Assembly: GCA_017549285.1 (NCBI GenBank)
Contig: JAFYVE010000049.1
Location: 1 to 47,913, forward strand
Direction of reading: 5' to 3'
DNA: 47,913 nucleotides
DNA from: Clostridia bacterium
GTDB lineage: Bacteria; Bacillota; Clostridia; Oscillospirales; Acutalibacteraceae
The notes under the pieces: model-generated
What the model saw: the letters and a program-made list of their open reading frames with translations, nothing else
Databases searched by the model: none
What the model was told of the DNA's origin: nothing
Made by a program: the position numbers and the translations under genes
Part shown: piece by piece, positions 1 to 47,913 of the stretch
How positions within the stretch are numbered: position 1 is the stretch's first letter
Layout of the letters: every line of letters starts with the position of its first letter

Positions 1-69
1 CGCAAAATAGCCATTTCTAGCCAGTCTGAAAAAAAATTGAAAAAATTTAAAAAAATTTCAAAAAAAGTA

Positions 70-98
70 TTGACAAATCAGGATTCATCCGCTATAAT
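70..98 (+). promoter_or_regulatory. Consensus sigma-A promoter of the tRNA operon
   Basis: TTGACA at 70-75 and TATAAT at 93-98 are separated by exactly 17 bases, a perfect match to the housekeeping consensus. Transcription would start near 105, about 35 bases before the first tRNA. No other gene lies between, so this promoter serves the two tRNAs. Confidence 0.9.
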
Positions 99-138
99 AA
101 CATACGTTGCTGAACGAAAGACACAACGAAACAAACAC

Positions 139-215
139 GGCGGCATAGCTCAGCTGGCTAGAGCATTCGGTTCATACCCGACAGGTCATTGGTTCAAATC
201 CGATTGCCGCTACCA
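139..215 (+). tRNA. tRNA-Met (CAT), elongator type
   Basis: A full cloverleaf can be drawn. The acceptor arm GGCGGCA (139-145) pairs with TGCCGCT (205-211) with a G-U first pair. The D arm is GCTC/GAGC, the anticodon loop TTCATAC carries CAT, and the T loop is TTCAAAT. The discriminator A and CCA are encoded (212-215). The anticodon stem lacks the three G-C pairs of initiator tRNA, and the TTCGG stem matches elongator tRNA-Met of Firmicutes. A lysidine-modified tRNA-Ile2 is the alternative but less likely. Confidence 0.93.
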
Positions 216-244
216 ACCGTCAGCTAAGCCTGACGGTGTAATAT

Positions 245-319
245 GGCCCGGTGGTCAAGCGGTCAAGACACCGCCCTTTCACGGCGGTAACACGAGTTCG
301 ATTCTCGTCCGGGTCACCA
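245..319 (+). tRNA. tRNA-Glu (TTC)
   Basis: The acceptor GGCCCGG (245-251) pairs with CCGGGTC (309-315). The anticodon stem CCGCC/GGCGG holds the loop CTTTCAC with anticodon TTC. The T loop is TTCGATT and CCA is encoded at 317-319. It lies 29 bases after tRNA-Met and is cotranscribed with it. Confidence 0.95.
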
Positions 320-320
320 C

Positions 321-358
321 AAAAAAGCACTTCGGTTATGAAGTGCTTTTTATTTTTT
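321..358 (+). terminator. Rho-independent terminator after the tRNAs
   Basis: The stem AAAGCACTTC / GAAGTGCTTT with loop GGTTAT is followed by a T-rich run (TTTTATTTTTT). It begins directly after the tRNA-Glu CCA end. The next gene starts 13 bases after it, so that gene may live on readthrough. Confidence 0.9.
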
Positions 359-370
359 CGGAGTGATTTT

Positions 371-1468
371 ATGAACAAATTAAAATTCAATAACGGCAGA
401 TTCAGAATATTACAGTTATCCGATATTCAGGAAATTGCAAACACAAATCCCGATACAATCAATCTTACAAGAGAAATTATTGCTGTGGCTCAGCCTGACC
501 TTATTGTTTTAACGGGTGACCAGATAAAGGGTTATGGTGTAACAATGCAAAAAGGTGATGCTAAGACGAATGCAGCATTGACACTCAACAACATTCTTGC
601 ACCAATAAAAGAATCGGGGGTGCCTTTCACGGCTGTTTTCGGCAATCACGATGTTTTCGGTGATGCTGATGCTGATTTCCAATGGAATATTTATAAATTG
701 TATGATAATTTTTTAGGCGAAAATTATGATTTCGATTGTCTGCCCGTTTATGATGAGTATGACAACATGAAATTCTGTGTTTACTGCTTCGATTCGGGAC
801 TTAAAATAAAGGGTAAATATTTCCCCGTAAAAGACGAACTTGTAAATAACTACAAAGCAAAAAGAGATTCGTTATATAATGAAAACGGAAAATATATTCC
901 GTCACTTGCATTTCAGCATATTCCCCCTGCAGATATTTATGACTGCTTTGACAAGGTAAGCAAAAATACAAAAGGTGCTTATCAGGGGGCAAACAGCTTC
1001 AAAGAAAACTATTTTGCACTTCCCTCTTATGCAAAGAATGATCGTTCATTTATGGGTGAAAATGCCGCATCTCCTGATGAAAAAGGGACTCAGGTTGAAG
1101 CTTTTAAAGAAAAAGGCGATGTACTCGGTCTTTTCTTCGGTCACGACCACAATAACAGCTTTGTTGTTAAAAACGGAAATCTTGATTTAGGTTATACTCA
1201 GGGATTAGGATTCAACATTTACGGTCCCGGCAAAAACAGAGGCGGACGAGTTTTTGATATTTACGAAAATACTCCCGACAAATACGAAACATTCACTATA
1301 ACTGCAAATGACCTTGAATCATTCAGACTTGAAAGACCCGTTAAGGAATTTATTTACACCCACTCCCCTTCATCAATCAGCGAAGGTGTAAAACTTGCAA
1401 AAAAGGTGCTGACAGCGGCAGGAATCGCAACTGCAACTGCACTTGCAGTAAAATATATAATAAAGTAA
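371..1468 (+). CDS. Calcineurin-like metallophosphoesterase with C-terminal membrane segment
   Basis: A 365-residue protein of the metallophosphoesterase superfamily, which hydrolyses phosphomono- or diesters with a two-metal centre. Motifs in order are LQLSDIQE (D-x-H/Q type first motif), LTGDQI, FGNHD, FQHIPP and FGHDHNN, matching the D/GD/GNHD/H/GHxH series. The first motif has Q instead of the usual H. The last 25 residues contain a hydrophobic stretch (GIATATALAVKYII) that could be a membrane anchor. No N-terminal signal peptide is evident, so topology is uncertain. The ATG at 371 is chosen because GGAG lies 7 bases upstream; an earlier in-frame start would sit inside tRNA-Glu. The substrate cannot be told from sequence. 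Confidence 0.88.
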   Translation: MNKLKFNNGRFRILQLSDIQEIANTNPDTINLTREIIAVAQPDLIVLTGDQIKGYGVTMQKGDAKTNAALTLNNILAPIKESGVPFTAVFGNHDVFGDADADFQWNIYKLYDNFLGENYDFDCLPVYDEYDNMKFCVYCFDSGLKIKGKYFPVKDELVNNYKAKRDSLYNENGKYIPSLAFQHIPPADIYDCFDKVSKNTKGAYQGANSFKENYFALPSYAKNDRSFMGENAASPDEKGTQVEAFKEKGDVLGLFFGHDHNNSFVVKNGNLDLGYTQGLGFNIYGPGKNRGGRVFDIYENTPDKYETFTITANDLESFRLERPVKEFIYTHSPSSISEGVKLAKKVLTAAGIATATALAVKYIIK

Positions 1469-1471
1469 ATT

Positions 1472-1498
1472 ACAGCGGGATTTCCCGCTGTTTTTTTG
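1472..1498 (+). terminator. Rho-independent terminator
   Basis: Stem ACAGCGGGA / TCCCGCTGT with a 2-base loop, followed by seven T, starts just after the phosphoesterase stop codon. Confidence 0.9.
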
Positions 1499-1511
1499 TG
1501 GGTTTTTGATA

Positions 1512-1541
1512 TTGAATTTATGTAGTTAAGAGTGATATAAT
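1512..1541 (+). promoter_or_regulatory. Sigma-A promoter of the ArsB/NhaD-type transporter
   Basis: TTGAAT (1512-1517), an 18-base spacer and TATAAT (1536-1541). It lies between a terminator and the transporter start, so the transporter has its own promoter. Confidence 0.75.
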
Positions 1542-1562
1542 CTGTACGTTTGCGAACAGATT
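1539..1562 (+). promoter_or_regulatory. Inverted repeat at the transcription start of the transporter
   Basis: AATCTGT (1539-1545) and ACAGATT (1556-1562) form a perfect 7-base inverted repeat overlapping the last bases of the -10 box and the likely start site. The position fits a repressor operator or a 5' hairpin. No regulator is encoded beside it. Confidence 0.45.
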
Positions 1563-1581
1563 AAATATACGGAGAAGACAT

Positions 1582-2880
1582 ATGACAACTGTACTTATTA
1601 TTGCCGCAATAACCTGTGTTTTACTTATGGTTGTGGCATTCCTCAAACCCTCTGTTACAATTAAAAATGCAACAATTCCCGTATTCTGGATTGTGCCGTT
1701 TCTCGGTGCCGTTGCAATGATTCTGACGGGTAATGTAAGTGTTGATGATATTATAACATCATTTACCGCTGACAGCGCTGTCAATCCCCTTAAAATACTG
1801 ATTCTTTTCATTTCTATGACTCTTATATCAGTTTATCTTGACTGCGTCGGTTTTTTCAGATATCTTGCATCAGCTGTTCTCAGAAAAGCGGGGAAAAGTC
1901 AGCTTTCTCTTTTCTTTTATCTTTATGTAACCGTTTCAATTCTCACAATATTCACATCCAATGATATAATTGTTCTCACATTCACTCCGTTTATCTGCTA
2001 CTTTGCAAAAAATGCTGACATTGACCCTATTCCCTATCTTATAACCGAATTCATCGCCGCAAATACGTGGAGTATGATTCTGATTATAGGCAACCCTACA
2101 AACATTTATCTTGCAACGAATGCGGGTGCTTCATTTGCTTCATATACTCTCAAAATGGCGCTTCCCACTGTTGCCGCAGGTGTTGTTTCACTCATTGTGC
2201 TTTATCTGATTTTCAGAACAAGACTTGCAGATCCCATTAAAACATCGGCATTAAAAGAAAAAATCAAGGACAAGCCTGCTGTAGCAATCGGACTTGTACA
2301 TCTTGCAGGGGCACTTGTTTTTATGGTTATTTCTTCTTACATAAATCTTCCTATGTGGATAATCTCACTCGGTTTCTGCGTAAGCCTTTTTATTACAACA
2401 ACTGTCTATTTTATAATCAGAAGAAAAGGATTTTCGGTTTTAGGTGAAACAGTAAAAAGAACTCCCGTTGAAACAATTCCGTTTGTGCTGTCAATGTTTG
2501 TCATTGTTCTTGCTCTTCAGAATTCAGGCATAACCGAAAAGATTGCAACAACTCTTGCAAATGGTAATACAGTTCTTACATTCGGCGCAACTTCATTCTT
2601 TGCTGCAAATCTTATTAACAACATTCCTATGAGTGTTCTGTATTCTTCAATTACAAGCTTTGCAGATACACAGACTTACACACAGGCACTTTATGCTTCA
2701 GTTATCGGATCAAATCTCGGTGCATTCTTTACTCCTCTCGGAGCGCTTGCCGGCATTATGTGGACAAATATGCTCAAAGGCAGCAACGTCAGAATGAACT
2801 TCGCAAGATTCACAAAATACGGCTCAGCTGTGGCTCTCCCCACTCTTGCAGCATCGCTTCTTACACTTGCAATAGTATAA
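1582..2880 (+). CDS. ArsB/NhaD-superfamily ion transporter
   Basis: A 432-residue polytopic membrane protein with roughly eleven hydrophobic segments along its whole length. The region around residues 125-185 (TSNDIIVLTFTPF followed by EFIAANTWSMILIIGNPTN) matches the signature of the ArsB / ion transporter superfamily, with an SNDxxxLxxTP hairpin and a GNPTNI helix break. A second such half near residues 345-400 (ANLINNIPMSVLY and SNLGAFFTPLGALAGIMW) shows the inverted-repeat design of these carriers. Members move arsenite, Na+/H+ or small organic anions. No arsenate reductase or ArsR gene lies nearby, so arsenite is not implied. The start has GGAG 8 bases upstream. It is a single-gene unit with its own promoter and terminator. 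Confidence 0.85.
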   Translation: MTTVLIIAAITCVLLMVVAFLKPSVTIKNATIPVFWIVPFLGAVAMILTGNVSVDDIITSFTADSAVNPLKILILFISMTLISVYLDCVGFFRYLASAVLRKAGKSQLSLFFYLYVTVSILTIFTSNDIIVLTFTPFICYFAKNADIDPIPYLITEFIAANTWSMILIIGNPTNIYLATNAGASFASYTLKMALPTVAAGVVSLIVLYLIFRTRLADPIKTSALKEKIKDKPAVAIGLVHLAGALVFMVISSYINLPMWIISLGFCVSLFITTTVYFIIRRKGFSVLGETVKRTPVETIPFVLSMFVIVLALQNSGITEKIATTLANGNTVLTFGATSFFAANLINNIPMSVLYSSITSFADTQTYTQALYASVIGSNLGAFFTPLGALAGIMWTNMLKGSNVRMNFARFTKYGSAVALPTLAASLLTLAIV

Positions 2881-2884
2881 AAAC

Positions 2885-2913
2885 AAGCAGTCTGTTCAGG
2901 CAGACTGCTTTTA
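2885..2913 (+). terminator. Rho-independent terminator
   Basis: AAGCAGTCTG / CAGACTGCTT stem with loop TTCAGG followed by TTTTAT, immediately after the transporter stop codon. Confidence 0.88.
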
Positions 2914-2924
2914 TGATGTTTGAA

Positions 2925-3064
2925 TATCAGAATTTATCGGGATGTTTGAACAAACTAATCGTAGGGGCTGCCATTGGCAGTCCGTATGGAAATACTTGCT
3001 GTAACGGACGCCCGATGGGCGCCCCTACGTTGTGATTTTCAAATTTAATGTCACCGATAAATTA
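2925..3064. repeat. REP/BIME-like palindromic element, copy A (short form)
   Basis: The core at 2961-3028 starts GTAGGGGC and ends GCCCCTAC. Each 24-base arm (2961-2984 and 3005-3028) is itself a hairpin: CTGCCA T TGGCAG on the left and CGCCC GAT GGGCG on the right. The spacer is only 20 bases. Outer flanks AATTTATCGG (2931-2940) and CCGATAAATT (3055-3064) are perfect inverted repeats. The element fills the gap between two convergent genes. It is a short relative of the ~170-base elements further on. Confidence 0.75.
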
Positions 3065-3068
3065 TTGT

Positions 3069-3599
3069 TTACTCAACAAACTTAACTATCCCCTTATTCT
3101 CCCTGTCTTCGGGTAATTCACAATCTGCATAGCCTATTGCGGCACAACCGAAACATATATGATTTTCAGGTATGCCGGCTTGAGTCATAATTGCTCTGAC
3201 TTCTTCATTATTATAACTGTCCCTCAGCTGATTAATCCATACTGAGCCTACACCGAGTGAATGTGCGGCAAGAAACATATTCTCAAGAACACAGGCTGTG
3301 TCTACTGCGCCGTGACGGTAATCTTCAGGCACAGTAACAATGATAAATACGGGGCAATTATAGAATCTGTGATAATCAGGTCTGTCAAGAGCCTTTGCAA
3401 CTGCTTTCTGAAGACGGACAAGGATTTCTTCATTTTTTATTACAGTAAGTTGCCACAGCTGAGTATTCATAGCACTGGGTGCATAAAGACCTGCGGTTAT
3501 AATTTCATTAAGTATGTTTTCAGGAATTGGCTTGTCTGAAAATTTTCTTACACTTCTTCTTGTTCTGATATTTTTTATTACATCATTCATTTTATTCAC
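3069..3599 (-). CDS. Nitroreductase-family protein
   Basis: A 176-residue FMN-dependent nitroreductase-fold protein. The N-terminal IRTRRSVRKFSDKPIP is the classic phosphate-binding RxSxR segment. It is followed by AGLYAPSAMNTQLWQLTVI (flavin contacts) and a C-terminal GVGSVWINQL plus GCAAIGYAD block. Members reduce nitro compounds, quinones or flavins with NAD(P)H, and the length is normal for the short single-domain branch. GGAG lies 8 bases before the ATG. It is monocistronic and divergent from the esterase. The physiological substrate is unknown. Confidence 0.9.
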   Translation of the reverse strand: MNKMNDVIKNIRTRRSVRKFSDKPIPENILNEIITAGLYAPSAMNTQLWQLTVIKNEEILVRLQKAVAKALDRPDYHRFYNCPVFIIVTVPEDYRHGAVDTACVLENMFLAAHSLGVGSVWINQLRDSYNNEEVRAIMTQAGIPENHICFGCAAIGYADCELPEDRENKGIVKFVE

Positions 3600-3679
3600 T
3601 CCATAAATTATTGTATTATAATATTAACAAAAACTTAACACATTTTCAATATGCATTTTAAATTATTAGACAATAATAA

Positions 3680-3709
3680 TTGACTTTTTTGCATAAATTA
3701 TGGTAAAAT
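3680..3709 (+). promoter_or_regulatory. Promoter of the esterase gene
   Basis: TTGACT (3680-3685), an 18-base spacer and TAAAAT (3704-3709). A TG dinucleotide one base before the -10 makes it an extended -10 promoter. It lies 30 bases before the esterase start codon. Confidence 0.7.
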
Positions 3710-3738
3710 ATTATAAATTTTATAGGGAAGGTGTATTT

Positions 3739-4683
3739 ATGAACAAATCTCAGTTTATTTTCAAGGCAATTGACGTTGTTTTTGATAAGCCTCAGAATCC
3801 TTATAATATAGAAAATATTTACTCTGTAAAAGATATTGCTTACAGCGATATTGACCCGAAAATGACCGTCGGTGACCTTTACTTCAACCCCGAAATCCTC
3901 AAAGACGGCAAAAATCACCCTATTATCCTGAATATCCACGGTGGCGGATTTGTTATGGGTGACAAGGAATACAGAAAAACTCTTTCTGAGCTTTATGCAA
4001 GCAGAGGCTATTATGTTTATAATGTAAATTACCGTATGCCTCCTGCAGTTAATATTTTCGGTTGTATTGAAGACTCTGTGAATGCAGCAAATCATATCAA
4101 TTCACTCGCAGAAGAATACAGCATTGATACAGACAAAATTTTTATTTCGGGTGACTCTGCAGGTGCATTCCTTGCTGCATATTTAGGAGCGCTCCGTTTC
4201 AATGAAGGACTCAATGAGGAACTGAATGTTCCTGAAATTAAAATTGATATTGCAGGACTTGTGCTCAATTCTGGTCCTTATGACCTCAAAGCTATGCTTT
4301 CAGCCAAGCTACCGCTCGGTATTATTCCCGAACTTGCTTCAATGCTTGTCGGTTTTCAGCTCAAAGAAGACCTGAGTGATATTTATGACTACGAATATTT
4401 CAAGTATATGAGTGTCAATGATTTTGTCAATGACAAATGGTGTCCTGCTTTCATTTCGTGGTCCGATTCAGACTTTATATGCCCCAATCAGGGCAGACCG
4501 ATGGCTGAAAAGCTTATGAAAAATTGTCCATATGTAGCAACTTCATATGCAGACGGCCTTCTTTACGGTCACGACTTCCACCTTACACTCAAAAATGAAA
4601 AATCAATGCAGTGTATTGAAAGCGGAATTAAGTTTATGAACAAAGTCTGTGAAGATATTGACAAAAAGAAAGTAACAATATAA
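3739..4683 (+). CDS. Alpha/beta-hydrolase fold esterase (HSL/BD-FAE-like)
   Basis: A 314-residue cytoplasmic hydrolase without a signal peptide. It shows the oxyanion-hole motif HGGGFVMG near residue 75, the nucleophile elbow GDSAGAF near residue 145 (Ser in GxSxG), and a late Asp (SDSDFICP) and His (YGHDFHL) completing the triad. This pattern belongs to the hormone-sensitive-lipase/acetyl-esterase branch, which cleaves short acyl esters such as acetylated sugars. The ATG at 3739 is preferred over an upstream ATG at 3700 because GGGAAGGTG lies 6-12 bases before it and 3700 overlaps the promoter. It ends in a shared terminator facing clpX. Confidence 0.88.
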   Translation: MNKSQFIFKAIDVVFDKPQNPYNIENIYSVKDIAYSDIDPKMTVGDLYFNPEILKDGKNHPIILNIHGGGFVMGDKEYRKTLSELYASRGYYVYNVNYRMPPAVNIFGCIEDSVNAANHINSLAEEYSIDTDKIFISGDSAGAFLAAYLGALRFNEGLNEELNVPEIKIDIAGLVLNSGPYDLKAMLSAKLPLGIIPELASMLVGFQLKEDLSDIYDYEYFKYMSVNDFVNDKWCPAFISWSDSDFICPNQGRPMAEKLMKNCPYVATSYADGLLYGHDFHLTLKNEKSMQCIESGIKFMNKVCEDIDKKKVTI

Positions 4684-4686
4684 AAA

Positions 4687-4725
4687 TATGAGATACTTCT
4701 GAAAATGAAGTATCTCATTTTTTAA
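4687..4725. terminator. Bidirectional terminator between the esterase and clpX
   Basis: ATGAGATACTTC / GAAGTATCTCAT stem with a 7-base loop. T-runs follow on the plus strand (ATTTTTTAA) and on the minus strand (ATATTTTTATA), so it can end both convergent transcripts. Confidence 0.85.
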
Positions 4726-4735
4726 CTATAAATGC

Positions 4736-6031
4736 TTATGCACCTGCTACGGCAGGTTTTTCTTTTTCTGACTCTGCTCTGGAAATATCGTGTTCAATTA
4801 CGGGGGCTTCACCGTCTGTGATGCAGTTCTTTGTGATTGTTACCCTTGAAATTGTGGGGTCTGAAGGAACTGTGAACATAATGTCAAGAAGAGCTTTTTC
4901 CATAATGGCTCTAAGGCCACGTGCACCTGTTTTCTTTTCAAGTGCCATATCAGCAACAGCTTCAAGAGCATCGTCTGTAAAAACAAGTTCAGCGCTGTCC
5001 ATTTTAAAAAGCTGAATGTACTGTTTTACGATTGAGTTCTTAGGCTCTCTGAGAATTCTTACAAGAGCTTCTCTATCAAGATTCTGAAGAGGAGTGATAA
5101 CGGGAACACGGCCGACAAGTTCAGGAATAAGACCGAATTTGACGATATCCTGAGGAGTTGCCTGAGCCATAATATAATCCGAATCAAGCTGAGCTTTGTT
5201 CTTTACTTCTGCTTCAAATCCAATTACGGAATTACCCATTCTCTTTTCGATAATCTTCTCTATGCCGTCGAATGCACCGCCGCAGATAAAGAGGATATTT
5301 GTTGTGTCAATCTGAATAAATTCCTGCTGAGGATGTTTTCTGCCGCCCTGAGGAGGAACATTTGCAACAGTACCTTCAAGAATCTTGAGAAGTGCCTGCT
5401 GAACACCTTCACCGCTGACATCTCTTGTGATTGAGGGATTTTCGGAACGTCGTGAAATCTTATCGATTTCATCAACATAAATAATACCTCGTTCAGCTTT
5501 TTCAATATCGAAATCTGCAGCCTGAATAAGACGCAGAAGAATATTCTCAACGTCTTCGCCAACGTAACCTGCCTCTGTGAGAGTGGTTGCATCGGCAATT
5601 GCGAAGGGCACATCAATTATCTTTGCGAGTGTCTGAGCAAGCATAGTCTTACCGACACCTGTGGGGCCGAGAAGAAGCACGTTGCTCTTCTGTATATCAA
5701 CATCACAGTCCTGACCGAAATAAATTCGCTTATAATGATTGTAAACGGCAACAGAAAGAGCTGTTTTTGCAGCATCCTGACCGATTACATATTCATCGAG
5801 CTTAGCTTTGATTTCGGCAGGCTTGGGAAGGTTTCTTTTTGAAACAGTCTTACCACCTTTTTTATTCGGCTGTGAATAATAATCTTCTTCTTCAATTATT
5901 GAAAGACAAAGTTCCGTACATTCGTCACAGATGAAAACATTATTGGGACCGGCAATAAGTTTTCTTACCATATCCTGCGATTTTCCGCAGAACGAACAAC
6001 GGACTGTTTTTGAATCGTCATTTTTAGCCAA
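4736..6031 (-). CDS. clpX: ATP-dependent Clp protease ATP-binding subunit ClpX
   Basis: AAA+ unfoldase that recognises tagged substrates and threads them into ClpP. The 431-residue protein has an N-terminal C4 zinc finger (CSFCGKSQ ... CDECTELC, residues 12-41), Walker A GPTGVGKT near residue 125, the pore loop GYVGEDVE, Walker [10 protein letters not shown], and a small domain with sensor 2 [10 protein letters not shown]. The loop after [15 protein letters not shown] holds IGF, the ClpP-docking tripeptide. The start codon is TTG: AAGGAG lies 11 bases upstream and no in-frame ATG exists near it. It follows clpP on the same strand, separated by a hairpin. The C-terminal tail is Ala/Glu rich. 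Confidence 0.97.
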
Positions 6032-6059
6032 TGATAATTCAACTCCTTAGCTTAAAAGT

Positions 6060-6087
6060 AACGGGCAAACCGAGTGATTTGCCCGTT
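6060..6087 (-). terminator. Intercistronic hairpin between clpP and clpX
   Basis: AACGGGCAAA / TTTGCCCGTT is a perfect 10-base stem with an 8-base loop in the gap between the clpP stop and the clpX ribosome binding site. Only a short U-rich run (ACTTTTAA) follows on the minus strand. It may act as a partial terminator or an RNA-stability element that sets the clpP:clpX ratio. Confidence 0.65.
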
Positions 6088-6093
6088 GTTATT

Positions 6094-6675
6094 TTATCGA
6101 TGAGTGATAACCTTATCTACAAGACCGTATTCAAGAGCTTCCTGAGCATCCATATAATTGTCACGCTCGGTATCCTGATAAATCTGTTCAATAGGTTTGC
6201 CTGTATTTTCGGCAAGGATCCTGTTGAGATTTTCTTTTGTTTTGAGAATCTGCTTTGCAACGATTTCGATATCAGTTGCCTGACCCTTTGCACCGCCTAA
6301 AGGCTGATGAATCATAATAAGGCTGTTGGGAAGAGCATATCTCTTACCTTTTGCGCCGCTTGAAAGAAGGAATGCACCCATTGAAGCAGCCATACCCATA
6401 CAGATTGTTGAAACATCACATTTGATATACTGCATTGTATCATAAATAGCCATACCTGCAGATACAGAGCCACCGGGACTGTTGATGTATAGACTGATGT
6501 CCTTATCAGCATCCTGACTTTCAAGGAAGAGAAGCTGTGCTACAACAAGGCTAGCTGTTGCATCATTAACTTCGTCTGAGAGAACGATAATTCTGTCATT
6601 GAGAAGACGTGAATAGATATCATATGCTCTTTCGCCTCTGTTTGTCTGTTCAATGACGGTAGGTACCAATGCCAT
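6094..6675 (-). CDS. clpP: ATP-dependent Clp protease proteolytic subunit ClpP
   Basis: Serine protease forming the tetradecameric barrel fed by ClpX and Clp/Hsp100 ATPases. The 193 residues have the full catalytic triad Ser98 (GMAASMG), His123 (MIHQPLGG) and Asp172 (TERDNYM), the oxyanion segment SPGGSVSAG (66-74) and the N-terminal VPTVIEQ that becomes the axial loop. The length is standard. It lies between tig and clpX, the usual bacterial order. The ribosome binding site (CCAAGGAGG) is strong. Confidence 0.98.
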
Positions 6676-6731
6676 AATAAAACCTCCTTGGACTCTTAAA
6701 TTATAGTTCAGATATCAAAGAATTATTCAGA

Positions 6732-8108
6732 TTATTCTGCTGCTTCTTCTGCGGGAGCTTCTTCAGCAGCTTCTGCCTTCTTTGTTGTCTTCTTTGTAGT
6801 TGTCTTCTTTGTTGCTGTCTTTCTTGGTTTTGAAGCCTTTGCGTTTGCAACGATGAAGTCAATAGCCTTCTTGTTTACGATATCGCCCTTAGCTGTCTTT
6901 TCAGGGATAGCTGCCTTGATCTGGTCAAGTTCCATACCGTAAGCATCTGCATACTTCTGGTAGAGTTCATTGATATCATCTTCTGAAGCTTCAAGGCCTT
7001 CGTTTGCAACGATCTTTTCAAGAGCAAGCATAAGCTTAACGTCTTTTTCCGCCTGAGCTCTGTACTGTTCTCTTACAGCCTTTTCATCCATACCGATGTA
7101 TGTCATATATGTCTTGAAATCAAGGCCCTGCATACGGAGTCTGTAATCCATATCGTTAATCATATCGTCGATGCCTTTTTCAATCATACATTCGGGGATT
7201 TCACCTGAAACAGCTTCAACAACGAGATCGAGAAGCTTTGACTCAAAAGCTCTGTCAGCATTAGCCTGCTTAGCTTCTGTCATATTCTTTTCAAGGTCAC
7301 CCTTGAGTTCAGCAAGTGTTTCGAATTCACTTACGTCCTTAGCAAATTCATCATCAAGTTCGGGGAGTTCTTTAACCTTGATGCCGTGAAGTTTGATTTT
7401 GAACACTACGGGCTTGCCTGCAAGGTCTTCTGCATGATATTCTTCGGGGAATGTAACGTCGATATCGAATTCTTCACCGATTGTGTGACCGATGATCTTC
7501 TCTTCAAAGCCGGGGATGAACTGACCGCTGCCGATTGTAAGGTCGAATTCTTCAGCCTTACCGCCGTCGAATGCAACGCCGTCATTGAATCCTTCGTAAT
7601 CGATTGTAACGATATCACCGTCTGCAACAGCTCTGTCGTCAACATCAACGATTCTTGCGCAGTCTTCAAGCTTCTTGTTGAGTTCTGCTTCGATTTCTTC
7701 AGCTGTAACAGCTACAGCTTCCTTTTCAGCCTTGAGGCCTTTGTATTCACCGAGTTCGATTTCGGGCTTTACTGTAACTTTACATGAAAGTTCAACACCG
7801 TCTTTGCCTACTGACTTGATGTCAAAATCAAAGGGATTGTCAACGGGATCGATTCCTGCTTCTGCAACAGCAGCTTCATATGCTTCAGGGAATGCGATTT
7901 CAAGTGCGTCATCGTAGAATACGCCTTCACCGTAGTACTTTTCGATAAATGCTTTGGGAGCTTTACCCTTTCTGAAACCGGGAACAGCAATGTTCTTCTT
8001 AACCTTGTTGTAAGCTTTGTTATTAGCGTCTGCAAAAGCTTCAGCGCTGATTGAAAGCTCAAGTGTTACTTCGTTTGTACCGGTTTTTTCACAAGATTTT
8101 AAACTCAT
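6732..8108 (-). CDS. tig: Trigger factor
   Basis: Ribosome-associated chaperone and peptidyl-prolyl isomerase. The 458 residues show the ribosome-binding signature GFRKGKAPKAFIEKYYG near residue 45, an FKBP-type PPIase domain from about residue 155 to 245 (DGDIVTIDYEGFNDGVAF ... IGSGQFIPGFEEKIIG), and a C-terminal helical chaperone domain. The last 35 residues are a Lys/Thr-rich tail turning into Ala/Glu, an extension not needed for the family fold. It leads the tig-clpP-clpX block. Confidence 0.97.
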   Translation of the reverse strand: MSLKSCEKTGTNEVTLELSISAEAFADANNKAYNKVKKNIAVPGFRKGKAPKAFIEKYYGEGVFYDDALEIAFPEAYEAAVAEAGIDPVDNPFDFDIKSVGKDGVELSCKVTVKPEIELGEYKGLKAEKEAVAVTAEEIEAELNKKLEDCARIVDVDDRAVADGDIVTIDYEGFNDGVAFDGGKAEEFDLTIGSGQFIPGFEEKIIGHTIGEEFDIDVTFPEEYHAEDLAGKPVVFKIKLHGIKVKELPELDDEFAKDVSEFETLAELKGDLEKNMTEAKQANADRAFESKLLDLVVEAVSGEIPECMIEKGIDDMINDMDYRLRMQGLDFKTYMTYIGMDEKAVREQYRAQAEKDVKLMLALEKIVANEGLEASEDDINELYQKYADAYGMELDQIKAAIPEKTAKGDIVNKKAIDFIVANAKASKPRKTATKKTTTKKTTKKAEAAEEAPAEEAAE

Positions 8109-8124
8109 TTAAATTTTCCTCCGT

Positions 8125-8142
8125 TCTCATATTAATATGAGA
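8125..8142. promoter_or_regulatory. Perfect 18-base palindrome in the tig leader
   Basis: TCTCATATTAATATGAGA lies between the -10 box and the tig ribosome binding site (CGGAGG), ending one base upstream of CGGAGG. It could be a repressor site or an mRNA hairpin next to the Shine-Dalgarno. It does not match CIRCE or a CtsR box. Confidence 0.5.
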
Positions 8143-8162
8143 TGATATATTTCAACTTTTGT

Positions 8163-8171
8163 ATTATAACA
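8163..8171 (-). promoter_or_regulatory. Extended -10 promoter of tig
   Basis: On the minus strand TGTTATAAT contains a perfect -10 with the extended TG motif. The -35 region 17 bases upstream (TGGAAA) is poor, as is common for extended -10 promoters. It lies 54 bases before the tig start. Confidence 0.65.
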
Positions 8172-8230
8172 AATTATTAAAATAATTTCCACTATTATTT
8201 AAAAAAATATGGAAAATTTATTATGATTTT

Positions 8231-8920
8231 TCAAGCTTTTTCTATTAATTTTGGACAAAATTTCAACCAATCTGATGAAATAAGTGAAAATTTTATATTA
8301 TCTTTTTCAAAGTGGTCATACTTCCCTGTTGTTTCACCGTGGATATGACCGAAATAACATCTTTTTATCTGATACTCAGTAAGTACGGAATAAATTTCTT
8401 CACATACCCTGTCATCAAAAACGGGAGGATAATGAAGAAATACAATCGGCTCTTTTCCCTGTTCAAGACCTGATTCAATTGAACGGATAAGACGCTGTCT
8501 TTCACGCAAAATCACTTTATTATCAGATTCGGGAGAATCATAAAACCAGCCTCTTGTTCCGCATACAGCATAATCGCCGAAACTGAAAGAATTATTGAAA
8601 AGAATGTCAATTGTGTCAAAATTATTCTCTTTTAAATAATTATTCATTTTATTGAGAGTTGTCCACCAGTAATCGTGATTCCCCTTCATAATAATCTTTC
8701 TGCCGGGCAAGGAGTGAAGAAATTTAAAATCTTCATAGCACTCGTCAAGTTTCATTGACCAAGAAATATCACCGTTTATAACGACCGTATCATCATCTGT
8801 AACGACGGCACGCCATTGTTTTTCAAGTCTTTCAACATAGTTATCCCAACCTTTGAAAATATCCATAGGTTTGTTCTTGCCGAAGGTGAGATGTGTGTCA
8901 CCGATGCCGAAAAGATTCAT
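8231..8920 (-). CDS. Cytosolic metallophosphoesterase
   Basis: A 229-residue single-domain metallophosphoesterase. Motifs are GIGDTHLTFG (D-x-H, residues 6-10), INGDISW (GD), IIMKGNHDYWW (GNHD) and FLHYPP, then YFGHIHGE (GHxH). All metal ligands are present and there is no signal peptide. The family includes YmdB-like and UDP-2,3-diacylglucosamine hydrolase-like enzymes; the closest character is the bacterial 'predicted phosphoesterase' group of about 230 residues. The substrate is unknown. GGAGG lies 6 bases before the ATG. Confidence 0.9.
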   Translation of the reverse strand: MNLFGIGDTHLTFGKNKPMDIFKGWDNYVERLEKQWRAVVTDDDTVVINGDISWSMKLDECYEDFKFLHSLPGRKIIMKGNHDYWWTTLNKMNNYLKENNFDTIDILFNNSFSFGDYAVCGTRGWFYDSPESDNKVILRERQRLIRSIESGLEQGKEPIVFLHYPPVFDDRVCEEIYSVLTEYQIKRCYFGHIHGETTGKYDHFEKDNIKFSLISSDWLKFCPKLIEKA

Positions 8921-8950
8921 TTTGCCGCCTCCTTAAAATGGTAAAAATAA

Positions 8951-8979
8951 TTGAGAATTATGTGTTGATACTATATATG
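8951..8979 (+). promoter_or_regulatory. Probable promoter of the DUF1540 gene
   Basis: TTGAGA (8951-8956), 17 bases, TATATG (8974-8979). A moderate match, and the only plausible promoter in the 95-base gap between the divergent genes. Confidence 0.45.
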
Positions 8980-9015
8980 AGATATTTCTCACAATAATTA
9001 TCAAGGGTGATAAAA

Positions 9016-9174
9016 ATGGAAAACAAGATTAAATGCGAAGTAAAGAACTGCGTATATCACACAACACAGAATCACTGCACAGCAGATTGCATCACAGTAG
9101 GTAACCCCACAGCCTGCAAGTGCGGTGAAACAGCCTGCGAAACATTCAAGATGAACAACAAGACAACAGGCTGA
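9016..9174 (+). CDS. Small Cys-rich DUF1540 protein
   Basis: A 52-residue protein with the cysteine spacing of the DUF1540 family: C7, C11, H20-C21, C25, C34, C36 and C41 (KCEVKNC...NHCTADC...CKCGETAC). The cysteines and histidine suggest a zinc- or iron-binding knot. Homologues are common in Clostridia, sometimes associated with spores, but have no established function. AAGGGTGA lies 5 bases before the ATG and a strong terminator follows, so it is an independent short transcription unit. Confidence 0.85.
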   Translation: MENKIKCEVKNCVYHTTQNHCTADCITVGNPTACKCGETACETFKMNNKTTG

Positions 9175-9183
9175 TTATAGTGA

Positions 9184-9214
9184 GAGGACGGCATAGACCG
9201 TCCTCGTTTTTTAT
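9184..9214 (+). terminator. Rho-independent terminator after the DUF1540 gene
   Basis: GAGGACGG / CCGTCCTC stem with loop CATAGA, then GTTTTTTATT. The T-run overlaps the thrC stop codon of the converging gene. Confidence 0.92.
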
Positions 9215-10710
9215 TCAATACCAAGCATATCGAAGCAGACTTTTCTCATACTGTCTGCATCTTTTTCGCATACGTTATTGAAGCGTACTTCTTTATTTTC
9301 AAGACCTCTGAGCTGTGAAGGAGCAATAACACCTGTCTTTTCTTCAAGCTGTGCGAGCATTGAGAATTCATCGCCTTCTGCAGAACCTTCAAGAGCTGTA
9401 AGAACACTTGCACAGAACTTGTAAGGACTTGCTGTTGAAGCAACAACAACGGGAGTCATATCACCTGTTTCCTTACGATAGTCTTCGCATACCTTGACAG
9501 CAACAGCTGTGTGAGTATCGCAAAGATAGTTATATGTATCATAAACTTCTTTGATAGTTTTCTTTGTTTCTTCATCGTCACAGCAACCTGCAGAATAAAG
9601 AGCATTGATTTTTGCAAGAACTTCTGCAGAAACTTCAAATGTGCCGTTTTCTTTGAGTGAGCAGTAGAGCTCTCTTACTGATGCATCATCTTCACCGTGA
9701 AGAGTGAACATAAGTCTTTCAAGGTTTGAAGAAATGAGAATATCCATTGAGGGAGAAATAGTAGCAAAGAAGCTTCTGTTTCTGTCGTACTTACCTGTTG
9801 TGATGAAGTCTGTGAGAACGTTGTTTGCATTTGAAGCACAGATAAGCTTATTGATGGGAAGACCCATTTTCATAGCATAGTTAGCGGCAAGAATGTTACC
9901 GAAGTTACCTGTAGGAACAACTACGTTGATTTTATCACCGAGATTGATTTTACCCTGCTTTAACATATCGCAGTAAGCTGAGAAATAGTAAACAATCTGA
10001 GGAACAAGTCTGCCCCAGTTGATAGAGTTTGCTGATGAGAATACAAGGTTATTCTTTGCAAAAACTTCCTTGATTTCGGCATCAGTGAAGATAGTCTTTA
10101 CACCTGTCTGTGCATCGTCGAAGTTGCCGTTGATAGCGCAAACGCCTACGTTGTTACCTTCCTGAGTGCACATCTGACGCTTCTGCATGGGGCTGACACC
10201 GTCATTGGGATAAAAAACAAGAATCTTTGTTGAATCAACATCTTTGAAGCCTTCAAGAGCAGCTTTACCTGTGTCACCTGATGTTGCAACAAGAATAACG
10301 ATTTCCTTATCCTTGAGTGTCTTCTTTGATGAGCCGATAAGAAGATAAGGAAGAAGCTGGAGAGCCATATCCTTGAATGCACATGTAGGACCGTGCCAGA
10401 GTTCAAGAATATTTACATTATCGTGAAGATTTACAACGGGAGCAACTTCATCACTTGAGAATTTGCCTTCTTTGTATGCACCTTCAACGAATGATGCGAT
10501 TTCTTCGGCTGTAAAATCTGTAAGATAAAGAGAAAGAACTTTCTTTGCTCTTTCGATATATGACATATCTTTCATAGAAGCCACAAAATCAAGGTCAATC
10601 TGAGGAATTTCGCAGGGTACAAAAAGACCGCCTTCCTCTGAAATGCCCTTTGTGATAGCTTCAGCAGATGTCACTTTAAGAGATTTATCTCTTGTTGATG
10701 TATAAAACAT
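9211..10710 (-). CDS. thrC: Threonine synthase
   Basis: PLP-dependent enzyme converting O-phosphohomoserine to threonine. The 499 residues start with FYTSTRDKSLKVTSAEAI, typical of the long bacterial/fungal class. The cofactor lysine lies in HGPTCAFKDMALQLL (about residue 115). The glycine-rich phosphate loop is VPTGNFGNILAANYAMKMGLP, and ATSGDTGKAALEGF is the substrate-phosphate region. It has its own promoter inside the end of the upstream dipeptidase gene. No other threonine genes are adjacent. Confidence 0.96.
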   Translation of the reverse strand: MFYTSTRDKSLKVTSAEAITKGISEEGGLFVPCEIPQIDLDFVASMKDMSYIERAKKVLSLYLTDFTAEEIASFVEGAYKEGKFSSDEVAPVVNLHDNVNILELWHGPTCAFKDMALQLLPYLLIGSSKKTLKDKEIVILVATSGDTGKAALEGFKDVDSTKILVFYPNDGVSPMQKRQMCTQEGNNVGVCAINGNFDDAQTGVKTIFTDAEIKEVFAKNNLVFSSANSINWGRLVPQIVYYFSAYCDMLKQGKINLGDKINVVVPTGNFGNILAANYAMKMGLPINKLICASNANNVLTDFITTGKYDRNRSFFATISPSMDILISSNLERLMFTLHGEDDASVRELYCSLKENGTFEVSAEVLAKINALYSAGCCDDEETKKTIKEVYDTYNYLCDTHTAVAVKVCEDYRKETGDMTPVVVASTASPYKFCASVLTALEGSAEGDEFSMLAQLEEKTGVIAPSQLRGLENKEVRFNNVCEKDADSMRKVCFDMLGIE

Positions 10711-10748
10711 TCGGATTACATCCTTTCAATTGTAAAAAATCACATTAT

Positions 10749-10777
10749 ATTATAACAGACTTGTTTTATTTTGTAAA
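10749..10777 (-). promoter_or_regulatory. Promoter of thrC
   Basis: On the minus strand TTTACA (10772-10777), 17 bases and TATAAT (10749-10754). The -35 lies inside the last codons of the dipeptidase gene. Start of transcription would be near 10742, 32 bases before the thrC ATG. Confidence 0.75.
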
Positions 10778-11683
10778 GAGAAGATTTGCAAAAAATCTGT
10801 CTGCATTAGAGAAAAATATCTTATCAAGAAGATTTTCAGAAAAACCGTGATTTCCCAGGAAATCATAAAGTACGGGAATCTTTTCAATTCCTGCAAGTTC
10901 ATCGTTTATATCGCACCCGTCAAAGTCTGTACCCATTGAAACAATATCTTCTCCGCCGATTTCGATAATTTCACTCATATGACGAAGCACGGCATCGAAC
11001 GAATTGTCTTCATTTCCGAGGAGCTTTTCCCATAAGTTTATGCCGATAACGCCTCCGTGCTCAGCAATTATCTTAACCTGATCCTTTGTCAGATTTCTGT
11101 GTTTTGCCTTAAAATTATCAACTATATCAATGCAGGAATGTGAAGCCATAAAAGGCTTGTCGGCAAGGTCTGCAAGGTCATAGAAGCCTTTGACGGAAAG
11201 ATGTGAAACATCGGCGGCAATACGTAAGTTTTCCATTTCCTTTACAGCTTCTCTTCCGAATGAGGTAAGACCGATGTCCTCTTCATCAAAGCAACCGCTT
11301 GCGAGTTCGTTTCTGCCGTTCCACGTGAGTGTGATGAGCTTTACACCGCAGTCTGCAAGGTGATAAAGACCTTCGATTGTACCTCCGATACCTGCTCCGC
11401 CTTCAACGGAAAGAACAGATTTAAACTTTGTATCAAGACGGTCAGCATATTCACTTATGCCGTTTTTGTTCATTTCATTTTTATAATATGCATAGACTTT
11501 ATCAAAATAATCAACAGCCTCTTTACCTCTGTATTCATCAGGGATAAAAATCGCATAATCCTGAACATATTCGGTAAGATATGAAGCTCTGTCAAGGGAA
11601 ATGTGTCCGTCATTTAATGCCAGACTTCCCTGCTTTTTGCAAAGCTCGGTTATTGTGTCACAATGGAGGTCAAAAAATCTCAT
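10766..11683 (-). CDS. Membrane-dipeptidase-type peptidase (M19)
   Basis: A 305-residue zinc dipeptidase of the renal dipeptidase family, cleaving dipeptides and possibly D-amino-acid-containing ones from peptidoglycan turnover. It starts with FFDLHCDTI (HxD metal ligands). It continues with SVEGGAGIGG (bridging Glu), LTWNGRNELASG, ADVSHLS, MASHSC and MGTDFDGCD, all family landmarks. There is no signal peptide, so it is probably cytosolic. AGGGTG lies 5 bases before the ATG. It is the penultimate gene of the rplS-side cluster, 9 bases after yraN. Confidence 0.93.
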   Translation of the reverse strand: MRFFDLHCDTITELCKKQGSLALNDGHISLDRASYLTEYVQDYAIFIPDEYRGKEAVDYFDKVYAYYKNEMNKNGISEYADRLDTKFKSVLSVEGGAGIGGTIEGLYHLADCGVKLITLTWNGRNELASGCFDEEDIGLTSFGREAVKEMENLRIAADVSHLSVKGFYDLADLADKPFMASHSCIDIVDNFKAKHRNLTKDQVKIIAEHGGVIGINLWEKLLGNEDNSFDAVLRHMSEIIEIGGEDIVSMGTDFDGCDINDELAGIEKIPVLYDFLGNHGFSENLLDKIFFSNADRFFANLLFTK

Positions 11684-11692
11684 AGTATCACC

Positions 11693-12046
11693 CTAAAAAG
11701 CGTTTATAATGTGTCTGATTGCGTATTTTTCTTTATCAATAATGACTTCAATGATGTCATAAGTCACTTCTGCAGTAATTTTTGTCTGTGAAAGAAAAAC
11801 TGCCGCAGTGTTCTTTATGTTCATTTCTTTCTGCCCGTCAACAGTATCAGACGGACTGAAAAATGAATCTGCATTTCTTGTTTTTACTTCAACGAATGAT
11901 AAGACACCGTCTTTTCTGACGATAATATCTATTTCTCCGCCTTTTGCCCTGTAATTTGAAGCAAGGATTTCATAACCTTTGTTTCTCAAAAATCTTGAAG
12001 CAAAAAGTTCACCGAAAACACCCGATTTCTGAGGTTCCGTTATCAT
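11693..12046 (-). CDS. yraN: YraN / UPF0102 endonuclease-fold protein
   Basis: A 117-residue protein of the UPF0102 family with a restriction-endonuclease-like fold. The core is GEIDIIVRKDGVLSFVEVKTR (D-x(n)-ExK), preceded by FASRFLRNKGYEILASNYR. The start overlaps the rnhB stop by 4 bases, so the two are translationally coupled. This rnhB-yraN pair is conserved across bacteria. The cellular role is not established. Confidence 0.92.
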   Translation of the reverse strand: MITEPQKSGVFGELFASRFLRNKGYEILASNYRAKGGEIDIIVRKDGVLSFVEVKTRNADSFFSPSDTVDGQKEMNIKNTAAVFLSQTKITAEVTYDIIEVIIDKEKYAIRHIINAF

Positions 12047-12642
12047 TTTTCAAGAATCTTTTTAAGAAATGAACGGCGGTGGTCGGGCAGAATACCGTAC
12101 TGTTCAATCATTTCGTAATGAAGCTTTGTGCCGTAGCCTTTGTGCTGTTCAAATTTATATTCAGGATGTCTTTCTGCAAGATCTTTCATATATCTGTCAC
12201 GGCTGACTTTTGCAAGAATTGATGCAGCTGAAATTGAAATAGACTTGGCATCACCTTTGACTAAAGTCATTTCTTCGTAGCCCGTATTCGGCTTTCTGTT
12301 GCCGTCAACAAGCACGAGATCGGGCTTTACGCCCATAGCTTCAACAGCTCTTCTCATAGCAAGGAATGTTGCATTGAGAATATTTATTTCATCAATCTCA
12401 GTTTCTGTTGCAAAACCTATACCGTAAGCTGTTGCGTTTTCTAAAATTGTATCAAAAAGCTGTTCCCTTTTCTTTTCACTCATTTTCTTTGAGTCGTTTA
12501 TGCCCATTTCTTCGAGTCCTTCGGGAAGAATTACAGCCGCTGCATAAACGGGACCCGCAAGAGGCCCTCTGCCTGCTTCGTCAACACCACAGACTACTGC
12601 GAAGCCCTCTTCGTGAGCTTTGTGTTCATATTCATAAGTCAT
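12043..12642 (-). CDS. rnhB: Ribonuclease HII
   Basis: Removes ribonucleotides from DNA by cutting the RNA strand of RNA-DNA hybrids. The 199 residues show the type 2 motif CGVDEAGRGPLAGPV (catalytic D-E), LVDGNRKP (third Asp) and DAKSISISAASILAKVSRDRYM (fourth Asp region). The length is standard. It overlaps rbgA by 11 bases at its start and yraN by 4 at its end. Confidence 0.97.
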   Translation of the reverse strand: MTYEYEHKAHEEGFAVVCGVDEAGRGPLAGPVYAAAVILPEGLEEMGINDSKKMSEKKREQLFDTILENATAYGIGFATETEIDEINILNATFLAMRRAVEAMGVKPDLVLVDGNRKPNTGYEEMTLVKGDAKSISISAASILAKVSRDRYMKDLAERHPEYKFEQHKGYGTKLHYEMIEQYGILPDHRRSFLKKILEK

Positions 12643-13510
12643 TTTTATTCACCCATTCAAGTGTCATTCTGCCGAGCTTTCCGCCACGATATTCGTCAAG
12701 GACTGCAACTGATGCACGCATTGTGTCAATTTCGCCGCCTCTTATCATCATACCACGCTTTTTACCGATAAGCTCAAGTATTTCCCACGCTTCAAGATCA
12801 TCGAAATTATCGATTTTATATCTTTCTCTGAGTCTGTCGGGATAATTATCTTTCATAACCTGTAAAAATCTTACGGCAAGAGTTTCGATATCAAGAATCT
12901 GGTCTTTTACACCGCCTGTGAATGCGAGCTTATCACCGACTTCAGGGTCTTCAAATTTTGGCCACAGAACACCGGGAGTATCAAGCATTTCAATGCCGCC
13001 GCCGATAACAAACCATTGGTTGTTACGTGTTACACCTGCTCTGTCTTCGACTTTGGCTTTTCCGCCTGCACCCATTTTGTTGATAAATGAAGATTTGCCG
13101 GTATTGGGGATACCTACAACCATAATTCTGAGAGTTTTACCGGGCATACCTTTTTCTTCATTTCTCTTTATTGTATCTGCAAGGACTTCCCTTACAAGAG
13201 GGCGGAATTTATTTAAGCCTTTACCCGTTCTGCAGTCAACTTCAAGTGAAGCGGCACCTTTTTTTGCATAATAATCAATCCATTGTTTTGTGGCATTGGA
13301 GTCTGCAAGGTCTGCTTTATTGAAAAGAATTATTGTGGGTTTACCCTGAATAAGTTCATCTATTTCGGGATTCTTACTGCTTTCGGGAATACGTGCATCA
13401 AGAAGCATTGTTACTGCATCGACCTGCTTAAGCTGTTCTTTTATAAGCCTTCTTGTCTTTGCCATATGTCCCGGAAACCATTGAACCTGCTGTTTTACGG
13501 AATCTGCCAT
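12632..13510 (-). CDS. rbgA: Ribosome biogenesis GTPase YlqF/RbgA
   Basis: Circularly permuted GTPase needed for late assembly of the 50S subunit. The 292 residues show QWFPGHMAKTRR at the N-terminus, then G4 (FNKADLAD) before G1 (GIPNTGKSSFINKM) and G3 (DTPG), the permuted order that defines the family. A C-terminal RNA-binding helical domain follows. It sits after the signal peptidase genes and a terminator, next to rnhB, as in other Firmicutes. Confidence 0.97.
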   Translation of the reverse strand: MADSVKQQVQWFPGHMAKTRRLIKEQLKQVDAVTMLLDARIPESSKNPEIDELIQGKPTIILFNKADLADSNATKQWIDYYAKKGAASLEVDCRTGKGLNKFRPLVREVLADTIKRNEEKGMPGKTLRIMVVGIPNTGKSSFINKMGAGGKAKVEDRAGVTRNNQWFVIGGGIEMLDTPGVLWPKFEDPEVGDKLAFTGGVKDQILDIETLAVRFLQVMKDNYPDRLRERYKIDNFDDLEAWEILELIGKKRGMMIRGGEIDTMRASVAVLDEYRGGKLGRMTLEWVNKNDL

Positions 13511-13526
13511 TTTATTTCACCTTCCG

Positions 13527-13551
13527 AAAAAAGGGACTGAAAACAGTCCCC
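13527..13551 (-). terminator. Terminator between the signal peptidase genes and rbgA
   Basis: On the minus strand GGGACTG / CAGTCCC with loop TTTT is followed by six T. It separates the lepB triplet from rbgA although the gap is only 47 bases. This implies partial readthrough or an unseen rbgA promoter. Confidence 0.85.
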
Positions 13552-13557
13552 TTGATA

Positions 13558-14136
13558 TTAATAAATGTTAAATTTAGAAGTATCAAAGCCTGTATCACCT
13601 GAAACAAGGCGGTACACTGCTTTGCCTAAGACATACTGTTCATTAATGAAACCTACAAGATCTGAACGGCTGTCTGTTGAATTGTTTCTGTTATCACCCA
13701 TACAGAAAAGCTGACCTTCGGGAACCTGAACGGGATATTCGTGATTATCTGTGAAAGGTCTCTGGTCTGCAGGCTCTTTGATATAGGGTTCATCGAGTTC
13801 AACCATAGTGTCGGGTGTGTCACCTACGGAAACAGTTCCGTTGACATAGTCAACATCAACCCACTGACCTCCTGTTGCGATAACTCTTTTTACAAGAGGT
13901 TCATTGAGCATACCGGGCTGAACAATAATAACGATATCTTTATATTCATAATCACTTGTTGCAGTTGATGTAATAAGCCAGTCCTTATGCTGAAGTGTGG
14001 GAACCATTGATGTTCCGTCAACACCTACAAGACGGAAAAGGAATGCGAATATGCACACAATAGCAATAACCGATGAAAGAACGATTGAAGCTATTTCAAA
14101 AAGTGATGATGCTAATTTTTCGTGTAATTTTTTCAT
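13558..14136 (-). CDS. lepB: Type I signal peptidase, paralogue 1
   Basis: Membrane-bound Ser/Lys peptidase that removes signal peptides. It is 192 residues from the ATG at 14136, chosen because AAGGTG lies 6 bases upstream. An ATG at 14151 overlaps the previous stop as ATGA but has no close ribosome binding site. One N-terminal membrane helix precedes GTSMVPTL (catalytic Ser), LVKRVIATGG (catalytic Lys) and GDNRNNSTDSR (box E). It is most similar to paralogue 2, which points to tandem duplication. It is last of three, before a terminator. Confidence 0.93.
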   Translation of the reverse strand: MKKLHEKLASSLFEIASIVLSSVIAIVCIFAFLFRLVGVDGTSMVPTLQHKDWLITSTATSDYEYKDIVIIVQPGMLNEPLVKRVIATGGQWVDVDYVNGTVSVGDTPDTMVELDEPYIKEPADQRPFTDNHEYPVQVPEGQLFCMGDNRNNSTDSRSDLVGFINEQYVLGKAVYRLVSGDTGFDTSKFNIY

Positions 14137-14147
14137 GAAGAGCACCT

Positions 14148-14705
14148 TCATTCATAAATGTTGTAATCTCCTGCGGGGAAAAGACGACAGATGGCTTTTC
14201 CGAGTATGTAACCTTCCTGAACAAAGCCGACTTTTGATGAACGGCTGTCTGTTGAATGGTTTCTGTTGTCACCCATACAGAAATACTGACCTTCGGGTAC
14301 CTGAACAGGATAAACGTTCATATCATCATAAGGACGTTTTGTTGGAGGCTCTGCCGTATAGGGTTCATCGAGAGGTTTCATTGTGTCTTTCGTGTCACCG
14401 ACATAAACTTTGCCTTCATCATAACGGACATCAACCCACTGACCTTCTGTTGCAATAACACGTTTGATAATGGGCTCAAAAAGTTCTTCATTGGGCTCAA
14501 CTACAACAACGATATCAAGAAATTCATATTCGCTTGATTTTGATATTGTGATGAGCTTGTCACCGTCTGAAAGGGTCGGTACCATCGACTTGCCTTCAAC
14601 TGTTGTGAGTCTTATACCAAGACCGAAAATAAGCGACACAGCAATAATTGAGGTGATAATAATTGATGCGAATTCAAATACTGAAGATGCAATTTTTTTC
14701 TGCAT
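14148..14705 (-). CDS. lepB: Type I signal peptidase, paralogue 2
   Basis: A 185-residue signal peptidase I with one N-terminal membrane helix (residues 8-28). It has EGKSMVPTLSDGD (Ser), IIKRVIATEGQWVD (Lys) and GDNRNHSTDSR. It starts directly after the stop of paralogue 3 (TAA then ATG), with GGAGG supplied by the end of that gene. Sequence runs such as EGQWVDV, YPVQVPEGQ and FCMGDNRN are shared with paralogue 1, so these two are close duplicates. Confidence 0.94.
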   Translation of the reverse strand: MQKKIASSVFEFASIIITSIIAVSLIFGLGIRLTTVEGKSMVPTLSDGDKLITISKSSEYEFLDIVVVVEPNEELFEPIIKRVIATEGQWVDVRYDEGKVYVGDTKDTMKPLDEPYTAEPPTKRPYDDMNVYPVQVPEGQYFCMGDNRNHSTDSRSSKVGFVQEGYILGKAICRLFPAGDYNIYE

Positions 14706-15302
14706 TTATTTTACCTCCGTCATTGATGAAAACGGATAAAAACGGTAAACAGCTTTGCCTGCAACTGTGTTTTCATCTATACATCCGAAAGTTGCATGAC
14801 GGCTGTCACGTGATTCATCCCTGTAATCTCCCATAACAAAAAGATGTCCTTCGGGAACTGTATAGGGATATTTTATTTCATTTACAGGAACTTTAGTCAT
14901 ACCTGAAATGTAATTTTCTTCGAGTGGAACACCGTCCACATAAACTGTTCCGCTGTCATAATCAATGTCTACTCTCTGACCAGCTTTTGCAATAACACGC
15001 TTTATAACGGGCATATCTGCACCGTCGGGTGAACGGGCAACAATTATATCACCGTTTACGGGAGTATACATAAAAGAATAAATAAGAAGTCTGTCACCGT
15101 CGTGAAGTGTGGGCTCCATTGAAGGACCGTCAACAGTAACGGGTCTGAAAAAGAGCATAATAACAAGAAAAATAAGAACAAGAACTGAACTGATACCGCT
15201 CATCCAATGAAAAAATGAGCTGAATGCAGTTTTTATGATTTCTTCTTTTTCTGTCTGTTCTTTATATTCGTAATAAATATAGCCGTTCTTTTTCTCTGAC
15301 AC
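14706..15302 (-). CDS. lepB: Type I signal peptidase, paralogue 3
   Basis: A 198-residue signal peptidase I with a GTG start (15302) preceded by GAGGTGA at 7 bases. A polar 30-residue cytosolic leader precedes one membrane helix. Motifs are DGPSMEPTLHDGD (Ser), VIKRVIAKAGQ (Lys) and GDYRDESRDSR, where the usual Asn of GDNR is Tyr. It is more diverged than paralogues 1 and 2 and is first in the triplet after the rplS terminator, the ancestral lepB position next to rplS. Confidence 0.93.
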   Translation of the reverse strand: MSEKKNGYIYYEYKEQTEKEEIIKTAFSSFFHWMSGISSVLVLIFLVIMLFFRPVTVDGPSMEPTLHDGDRLLIYSFMYTPVNGDIIVARSPDGADMPVIKRVIAKAGQRVDIDYDSGTVYVDGVPLEENYISGMTKVPVNEIKYPYTVPEGHLFVMGDYRDESRDSRHATFGCIDENTVAGKAVYRFYPFSSMTEVK

Positions 15303-15352
15303 CGTAATTCACCTCACAAACAAGATTATATATCCAAAAAACTGATTTTAAG

Positions 15353-15380
15353 CAAAAAAAGGGACATAACTGTCCCTTTT
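15353..15380 (-). terminator. Terminator of rplS
   Basis: On the minus strand AGGGACA / TGTCCCT with loop GTTA is followed by seven T. It lies between rplS and the signal peptidase triplet, so lepB expression depends on readthrough or a separate promoter. Confidence 0.88.
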
Positions 15381-15394
15381 GCTCCGGAAAAAAC

Positions 15395-15739
15395 TTATCT
15401 GATCTGTTCTTTAACCTTAGCTGCCTTACCGACTCTGTCACGAAGGTAGTAGAGCTTAGCTCTGCGAACCTTACCTGTTCTGACAGTTTCAACCTTAGCA
15501 ACGTTGGGTGAGTGAACGGGGAATACTCTTTCAACACCAACACCGTAAGAAACACGTCTTACTGTGAATGTCTGAGCTACACCGCTGCCCTTACGAGCAA
15601 TAACAGTACCCTCGAAAACCTGAATACGTTCTTTTTCGCCCTCACGGATTTTAACGTGAACCTTTACAGTGTCACCAACCTTGAACTGAGGTGCGTCAGC
15701 CTTGATGCTGTCCTGAGCAATAAGTTTAAGTGCGTCCAT
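15395..15739 (-). CDS. rplS: 50S ribosomal protein L19
   Basis: A 114-residue L19 at the 30S-50S interface. It begins with an [13 protein letters not shown] variant, then [33 protein letters not shown] and a C-terminal [23 protein letters not shown], the standard family sequence and length. It has a strong ribosome binding site (CAGGAGG) and a structured leader. A terminator follows, giving high independent expression. Confidence 0.98.
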
Positions 15740-15754
15740 AATTTTACCTCCTGA

Positions 15755-15856
15755 TTTTTTTCAGCCGTTCTTACGCTATATTGCCAGAGGACCGACCGCT
15801 TTAATGTACGCTGTGCATTAATCGCCGTTTAGTGGTTTTAATCTCTAAACGCAAAC
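15755..15856 (-). ncRNA. Structured 5' leader of rplS (candidate L19 leader)
   Basis: The ~115-base untranslated leader folds into several helices: GTTTAG/CTAAAC (plus-strand 15827-15832 and 15845-15850) and TTAATG/CATTAA (15801-15806 and 15816-15821). A distal CGTT/AACG pairing can close them. Low-GC Gram-positives carry a known L19 autoregulatory leader at this position (Rfam L19_leader). Placement fits, but I have not aligned it to the covariance model. Confidence 0.55.
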
Positions 15857-15861
15857 GAACG

Positions 15862-15889
15862 CTTATATATAATATCACAACGAAATCAA
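15862..15889 (-). promoter_or_regulatory. Promoter of rplS
   Basis: On the minus strand TTGATT (15884-15889), 16 bases, TATAAG (15862-15867), in an AT-rich stretch between the radical SAM operon end and the rplS leader. Confidence 0.55.
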
Positions 15890-15939
15890 TAATGCAATAG
15901 TTTTTCTTTACTATTAATGACTTTTTTTAAGCTGTTTAT

Positions 15940-16599
15940 TTATTCAAATGGTATAAGTTTATCATCAAGAAGGCCGAGTCTTATAATATTGAGCGGAACA
16001 ATATCACTTTCAAGGAAACGGTTGAGTGCATCAAGAAGATTCATCGGATTTACGTTCTTTGTGTTACCACCGGGAAGAACAACATTCATTATAACAGCAT
16101 CATCATTTTCATAAATTGAATATTTTCTGATGTTTTCTGAAACGTTGACTTCTTTTACTCTCTTTCTGCCGTTGACCTTACCCATTTTTTCGCAAGTGAG
16201 AACACCCGAATCCATAGCCCTTACAAGCTTATCTGTAAGGTTTTCTTCTTTTTCAAAGTATATCTCATACTCGGCAAAAGCAAGGTCATTTGATTTCATA
16301 AAAGGCTCTGTAACTTTTGTAATTTCAATACCGACTGGTAAAACTGCATTGAGTTTATCCATAATTTCTTTATCTGAGATTTCACCCTCAATTCTTATAT
16401 CAAGAGGTTCATTGAGCCCTTCAACACCCAATGGCATAGGCTGTAAAAAGTTGAGATAAGGATGAGGATTGAAGCCTTCAGTATACCACAGAGGTATATC
16501 GGCACGTCTTACGGCTCTTGTCATACAACGCATAATATCAAGATGTGAAACATACTTGATTCTGCCCTGCTTACTGAACCATACTCTTACCAAACGCAT
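15940..16599 (-). CDS. TIGR03936-type radical SAM-linked protein (DUF2344)
   Basis: A 219-residue protein starting with VRVWFSKQGRIKYVSHLDIMRCMTRAVRRADIPLWYTEGFNPHP, the hallmark of the DUF2344 family. It is always found beside, or fused to, the large B12-binding-type radical SAM protein encoded just upstream. The start overlaps that gene by 29 bases, so the two are translationally coupled and probably act together. The pair is widespread in Clostridia, and its substrate (possibly tRNA or ribosome linked) is not established. Confidence 0.92.
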   Translation of the reverse strand: MRLVRVWFSKQGRIKYVSHLDIMRCMTRAVRRADIPLWYTEGFNPHPYLNFLQPMPLGVEGLNEPLDIRIEGEISDKEIMDKLNAVLPVGIEITKVTEPFMKSNDLAFAEYEIYFEKEENLTDKLVRAMDSGVLTCEKMGKVNGRKRVKEVNVSENIRKYSIYENDDAVIMNVVLPGGNTKNVNPMNLLDALNRFLESDIVPLNIIRLGLLDDKLIPFE

Positions 16600-18427
16600 C
16601 GCATTTACCTCCGTTCAATTTATTTGCACCGCAGGCGGCACAGTTTTCACGGCACTGAGGAGTTGTAACAGCCTCATAAGCCTTTTTACATTCGTTTTCA
16701 AGGAATTCACGTCTTATACCGTAGTCAAGGTGGTCCCACGGAAGAACTTCCGTAAATTCACGCTTTCTTGAAGCATAAAAACGAGGATCAAGTCCGCATT
16801 CTTCAAAAGTTTCCATCCATACATCAAATTTATAGTGGTCATCCCAGCTGTCAAACTTACAGCCTTTCTGCCACGCCCTGAGAATAACCTCACCGAGTCT
16901 TCTGTCACCTCGTGCAAGAACACCTTCAAGGAAACTTATGGGGATTTTATGGAATTTAAGAGTGACTTTCTTTGTTGTGACACTTTCTCTGAGATGGTTC
17001 TGCTTTGCTTCGAGCATTTCGGGGGTATCCTGTGCTTCCCATTGGAAAGGAGTGAAAGGCTTGGGAACAAATGACGAAGCGCTGACACTAACGTTGACAC
17101 CCTTTCCCTTGGGCTTATCGGGGTTATAATAGAAAGCATTTACTACTTTCTGAGCAAGCTGAGCAATACCCTCAACGTCTTCCATTGTTTCTGTGGGAAG
17201 ACCGATCATAAAATAGAGTTTTACTGCGCACCAACCGCCTGCAAATGCTTTTTTGGATGTTTCAAGAACTTCTGCCTCTGTTACATTCTTATTAATAACG
17301 TCACGAAGACGCTGAGTACCTGCTTCGGGAGCAAATGTAAGCCCGCTTCGTCTTACTTCATTAAGCTTCTTTACAAGCTCTTCGGGGAAATTATCAACAC
17401 GCAGAGAAGGAAGAGCAACATTGATTTTATCTTTTGTTGCCCAGCTGAGAAGCTCGCTGAGAAGTTCGGGGAGTTCTGAATAGTCACTGCTTGAAAGTGA
17501 GCAGAGAGAAATTTCATCATAGCCTGATGATGCACAGAGTTTTTTGCAGTCTTCATTTATGACATCAACCGATTTTTCTCTTATAGGGCGATTGAGGAAA
17601 CAAGCCTGACAGAATCGGCATCCTCTTGTACATCCTCTGAAAATTTCAGTTACTACCCTGTCGTGAACGATATCAATGAAAGGTACAACAAATTTGTCGG
17701 GATAGAAAATGTTATCCATATCGCTGACAATTCTCTTTGTGACCTTTGCAGGTGCATTTTCTTTGGGAGTGACACACTTTACGGTGCCGTCATCGTTATA
17801 TTCAACGTCATAGAGAGAAGGCACATAGATACCCTGAATCTGTGAAGCTTTTTTGAGAAATTCTTCTTTACTTTCGCCATTCTTTTTACACTCTCTGAGA
17901 AGGTCAAGAACGTCATTCATCATTTCTTCACCGTCACCAAGCTGGAAAAGGTCAACAAAATCCGCAATCGGTTCAGGATTACACGCACATGCACCGCCTG
18001 CCATAACAATGGGAGTAAGTGATGTTCTGTCCTTTGAAAGTACGGGCAGACCTGCGAGGTCAAGCATATTGAGTACATTTGTATAACACAGTTCATATCC
18101 GAGGGAGAAACCGATTGCATCGAAATCCCTGATATAATCACCGCTTTCAAGGGCAAAAAGAGGAATATTACGTTCACGCATAATGTCTTCCATATCGACA
18201 TCAGGCGCAAAAACACGTTCACACCAAGCATCATCCCTTGCATTGATGAGTGAATAGAGGATTTTCATACCGAGGTTTGACATTCCGATTTCGTATGTAT
18301 CGGGGAAACAGAATGCAAAACGAAGGTCCACATCGTCTTTATTTTTTATGACTTCATTGAGTTCACCACCCGTATAACGGGCAGGTTTCTGGACAAGTCC
18401 GAGTATTTTTTCAACTTCACGTTTCAT
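16571..18427 (-). CDS. TIGR03960-type B12-binding-domain radical SAM protein
   Basis: A 618-residue protein with an N-terminal cobalamin-binding-like region (residues 1-210: FCFPDTYEIGMSNLGMKILY and FSLGYELCYTNVLNMLDLAG). A radical SAM domain carries the 4Fe-4S motif FRGCTRGCRFCQAC (CxxxCxxC) near residue 270, then LSLSSSDYSEL. The C-terminal Cys-rich end (CRENCAACGAN) could bind another cluster or zinc. The ATG at 18427 (MKREVEKIL) has GGAAGTGA 5 bases upstream. The reading frame is open 99 bases further upstream only because it runs into repeat copy B. It is cotranscribed with the DUF2344 partner. Confidence 0.93.
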   Translation of the reverse strand: MKREVEKILGLVQKPARYTGGELNEVIKNKDDVDLRFAFCFPDTYEIGMSNLGMKILYSLINARDDAWCERVFAPDVDMEDIMRERNIPLFALESGDYIRDFDAIGFSLGYELCYTNVLNMLDLAGLPVLSKDRTSLTPIVMAGGACACNPEPIADFVDLFQLGDGEEMMNDVLDLLRECKKNGESKEEFLKKASQIQGIYVPSLYDVEYNDDGTVKCVTPKENAPAKVTKRIVSDMDNIFYPDKFVVPFIDIVHDRVVTEIFRGCTRGCRFCQACFLNRPIREKSVDVINEDCKKLCASSGYDEISLCSLSSSDYSELPELLSELLSWATKDKINVALPSLRVDNFPEELVKKLNEVRRSGLTFAPEAGTQRLRDVINKNVTEAEVLETSKKAFAGGWCAVKLYFMIGLPTETMEDVEGIAQLAQKVVNAFYYNPDKPKGKGVNVSVSASSFVPKPFTPFQWEAQDTPEMLEAKQNHLRESVTTKKVTLKFHKIPISFLEGVLARGDRRLGEVILRAWQKGCKFDSWDDHYKFDVWMETFEECGLDPRFYASRKREFTEVLPWDHLDYGIRREFLENECKKAYEAVTTPQCRENCAACGANKLNGGKCDAFGKSMVQ

Positions 18428-18449
18428 ATAGTCACTTCCGAAAAAGAAT

Positions 18450-18669
18450 GTAGGGACCGATGCCCACATCGGTCCGCATTTGTCGTAAGACAAATCGGAA
18501 ATCTGTGATTTCCGCATAACGAACAAATTAAATTATTAGGATTGTTGCATTTGAACGATGTTCCATCGTTATTGCTCCGCTACACTCCGCAATCGGACCG
18601 ATGTGGGCATCGGTCCCTACGTAATTTGTTTATATTTAAAATTGTTTATTTAAACAGCCCGACAAATTA
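18450..18669. repeat. REP/BIME-like palindromic element, copy B
   Basis: The core at 18450-18620 begins GTAGGGACCGATG and ends CATCGGTCCCTAC. Each end arm is a self-complementary hairpin (GGACCGATG-CCCA-CATCGGTCC). Internal hairpins are TTTGTC/GACAAA, GGAAATC/GATTTCC and AACGATG/CATCGTT, with ATTGC/GCAAT next to the right arm. A CCCGACAAATT flank ends at the GH39-like stop codon (18667). It fills the 5' region of the radical SAM gene. Confidence 0.85.
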
Positions 18670-20328
18670 TTCTTTTATTTCTTTAATTTCAAAGAACACA
18701 ACATTATTTGCGTCGAGCATAATGTTGAGATTGAGCTGACCGTCAACAGTTTCAACAACTGTTTCTGTGGGAGTAAGCTCTGAACATTCAATATACTTGT
18801 CTCTGAGTTCATTCATATAGATTTCTCTTGCCTTAGCATCTGAAAGAGTTCCTGTGCTGTCAAGAGTGGGGTCATCGGGTGACCATGAGAAACAGTCATC
18901 TGTAATTCCGTATGTTTTTCTGTCTTCCTGCCATTCATCGAAGAAATTGCAGTCATCATTTACAAGATACTGAGTAACTTTGTACTGTTTTCCTTCAAGA
19001 GAAGGAATCATAAGTGTAACATCGGCTTTTTTGTTGAATTTAAGGTCATTTTTGAAATTATAAACCATAGCACGGAGTGTACCTGTTTCTTCATCAACTG
19101 CAACAAGGTTTCCGATTTCAACTTTAACGCCTGTTTTGAGCTCTCTCTGTTCTGCAGAAAGGAGTTTCATACCTTCAAACTTTGCCATATTTGATGCGAC
19201 ATGATAGCTTACTGTGGGATAGCCGTTGAGATTACCTGCTGAAAGGAAATTCCATGATGAAAAATAATCTGCACCTGAATTGATAGCCTGTGAGAAAAGT
19301 CTTGCATCATATGCTGCCTGATATGTGTAACCTGTTATTCTTGAAAGAAGTTCGTCGGTGTCTTTACCTGATGAAACACCTGAAAGAAGTCTGCCTTCGT
19401 CAACACCGTAAATAAGGTCAGTAAGACCGTACTTTTCTGCTGTCTTTTTAAGATATCCGATTGTTTCGGGAAGAGTGTAACCATTTGTAAATTTGCCGGG
19501 ATTTGAATCATAGAATGATGCTGAAAGGAATGAAATTTTTGTTCCTTTGCCGCCGTTTGCATAGTTTGTACCCTGTGCAACGTGACGGATGAAGATTTCT
19601 TCATCCCATAAACCTTCTGTAACAGTCATGCTGTGTGCACCGACAAACACATCATCACCGAGAACATCAACAAGAGCCTGAACGGTATAGTCATACAGTT
19701 TGCAGTAAGCTTCTGCAGAGTCTTCGGGGTCACCGCTTTTTGCTTTGAACCAGGCTTCGTTTTCATATTCTGTCATACATCCGAAACGCCATGTTCTGAC
19801 TTCCTGGGCACCGAATTCTTCAACGAGTGCCGTTGCAATTGCCTTTATGTAATCATAATAAACGTTATAATCATCGGGAGGATAGACATTCATATCAAAA
19901 CCGCCCATTTCGGCACCTGTTGTGAACTTAAGAGGAACTCCGCCGAGTTTGAGATGGGGCTTTGCACCGAGGGTGAGAATGCCTTTGCAGTTTTCTATAA
20001 GTCTGTCAAACTTATAATCGGTCAAAGTTGAAGTGTCATAAGGGTCAACAAACAGATCTCTGTCTGCAGTACCGCCTGTACACTGCATAAGATGAATGTA
20101 TTTTACGAATTCAAAAACATTGTTTTCACTATTATTTACGGGATTATAAAAAGTTGTACCCATATCCCAATAATTGATATTATCAACAACATTGGGAGCA
20201 ATTTCACCTTTATCTTCAACATTTACGGTGATTTCAGCCGTACTGATACCTTTGAAAAGATCACCGAATGATGATGCAAAAAATGAAAAAAGTGATATGA
20301 TTGACATAATAAAAGCAGTTAATTTCAT
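18667..20328 (-). CDS. Secreted GH39-like (clan GH-A) glycoside hydrolase
   Basis: A 553-residue protein with an N-terminal hydrophobic segment (residues 4-20, AFIMSIISLFSFFASSF) acting as signal peptide or anchor. A TIM-barrel-like part shows the pattern of clan A xylosidase/iduronidase relatives. EFGAQEVRTWRFGCMTEYENEAWF near residue 180 resembles the acid/base NE strand, and LIYGVDEGRLL near residue 305 is a candidate nucleophile strand ending in Glu. YFSSWNFLSAG follows, and a C-terminal beta-rich part (about 410-500) resembles the accessory domain. Substrate specificity cannot be read off. It is divergent from the Gfo/Idh-GNAT fusion, sharing a 148-base promoter region. Confidence 0.7.
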   Translation of the reverse strand: MKLTAFIMSIISLFSFFASSFGDLFKGISTAEITVNVEDKGEIAPNVVDNINYWDMGTTFYNPVNNSENNVFEFVKYIHLMQCTGGTADRDLFVDPYDTSTLTDYKFDRLIENCKGILTLGAKPHLKLGGVPLKFTTGAEMGGFDMNVYPPDDYNVYYDYIKAIATALVEEFGAQEVRTWRFGCMTEYENEAWFKAKSGDPEDSAEAYCKLYDYTVQALVDVLGDDVFVGAHSMTVTEGLWDEEIFIRHVAQGTNYANGGKGTKISFLSASFYDSNPGKFTNGYTLPETIGYLKKTAEKYGLTDLIYGVDEGRLLSGVSSGKDTDELLSRITGYTYQAAYDARLFSQAINSGADYFSSWNFLSAGNLNGYPTVSYHVASNMAKFEGMKLLSAEQRELKTGVKVEIGNLVAVDEETGTLRAMVYNFKNDLKFNKKADVTLMIPSLEGKQYKVTQYLVNDDCNFFDEWQEDRKTYGITDDCFSWSPDDPTLDSTGTLSDAKAREIYMNELRDKYIECSELTPTETVVETVDGQLNLNIMLDANNVVFFEIKEIKE

Positions 20329-20357
20329 ACAATCAACCTCCGTTTATATTCCTTAAT

Positions 20358-20386
20358 ATATTAACATTAATTGTTGTATTTGGCAA
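20358..20386 (-). promoter_or_regulatory. Promoter of the GH39-like gene
   Basis: On the minus strand TTGCCA (20381-20386), 17 bases, TAATAT (20358-20363), about 30 bases before the start codon. Confidence 0.6.
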
Positions 20387-20419
20387 GAGAAAAAGAAATA
20401 AAAATATTCTGAAATGTTA

Positions 20420-20448
20420 TTGAATTTATTTTTTTGAAGTGCTATTAT
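20420..20448 (+). promoter_or_regulatory. Promoter of the Gfo/Idh-GNAT fusion gene
   Basis: TTGAAT (20420-20425), 17 bases, TATTAT (20443-20448), 28 bases before the ATG. Its -35 lies about 35 bases from the divergent promoter of the GH39-like gene, so one regulator could control both. Confidence 0.65.
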
Positions 20449-20476
20449 TATAAAAAAACTGAAAGGATAATATATA

Positions 20477-22291
20477 ATGGATAAGATTATCAAGATAGGC
20501 GTTCTCGGTGCAGGTCGAGGCCGTTCAATGATCCAGTACGCAAGCAAGGCTGAAAACGCTAAGCTTGTTGCAATCTGCGATTATTCCGAATTTCAGATCG
20601 AAAGAGTAAAAAAACAGCTTGAAGATGACTCAATCACTTACTACACTTCTTTTGATGAATTCCTTAATCACGATATGGATGCTGTTGTTCTTGCAAACTA
20701 TGCAACAGAACACGCTCCCTTTGCAATCAAGTGCCTTGAAAAAGGACTCAATGTTATAAGTGAGGTTCTTCCCTGCCAGACAATGAAACAAGCTGTTGAA
20801 CTTTGTGAAGCAGTTGAAAAGTCAGGCAAGATCTATGCTTACGCAGAAAATTACTGCTATATGCCTGCTACATATGAAATGAAAAAGCTTTACAAATCAG
20901 GTGCTGTCGGTGAATTTGAATACGGTGAAGGCGAATATATGCACAACTGTGAAAGTATCTGGGATATGATTACTTTCGGTGAAGAAGACCATTGGAGAAA
21001 CAATATGTATGCAACATTCTACTGCACACATTCAATCGGTCCCCTTATTCACATCACAGGTTTACGTCCCGTTTCTGTTACAGGCTTTGAAATGCCCTTT
21101 AACGCAAGAATGGCAAGAATGGGTGCAAAAGCAGGTAATGCCGCAGTTGAAATGATTACACTTGAAAACGGTGCTCTTATCAAGAGCCTTCACGGTGTAG
21201 GATGCTCAAAGGATTCAATCTGGTATTCTGTTTACGGTGCAGACGGAAGAATGGAAAGTGCAAGAGAAGACGCTAAACACGGTGATTTCGGCAGAGTTTA
21301 TCTCAACAACCCCGATAACTTCTCAGTAAAATCATACGAGCCTGTCGGCGAATTCGATGACATCGCAAAAGAATTCGGTCACGGCAACTCTGACTTCTAT
21401 ACAATGTATCACGCAGTTGAAGCAATCAAGGGCAATCCCGAAGCTGATTACATTGACATTTATGAAGCACTTGATATGTTCCTCCCCGGTCTTCTCGGAT
21501 ACCGTTCAATTTTAAACGGCGGTGTTCCTGTTGCAATCCCCAATTTCAGAAACAAGGAAGAAAGAGAAGCATTCAGAAACGATACTGCCTGTACAGATCC
21601 TAAGATTGCCGGTGATATGCTTATCCCCTCATATTCAAAGGGCAATCCCGAAATTCCTCAGGAAATCTATGACGGTCACAAGAAGACCTGGAAGCCCAGA
21701 GCTCAGGCTCAGAACAAACAGCTTAAGCTTCTTGTTTTCCCCAAGGACAAGAAAATCCCCGAGCTTCCCGAAGGATATTCAATCAGAAATTATCAGGGTG
21801 AAGAGGATATCCCCCATTGGATAAGAGTATGCAACAACGGTCTTGTCGGTTACGGTGCAGACAACTCTGCATTCACAGACTGTATGGAAGGTATCGATGT
21901 TTTCAAAGACTGTTTCTTTATCTGCAATGAAGAAAATCTGCCCGTTGCAACAATTACAGCTGTCAGAAAGCATCCTAAAACAGAACTCGGTCTTGTTCAC
22001 ATGGTTTCTGTTGCTGATACAGAAAGAGGAAAAGGTCTCGGTAGAATTCTCTGTGCACTTGCTGAAAAGCATTTCTTCGATAACGGTGTTGAAATGGCTA
22101 CTCTTACAACAGATGACCACAGAATTCCCGCTTGCAAGAGCTATCTGAGCGCAGGCTGGGTACCCGTTAACCATGATACAGATATGGTTATCCGCTGGAC
22201 AAGAGTTATGGAAAGATTCGGCATAAAAGAGCTTCAGATGTACACAGAAGAAGGCGAAAAAGACGTTCTTCTTGTAAACGAAAAAGCATAA
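20477..22291 (+). CDS. Gfo/Idh/MocA oxidoreductase fused to a GNAT acetyltransferase
   Basis: A 604-residue two-domain protein. Residues 1-385 are a Gfo/Idh/MocA NAD(P)-dependent sugar dehydrogenase: Rossmann start IGVLGAGRGRSM, AICDYSE, then ISEVLPCQT where the usual catalytic EKP lysine is missing, AENYCYM, and the alpha/beta C-terminal part. After a linker (about 390-435), residues 436-590 are a GNAT N-acyltransferase with the acetyl-CoA loop ERGKGLGRILC and a substrate tail MATLTTDDHRIPACKSYLSAGW. AAGGA precedes the ATG at a good distance. Codon use looks like that of a well-expressed gene. It may modify an amino sugar in two steps. The fusion is uncommon and its function is not known to me. 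Confidence 0.88.
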   Translation: MDKIIKIGVLGAGRGRSMIQYASKAENAKLVAICDYSEFQIERVKKQLEDDSITYYTSFDEFLNHDMDAVVLANYATEHAPFAIKCLEKGLNVISEVLPCQTMKQAVELCEAVEKSGKIYAYAENYCYMPATYEMKKLYKSGAVGEFEYGEGEYMHNCESIWDMITFGEEDHWRNNMYATFYCTHSIGPLIHITGLRPVSVTGFEMPFNARMARMGAKAGNAAVEMITLENGALIKSLHGVGCSKDSIWYSVYGADGRMESAREDAKHGDFGRVYLNNPDNFSVKSYEPVGEFDDIAKEFGHGNSDFYTMYHAVEAIKGNPEADYIDIYEALDMFLPGLLGYRSILNGGVPVAIPNFRNKEEREAFRNDTACTDPKIAGDMLIPSYSKGNPEIPQEIYDGHKKTWKPRAQAQNKQLKLLVFPKDKKIPELPEGYSIRNYQGEEDIPHWIRVCNNGLVGYGADNSAFTDCMEGIDVFKDCFFICNEENLPVATITAVRKHPKTELGLVHMVSVADTERGKGLGRILCALAEKHFFDNGVEMATLTTDDHRIPACKSYLSAGWVPVNHDTDMVIRWTRVMERFGIKELQMYTEEGEKDVLLVNEKA

Positions 22292-22301
22292 GAATAAATG
22301 G

Positions 22302-22330
22302 AAGGACACCCGTGCGGTGTCCTTTTTTAT
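22302..22330 (+). terminator. Rho-independent terminator
   Basis: AAGGACACC / GGTGTCCTT stem with loop CGTGC followed by TTTTATT, just after the fusion gene. Confidence 0.92.
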
Positions 22331-22367
22331 TGACTTTTGCTTATTTTCCGTATTATAATAAATACGG
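22330..22367 (+). promoter_or_regulatory. Promoter with overlapping inverted repeat for the 22378 gene
   Basis: TTGACT (22330-22335), 18 bases, TATAAT (22354-22359). The -10 is framed by CCGTATT (22348-22354) and AATACGG (22361-22367), a perfect 7-base inverted repeat. This is a typical position for a repressor operator. Confidence 0.6.
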
Positions 22368-22377
22368 AGGGATAATA

Positions 22378-23166
22378 ATGATAAAAAACAATAAATTTAT
22401 AAAAATATTACCTGCTATAATAATTATTATTGGCTTTATAAACAGTATTATAACAAAAGATATTAGTTTTAATGCGTTTGAATCACTTCCCGGCTTTGCA
22501 AATTTTCAGTATAAACTTATAACAATGCCCGAAATATATATTGCGATGTTTATAATGTTTATTTATTTGATTGCAGTCTTTATTTACGATGCAATCGCAT
22601 CAAAAAAGCAGGACACAGAAAACATCAAAGCAAAAAAAGTTATTTTCATTTCAAACATTGTTGTTATCTGTCTTTCGGTTATCTGTGTTTTTCTTTCATC
22701 ATTCTCTTTTATAACAACAGAAAATACCCCTATACCTGAAAAATCTCAGGGGAAATATCTTGATGTAAACGATTTCGGTATTGGGGATAAAATTACAGAC
22801 ATAGGTTTCAGTTTTGGAGATGTTGAAATATCAAATGAAATCAGAACAAAGAAAACTGTTTCAGCTGAACTCACCCTCACAAAGGAATCCTATTATATCG
22901 GTGACACGCACTTTTATGTTTATCAGGATATACTTGAATACAGAAACGAAAAAACTGCATTGAAAGTGGCAGAACTTCTGTCATCAGGCAAAAATACAGA
23001 ATATAAAGAAACCGGATATGAAGGTTTCGGCAAGGTTTATGTTTCATATGAAGATTTAATAGGTGTAATCGGAAACACGGTTTACAGAATCACAATAATC
23101 ACAAATGATAACACTCTCAGACCCGACAGTAACCATCTGCTTGAAGCAATTAAAAACAGAGCATAA
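22378..23166 (+). CDS. Uncharacterised membrane protein with three N-terminal helices
   Basis: A 262-residue protein I do not recognise. Three hydrophobic helices lie at about residues 9-24, 48-74 and 91-112. A soluble C-terminal part of about 150 residues then shows alternating beta-type strands (TVSAELTLTKESYYIGDTHFYVYQ). The layout suggests a membrane-anchored extracytoplasmic sensor or lipoprotein-like domain. The start at 22378 has GGAGG 8 bases upstream; an earlier in-frame ATG at 22312 lies in the preceding terminator. It is monocistronic between two terminators. Confidence 0.75.
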   Translation: MIKNNKFIKILPAIIIIIGFINSIITKDISFNAFESLPGFANFQYKLITMPEIYIAMFIMFIYLIAVFIYDAIASKKQDTENIKAKKVIFISNIVVICLSVICVFLSSFSFITTENTPIPEKSQGKYLDVNDFGIGDKITDIGFSFGDVEISNEIRTKKTVSAELTLTKESYYIGDTHFYVYQDILEYRNEKTALKVAELLSSGKNTEYKETGYEGFGKVYVSYEDLIGVIGNTVYRITIITNDNTLRPDSNHLLEAIKNRA

Positions 23167-23195
23167 AAAAAGACCGAATAATCGGTCTTTTTTAT
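23165..23195. terminator. Bidirectional terminator between the membrane protein and serA
   Basis: GACCGA / TCGGTC with loop ATAA is flanked by A-run and T-run on both sides (AAAAAAA before, TTTTTTATTTT after). It can terminate both converging transcripts. Confidence 0.9.
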
Positions 23196-23203
23196 TTTAC
23201 ATT

Positions 23204-24334
23204 TCAGATTTCTCTTACTGCAACAACGCCGTCAACAGCTTTAACAGCTTCAACAGCATCATCTTTTGCACCGTCTACGATAACATAGCCGATATCTTTT
23301 CTGACTGCTGAAACAGCATCGTCACTGCCTGCAGCCGCAAGAACAGCCGCACTTACATCACCCTTAGTGATTGCAACGATTCTCTTTCCGCCTGTCATAT
23401 CCTTTGAAATACAAGGAAGATTTACTGAATTTACAACATTACCCTTTTCAAGGTATTCTGCAATCTGATTGACAGCCATAACTGCACAATTTTCTTCTGA
23501 TTCGGGAGTTGAAGCACCGAGGTGAGGAAGAGCAATAACACCGTCAAGACAGAGCTGTTCATCTGTGGGGAAATCTGTTGCGTAAGCAGCACATTTACCA
23601 CTCTTGATTGCTTCAACGATAGCTTCGTTATCAACAAGTCCGCCACGAGCGAAGTTGAGAACTCTTACGCCGTCCTTTGCCATTGCAAGTGTTTCCTTGC
23701 CGACAATATTCTTTGTTGAATCTGTAAGAGGTGCATGAACTGAGATATAATCGCTGTTGACAAAAATATCATCAAGCTTTGCTGTAACTGTTACTGCAGA
23801 ATCGAGCATTGCGGCACCTTTATCTGAAAGATAGGGGTCATAACCGATAACGTTCATTCCGAGAGCAACTGCTGCGTTACAAACCTTGATACCGATAGCA
23901 CCGAGACCGATAACACCGAGTGTTTTACCCATAATTTCGGGACCTGCAAAGTTTGACTTGCCCTTTTCAATCTTCTTGCTGATTTCGTCTTCACCCTTGA
24001 GAGTTCTGCACCAATCAATTGAGGGAACAACTCTTCTTGAAGCTAAAAGAAGACCGCAGATAACAAGTTCTTTAACAGCGTTTGCGTTTGCACCGGGTGT
24101 GTTGAAAACACAGATACCCTTTTCTGTGCATACGTCAACAGGGATGTTGTTGTAACCTGCACCTGCTCTTGCAATTGCAAGAACTGATGCGGGGATTTCC
24201 ATTTCGTGCATTGAAGCTGAACGGACGATTACAGCATCGGGAGCAGAAAAATCGTCTGCACAAGCATATTTTGCAGCATCAAAATTTGCAAGACCTGATG
24301 CTGAGATTTTATTGAGAGTAAGAATATTAAACAT
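23204..24334 (-). CDS. serA: D-3-phosphoglycerate dehydrogenase
   Basis: First step of serine synthesis, NAD-dependent oxidation of 3-phosphoglycerate. The 376 residues carry the D-2-hydroxyacid dehydrogenase motifs: RAGAGYNNIPVD, the Rossmann GVIGLGAIGIKVC, NFARGGLVDNEA with the catalytic Arg, and LPHLGASTPESEENC with the catalytic His. The last 75 residues resemble an ACT-like domain (IVAITKGDVSAAVLAAAG ... DGVVAVREI). It starts 13 bases after serC and has an AGGTG ribosome binding site, so both are one operon. Confidence 0.95.
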   Translation of the reverse strand: MFNILTLNKISASGLANFDAAKYACADDFSAPDAVIVRSASMHEMEIPASVLAIARAGAGYNNIPVDVCTEKGICVFNTPGANANAVKELVICGLLLASRRVVPSIDWCRTLKGEDEISKKIEKGKSNFAGPEIMGKTLGVIGLGAIGIKVCNAAVALGMNVIGYDPYLSDKGAAMLDSAVTVTAKLDDIFVNSDYISVHAPLTDSTKNIVGKETLAMAKDGVRVLNFARGGLVDNEAIVEAIKSGKCAAYATDFPTDEQLCLDGVIALPHLGASTPESEENCAVMAVNQIAEYLEKGNVVNSVNLPCISKDMTGGKRIVAITKGDVSAAVLAAAGSDDAVSAVRKDIGYVIVDGAKDDAVEAVKAVDGVVAVREI

Positions 24335-24347
24335 AGTAAATCACCTT

Positions 24348-25430
24348 TTATGAATTAGCTGCTTCGAAAGCTGCCATAAATTCAACAAGCTTTTCAACAC
24401 CTTCAACGGGCATAGCATTGTAGATTGATGCTCTCATACCGCCTACTGAACGGTGACCCTTGAGGTTTACGAAGCCGTTTTCTGTAGCTTCCTTGATGAA
24501 CTTTGCATTGAGTTCTTCGCTGTCTGTAACGAAGGGAACGTTCATAAGTGAACGGTCTTCGGGAACAACTGTACCCTTGAACATCTTTGAATTATCAAGG
24601 AAATCGTAAAGAATCTTAGCCTTCTTTTCGTTTCTTGCCTTCATAGCTTCAAGACCGCCCATATCCTTGATCCATTCAAGAACAAGCTTTGTGATATAGA
24701 TGTTCCAGCAGGGAGGAGTATTGTAAAGAGAATCGTTATCAGCCATAACCTTGTAGTCAAGCATTGTGGGAGTGATATCTCTTGCATTGCCGAGCATATC
24801 TTCACGGATGATACAGATTGTTACACCTGCAGGAGCAACGTTCTTCTGCGCACCGCCGTAAACAACAGCAAACTTGCTGATATCAAGGGGCTCTGAAAGG
24901 AAGCATGATGATACGTCTGCAATAAGGGGAACATCACCTGTGTCGGGAAGTTCGTGGAAAATTGTACCGTAGATTGTGTTGTTCATACAGATATAAACAT
25001 AGTCTGCTTCGGGATCGAAATCAGCCTTTGTTGTTTTGGGAATGTATGAGAAAGTTTTGTCAGCTGAAGAAGCAACTGCACGTGCTTCGCCGTACTTTGC
25101 AGCTTCCTGATAAGCTTTCTTTGCCCACTGACCTGTGATGATGAAATCAGCTTTGCCTGAGCCGTTCATAAAGTTTAAGGGAATAGCCGCAAACTGTGTT
25201 GATGCACCGCCCTGAAGGAAAAGAACCTTGTAATTTTCGGGGATATTGTAAAGCTCTCTGAAAAGCTTTTCTGTATCCTTGATGATTGCATCAAAAACCT
25301 TTGAACGGTGGCTCATTTCCATAACGGACTGACCTGAGCCCTGATAATCAAGCATCTCCTCTGCTGCCTTTTTAAGTACCTCTTCGGGAAGCATTGAGGG
25401 ACCCGCTGAGAAATTGAATACTCTTGCCAT
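24348..25430 (-). CDS. serC: Phosphoserine aminotransferase
   Basis: PLP-dependent enzyme making O-phosphoserine from 3-phosphohydroxypyruvate. The 360 residues start MARVFNFSAGPSMLPEEVL, then LFLQGGAST, a central VYGGAQKNVAPAGVTI with the cofactor lysine, and the family ending GGMRASIYNAMP. The ATG at 25430 has GGAGG 8 bases upstream; the frame is open further upstream but runs into promoter sequence. It heads the serC-serA operon behind a promoter overlapped by an inverted repeat. Confidence 0.97.
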   Translation of the reverse strand: MARVFNFSAGPSMLPEEVLKKAAEEMLDYQGSGQSVMEMSHRSKVFDAIIKDTEKLFRELYNIPENYKVLFLQGGASTQFAAIPLNFMNGSGKADFIITGQWAKKAYQEAAKYGEARAVASSADKTFSYIPKTTKADFDPEADYVYICMNNTIYGTIFHELPDTGDVPLIADVSSCFLSEPLDISKFAVVYGGAQKNVAPAGVTICIIREDMLGNARDITPTMLDYKVMADNDSLYNTPPCWNIYITKLVLEWIKDMGGLEAMKARNEKKAKILYDFLDNSKMFKGTVVPEDRSLMNVPFVTDSEELNAKFIKEATENGFVNLKGHRSVGGMRASIYNAMPVEGVEKLVEFMAAFEAANS

Positions 25431-25473
25431 AAATAATGACCTCCAAAAACAATATATTTCAAAAAAAAATAAA

Positions 25474-25511
25474 TATGTTAATATTTTAACATAAGAGAAA
25501 ATAAAAATCAA
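25474..25511 (-). promoter_or_regulatory. serC promoter with overlapping inverted repeat
   Basis: On the minus strand TTGATT (25506-25511), 17 bases, TAAAAT (25483-25488). The perfect inverted repeat TATGTTAA / TTAACATA (25474-25481 and 25486-25493) covers the -10, which suggests repression of serine synthesis by a dimeric regulator. Confidence 0.6.
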
Positions 25512-25564
25512 CTTTTTCAGAAAACAAGTTCAACAAACTTGAAGTGAATATTTTGTTTAATATA

Positions 25565-25593
25565 TTGAAAAATCGATTATAAAGTGATAAAAT
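25565..25593 (+). promoter_or_regulatory. Promoter of the type I phosphodiesterase gene
   Basis: TTGAAA (25565-25570), 17 bases, TAAAAT (25588-25593), 25 bases before the chosen start codon. Confidence 0.6.
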
Positions 25594-25618
25594 TGTGATT
25601 AAAAGTGAGGTAATGAAA

Positions 25619-26434
25619 ATGTCAGAAATCTATAACAATATATGCATAACATCGGTTATGTCAACAGTATGTGACTTATTTGATATTAAAACAGATGAAA
25701 ATACAGACCGTACAAACACAATTATAACAGCCCTCGCAAAGAAAAAACTCGGGGATGAAAAAATTGACAGAGCCGTTCTTTACAACCCCGATGCAGTTGC
25801 ATTATGGCTTTATCAGAAGTATACAGATATGTTCACAGATGCGGCTGTAAATTCCGATATCGCACTCCCCCTGCTTTCGGTTATGCCGAGTGTCACACCC
25901 GTCTGCTTTGCTTCAATGTATACGGGCGTTTTACCCGAAATTCACGGAATAAGAAAATATGAAAAGCCCGTTCTTACACAAAAAACAATCTTTGATTACT
26001 TTATTGAAAACGGCAAAAAGTGTGCTATTGTTTCAACTGCAAGGGATTCGATTTCAATGATTTTTCTTGAACGTGAAATGGATTATTTCATTTATGATAC
26101 ACCTGATGAAGTCAATAAAAAAGCTCACGAGCTGATTGATGAAGATAATTATGACCTTATTGTCATCTACAACGGCAATTACGACGGCACAATGCACAAG
26201 CACGGCCCCGAAGCCGAGGAATCAATGAATGCACTCAGACACAATATTGATGCATATGCATCGTTTGTTGATGCAATCAATAAAAAATGGACACAGCACA
26301 ATGTTTTTTACGGTTTTATGCCCGACCACGGTTGCCACGAAATAGACGGTGAATGCGGTTCTCACGGGCTTGATATGGAAGAGGATATGAATATTGTTCA
26401 TTTTTACGGAATAAAACTAATGCATAATTTATAA
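25619..26434 (+). CDS. Type I phosphodiesterase / nucleotide pyrophosphatase-like protein
   Basis: A 271-residue member of the alkaline phosphatase superfamily. Visible motifs are MPSVTPVCFASMYTGVLPEIHGI near residue 90 (nucleophile Ser/Thr region of the NPP branch), YNGNYDGTMHKHGPE near residue 190 (D-x(3)-H metal ligands) and FMPDHGCHEID near residue 240 (DHG). No signal peptide is present, so it is cytosolic. The ATG at 25619 is chosen because GTGAGG lies 8 bases upstream; the ATG at 25613 is too close. It is monocistronic and ends beside repeat copy C. The substrate is unknown. Confidence 0.78.
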   Translation: MSEIYNNICITSVMSTVCDLFDIKTDENTDRTNTIITALAKKKLGDEKIDRAVLYNPDAVALWLYQKYTDMFTDAAVNSDIALPLLSVMPSVTPVCFASMYTGVLPEIHGIRKYEKPVLTQKTIFDYFIENGKKCAIVSTARDSISMIFLEREMDYFIYDTPDEVNKKAHELIDEDNYDLIVIYNGNYDGTMHKHGPEAEESMNALRHNIDAYASFVDAINKKWTQHNVFYGFMPDHGCHEIDGECGSHGLDMEEDMNIVHFYGIKLMHNL

Positions 26435-26456
26435 TTATTTTAGAAAAACAAATATT

Positions 26457-26676
26457 GTAGGGACCGATGCCCACATCGGTCCGATTGCGTAATGTAATGG
26501 AGCAATAACGATTGAAAATCGTTCTATTGCAATAAATTCAATGAATCAATTTATTCATCATACGGAAATCAGAGATTTCCGATTTGTCTTCGACAAATAC
26601 GGACCGATGTGGGCATCGGTCCCTACTAATAATTACATTCACTTCAATAAAAGGTCTCTACAAATTCTGATTTACA
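26457..26676. repeat. REP/BIME-like palindromic element, copy C
   Basis: The core at 26457-26626 has a left arm GTAGGGACCGATG-CCCA-CATCGGTCCG and the mirrored right arm ending CCCTAC. The interior contains hairpins ATTGC/GCAAT, AACGATT/AATCGTT, GGAAATC/GATTTCC and TTTGTC/GACAAA. It runs in the opposite orientation to copy B. A relic of the outer flank (ACAAATTCTGATTTA) lies at 26660-26674. It occupies the gap between two convergent genes. Confidence 0.88.
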
Positions 26677-26683
26677 AAAACCA

Positions 26684-26707
26684 AACGGACGTCCTGCGAC
26701 GTCCGTT
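26684..26707 (-). terminator. Terminator of the ClpE-like operon
   Basis: AACGGACGTC / GACGTCCGTT stem with loop CTGC (minus strand reads GCAG), followed on the minus strand by TTGGTTTTTG. It lies directly after the ATPase stop codon. Confidence 0.75.
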
Positions 26708-26711
26708 AATT

Positions 26712-29045
26712 TTATGCTTTATTACAGAAAACCTTGCCGTCCTCGGCTGTGACATTGATTTTATCAATGCTCATATTTCTGTTTTCTATAATGATATTTG
26801 CAATTGCATCTTCAATATTCTTTCTGATAGCAATTCTGATGTCACGGGCTCCCCTTTCGCCACCGACTGCCATTTCTGCAATCACTTCAGGAACATTCTC
26901 TGCAATTTCAAGAGTGATGCCCTTATCACGAAGCCCCGGAACGAGGTCTGAAATGAGAAGAGATGCAATTTTTGTGTAAGAATCTTTATCGAGCTTATTG
27001 AACACAATAACTTCATCAACTCTGCCAATGAATTCGGGTCTTAAGAACTCCTTGAGTCCCTTCATAGCCTTGTCTTTTGAAACATCATTCTCGTTCTTGC
27101 CGAAGCCCATAGCACTTTCACGGTTCTGTGAGCCGGCATTTGAAGTCATAATGATGACCGTATTTGAGAAATCAACAGTTCTGCCCTGAGCATCACTTGT
27201 CTTGCCTTCGTCAAGAATCTGAAGAAGAATGTTCATAACATCGGGATGTGCCTTTTCGATTTCATCAAAAAGGATGACTGAATATGGCTTTCTTCTTACT
27301 TTTTCTGTCAGCTGACCTGCTTCATCATAACCAACATATCCCGGAGGTGAACCGATGATTCTTGAAACCGAATGTTTCTCCATAAACTCAGACATATCAA
27401 GTCTTATAAGAGTTTCGGGAGTATCAAAAAGCTCATTTGCAAGCTGTTTTACAAGTTCTGTTTTACCGACACCCGTGGGACCGACAAAAATGAAAGATGC
27501 AGGACGTTTCTGCGGATTGATCTGGATTTTGTTTCTTCTGATAGCGGCTGAAACTGCTTCAACTGCTTCATCCTGACCGATAACTCTTGCCTTGAGATGA
27601 GCTTCCATATCTGCAAGCTTATCAAGGTCTGAATCGATGATTTTTCTTACGGGAATACCTGTCCAGAGATTGATTACCTTTGCGATATCATCTTCCGTCA
27701 CATCATTATCTGCGGCTTTTTCACGAAGAGCAGGAAGTTCGTTTTCAATGTTCATAAGCTCTGAACGAATCTGTGCGAGTGCCTCGTAATCGGGCTCTGC
27801 ACCGTCTTCTGTCTGCATTTCTGCTTCTTCCTGAGCTTTAAGTTCCCTGAGCTTATTTTCTGCAATTTCACAATCGCTGATTGCCTTGTTTCTGAGGTTT
27901 GCGCAAGTACAGGCTTCATCGAGAAGGTCTATAGCCTTGTCGTGAAGGAATCTGTCATTGATGTATCTTTCTGAAAGAGTGACAGTAAGATAAAGAAGTC
28001 TGTCAGAAATTCTTACTCTGTGATACATTTCATAATAGCCTTTGATACCCTGAAGCATTTTGTATGCATCGTCAATTGAAGGCTCTTCAACCTTAACGGG
28101 CTGGAAACGTCTTTCAAGAGCTGAGTCTTTTTCGATATATTTTCTGTATTCTGTAAATGTAGTAGCACCGATAACCTGAATTTCACCACGTGAAAGAGCA
28201 GGTTTAAGAATATTTGCGGCATTCATTGAGCCTTCAGCATCGCCTGTACCGACAAGGTTGTGAACTTCGTCAATAAAAAGGATGATGTTGCCTTCTGCCT
28301 TTACTTCGTCAACAAGACCTTTTATACGGCTTTCAAACTGACCTCTGAACTGAGTACCTGCAACGAGGGCTGTAAGGTCAAGAAGGTGGAGTTCTTTGTT
28401 CTGAAGCTTTGCAGGAACGGCACCTGCGGCAATTTTGAGGGCAAGTCCTTCTGCAATTGCTGTTTTACCTACACCGGGTTCACCGATAAGACAGGGATTG
28501 TTCTTTGTTCTTCTGCAGAGAATCTGTGTAACTCTGTAGATTTCGTCGTCTCTGCCGATGATTGAGTCAATTTTACCGTCACGTGCCTTTTTTGTAAGGT
28601 CGGTACAGTAAAGATTGAGGAACTTTCTCTCTTTTTCTTTATTGGGAGCCTGTTTCTTATCCTTGCCGAATCTCTTTTTCTTAGGAGCTTCGGTTGTTTC
28701 ATTGTTTTCGGAAACAGCTTCATTCTCTTCTTTTTTAGCCATAGGCATAGAGCCCATGCCGTTCATAAGTCCCTGCATGAAGGGGAATGTTCCTGCACCA
28801 CCGAATTCAAAGCCATCTGCACCGCCCATTGCATCCATTGCATCACCGAGCTGTTCGCTGACTGCTTCAACCTCTTCTTCGGTTATTCCCATTTTCTCCA
28901 TAAACTGCTTTATAGGACCTATATTCATATCCATCGCACATTTGAGGCAAAGACCCTCCTGAGTTGAGTCATCGCCCTGAATTTTGGAAATGAACACAAC
29001 TGCAGGTCTTTTACCGCATTTTGAGCATAACATATTAGCGTTCAT
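26712..29045 (-). CDS. Clp/Hsp100 ATPase with N-terminal zinc finger (ClpE-like)
   Basis: A 777-residue two-ring AAA+ unfoldase. The N-terminus is a C4 zinc module, [13 protein letters not shown]...GLCLKCAMD (residues 7-38), like ClpE and McsA, replacing the ClpC N-domain. A Met-rich and charged linker follows. AAA1 has [17 protein letters not shown] and [14 protein letters not shown] short coiled middle segment lies near 420-460. AAA2 has [29 protein letters not shown] and [24 protein letters not shown] in the second ring is a likely ClpP-docking loop. Its ATG overlaps the hslO TGA by one base. With Hsp33 it suggests a stress operon. The exact subfamily is not certain. Confidence 0.88.
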
Positions 29046-29929
29046 CAATTATCTCCCTGTGAATCTTCCAGTAATTTAAGTATATCTTTACCCGTAAATC
29101 TGTAAGCCTTGTTACAGAACTGACATTTAACTTCTGTCACGGGGTCATTTGCCATATCAAGTAGCTCTTCCCTTCCTGCAGAAATGAGAGCTGTCTGAAC
29201 TCTTTGAACAGAACAGTCACATTTATATTCGGGATACATAACATCGAGTTCCTGAATATCGAATGAGGGAAGGACCTTTTTGCATATTTCGGTGGGTGTA
29301 AGACCGTCTGTGAGCATCTTAGTGACGGAATCAATCCCCTGAATATCTTTTTCAACCATATCAATAATGCTGTCATCAGCTGTGGGAAGAAGCTGAATGA
29401 GGAATCCCCCTGCTGTGAGGACTGTTCCGTCCTGTGCTACAAGGACACCCAGACCGCATACTGACGGTGTCTGTTCACTTGCGGCAAAATAAGCTGTGAT
29501 ATCCTCTGCAATTTCACCTGAAACGATAGGCACCTGACCGACAAAAGGCTCTTTTAAGCCTAAATCCTTGATAACGGTCACAAAACCGTTTTTACCGACT
29601 GCACCGCCGACATCAAGTTTACCCTTGCTGTTGAGAGGAAGTTCAACATTACCGTCCACAACATAACCTTTTACGTGGCAATCGCTGTCTGCAACGGTAA
29701 GGACACTTCCTGCGGGGCCTCCGCCGTTTATTTTAAGTGTAAGCGTATCTTTTTTACCTTTGAGCATACTTCCCATCATGGCACCTGCTGTGAGAAGTCT
29801 GCCGAGAGCTGCTGTACACACTTTTGATGTACCGTGTATTTCATAAGCATCTGTTACAATATCTGTTGTGTCACACGCCATTATAAGGAGTGTGCCGTCT
29901 TCTGAAATACATCTTACAAGTTTACCCAT
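29045..29929 (-). CDS. hslO: Redox-regulated chaperone Hsp33
   Basis: Holdase chaperone switched on by oxidation and heat. The 294 residues include the family segment GRLLTAGAMMGSMLKGKKDTLTLKINGGGPAG. The C-terminal redox switch has four zinc-binding cysteines, KCDCSVQR (CxC) and VKCQFCNKAYRF (CxxC). It is translationally coupled to the downstream Clp ATPase through a TGATG overlap, linking a holdase with an unfoldase. Confidence 0.96.
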   Translation of the reverse strand: MGKLVRCISEDGTLLIMACDTTDIVTDAYEIHGTSKVCTAALGRLLTAGAMMGSMLKGKKDTLTLKINGGGPAGSVLTVADSDCHVKGYVVDGNVELPLNSKGKLDVGGAVGKNGFVTVIKDLGLKEPFVGQVPIVSGEIAEDITAYFAASEQTPSVCGLGVLVAQDGTVLTAGGFLIQLLPTADDSIIDMVEKDIQGIDSVTKMLTDGLTPTEICKKVLPSFDIQELDVMYPEYKCDCSVQRVQTALISAGREELLDMANDPVTEVKCQFCNKAYRFTGKDILKLLEDSQGDN

Positions 29930-29942
29930 TAAATTTAACCTC

Positions 29943-30671
29943 TTATCTCTTTACTGCTGTGAAATATACTCTTTCGCTTGTTTCAGACGGTTCGTTTTCT
30001 GTCATATCGTCATATACTCCCGTAACTTCAAAACCGGTTTCATCAAGCCATTTTTTAATGTCGTCAAGTGAGTATGCTCTTTCTGAGAAGCTTTCACGCA
30101 ATCTTGTGTATTTATTTTCTTCTTCAACAAAAATATCAATATTAATATCGACTGTTTTACTTTTTCTTTTATAAGTATTCTGCCAGACGCAGAAAACATT
30201 ATCTTTTTCAGAAACAAATGTGTTGTTACCAAGTATATTTTCGTGTTTATGGATTGTGTTCACATCAAAAACGAAGACTCCGCCTTTTTCCATAAAAAGC
30301 GAAACTGAAGAAAATGCCGCCTTGACATCACAAGGTTTAAGAAGATGATTTATGCTGTCGAGAGAACAAACGGCGTGATTGATTGTACCGTACAAATCAA
30401 GCTCAGTCATACTCTGACAGAGAATGAGTGCTTCGGGAAGCCTTTCCCTTGCAAAGACAAGCATTTCGGCTGACAGATCACAGAGAATCATATCGTAGCC
30501 GTATTTTGCAAGTTCAAGTGACAATGTACCCGTACCGCACGCAAGGTCAAGAAGCACTCCGTTTTCTCCCCCGTTTTTCAAAAGAATTGAACGGATATAC
30601 TCTGCCCTTTTTTCATATTCAACATTTTCTGTAAGTTTATCGTAAACTTCTGCCAACGAAGAATAACTCAT
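29943..30671 (-). CDS. Class I SAM-dependent methyltransferase
   Basis: A 242-residue methyltransferase with the SAM-binding motif I LLDLACGTGTLSLELAKYG (about residue 40), motif II MILCDLSAEMLVFAR, and INHAVCSLDSINHLL in the motif III position. The N-terminal YSSLAEVYDKLTENVEYEKRAEYI is typical of a clostridial orphan methyltransferase group. No target can be inferred. Its ATG overlaps the upstream TrpR-like stop by one base (TAATG). Confidence 0.88.
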   Translation of the reverse strand: MSYSSLAEVYDKLTENVEYEKRAEYIRSILLKNGGENGVLLDLACGTGTLSLELAKYGYDMILCDLSAEMLVFARERLPEALILCQSMTELDLYGTINHAVCSLDSINHLLKPCDVKAAFSSVSLFMEKGGVFVFDVNTIHKHENILGNNTFVSEKDNVFCVWQNTYKRKSKTVDINIDIFVEEENKYTRLRESFSERAYSLDDIKKWLDETGFEVTGVYDDMTENEPSETSERVYFTAVKR

Positions 30672-30952
30672 TACTTGTCCAGCCTTGTAAAAATATCAAA
30701 CTGCTTGTAATTTTCCATATATCTCTTCACACGGCTGATGGTTGCAGGTGAAGCACCTGTTGCTTCTTCGATTTCGTCATACTTTTTGCCGGAAGCCACC
30801 ATTTTTGCAACCATAAAACGCTGTGCCATTGAGAAAAGCTCTGTATCTGTGCAGAGGTCTTTGAAAAAACCTGCACATTCTTCTTCATTTTTAAGTGTAA
30901 GAACAGCTTTAAAAAGCATATTCACATTTTCCTGTTTTACTGAGTCTTTCAT
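30671..30952 (-). CDS. YerC/YecD-family TrpR-like DNA-binding protein
   Basis: A 93-residue helix-turn-helix protein of the YerC/YecD (TrpR-like) group. Landmarks are LTLKNEEECAGFFKDLCTDTEL, MAQRFMVAKMVASGKKYDEIEEATGASPATISRVKRYM, the last part being the HTH. Members are small transcription factors of largely unknown targets. It lies 23 bases after thyX and is coupled to the methyltransferase. It could regulate this operon. Confidence 0.92.
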   Translation of the reverse strand: MKDSVKQENVNMLFKAVLTLKNEEECAGFFKDLCTDTELFSMAQRFMVAKMVASGKKYDEIEEATGASPATISRVKRYMENYKQFDIFTRLDK

Positions 30953-30975
30953 AATGATTTTACTCCTACATTATA

Positions 30976-32358
30976 TCATAAGTTATTGAAATATTCTTTA
31001 ATTTCAGCTGTTCTGCCGCAACACATAGCACCCTCCGGGCAGGATGAAACGAAACAGCTCGGACCGTATTTATTGAAAATAGCAGGTGAAACTTCACGAA
31101 GCTGACGGAGCATTTCAATTGCAAAATCACGGATTTCCCACTGTGCACGTGTACAGGTACGAAGTCTCATAAAGAGCATAAGCTCTCTGCCGTTCATACA
31201 CGAAACGATATCGAGTATGTTACCGCTGAGCTGACAGTAAACAGCCTGTTCTTCCGTACATCCCTCAGCCTTGAGATAGTTATAAAACTCATTCATTTTA
31301 GCGAATGCTTCGTTATATCTGTCAAGAAGACCTGCATTTTTAACTGTTTCGGGGATAATATACTTTGTTCTGTCCGTAAGAGTGAGAGAAGGCACCATAA
31401 GTGAATGCATTCTGTGACGGGCAAAATGAGTTATTGTTGAAAGTGAAACACCGTTTACACGGAATGTGTAATTGACTGTTTCAAGCGGTCTGGGACGTGA
31501 AGACTCAAGAACACAATCAATGATTTTATTGACATTACCTTCGTCTGCAATAATTTTTTCAACTGCATCGGGTGTGTACTGTCTTGTCCAGATAAGAGCC
31601 GAACGGGCAACGCACTTTTCTGCATCGGGGAAAACAGAAATAAGCTCAACCGGCTTTTTGTTCTCGTTATTTTCTTCATAATTATTGAACATATAACCGA
31701 GAGCAATTTTTTCGCTCTTTTCGGGTCTTCTCTTATAGAAATCGGTTACAATACCGGGTGTGAGTTTTTCAATCTGAGAATAAATCTGCATACCGAGGTC
31801 ATAAAGCTCTTTGAATTCACTTCCTCTGCCGAAAAGCATTGAACGAAGCATATGAAGAAGCTCACGTGCATTGACAGAGCAATAGAAATTACTTCTCAGG
31901 CAGTAAGGAAGAAGAAATCTTGCGTCTTCCTTGGGTACACCTGCATCAACAAATGCAGTATATTCATTGAAAAGGTATTCCATTGTCTGGCTGAACTTGT
32001 CCTCAAGCTCTTTTTTTCCGAGAAAAGGCACATAGAAACCACATTTTCTGAAGTCAACATAACGTCTTGACTTTACCGTGAATGAAGCAAGACGGAATTC
32101 AATCAGGAACTGCTCAACGAATACGGAAACATCCTGAAAAGCGAGGTTAAAAACGGTATGCTCGATTGTTGAGTTATGACCTGAACGGGTAACCTTTGAA
32201 ATGAGCTTTGCGTTTTTCTCTTTATCCTGACTTTTTGCAAATATTTCGGAGGCATTCCCCTCCTGAGTAGAAATTCTGCCCGATGCGGCAGGGATTTTTT
32301 CATCTGTATCGGATAAACCGAGCACAATTGCAACAGAACCTCTGTAATCTTCTGTCAT
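30976..32358 (-). CDS. thyX: Tandem-domain flavin-dependent thymidylate synthase (ThyX)
   Basis: Makes dTMP from dUMP with FAD and methylenetetrahydrofolate. The 460 residues are about twice a normal ThyX and consist of two alignable halves. Half 1 (about 50-105) keeps GHNSTIEHTVFNLAF and the S-x(4)-S-x-R-Y end (S92, S97, R99, Y100) but has EFR instead of RHR. Half 2 (about 285-330) keeps RHR at 314-316 with S319 and S324 but has lost the R-Y. The ATG at 32358 has GGAGG 8 bases upstream. It leads a five-gene operon. Long ThyX forms occur in other Clostridia. Confidence 0.88.
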   Translation of the reverse strand: MTEDYRGSVAIVLGLSDTDEKIPAASGRISTQEGNASEIFAKSQDKEKNAKLISKVTRSGHNSTIEHTVFNLAFQDVSVFVEQFLIEFRLASFTVKSRRYVDFRKCGFYVPFLGKKELEDKFSQTMEYLFNEYTAFVDAGVPKEDARFLLPYCLRSNFYCSVNARELLHMLRSMLFGRGSEFKELYDLGMQIYSQIEKLTPGIVTDFYKRRPEKSEKIALGYMFNNYEENNENKKPVELISVFPDAEKCVARSALIWTRQYTPDAVEKIIADEGNVNKIIDCVLESSRPRPLETVNYTFRVNGVSLSTITHFARHRMHSLMVPSLTLTDRTKYIIPETVKNAGLLDRYNEAFAKMNEFYNYLKAEGCTEEQAVYCQLSGNILDIVSCMNGRELMLFMRLRTCTRAQWEIRDFAIEMLRQLREVSPAIFNKYGPSCFVSSCPEGAMCCGRTAEIKEYFNNL

Positions 32359-32398
32359 ATTTAACGCCTCCGTCAATAGAATATAATTAATCTTTATA

Positions 32399-32427
32399 AT
32401 TCTATCACATAGTGAAGAAAATTTCAA
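32399..32427 (-). promoter_or_regulatory. Promoter of the thyX operon
   Basis: On the minus strand TTGAAA (32422-32427), 17 bases, TAGAAT (32399-32404), about 40 bases before thyX. Confidence 0.65.
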
Positions 32428-32473
32428 CCACTAAACAATAATTTGTCAGTGACGTTAAATTAAAAATTACAAC

Positions 32474-32733
32474 GTAGGGGCGCCCATCGGGCGTCCGCAC
32501 TCAGGAAAAACAAATTTTGTAGGGACCGATGCCTACATCGGTCCGATTGCGTAATGTAATGGAGCAATAACGATTGAAAATCGTTCTATTGCAACAATCT
32601 TAATAAATCAATTTGTTCGTTATGCGGAAATCAAAGATTTCCGATTTGTCTTTGACAAATGCGGACCGATGTGGGCATCGGTCCCTACATAGTTACATAT
32701 TTATCAAAGCGGACGCCCGATGGGCGCCCCTAC
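32474..32733. repeat. REP/BIME-like element, copy D outer (GTAGGGGC type), interrupted
   Basis: The left arm GTAGGGGCGCCC-ATCGGGCGTCCG (32474-32497) and its exact inverse at 32710-32733 bracket the complete inner element at 32519-32688. Each arm has an internal GCCC...GGGC hairpin. The right arm is identical to the right arm of copy A, so these belong to one subfamily. Flanks AATTTGTCA (32441-32449) and TCGACAAATTCTGATTTAT (32744-32762) echo the outer flanks of the other copies. The 484-base gap between thyX and the giant gene holds only these elements, the thyX promoter and a terminator. Confidence 0.8.
32519..32688. repeat. REP/BIME-like palindromic element, copy D inner (GTAGGGAC type)
   Basis: 170 bases in the same orientation as copies C and E, nearly identical to them. 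The left arm GTAGGGACCGATG-CCTA-CATCGGTCC differs from copy C only in its loop. It sits inside the outer GTAGGGGC-type element, showing that insertion happened in two steps. Confidence 0.88.
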
Positions 32734-32796
32734 GCTATACTCCTCGACAAATTCTGATTTATCAAACTCTTCACTCTTCCCTATTACTTTTTACCT

Positions 32797-32824
32797 AAAA
32801 AAAACCCGGGACTTTCGTCCCGGG
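32797..32824 (-). terminator. Terminator of the giant secreted protein gene
   Basis: On the minus strand CCCGGGAC / GTCCCGGG with loop GAAA is followed by eight T, 19 bases after the stop codon. A very strong terminator. Confidence 0.95.
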
Positions 32825-32842
32825 AAAATGATTATTCATTTA

Positions 32843-35800
32843 TTATGCCATGCCGAAGAGCTTTCTGAAGAAATCGCCGATTCTCTGGAAGAACTGAACG
32901 ATTCTGTCCCAGAATGTGAGAACGCCTTCATCTGCTACACCGTCTGAATCAACGATACCGTCGAAGTAAGTGTCAAGAATCTTTCTGAGAACCTTAACGC
33001 CGGAGCTTGTAACGGGATCACCGAATGTTTCAAAGAAATTGAATACGAACTTCCATGTCTTGTTGAATGAAGTGTATTCTTCTTCAAAGTTATCGATACC
33101 TGTGTGGATACCGTAGAAGATGTAGTAAAGAGTTGCCATAGCACCGCTTGTAACGGGCTCTGTTGCAAGTGCAGTAAGAACAAACTTGATAAGTGCGCTT
33201 GCTGAACTTGTAGCATCATCACTCTGTGAATTATTTGCAATAAGAGCAATAATTGCATCTGCATTGTTGCCTTCTGCAAGGAAGTCAATGAGAAGACGGA
33301 GAACGATAGTAACCATATCTGATTCCTGCCATTCGCCGGCATATTCCATTGTGTAGTATGTTTCGCCGTTTGCTGACTGATATGAAACAACCTTACCTGT
33401 TGTAAGCTCTGCAACGAAGTCGTGGAGAACAAGAGTTACATCCATGCCTGTTGATTCTTCGATACCGTCAACAGCAAGACCGATGAGGTATTCAAAGTTG
33501 TATGTTGCAAGGTCAACACCGAGGAGTGTCATAAGGTCAGGAGCACCGAGGAGGGGCTCAAGAGCCATAAGAACAGTATCAACTGAGTTGATGATGTTCT
33601 TGACAGCTGTATCAAGACCGTTTGAGTTGATGAAATAGATGATAGCGGGAAGCATATCAAAGATTTCATTTACGGGATCAGCGAGAATTGCATCTACTCT
33701 GTCAAGGAGAGGATTAAGAATTGCGCCGACCTTTGCTTCATCGTCAAGAGCCTTGAATTCAGCGGGAGTCATCATTGTGCATCCGAGTGCCTCGAAGAGA
33801 GGAACAAGACCGTATGCATAACCTTCTGAACCGTAGATTGTAAGAGCATCTCTGCCTGTACCGTCTATTGAATAGAAGAGTTCAATGTTTTCACCGCAAA
33901 GGAGAAGATCAAGAACGGGAACGATGGGAGCGATCATCTGCTTGAGAGCTGCAAGGAATGAATCTCTGTCACCGTCAACAACTTCTACTGTCATTGTTTC
34001 CCATGCACCGATTGATGTACCGAGAGCATTGTCAACAAGAGTGATTGCCATCTTGCCGATTTCTGAGTATTCACCGAAGAGGTCGGGAAGACTCTTGAGA
34101 ACATCGAGAAGTGCATCTGCAGTTGCCTGAGTATAGAGTTCTGTTGTAAGAAGTGTGTTGATAAGAGTATCAGCGTTTCTTACATTTACACCGTTGATAT
34201 TAAGACCGAGGATTGAAATGATATCGTTTACGAAATCGGGAAGATTTTCAGCGATATATTCAGCCTTGTCTTCTGTCCATACGTTATTGTAAGCAACTTC
34301 AAACTTCTTTGAAGTTTCAAGACCTGTGAATGTCTTGTCTGTGTCAGCATATTCTGTAAGAATCCATGAGAATTCCTGCATTGCCTTAACACCCTGGATA
34401 CCGAGAACAGCGATGATGCCGTTGTAAACATCTTCACCGAGCCATGATGAAAGCTGTGCATCATTTCTTTCGTCAACGAATGCGTCAACAACGAATGAGA
34501 TGAGACATGTGATCATGTCTTTTCTTGTTTCTTCTTCGCTGTAAGTCATACGGTAAGCAAGCTTGCCGTTAGCTGATTCGAAGGGAACAACCTGACCGAT
34601 GAAGAATGTTGCAAGGAATTTCTGAGTATATTCGGGGAAGTAGAGACCTACGAGATCTTCGAGAAGATCGAAGATAGCATAGAAATCAAAGTTTGTGATG
34701 TCGATACCTTCAATGAGAGTAGCGAAATCAACGTTTACACCCATGGGCTTGAGAGCATCAAGGATGAAGTTTACGGGCTGAAGGAGGTTATTTACAACAA
34801 CCTTGAGACCGTCTGCATTGATGAAGTAAATAACGTTGGGAAGCTTTTCAAGCATTACGCTGAGAGTTCCGTCACCGTTAAGGTCACCGCAGATTTCAGC
34901 AAGCCAGTCTGTAACAGCTGTGAAGATATCTCTTACAGCCATTTCCATATCAAGTTCACCGTCAACATAGAATGCTGATGCGGGCTTGATGCCTGAAGCT
35001 GTGCCTTCGTAGTTCATTGTAGCTGAAAGACCTTCAAGGAGAGGTACGAATGCTTCATTGTAGCCTTCGCCGCCCTTGATTGTTACAAGAACTTCGTTAG
35101 TTGTACCGTTGAAGAATGTGTAATCTTCACCGAAGAGGAGCCATGCGAGAAGTCTGTATGCGGGTCTGAGAGCCTCAACAAAGCCTTCTACGAATGCTGT
35201 TCTCTTTTCTGCATTTGTTGCAGCTGAATCGATGCCCCAGTCCTTAACACAAGTTACAACTTTTTCACCGTTTTCATCTGTTGTGATTTCACAATAGTCA
35301 TCGAACCATGCAGCAAGGTCTTCTGCACCGAGGAGGACGCCTGCCTTCTTGATGATATCTTCGTAATCAACAAGGAGTTCAACTACCATTTCGATAAGTG
35401 AATTGAGGATGTCATCCTTATAAAGAGCACCTGAAATAGCTGCATCGAGAAGCTGACCGAGAGATGAACCGTCATTTCTTGCGATTGTTGTGATTTCTTT
35501 TACAAGAGTATCAAGAATAACATCAATGTATTCAGCAGAAGCTTCATTCCAGTTATTCTGGTACTGTGTATAGATTTCATAAGCGTCGCCTGTACGCTCG
35601 GGAAGATTGTTGTTGTAGAGCTGAGAAGCAGCATCTTCACCTTCATACATATATGCCCAGTTCATATCTCTGTAAACAAAAGCACTTGAAGCACCCTTGA
35701 TAAGGTTATAAACTGCATAATATGTTTCTTCACCGAGAAGACCTGAGAAGAGGTCTGCGTTGAGGTTGAATGCATCGAGAGCGATGCTGAGTACGATTGT

Positions 35801-38800
35801 GAGAACGTCACCTTCTGCACCTTCAACGTCAAGTCTGTAAGCCTTTCTGCCGTTTGCTGATGTGAACTCTGCAAGTTTACCTACATAGAGGTTCTTGATG
35901 ATTTCAACCATTTCAGCTGAAAGGACGAAGCCTGCGTCAGCAGCGAAACCAAGGAGAGTATCCATTGAGATTTTAGAAATGTTCAGACCGATTGTGGGCT
36001 CAAGGAGACCGCCGATTGAAACTGCTGAACCGTCTTCGCTGATAACGGGAGAAAGTTTTTCAATGATTGCATCAACGGGAGCAAGAAGATTGTTTACACT
36101 TGTCTTGATACCGTCTGCATTGATGAAATAGATAATGTTGGGAAGAAGGTCAAAAATACCTTCAACAGGATTTGCTGCAATTTCATCTACAAGAGCAAAT
36201 ACTGAATTAAGAAGAGCTTCTACTGCATCGGGAACATTGTACTTGCCTGTTTCTGCATTGTAGAAATCAGAAGCGGGAGCAAGAGTACAGCCGAGTGCTT
36301 CGAAGATGGGAGCGAGACCGTAAGCATAGCCTTCGCCGCCGTTGAGAGCGATAACATCGTTGAATACATATTTGCCTTCAGCGTCTGTTTCGCTGCCTGT
36401 GAAGAATGTGAAGTCTTCACCGAAGAATACCCATGCGAGGAGTTCGTTTGCGGGAGCAAGAACTTCCTTGAGAGCTGCGATGAATGCTGTCTTCTTGTCA
36501 GCTGCTTCATCAACGCCCCAATCCTTTGTGCATACATACTCGCCTGTTGCTTCGTCGATATCGCAGAATGTGAACCATGTAGCGATATCTGTATCAAGAA
36601 CAACGTCAACGAGTTCAAAGAGTGATGCATCAAGACCTGCAATAAGATTTACGATAAGTTCAACAACTGTGTTGAGGATTTCGTCTGAGTAAACGTTATC
36701 TTCAAGAAGTCCGTTGAGAAGAGTGCCGATTGTTTCGTTTTCTTCAAGAACCATGGGAAGAACGAGTTCAAGCACTTCGTCAAGAGCTGAGTAAACTGCG
36801 TCAGCTGTTTCCTTATCCCAGTCAGTTGTATAGTCAAGGTATACGATTGACTGTGCGGGAAGGATGAGTGAGAACTCATCAACTGATGTGAACATATAGC
36901 CCCAGTCGGGATCTGCATATTCAACATCAACACCCTTGATAACTTCTGCGATCATGCCGTACATACCGGCAATTTCTTCTTTACCTGTCATTTCAGCAAC
37001 AAGTTCAAAGATAACGTCGCCGTTAGCCTTGCCGTCTGCTGCGGGATAGCTGAGACAATCAAGAAGAGCTGTTACAAGAAGAGTTACTGTATCTGCTGCA
37101 TCAACAGTTGACTTATAAACTGTGCCGACTGCTGTGTTTTCGATCTTTTCAATACCTGAGCAGAAGCCCTTGATACCGATATTTACAAGACCGCTGTTGT
37201 AGAGGTCTGTGCCGAGGAAACCGTCAACAAGCTTGATGATTTCTGAGAATGTAAGATTGTTGATGTCGATTGAATAGTAAACGAAGTCAGGATCATCATT
37301 CTGATATACACCATTGATTACATAAGGAAGAATTGCATCAATGTTGAGAGCCTTATAGTTAAGAAGCTCTGAAACGAGAATTGAAAGAACGCCGTTTACA
37401 TCTACATCAATGATGGGTCTTACTGTATCAACAAGCACAAGAACGGGCATAAGAAGGTTGTGAAGGAATGTTGAAAGACCGTTTGATTCGATGAAGTAGA
37501 AGAGGTCGGGGATAATTTCAACGAGCTGTTCAATCATATCATCTGATGATGTGAGAGCATAGAACCAGTCAAGAACTGCTGTGAGCATAGCTGTGAAGCT
37601 GCCCATTGCATCTGCATTGAAATCTGCCTGAGTGGGAAGATTGTCAACACCGAGCATTTCAAAGAGAAGACCGAATGTTGTATCATATGTTTCATAACCC
37701 TTGAGAGTTACAACATTTTCAAATGCTGATACATCTTCGCCTGCGAACAGGAACTCGATAAGAAGTGAAGCTTCACCGAGAAGTCTTGAAAGGATATTTA
37801 CGAATGTATATCCGTCACCGTCGTTAAGAGGCATCTTGTTGAAGAACCAGGAAATTGTTCCGTCTTCGTTTGCAATACCTTCAACGCCGAAGTTGTTTAC
37901 ATAATGTCTGTCATCAGGCATTATGATTTCAGCATCTTCTGCCCATGTTGATGCGGGGAAGAGATAACCGAATGCTGTGTACCATGATTCAATGTTGATA
38001 CCAACCTGGTTAGCAACAACGTCATTGATAACTGCACTGGGTGAATCACCGAGACCGCCGAGCATCTTGACAAGAGCTGTGATGTTTGCATTTGTAAAGA
38101 GTCCGTTTACTGTTTCAGCAAGGAAATCACCGATATCAGTCATATCAGAGCCGACGAGTGAAAGAACTGTCTTTACAAGTGCGTCAAGATTATCCATAAG
38201 ATATTCTGACTTTTCACGTGTCCAGTCGTTACCATAGTTAAGGTAAACGATTGACATGTTGTTTGCGCCTTCAATACCATTATAATTGTATGCACTTTCA
38301 GCCCAGTTCATTTCAGCAAGGTCATATGTAACGGGGTTGAGAATTTCAATTATAGCAGCGAGAGCGCCTCTGGGGTTATTTGTAAGCTGTGAAATAACCT
38401 TATCGAGAACAGAAGCGATCATGGGATCCATATCTGAACCGAGGAGTGATGTGAGAAGGCTGTTGCCTTCTGCATCGGGAGTAAGAGCCTGAACAAGGTA
38501 ATCAATAAGCCAGTACATAAGGTCTGCCTTATTAGCATTAAGGTCTACTCTGCCGCCGGCATTGTATGACCAGTCAGAACAGAAGATGATATCCTGCTGT
38601 CTGATGGGAGGAAGTGTGATTGCGGGACTTGCTGCTGCGGGAGCTGCATCGCAACCTGCATCACAACCTGTTGCATCTGAACCTGTGAGTGAACCGAGAG
38701 CGAATTTGAGAATTTCATTGAAGTCTGAAATTTCAAAGCCGAGCATATCGTAAAGGTTGATTTCGTCTGCAAGGTTAAGGTCTACGGGGAATTCGATTGT

Positions 38801-41800
38801 ACCGGCAAGTGAACCTTCAAGAAGGCCGAGGATTGAGTTACCCAGACCTGAACCCGCATAAACATCAAGTTCATGAAGGTTAAGATTCAGATGAATCTTA
38901 AGACTGTTGATAATTTCCTGAACAGAGTCCATTGAAACGAAATAAACAAGGTTCGGGAGAATATCAAGAATACTTGTAAGGGGTGATTTGAGAATGTCTT
39001 TTACTCTCTTGAGAAGAGTACCGATAAGAGCATCTGCAATATCATAACCTGAAGCATCCTGTGAAACTGTGGGAATCTTTTCAACGCCGAGAACCTCGAA
39101 GAGAGGAACGAAGATTGTACTCCATGCGTTAAGAGGATCGATAGTAATTCTCATACCGCCACGGATGAATGTTTTGTTAGCATTCAGGAAACCGAGTGCT
39201 GTAATTTTATCAGAATAAGCAATAGCAGCGTTTGATGATTCGCCTTCAAAAGGTTTGTCTGTAAGAACAGCCTGAAGAAGAGGAAGAATAGAATCAAGGA
39301 TACAAGCCATTACTTCGATGAATGAATCTTCATCGTATACGCCCCATTCAAATGCAAGAGCTTTTGTTTCGTCAACTACGGGAGTTTCGGGATCATCAGC
39401 ACAAACGAGCTGAGTCCAGTCTCTGCCTGCAGCCTTGAGAGCTTCATAAATGGGTGAACCTACACCGTAAGATGCGGGGTTTGAAAGAAGGAGTGAATCA
39501 GCAAGAGATGCGGGATAGATATAAAGACCAAGGTCTGCAAACACCTGCATGAAGTTCTTCTGATGACCTTCGGGGTTGCCGGGTGCATATGTTGTATCAA
39601 GATAAAGAGCAAGTTTACCAGATGCAGCATCGATAAGTGAACCGATGTCAAGCCAGGGTACACCGTTTGCATCAACTTCAGCACCGTCCATTGTACCGAG
39701 AGCACCGACAAGCTCTGCTTCGATAAGTTCACAGATCATCGGGAAAATTGCACTGACGAGAGTGTTCATCATATCGTCTGTGTAAAGCATATCTTCAATC
39801 ATAAGAAGAAGATATTCTTCAAGACCGATGTATTCTTCCTCTTCATTTGTGAAGCCGAGGAGAGCACCGAAGTCACGTGAAATGATGAAATTGTCAAGTC
39901 TTGCAACTGTGTTTTCCATCTTGTCTGCAGTTACATAGTAGTTATCTTCTGCACCGCTTCTTGCAAGGTCAGAGGGATAACCTATCTGGATTTCGCCGCC
40001 TTCTTCGTCATCAATGATGACCTGATCGCCTGCATAACGGACACCGAAATAACCGTTTTCATCAGCAAATGTAAAGCCTTCGTTGAAGTGAGCCTTACCG
40101 TCTGATGTAGAGAATGCATGGTACTTATCAAGAAGAGTCTGTACCTGTGCATACTTGTTTACATAAGCACTTGAAAGACCGAGATTATTATCTATTACAT
40201 AATTATAAAGGTCATAGTCAAAGTATGTAAGAGTTGATTTGATTGATGCGAAGTTATTGAAGTTAACTTCTGTTATACCCTTGTATGCTTCAACAGTATC
40301 AAGCTGAGCTTCAGTTCTTGCGATAAGGTTTGCCTTAACAAGTTCCTTACCTGTTGATTTTACAGAATCAATAAGAGTCTGAAGGAGGTAATCCGTGCCT
40401 TCGTAATTGATTGTGAAAATCTTATCGGCAATTGTGCCGCCCCACTTGCTCAGAATATTGTTATATGATGTTCTGAGTTCTGTGAGCTTTGTATCGAGTT
40501 CCTGATGAAGAGCGATAGCTGTATCGTTATCAAGATCAACGATCATATTTGTGAAGATGATGGGCATAAAGTATGAATAGTATGTTTCATACTCCATCTT
40601 GAGTCCACGTACTTCTACAACTTCATCAAGCTTTGTATTGAATGCTGCCCAGTCTGCTTCATAAGCAGTTGTCCAGTAATTTCTGTAATATGCTTTTGAA
40701 GTGTAAGTTGCAAGGACTTCTTCGTAACCTTCAACTTTCTGAACAAGACCGAGAACTTCTGCATCGGCAGGAGTTTCAATATCTTCTTTATTGAGAAGAG
40801 TATTGTAATCTTCATATGTCTTGAGCATTGAAGCTGCAAGTTCTTCAAGTCTCTGTTCTGTCATTACATCATAAAGAGTTGCCATGTAAGAATCAGCAGT
40901 TGATTTAAGAGCAACAGCTGAATCGTATTCATCAGCATAACCTGCATCGTTAACAATGTAATTAACGATTTCAGCATCCATGTTGAATACAACATTGTAA
41001 GCTGTGTTGACCTTATTATAAAGGCTGCTCATTTCTGCATAGCTTTCCTCATTATATTCAGAGCCGATATAATTATTGAGGACATCGATGTTGTGCATAC
41101 CTGCTACAACACGGTAAGCAAAATAGCAATCTTCCATGAATGCAACGATCTTATCATAACCGAGACCGAAATGATCGATAACTTCTTTTGAGAAATTATC
41201 TTTCATTACATTATAATAAGAATCAGCACTCTTATAAAGAGTTTCAATCTCATCAATAGATAAGCCGAGCATTGATTCTCTTGTGTTTACATAGAGTTCT
41301 TCGTTGAAGAACTTTTCAAGAGCAAGAAGGTTCTTCTTTGCTGTTGTGTTCTTTACAACCTGTCTTGTGGGCTTACCTGTCATATAGTTATATGCAGATG
41401 TTGAGATTGTGGGTGTGTAATAATTTGTTGTTACAGCATCACAACCTTCACCTGTTGTTTCACTTCTTGAATCAACTTTTGATACAGTTGCACTGTAAGT
41501 TGTAACATGGTTGTAAGTGAAAGTTGCACTTGTAAGGAATGATGAAGGGATTTCATCAATTGTGCTGAACTTAGTAAGGTACTTTGTCATATCAACCTGA
41601 ACAAAAGCCTTCTTTGTTGTAACATCACTTAATGAAATACCAGCAGCGTACATCGAGCCGTTTGATGCGATAGGATATGAACCTGTTACATCTGTACCCT
41701 GAGTGTACTCTGTTGTTGATTCGCCGAGTTTTGTTGACTTTGTGCCGGGCTTTTCTGAAGAGTAAATAGTTGCGCCGTCGGGATCAAGAACGTTCTTTAC

Positions 41801-42178
41801 AAGTCTGTCAGCAGCAGTTGCATTCGCATACTGTGATTTGAATTCTGCTGTGAAGTAATCGTAAAGAGCTTTTGTTGAGTTACCCTTTGATTCGGCGTCT
41901 CTACCTTCTCTGTAGGTCTTTACGGCATAGTCGAAGATAGCATCGGCAGCAGCAAGAGCTGAACCGTCATCGGCTGTGTAATTCCATTCGTTAGCAGCAC
42001 TGCTTAATGTGAAGCCGTTTGCTGTTGCAGCATTGACAAGGTCAATAACCTGCGCAGACGAATACTTGGAATCACCGGGAGCCGCAGATGCAACTACACC
42101 TGTAAGACCGACTGAGCATGCACTGAATAACATAAGTAATGCTAAAAAGATGCTCAGCGTTTTCTTTGCGAGTTTCAT
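32843..42178 (-). CDS. Giant secreted repeat protein of unknown function (3111 residues)
   Basis: I do not recognise a family. A signal peptide (KK at 5-6, hydrophobic core 8-30) ends in VVASA/AP near residue 32; an FSAC at 18-21 leaves a weak lipobox alternative. Residues 33 to about 840 are a unique, mostly helical region. Five diverged repeats of roughly 400-480 residues follow, each containing a [PI]xxxYFI[NE][AS][ND]G motif (near 1078, 1560, 2017, 2451, 2848). Most are preceded by an [FA]GED-type block and EGYxxxFxPLFExLG. The repeats are rich in Leu, Asp and Glu and low in Lys. A CDAGCDAAPAAASP insert lies near 1180. The end is an aromatic amphipathic helix (FWDRIVQFFQRIGDFFRKLFG). No LPXTG, SLH or dockerin is visible. 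AGGAAG precedes the ATG. Confidence 0.85.
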   Translation of the reverse strand: MKLAKKTLSIFLALLMLFSACSVGLTGVVASAAPGDSKYSSAQVIDLVNAATANGFTLSSAANEWNYTADDGSALAAADAIFDYAVKTYREGRDAESKGNSTKALYDYFTAEFKSQYANATAADRLVKNVLDPDGATIYSSEKPGTKSTKLGESTTEYTQGTDVTGSYPIASNGSMYAAGISLSDVTTKKAFVQVDMTKYLTKFSTIDEIPSSFLTSATFTYNHVTTYSATVSKVDSRSETTGEGCDAVTTNYYTPTISTSAYNYMTGKPTRQVVKNTTAKKNLLALEKFFNEELYVNTRESMLGLSIDEIETLYKSADSYYNVMKDNFSKEVIDHFGLGYDKIVAFMEDCYFAYRVVAGMHNIDVLNNYIGSEYNEESYAEMSSLYNKVNTAYNVVFNMDAEIVNYIVNDAGYADEYDSAVALKSTADSYMATLYDVMTEQRLEELAASMLKTYEDYNTLLNKEDIETPADAEVLGLVQKVEGYEEVLATYTSKAYYRNYWTTAYEADWAAFNTKLDEVVEVRGLKMEYETYYSYFMPIIFTNMIVDLDNDTAIALHQELDTKLTELRTSYNNILSKWGGTIADKIFTINYEGTDYLLQTLIDSVKSTGKELVKANLIARTEAQLDTVEAYKGITEVNFNNFASIKSTLTYFDYDLYNYVIDNNLGLSSAYVNKYAQVQTLLDKYHAFSTSDGKAHFNEGFTFADENGYFGVRYAGDQVIIDDEEGGEIQIGYPSDLARSGAEDNYYVTADKMENTVARLDNFIISRDFGALLGFTNEEEEYIGLEEYLLLMIEDMLYTDDMMNTLVSAIFPMICELIEAELVGALGTMDGAEVDANGVPWLDIGSLIDAASGKLALYLDTTYAPGNPEGHQKNFMQVFADLGLYIYPASLADSLLLSNPASYGVGSPIYEALKAAGRDWTQLVCADDPETPVVDETKALAFEWGVYDEDSFIEVMACILDSILPLLQAVLTDKPFEGESSNAAIAYSDKITALGFLNANKTFIRGGMRITIDPLNAWSTIFVPLFEVLGVEKIPTVSQDASGYDIADALIGTLLKRVKDILKSPLTSILDILPNLVYFVSMDSVQEIINSLKIHLNLNLHELDVYAGSGLGNSILGLLEGSLAGTIEFPVDLNLADEINLYDMLGFEISDFNEILKFALGSLTGSDATGCDAGCDAAPAAASPAITLPPIRQQDIIFCSDWSYNAGGRVDLNANKADLMYWLIDYLVQALTPDAEGNSLLTSLLGSDMDPMIASVLDKVISQLTNNPRGALAAIIEILNPVTYDLAEMNWAESAYNYNGIEGANNMSIVYLNYGNDWTREKSEYLMDNLDALVKTVLSLVGSDMTDIGDFLAETVNGLFTNANITALVKMLGGLGDSPSAVINDVVANQVGINIESWYTAFGYLFPASTWAEDAEIIMPDDRHYVNNFGVEGIANEDGTISWFFNKMPLNDGDGYTFVNILSRLLGEASLLIEFLFAGEDVSAFENVVTLKGYETYDTTFGLLFEMLGVDNLPTQADFNADAMGSFTAMLTAVLDWFYALTSSDDMIEQLVEIIPDLFYFIESNGLSTFLHNLLMPVLVLVDTVRPIIDVDVNGVLSILVSELLNYKALNIDAILPYVINGVYQNDDPDFVYYSIDINNLTFSEIIKLVDGFLGTDLYNSGLVNIGIKGFCSGIEKIENTAVGTVYKSTVDAADTVTLLVTALLDCLSYPAADGKANGDVIFELVAEMTGKEEIAGMYGMIAEVIKGVDVEYADPDWGYMFTSVDEFSLILPAQSIVYLDYTTDWDKETADAVYSALDEVLELVLPMVLEENETIGTLLNGLLEDNVYSDEILNTVVELIVNLIAGLDASLFELVDVVLDTDIATWFTFCDIDEATGEYVCTKDWGVDEAADKKTAFIAALKEVLAPANELLAWVFFGEDFTFFTGSETDAEGKYVFNDVIALNGGEGYAYGLAPIFEALGCTLAPASDFYNAETGKYNVPDAVEALLNSVFALVDEIAANPVEGIFDLLPNIIYFINADGIKTSVNNLLAPVDAIIEKLSPVISEDGSAVSIGGLLEPTIGLNISKISMDTLLGFAADAGFVLSAEMVEIIKNLYVGKLAEFTSANGRKAYRLDVEGAEGDVLTIVLSIALDAFNLNADLFSGLLGEETYYAVYNLIKGASSAFVYRDMNWAYMYEGEDAASQLYNNNLPERTGDAYEIYTQYQNNWNEASAEYIDVILDTLVKEITTIARNDGSSLGQLLDAAISGALYKDDILNSLIEMVVELLVDYEDIIKKAGVLLGAEDLAAWFDDYCEITTDENGEKVVTCVKDWGIDSAATNAEKRTAFVEGFVEALRPAYRLLAWLLFGEDYTFFNGTTNEVLVTIKGGEGYNEAFVPLLEGLSATMNYEGTASGIKPASAFYVDGELDMEMAVRDIFTAVTDWLAEICGDLNGDGTLSVMLEKLPNVIYFINADGLKVVVNNLLQPVNFILDALKPMGVNVDFATLIEGIDITNFDFYAIFDLLEDLVGLYFPEYTQKFLATFFIGQVVPFESANGKLAYRMTYSEEETRKDMITCLISFVVDAFVDERNDAQLSSWLGEDVYNGIIAVLGIQGVKAMQEFSWILTEYADTDKTFTGLETSKKFEVAYNNVWTEDKAEYIAENLPDFVNDIISILGLNINGVNVRNADTLINTLLTTELYTQATADALLDVLKSLPDLFGEYSEIGKMAITLVDNALGTSIGAWETMTVEVVDGDRDSFLAALKQMIAPIVPVLDLLLCGENIELFYSIDGTGRDALTIYGSEGYAYGLVPLFEALGCTMMTPAEFKALDDEAKVGAILNPLLDRVDAILADPVNEIFDMLPAIIYFINSNGLDTAVKNIINSVDTVLMALEPLLGAPDLMTLLGVDLATYNFEYLIGLAVDGIEESTGMDVTLVLHDFVAELTTGKVVSYQSANGETYYTMEYAGEWQESDMVTIVLRLLIDFLAEGNNADAIIALIANNSQSDDATSSASALIKFVLTALATEPVTSGAMATLYYIFYGIHTGIDNFEEEYTSFNKTWKFVFNFFETFGDPVTSSGVKVLRKILDTYFDGIVDSDGVADEGVLTFWDRIVQFFQRIGDFFRKLFGMA

Positions 42179-42192
42179 AGGAATCTTCCTTT

Positions 42193-42206
42193 CTGAAATT
42201 TTTCAG
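42193..42206 (-). promoter_or_regulatory. Small hairpin beside the ribosome binding site of the giant gene
   Basis: CTGAAA / TTTCAG with a 2-base loop lies three bases before the AGGAAG ribosome binding site on the minus strand. It could affect ribosome access or act as mRNA stabiliser. Confidence 0.4.
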
Positions 42207-42218
42207 CCGTTCAAATGT

Positions 42219-42260
42219 TGTCACATCCGCTCTGAAACATTGAAAAATGTAGATGTGACA
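42219..42260 (-). promoter_or_regulatory. Long-range hairpin in the leader of the giant gene
   Basis: TGTCACATC (42219-42227) and GATGTGACA (42252-42260) form a perfect 9-base inverted repeat with a 24-base loop in the region upstream of the giant gene start. It is either an mRNA hairpin or a pair of half-sites for a dimeric regulator. Confidence 0.55.
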
Positions 42261-42291
42261 GCATCTGAGCTGACTGATTGGTCTGAACTGT

Positions 42292-42313
42292 GATAAATAT
42301 ATAAATATTTATC
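42292..42313. promoter_or_regulatory. Inverted repeat between the giant gene and the two-component system
   Basis: GATAAATAT (42292-42300) and ATATTTATC (42305-42313) form a perfect 9-base inverted repeat in the AT-rich 300-base divergent region. It is a candidate regulatory site for the giant gene. I could not assign a convincing promoter for that gene. Confidence 0.45.
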
Positions 42314-42427
42314 TTAGATTCTCTTTATTTATATAATTATTTAAGAAACTGAAAATAAACTGCCCATTTTTAATTATGAATTTTTTGTAAATAGCATTGT
42401 TTTGTTAATTTCTAATTTATTAACATG

Positions 42428-42436
42428 TGGTATTAT
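42428..42436 (+). promoter_or_regulatory. Extended -10 promoter of the two-component operon
   Basis: TGGTATTAT gives an extended TG motif and TATTAT at 42431-42436, with no good -35. It lies 42 bases before the response regulator ATG, which itself follows AAAAAGGGG. Confidence 0.45.
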
Positions 42437-42478
42437 TGCTCACGGAAAGAGAAAAATGAATAAAAAGGGGTTTTTCAG

Positions 42479-43168
42479 ATGATTCAGATTCTGATTGCCG
42501 AAGACAATGTAAACTCGGCAAAACTTATGAAAATAATCCTCAATCAGGCAGGTTACAAGGTATCAACAGCCACAAACGGCATTGAGGCACTTGAAATAAT
42601 GGACAGAAAGCACATTGACCTTATCGTGCTTGATGTTATGATGCCTAAAATGGACGGTTATGAATTCACAAGACAGCTCAGACAGACAAGTAACAACACA
42701 CCTATTCTTATGGTTACTGCAAAATATCAGAATGAAGACAAATGCGAAGGCTTTATTGCAGGTACGGATGACTACATGGTAAAACCCGTCAATGAGCAGG
42801 AGCTTCTTCTGAGAATAAAGGCACTTTTAAGAAGGTCGCAGATAAACAATGAACATAAACTGCACATCGGCAACGTAACACTTGATTCTGATTCACTTAT
42901 CGTTTCAAGAGGAAACGAAAGACAGATTCTTCCGCAGAAAGAGTTCTATCTGCTTTTCACTCTTCTCTCCTCCCCCGAAAAAGTTTTCACAAGACTTCAG
43001 CTTATGGACAGAATATGGGGTATGGATTCAGAAACAGTTGACACAACGGTAAATGTGCATGTAAACAGACTCAGAAAACGTTTTGAAGGCTGGACAGAAT
43101 TTGAAATCGTCGCAATAAGAGGCATAGGCTATATGGCGGTGATTAACAATGAAGAAGAAAACAACTGA
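42479..43168 (+). CDS. OmpR/PhoB-type response regulator
   Basis: A 229-residue two-domain regulator. The receiver domain has the acidic pair ED at 8-9, phosphoacceptor Asp52 (VLDVMMPKMDGYEF), Thr80 and Lys102 (MVKPV). The C-terminal winged-helix DNA-binding domain (about 130-225) ends in VDTTVNVHVNRLRKRFEGW and IVAIRGIGYM. Its stop overlaps the kinase gene by 20 bases, so the two are coupled. It is divergent from the giant secreted protein, a natural candidate target. Confidence 0.95.
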   Translation: MIQILIAEDNVNSAKLMKIILNQAGYKVSTATNGIEALEIMDRKHIDLIVLDVMMPKMDGYEFTRQLRQTSNNTPILMVTAKYQNEDKCEGFIAGTDDYMVKPVNEQELLLRIKALLRRSQINNEHKLHIGNVTLDSDSLIVSRGNERQILPQKEFYLLFTLLSSPEKVFTRLQLMDRIWGMDSETVDTTVNVHVNRLRKRFEGWTEFEIVAIRGIGYMAVINNEEENN

Positions 43169-44225
43169 TAACAACAAATGCATTAAAACAACACTTCTCG
43201 ACTGGATAAAAATTACTCTTTTTACGGGACTGGGAATGCTTATCCTGCTTTCAATCACAATGCTGATTGTAAATTTTGTATGGATGCTCATCTATAATAC
43301 GGGTTTTATTACAGAATCAAATTTCAGACGTGTTTATATTTTTGATTTTACGGTTATCACAATCCTTGTAGGCTGTTTTCTTACTGCATTCGTTGTAAGA
43401 TATCCCGTCGTATGGACAAACAATCTTGTTAAAGGCATAAGAAATATCTATCACGGCAATTACGGCACAAGGCTCAAGGAAAGAAAACTCAAGCCCATAA
43501 GCAAAGTTGCACGTGAATTCAATGCCATGGCAAAACAGCTTGAAATAACAGAAACTCTCAGCCATGATTTCATAAATAATTTCTCTCACGAATGCAAAAC
43601 ACCGATTGCATCTATCAACGGGTTTGCAAAATTGCTGAAAAATAACAATCTTTCAGAAGAAGAAAAAAACGAATATCTCAGTATAATCATTGATGAATCA
43701 GAAAGACTCAACAACCTTGCAACGGATATTCTTAATCTTTCAAAGCTTGAAAATCAGATGATTCTTACAAACACCGAAAAGTTTGATATCTGCGAACAGA
43801 TAAGAGAAACTGCGGCAAAGCTTTATAATCAGACGAAACTGAAAAATCTTGAAATTATTATTCCCGAAGAGAACTGTCACATCACCGCAAATGCAGGAAT
43901 ACTTGAAATTGTGTGGCAGAATCTTCTTACAAATGCAATCAAGTTTGCCTGTGACGGCTCGGAAATTATCATTGACATTAAACAAAATAAAGATAAGGTT
44001 CATATTACGGTATCGGACAAAGGCTGTATAATAAACGAAGAACAGCAGTCAAGGCTGTTTGAAAGATTCTATCAGTGCGACGAATCACATTCAACAAAAG
44101 GCAACGGACTCGGACTTTCAATCGTAAAAAGAATCACACAGCTTCATAAAGGCGATATCATTCTTAAAAAATCGGATGAAAACGAAACAGTTTTTGAAGT
44201 GACCCTGCCGAAAGAATATGAATAA
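43149..44225 (+). CDS. Membrane sensor histidine kinase
   Basis: A 358-residue kinase. Two membrane helices (about residues 16-40 and 58-80) are separated by a very short outside loop of about 15 residues, so sensing is probably within the membrane or through a partner. A HAMP-like linker follows, then HisKA with LSHDFINNFSHECKTPIASING (His in NFSHE). The catalytic domain has NLLTNAIKFA (N box), SDKGCII, and GNGLGLSIVKRI (G2). It is the partner of the overlapping response regulator. Such short-loop kinases often respond to cell-envelope stress. Confidence 0.95.
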   Translation: MKKKTTDNNKCIKTTLLDWIKITLFTGLGMLILLSITMLIVNFVWMLIYNTGFITESNFRRVYIFDFTVITILVGCFLTAFVVRYPVVWTNNLVKGIRNIYHGNYGTRLKERKLKPISKVAREFNAMAKQLEITETLSHDFINNFSHECKTPIASINGFAKLLKNNNLSEEEKNEYLSIIIDESERLNNLATDILNLSKLENQMILTNTEKFDICEQIRETAAKLYNQTKLKNLEIIIPEENCHITANAGILEIVWQNLLTNAIKFACDGSEIIIDIKQNKDKVHITVSDKGCIINEEQQSRLFERFYQCDESHSTKGNGLGLSIVKRITQLHKGDIILKKSDENETVFEVTLPKEYE

Positions 44226-44227
44226 AC

Positions 44228-44287
44228 AAAGAGATAACTGCCCACACTCCGTACAGAAGTGTACCTCTGCGGTTATCTCTTTTTTTA
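44228..44287 (+). terminator. Branched terminator after the kinase gene
   Basis: AAAGAGATAAC (44228-44238) pairs with GTTATCTCTTT (44272-44282) followed by more T. The 33-base interior holds a second hairpin, ACACT/AGTGT. The long branched form is unusual compared with the other terminators here. Confidence 0.8.
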
Positions 44288-44360
44288 CGCAAAAATTTAT
44301 CAATATATTAAATTCAGCCGATTTATTTGTATAAAATGCATAGATTTCTGAAATAATATA

Positions 44361-44369
44361 TGTTATAAT
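44361..44369 (+). promoter_or_regulatory. Extended -10 promoter of the thioredoxin gene
   Basis: TGTTATAAT gives a perfect -10 (44364-44369) with the extended TG motif. No strong -35 lies 17 bases upstream. Confidence 0.65.
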
Positions 44370-44399
44370 TATTTCATCAAAAAGAAAGGAATGAACGAA

Positions 44400-44708
44400 A
44401 TGTCATTAATCAAAGCAAATAAAGACAATTTTAAGCAAATTATATCATCAGACAAGAAAGTTTTAGTTGATTTTTACGCAGATTGGTGCGGTCCCTGTCA
44501 GATGGTTTCACCTTTCGTCGAACAGATTGCAAATGAGCATCCTGAATACGTTATTGCAAAAGTAAACGTAGACGAAGAGCCTGAGCTCGCTGCTCAATAT
44601 GATGTAAGAGGTATTCCCCTGCTTATGGTTTTTGAAAACGGCGAGGTTAAAAAACAGGCAGCAGGTGCAAGACCGAAACAGGCAATTCTTGATCTGATTG
44701 AAGGATAA
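44400..44708 (+). CDS. trxA: Thioredoxin
   Basis: A 102-residue thioredoxin with the WCGPC redox site (Cys30, Cys33), VDFYADWCGPC, and the cis-proline loop VRGIPLLMVFENGE. It reduces protein disulfides with electrons from thioredoxin reductase. The ATG at 44400 is chosen because AAGGA ends 9 bases upstream; the in-frame ATG at 44391 abuts the ribosome binding site. It is monocistronic and is followed by repeat copy E rather than a recognisable terminator hairpin. Confidence 0.96.
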   Translation: MSLIKANKDNFKQIISSDKKVLVDFYADWCGPCQMVSPFVEQIANEHPEYVIAKVNVDEEPELAAQYDVRGIPLLMVFENGEVKKQAAGARPKQAILDLIEG

Positions 44709-44714
44709 ACAATA

Positions 44715-44963
44715 ATTTATCGAGGTTTTCAGATAAACATTTCGTAATAAAAACAATCTTTGTAGGGACCGATGCCCACATCGGTCCGATTGCGGAGTGT
44801 AACGGAGCAATAACGATTGAAAATCGTTCTATTGCAACAATCTCAATGAATCAATTTGTTCGTTATGCGGAAATCAGAGATTTCCGATTTGTCTTCGACA
44901 AATGCGGACCGATGTAGGCATCGGTCCCTACACATTATTAAAACCCGACAAATTCTGATTTAT
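44715..44963. repeat. REP/BIME-like palindromic element, copy E
   Basis: The core at 44762-44931 has the same sequence and orientation as copies C and D inner. Its outer flanks are AATTTATCGAGG (44715-44726) and CCCGACAAATTCTGATTTAT (44944-44963), partial inverted repeats of each other. The right flank overlaps the stop codon of the M50 protease gene. It lies between two convergent genes. Confidence 0.85.
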
Positions 44964-45538
44964 TTCACCAACTGCACAACCGTTGTCACAACAAGCATAA
45001 CTGTCAGCGCAATAAATGACGAGTTTACAATTCTGTTTATCAGCAGACAGATAAGTAACAGGACAAGGCAGATGCACACCGCTGTTTCTGTTATATTCAT
45101 TATTTTCTCTGCGTGTAATTCGTCTTTTCGTATTATTATCAGGTTATTGATAAACCTGCCTGCATCAAGACTTCTGAGAGGTAACAGATTTATCACAAGA
45201 AGCCCTGCATTGATATAAAACGGCAGGTCATATAAACAAAAATAAAGTATCGGCATCAGGAGAAGATTTACAGCAGGTCCCGATGCCGATATTATACATT
45301 CTGCCCTCGGTGAAATCATTCCTGACGGGCAGTTTATTCTTATTCCGGTCGGGGTGAACGTTATTGAATCAGGATAAATATTGTTATAAATCATCGCAAT
45401 AAGATGTCCCGTTTCGTGAAGCACCGCAAGACTCAATGCGCAGATATAACTCTCCCTGAGTTCTCCCGAAATCATTATAAGAGCCGTTACACAGAACGGA
45501 AATCCGATTCTGATTCTGATTTTATTAAATTTCAACAT
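44960..45538 (-). CDS. M50-family intramembrane metalloprotease (SpoIVFB-like)
   Basis: A 192-residue site-2-type protease with the zinc motif HETGH at residues 41-45 inside a membrane helix. The second motif INLLPLRSLDAGRF matches NxxPxxxLDxG, which supplies the third ligand Asp. Four to five membrane segments are visible. It lies downstream of an M23 protein and overlaps it by 14 bases, the arrangement of spoIVFA-spoIVFB, where the protease cleaves pro-sigma-K. It lacks the C-terminal CBS domain of Bacillus SpoIVFB. Its stop codon lies within the flank of repeat E, so a lost tail is possible. Confidence 0.82.
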   Translation of the reverse strand: MLKFNKIRIRIGFPFCVTALIMISGELRESYICALSLAVLHETGHLIAMIYNNIYPDSITFTPTGIRINCPSGMISPRAECIISASGPAVNLLLMPILYFCLYDLPFYINAGLLVINLLPLRSLDAGRFINNLIIIRKDELHAEKIMNITETAVCICLVLLLICLLINRIVNSSFIALTVMLVVTTVVQLVK

Positions 45539-46244
45539 AGAATGACGGATTGATTCTGATATTATCTTTTCTTATTTCAAAATGAAGATGATTGCCCGTT
45601 GAATCACCGGTTGAGCCCACAAAAGCTATAACATCTCCTGTTTTAACTCTGTCTCCTTCCTGTGCACACAGTGAAGAACAATGTGCATAAATTGAAACGG
45701 TGTTGTTATCGTGAAGGATTTTAACATAATTTCCGTAGCTTTTATCCCACGATGCATCAACAACTTCTCCGGCTGCTGCGGCTTTTATTCCGGTGCCGTA
45801 ATCAGCTGCAAGATCAAGTCCGGTGTGAATTCCCGCTTCTCCCGTTATGGGGCCGATTCTGTAACCGAATTCTGATGAAACTGTATAATCATCAAGAGGC
45901 ATCTGCATATTGACTCCCGTATCCACTTTTTCAAAGCATATCCCTTCAAGAGCATCAATTGAAGTGAAAACGATATCTTCTCCACCTGCAGGTTTTACGG
46001 AAGATGTTTCTTCAGGAGCAAAGACATCAGCATATTCATTCATTTTCATAAAAGCTTCGGCAATATCTTCAGGCTCATATTCTTCGGTCATATATGATTC
46101 ATACCCTTCAACAATCGTTTTATAAAATTCTCCCGAATTGTAAAATGAATAAAGCATAACACCGATAAGCAGGACTGATAATAAGCTCTGAACAACAAGA
46201 ACCGTAAAAAACGGGTCTTTCTTTTTATTTGCAGAATCAGACAT
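45525..46244 (-). CDS. Membrane-anchored M23 (LytM) protein, SpoIIQ/SpoIVFA-like
   Basis: A 239-residue protein with one N-terminal membrane helix (about 11-34), an acidic linker, and a C-terminal LytM domain. All zinc ligands are present: His140 and Asp144 (GIHTGLD), His188 (YAHC) and His219/His221 (GNHLHF). Two contexts compete: overlap with an M50 protease suggests SpoIVFA, and proximity to spoIIID suggests SpoIIQ, which in clostridia keeps an intact metal site. The ATG at 46244 has GGAGG 7 bases upstream; the frame is open further upstream without a ribosome binding site. Confidence 0.82.
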   Translation of the reverse strand: MSDSANKKKDPFFTVLVVQSLLSVLLIGVMLYSFYNSGEFYKTIVEGYESYMTEEYEPEDIAEAFMKMNEYADVFAPEETSSVKPAGGEDIVFTSIDALEGICFEKVDTGVNMQMPLDDYTVSSEFGYRIGPITGEAGIHTGLDLAADYGTGIKAAAAGEVVDASWDKSYGNYVKILHDNNTVSIYAHCSSLCAQEGDRVKTGDVIAFVGSTGDSTGNHLHFEIRKDNIRINPSFYVEI

Positions 46245-46296
46245 CCGAAAACCTCCGTAATTTTTGAAATTTTGTGGAAATTTTATCAAATTGCTA

Positions 46297-46325
46297 TTGA
46301 CAAAAAATTTATTGTACTTTATAAT
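46297..46325 (+). promoter_or_regulatory. Perfect consensus promoter upstream of the winged-helix gene
   Basis: TTGACA (46297-46302), 17 bases, TATAAT (46320-46325). The start site would be near 46332. A strong terminator follows only about 75 bases later, well before the next gene. Confidence 0.88.
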
Positions 46326-46331
46326 GTTGTT

Positions 46332-46444
46332 GTATAAAAAACAAACACAAGATATTGTTAATTACGATATTCTTCTAAATCATATAAAACAATCCTTGAG
46401 AAAACAGCAGGCGGATCAAAAATCCGTCTGTTGTTTTTTATTTT
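46332..46444 (+). ncRNA. Candidate small RNA or attenuated leader (~110 nt)
   Basis: The interval runs from the start site of a perfect promoter to the end of a strong terminator. It has no ORF with a ribosome binding site. A possible hairpin is GATAT...ATATT near 46353-46376. It could be an independent small RNA or the leader of the winged-helix gene, with the terminator as attenuator. No Rfam family is recognised. Confidence 0.55.
46403..46444 (+). terminator. Strong terminator/attenuator before the winged-helix gene
   Basis: A 14-pair stem AACAGCAGGCGGAT / ATCCGTCTGTTGTT (two G-U pairs) with loop CAAAA is followed by TTTTATTTT. It lies about 100 bases before the coding region it would have to pass. 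Confidence 0.88.
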
Positions 46445-46545
46445 GTAAATTTTTTATAAACATTTGTTCGATTACCCTGAAAAGACAACCAAAACGGTTT
46501 CTTTTTTCCCGAGTTTGGTCCAAGGGTGAAAGGAGTTTTTTACTT

Positions 46546-47370
46546 TTGGAAAATGACATGCGAAAAAAAATGTATATAAAACTTTATTATTCACTTCTTG
46601 ACTGGGCGTGGATAAACCATCCGAATACACTCGTTGTATTCATTCATCTTCTGCTCAACGCAAACAGAAAAGACCAGCCGTATCATAAAGGAATTATCAG
46701 AAAAGGGGAAGTTCTTGCATCATATGAATTCTTATCTGAAAGAACAGGGCTTTCTGCCCAACAAGTAAGAAGGGCTGTTGAAAACCTGATTTCAACGGGT
46801 GATATTTCACGAAGGCAACTCGGAAAAACGTGTGTTTACACTCTTAATTGCTGGAGTGAAATGGAAAATTGCTTTGTTGATTATAATTTTTATGACTATA
46901 ATAACGAACAGAATCGCAACAACGGGATAACAGATGAATACAACCGTTCCGAACATATAACAGACAGCAAACCGACAACGTATAAACAGCAAACCGACAA
47001 TGAACCGGCAACACTTATATATTGTAAGAATGAAGATAATGAAAATAATGAGATATTGAAAGAGTGTGAGAGTGAAAAAACACACGCACACGGCAAACTT
47101 CATAACGTTTTCATTTCTCAGGAAAATTATGATGAATTCAGAAAGGAATTCCCCTATATCGCAGATGAGATTATAGATCAGCTATCTGAAAAGATAGCAA
47201 CGGGTGATAAACAATACAAGACAGGTCACATAGGGCATCTTTATGTATTTGCAAGAAATTACAGACAGGAAAAGAAAACTGAGACTTATAATAAACCTTC
47301 ATATGATATAAACCTTGCATTACAGAAAGCAAAGAAATTAGACCCGACGAAGACAAAAAGGGAAAGATGA
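46546..47370 (+). CDS. Winged-helix protein resembling phage/plasmid replisome organizers
   Basis: A 274-residue protein. Residues 10-105 form a winged helix: KLYYSLLDWAWINHPNTLVVFIHLLLNANRKD, KGIIRKGEVLASYEFLSERTGLSAQQVRRAVENLISTGDI, the wording of DnaD-like or phage replication-initiation N-domains. An Asn/Asp/Glu-rich linker (about 115-190) and a C-terminal HIGHLYVFARNYRQEKK block follow, with a basic tail. TTG at 46546 is the likely start: GGAG lies 10 bases upstream, while the ATG at 46558 is 22 bases from it. The frame continues upstream through the terminator, which is not coding. It is probably of mobile-element origin, now beside sporulation genes. Confidence 0.75.
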   Translation: MENDMRKKMYIKLYYSLLDWAWINHPNTLVVFIHLLLNANRKDQPYHKGIIRKGEVLASYEFLSERTGLSAQQVRRAVENLISTGDISRRQLGKTCVYTLNCWSEMENCFVDYNFYDYNNEQNRNNGITDEYNRSEHITDSKPTTYKQQTDNEPATLIYCKNEDNENNEILKECESEKTHAHGKLHNVFISQENYDEFRKEFPYIADEIIDQLSEKIATGDKQYKTGHIGHLYVFARNYRQEKKTETYNKPSYDINLALQKAKKLDPTKTKRER

Positions 47371-47422
47371 ATTCTATCGTGAAGTGCTGAGCATCTGCTT
47401 TCGCTTCGCTCAATTTCCACCT

Positions 47423-47674
47423 TTATTTTAAATTATTGTATTTCTCTTTCGTCGCCTGCCCTCCCCTTATATGACGCTGGGCTTTATTTGTATCGAGCAC
47501 TTTTCTTACTTCATTATATAATGTCGGGTTTGATTTTTTCAGCCGTGTTGAAACATCAGAATGAACAGTGCTTTTTGAAATGCCGAATTTCTTTGCAGTT
47601 GCCCTTACGGTAGTCTTATTTTCAACAATATATTCACCGAGCTCAACAGCCCTTTCTTCAACAATTGTTTTCAA
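47423..47674 (-). CDS. spoIIID: Stage III sporulation protein D
   Basis: An 83-residue DNA-binding regulator of mother-cell gene expression between sigma-E and sigma-K. It has the family sequence ERAVELGEYIVENKTTVRATAKKFGISKSTVHSDVSTRL (HTH), then RLKKSNPTLYNEVRKVLDTNKAQRHIRGGQATKEKY. The start codon is TTG with GGAGG 10 bases upstream. It converges with the winged-helix gene and has a candidate sigma-E promoter. This gene is diagnostic of an endospore former. Confidence 0.96.
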   Translation of the reverse strand: MKTIVEERAVELGEYIVENKTTVRATAKKFGISKSTVHSDVSTRLKKSNPTLYNEVRKVLDTNKAQRHIRGGQATKEKYNNLK

Positions 47675-47683
47675 AGAAAAAAA

Positions 47684-47725
47684 CCTCCTTAAAACATATC
47701 ATTCAATAGATATGAGTTAAGGAGG
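47684..47725. promoter_or_regulatory. Inverted repeat covering the spoIIID ribosome binding site
   Basis: CCTCCTTAA (47684-47692) and TTAAGGAGG (47717-47725) are perfect inverted repeats, with ATATC/GATAT inside. On the minus strand the second half is the spoIIID ribosome binding site. It can be hidden in a hairpin only if transcription starts upstream of the repeat. Confidence 0.55.
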
Positions 47726-47736
47726 ATAATTATGAA
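47706..47736 (-). promoter_or_regulatory. Candidate sigma-E promoter of spoIIID
   Basis: On the minus strand TTCATAATT (47728-47736), 13 bases, CATATCTAT (47706-47714) resembles the sigma-E pattern (GTCATATT, 13-15 bases, CATACAAT). SpoIIID is a sigma-E target in Bacillus. The start site would be near 47699, giving a leader of about 25 bases. Confidence 0.5.
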
Positions 47737-47741
47737 TTTGT

Positions 47742-47913
47742 ATAAATCAGAATTTGTCGGGATGATTGAACAAAACAATCGTAGGGACCGATGCCCACAT
47801 CGGTCCGCATTTGTCGAAGACAAATCGGAAATCTCTGATTTCCGTTAACAAAACAAATTAATTTATTTGGTTTATTGTAATTGAACGATTTTCAATCGTT
47901 ATTGCTCCGTTAC
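47742..47913. repeat. REP/BIME-like palindromic element, copy F (cut by window end)
   Basis: The left flank ATAAATCAGAATTTGTCGGG (47742-47761) is the inverse of the right flank of copy E. A GTAGGGACCGATG-CCCA-CATCGGTCC arm starts at 47781. TTTGTC/GACAAA and GGAAATC/GATTTCC hairpins follow, in the orientation of copy B. The right arm lies beyond the window. Confidence 0.85.

What the first reader, a model, noticed from the sequence alone, without database searches (positions are those of the whole stretch)
32843..42178. 3111-residue secreted protein with no recognisable family
It takes nearly a fifth of the window. It has a clear signal peptide, a unique ~800-residue N-terminal part, five large diverged repeats and an aromatic amphipathic C-terminal helix, but no known surface anchor or enzyme motif. 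It has its own strong terminator and a divergent two-component system. It could be a surface fibre, adhesin or S-layer-like structural protein, or a lipid- or polymer-binding scaffold.
Basis: partly seen in the sequence, partly recalled or inferred. Interest (0 to 1): 0.8.

Follow-up and report, generated by a model that had tools for sequence, protein, structure and literature searches.

The report
Giant surface protein with tail helix
A relative of gut Clostridia makes a giant exported protein of helical repeats whose short Phe-rich tail also ends many unrelated exported proteins of the same lineage, which hints at an undescribed way of holding proteins on the cell surface.

Summary
The 3111-aa ORF is real and on the minus strand: signal peptide, ~770-aa N-terminal part, five ~430-aa modules, aromatic amphipathic C-terminal helix. 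No Pfam, NCBIfam or PDB-sequence family was found. It is conserved: two full-length orthologs are 60-62% identical, all 11 genus genomes searched have a match, and ten compared proteins have 4-6 modules. The "divergent two-component system" is not conserved beside it.

The unexpected part is the tail helix. A 31-position profile places it at the C-termini of 18 proteins of this genome. Of the 16 besides P0001 and its C29 paralog, 15 have signal-like N-termini (one is cut by a contig end), and 13 match diverse Pfam families (GH2, CotH, hydrolases, LRR, phosphoesterase). All 11 genus genomes have 4-17 matches; 12 of 390 other genomes of the class have one each; the reversed profile finds 1 in 60 genomes. 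Of 41 sampled matches elsewhere, 33 are C-terminal and 8 N-terminal.

Best reading: a modular helical surface protein retained at the cell by a lineage-wide helix tag. Retention is inferred. No structure could be predicted; what the modules bind is unknown.

The parts
32843..42178 (-). 3111-aa secreted modular protein (P0001)
   Evidence: ORF and translation; full-length orthologs L009, L010; codon-position divergence
42071..42178 (-). signal peptide region, about residues 1-36; A-x-A type site near residue 33 and a conserved Cys at residue 21
   Evidence: translation; comparison of orthologs; boundaries by eye
39869..42070 (-). N-terminal part, about residues 37-770, no family found
   Evidence: no second match in own genome for residues 1-725; 51 and 66% identical in two orthologs
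38255..39871 (-). module 1 (residues 770-1308)
   Evidence: rotated repeat profile; own clade in repeat tree
36848..38263 (-). module 2 (residues 1306-1777)
35549..36859 (-). module 3 (residues 1774-2210)
34298..35590 (-). module 4 (residues 2197-2627)
33044..34318 (-). module 5 (residues 2621-3045)
32849..32938 (-). C-terminal aromatic amphipathic helix tag (heptads FFxxIxx), last ~30 residues
   Evidence: profile matches, reversed control, position check
32805..32824 (-). intrinsic terminator-like stem, followed by T8
   Evidence: sequence

Best explanation
The gene encodes an exported, largely alpha-helical, modular surface protein. Shown by sequence: a signal-like N-terminus, a conserved N-terminal part, a row of ~430-residue modules that goes back to about four modules with the inner type multiplied, and a tail helix of three heptads (FF-x-K-I-x-x) shared by many unrelated exported proteins of the same lineage. 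Inferred: Sec exports the chain, the signal peptide is removed, and the tail helix keeps the protein at the cell envelope, most likely by lying in the outer face of the cytoplasmic membrane with its broad Phe/Ile face in the lipid and basic residues at the head groups. The modules would form a long stalk through and beyond the wall that presents the N-terminal part. On the other proteins the same helix would hold enzymes and LRR proteins at the cell.
For: Export and conservation. Modules and ancestry; module 1, module 2, the inner type and the last module each form a clade that holds copies from the genus and from G013 of another genus. Tag generality: the first profile (A2, whose only own-genome rows were P0001 and the C29 paralog) found 13 further proteins of the genome with the helix at the C-terminus. 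The second (A5) gave 27 matches at E<=10: 18 C-terminal, 3 N-terminal, 6 in frames of 65 aa or less. 13 of 16 tagged proteins have Pfam matches at E<=0.01, in unrelated families. Controls: reversed profile 1 match in 60 genomes; forward profile matches in 20 of the same 60; 12 of 390 other class genomes with one match each. Of 41 matches sampled in other genomes, 33 end within 20 aa of the stop and 8 lie within 60 codons of the frame start; none is internal. Helix physics for 26 tails: best-window hydrophobic moment 0.57-0.83, net charge there 0 to +4, best 19-residue Kyte-Doolittle mean at most 1.25, too low for a membrane-spanning helix. Of the 23 genomes from other families of the order, 12 have 4 or more SLH matches and none of these 12 has a tag match.
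Against: No localisation, lipid-binding or structural data. The heptad pattern (I at a, F at d and e) would also suit helix-helix assembly; the weak PDB matches of the tail profile are mostly coiled-coil entries, plus LL-37. Sortase and LPXTG-type genes exist in the genome, so the tag is not the only anchor. 12 of the 26 family members outside the genus have no tag, SLH or LPXTG-type match at all, and the SLH contrast follows family lines, so it may be phylogeny, not function. Three of the 18 own-genome tags are weak (E 0.003, 0.004 and 0.86), and 15 of the 26 rows of A5 come from this genome. For pestivirus Erns the authors found that retention is not set by the helix's lipid affinity (abstract), so an amphipathic helix alone does not prove retention. 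A Cys in the signal peptide could mean lipid anchoring at the N-terminus instead.
Confidence: 0.55

Rival explanations
1. The tail helix is an assembly tag: three-heptad helices of different secreted proteins (or of one partner) pack into helical bundles and so build a multi-protein surface complex, in the manner of a docking domain, with the giant protein as backbone.
For: Regular heptad with I at a and F at d and e (occupancy inflated by template fitting); of five PDB entries matched at E<=10, four carry coiled-coil or designed-fibre names (E 0.015 to 5.2; that they are designed is recalled from the names) and one is LL-37; tagged proteins include enzymes.
Against: Heptad positions b (6 and 13 of the template) are hydrophobic in 54 and 76% of 51 tags, giving a face wider than a coiled coil needs; no partner with complementary helices was seen, but none was searched for.
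Confidence: 0.25
2. The helix is a C-terminal signal removed or exchanged by a dedicated processing enzyme (like PEP-CTERM, GlyGly-CTERM or MYXO-CTERM), not a lasting anchor.
For: Many proteins, one lineage, extreme C-terminal position, often an acidic or Pro/Asp-rich stretch before it.
Against: No transmembrane segment and no shared motif before it; the same helix stands at the N-terminus in 8 of 41 sampled matches, which a C-terminal processing signal would not do. A partner enzyme was not searched for.
Confidence: 0.12
3. The giant protein is a lipoprotein: the conserved Cys21 of the signal peptide is lipidated, and the tail helix has another role.
For: Cys21 in all 9 clear genus orthologs compared and Cys20 in the G013 ortholog; 7 of these 10 fit the lipobox pattern (pattern recalled from PROSITE).
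Against: 3 of 10 have V or T before the Cys; an A-x-A type site follows; the 6035-aa relative of G010 has no Cys there; none of the 15 other tagged proteins of the genome with a visible N-terminus fits the pattern.
Confidence: 0.15
4. The helix is only a by-product of Phe-rich composition in these genomes, with no common function.
For: Amphipathic Phe-rich stretches are simple in composition; isolated matches occur in 12 of 390 other genomes of the class.
Against: The reversed profile of identical composition gives 1 match in 60 genomes; 41 of 41 sampled matches sit at protein ends.
Confidence: 0.05

Closest known systems
In-plane C-terminal amphipathic membrane anchors (E. coli DD-carboxypeptidases such as PBP6b; pestivirus Erns)
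   Same: Exported protein with a terminal amphipathic helix. PBP6b has a C-terminal amphipathic helix that was left off for structural work (one passage of PMC4916385 seen; that it anchors is recalled). The Erns anchor lies in plane and prefers negatively charged lipids (abstract of PMC4536213 seen).
   Different: There the helix belongs to one protein or family; here one helix type is shared by many unrelated families and may stand at either end. No lipid binding has been shown here.
CTERM sorting tags (PEP-CTERM, GlyGly-CTERM, MYXO-CTERM) and LPXTG
   Same: Short C-terminal tag on many otherwise unrelated secreted proteins of one lineage (beginnings of abstracts in the listing; LPXTG recalled).
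   Different: Those have a motif, a transmembrane segment and a basic tail and a processing enzyme (partly recalled); this one has no transmembrane segment and no motif before it.
Phenol-soluble modulins, LL-37, PorH-type amphipathic peptides
   Same: Amphipathic helix; weak matches to models or entries.
   Different: Free small peptides or porins, not end tags of large proteins; best E 0.0036 (PorH, NCBIfam), 0.06 (PSMalpha, Pfam), 0.88 (LL-37).
Large repeat surface adhesins
   Same: Signal peptide, unique N-terminal part, variable number of large repeats, anchor-like C-terminus (recalled).
   Different: Modules are ~430 residues, helix-periodic, and match no Pfam family.

Membership tests
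Sortase-anchored (LPXTG) surface protein | C-terminal LPxTG-like motif, transmembrane segment, basic tail (Pfam PF00746) | tested here: not met
   P0001 has no Pfam match at E<=1; its C-terminus is an amphipathic helix. One distant relative (L053, G012) does end in VDTGD, a hydrophobic stretch and KKK.
S-layer (SLH) protein | SLH domains (PF00395) | tested here: not met
   No match in P0001; the whole genome has 1 SLH match.
CTERM-type processed sorting signal | signature motif + transmembrane helix + basic tail | tested here: not met
   Best 19-residue hydropathy mean at most 1.25 in 26 tails; no common motif before the helix by eye.
CTERM-type processed sorting signal | partner processing enzyme in the same genomes | not tested
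   no search made
CTERM-type processed sorting signal | shared by many unrelated secreted proteins at the extreme C-terminus | tested here: met
   18 proteins in own genome; 33 of 41 sampled elsewhere, the other 8 N-terminal.
In-plane amphipathic membrane anchor | terminal amphipathic helix, too polar to span the membrane | tested here: met
   Best-window moment 0.57-0.83; heptad occupancy.
In-plane amphipathic membrane anchor | binds lipid bilayers and keeps the protein with the membrane | not testable with these tools
   needs a vesicle assay or cell fractionation
Bacterial lipoprotein | lipobox with small residue before Cys | tested here: inconclusive
   Recalled pattern met in 7 of 10 orthologs; an A-x-A site follows.
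Any Pfam/NCBIfam family over the modules | match above cut-off | tested here: not met
   0 families at E<=1 in both libraries; PDB profile search: 4uos, a designed helical bundle, E 0.46, and 8eov, E 2.7.

The most novel reading that the evidence does not exclude
A lineage of gut Clostridia holds its secreted enzymes, LRR proteins and giant modular proteins at the cell surface with one common three-heptad aromatic helix placed at either end of the protein: a surface-retention system without sortase motif, SLH domain or transmembrane segment. The protein of this window is one of three tagged proteins of more than 3100 residues in its genome and has tagged relatives of 6035 and 9406 residues.
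Probability: 0.45. Interest if true: 0.78.

Novelty: new variant of a known kind. Interest (0 to 1): 0.62.

Why it matters
If the tag retains proteins at the cell, many unannotated secreted proteins of this lineage can be assigned to the cell surface from sequence alone, and the helix becomes a portable display tag testable in a laboratory Gram-positive. It would help to explain how genomes with few SLH and LPXTG matches keep enzymes at the cell. The giant protein is also a clear example of module multiplication in a bacterial surface protein (about 4 ancestral modules, inner type multiplied).

Tried and rejected
Known family over the length: not found. Tie to the divergent two-component system: 13 window neighbours were compared by tblastn (E<=1e-10) with 18 loci, 9 of them ortholog loci with flanks of unequal length. 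Four matches came out, none next to the giant gene: a response regulator (40%) and kinase (23%) pair in L010, 3.3 to 5.4 kb away; a 51% match of the 44391 ORF and a partial AAA ATPase match (33%) in the paralog locus L056. Phage origin: two weak PHROG hits at E 0.015 and 0.052; one viral-contig scan confirmed no relative. Tandem-pair alignment for folding (A3) was poor, 1613 columns, and was replaced by single modules (A4). Self-BLAST of the whole protein gave nothing or only the self hit and one script crashed; the repeats came from 300-residue pieces. Structure and fold search could not be run. Literature: eight searches; in the titles and abstract beginnings listed (2 to 15 per search, out of up to 5579 papers) I saw no such tag in Clostridia. 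Subscription papers are mostly not held, so this is no proof of absence.

Limits and rows dropped: in the repeat tree only matches with E<1e-8 were used and the G010 and G002 relatives were left out. 15 of the 26 rows of A5 are own-genome tags, so the own-genome count with A5 is partly circular; A2 is the less circular count. The 41 sampled matches were taken in E-value order from the list, skipping G000, matches that already had loci and one 20-codon frame at a contig edge; 1 of the 41 (L167) was in the training set and others are orthologs of training rows. In the class search at most 20 candidates per genome were scored, so its counts are lower bounds; all were scored.

Full report
OBSERVATION. 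The ORF 32843-42178 is on the minus strand and encodes 3111 residues. It begins with a signal-peptide-like segment, and its last 30 residues form an aromatic amphipathic helix. hmmscan against Pfam-A and NCBIfam finds no family even at E<=1. phmmer against PDB sequences finds none at E<=1. A profile of the modules finds two PDB entries at E<=10, a designed helical bundle (4uos, E 0.46) and 8eov (E 2.7).

IT IS A CONSERVED GENE. They are 60.5% and 62.3% identical over more than 3000 codons, and third positions are the most changed. With the first 1108 residues as query, 15 of 60 related genomes match: all 11 of the genus (own included; G002 only in a fragment) and 4 of 26 others in the family; none of 23 genomes from other families of the order does. 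Frames of the clear orthologs run from 2470 to 3597 aa; more distant giants have 6035 and 9406 residues. The 9406-residue frame starts with a signal-like segment and ends in an aromatic helix of the same kind.

MODULES. Five repeats were found. A profile in a shifted register fits all five, to residue 3045. In a tree of 49 modules from ten proteins, module 1, module 2, the inner type and the last module each form a clade with copies from the genus and from G013 of another genus. The ancestral protein therefore had about four modules, and the inner type multiplied to give 5 (window, L009, L010) or 6 (G001, G003, G008). Averaged hydrophobicity of the 15-row module alignment has alpha-type periodicity in 26% of 434 windows, against 5% by construction in shuffles, and beta-type in 3%. 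A profile of the module finds 1 weak match (E 2.5e-4) in 390 other genomes of the class.

THE TAIL HELIX IS A SHARED TAG. Paralogs with other N-termini end in the same helix. A profile of 14 such tails (A2) against the own genome gave 23 matches at E<=10: 16 at the C-termini of 15 proteins, 2 at N-termini and 5 in frames of 64 aa or less. A second profile (A5, 26 tails) gave 27: 18 C-terminal, 3 N-terminal, 6 in frames of 65 aa or less; three of those six were judged by frame length alone, and three of the 18 are weak (E 0.003, 0.004, 0.86). The 16 ORFs besides P0001 and the C29 paralog were read: 15 have signal-peptide-like N-termini by eye, and the other is cut by a contig end. Pfam finds something at E<=0.01 in 13 of the 16: GH2, CotH (2), InlB-type repeats (2), alpha/beta hydrolases (2), phosphodiester glycosidase, BspA-type LRR (2), metallophosphoesterase, a 3117-aa protein with metallophosphoesterase, Big_2, VWA and pilin-tip Ig domains, and a 2013-aa protein with a VWA match below the cut-off. 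So the helix goes with export, not with one function.

CONTROLS. In 60 relatives A5 has matches (E<=0.001) in 20: all 11 of the genus with 4 to 17 each, G013 7, G018 10, G023 11, G025 6, and five genomes with one; of those five singles three are C-terminal, one internal, one in an unlikely frame. The reversed profile, with the same composition, has 1 match in the same 60. In the class sample 12 of 390 other genomes have one match each (at most 20 candidates scored per genome); of these 12, four end within 20 aa of a stop in a frame over 100 aa. Of 41 matches fetched from other genomes, 33 end within 20 aa of a stop and 8 stand within 60 codons of the frame start (six by the script's narrower rule, two more by eye: L183 at a start codon, L184 perhaps behind a signal peptide, of which only part was printed); none is internal. 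No Pfam or NCBIfam model covers the helix; the best chance-like hits are phiKZ_IP (6 of 26 tails, best E 0.026), PorH (6 of 26, best E 0.0036) and PSM models.

WHAT THE HELIX LOOKS LIKE. Fitted to a template, which inflates occupancy, positions 1, 2, 5, 8, 9, 12, 15, 16, 19 and 20 are 92-100% hydrophobic in 51 tags; positions 4 and 11 are K/R in half or more and position 14 is D/E in half. The best-window moment is 0.57-0.83, net charge there 0 to +4, and hydropathy is too low for a membrane-spanning segment. This suits an in-plane membrane anchor (PBP6b passage and Erns abstract seen) and also a helical bundle. That the helix also occurs at N-termini argues against a C-terminal processing signal.

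OTHER ANCHORS. The genome has two sortase-like genes near a protein that ends in LPQTGD and a hydrophobic stretch, 2 LPXTG-type matches and 1 SLH match. In the order, 12 of 23 genomes from other families have 4 or more SLH matches, and none of these 12 has a tag match; in the tag's family 1 of 37 has 4 or more. This contrast is confounded with phylogeny, and 12 of 26 family members outside the genus have no match of any of the three kinds. A Cys at position 21 of the signal peptide in 9 of 9 clear genus orthologs leaves lipidation open.

CONCLUSION. The protein is a lineage-specific, modular, helix-periodic exported protein. Its tail is a shared helix tag, not described in the libraries and paper listings searched, that most likely retains proteins at the cell envelope. 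Shown: gene, modules, ancestry, tag distribution and position. Inferred: export, retention, stalk shape, membrane as the binding partner.

Noticed in passing
L115 971-2986, L202, L009 C-terminus, L111, L114 and others: Cys/His clusters (CxCxCH or CxxCGxxH by eye) stand directly before the tail helix in some tags; a CxC or CxxC pair is near the helix in 3 of 18 own-genome and 8 of 33 other C-terminal tags. In L009, L115 and L202 a second Cys pair follows the helix. Possibly a small metal-binding cap.
   Followed up: partly
L068, L183, L187, L191, L194, L201, L203: A more hydrophobic version of the helix stands right after the likely start codon of alpha/beta-hydrolase-like and GH16-like proteins (functions judged by eye) that lack an ordinary signal peptide.
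   Followed up: partly
L051 + L052 + L209 (G013:C13): A 9406-residue open frame with signal-like start, many diverged copies of the same module and an aromatic tail helix.
   Followed up: partly
L066 (G000:C44:41514-41567): A 46-codon open frame that is little more than the helix, near a secreted phosphoesterase-like gene (by eye); a small peptide gene or chance.
   Followed up: no
window 3004-3028, 32474-32498, 32709-32733: A 25-base GC-rich partly palindromic repeat, 3 copies with 0-1 mismatches, none expected by chance; two lie in the gap downstream of the giant gene's terminator.
   Followed up: no
L053 6656-10972 (G012): A distant relative with the same kind of module ends in VDTGD, a hydrophobic stretch and KKK instead of the helix: one anchor apparently swapped for another.
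   Followed up: no
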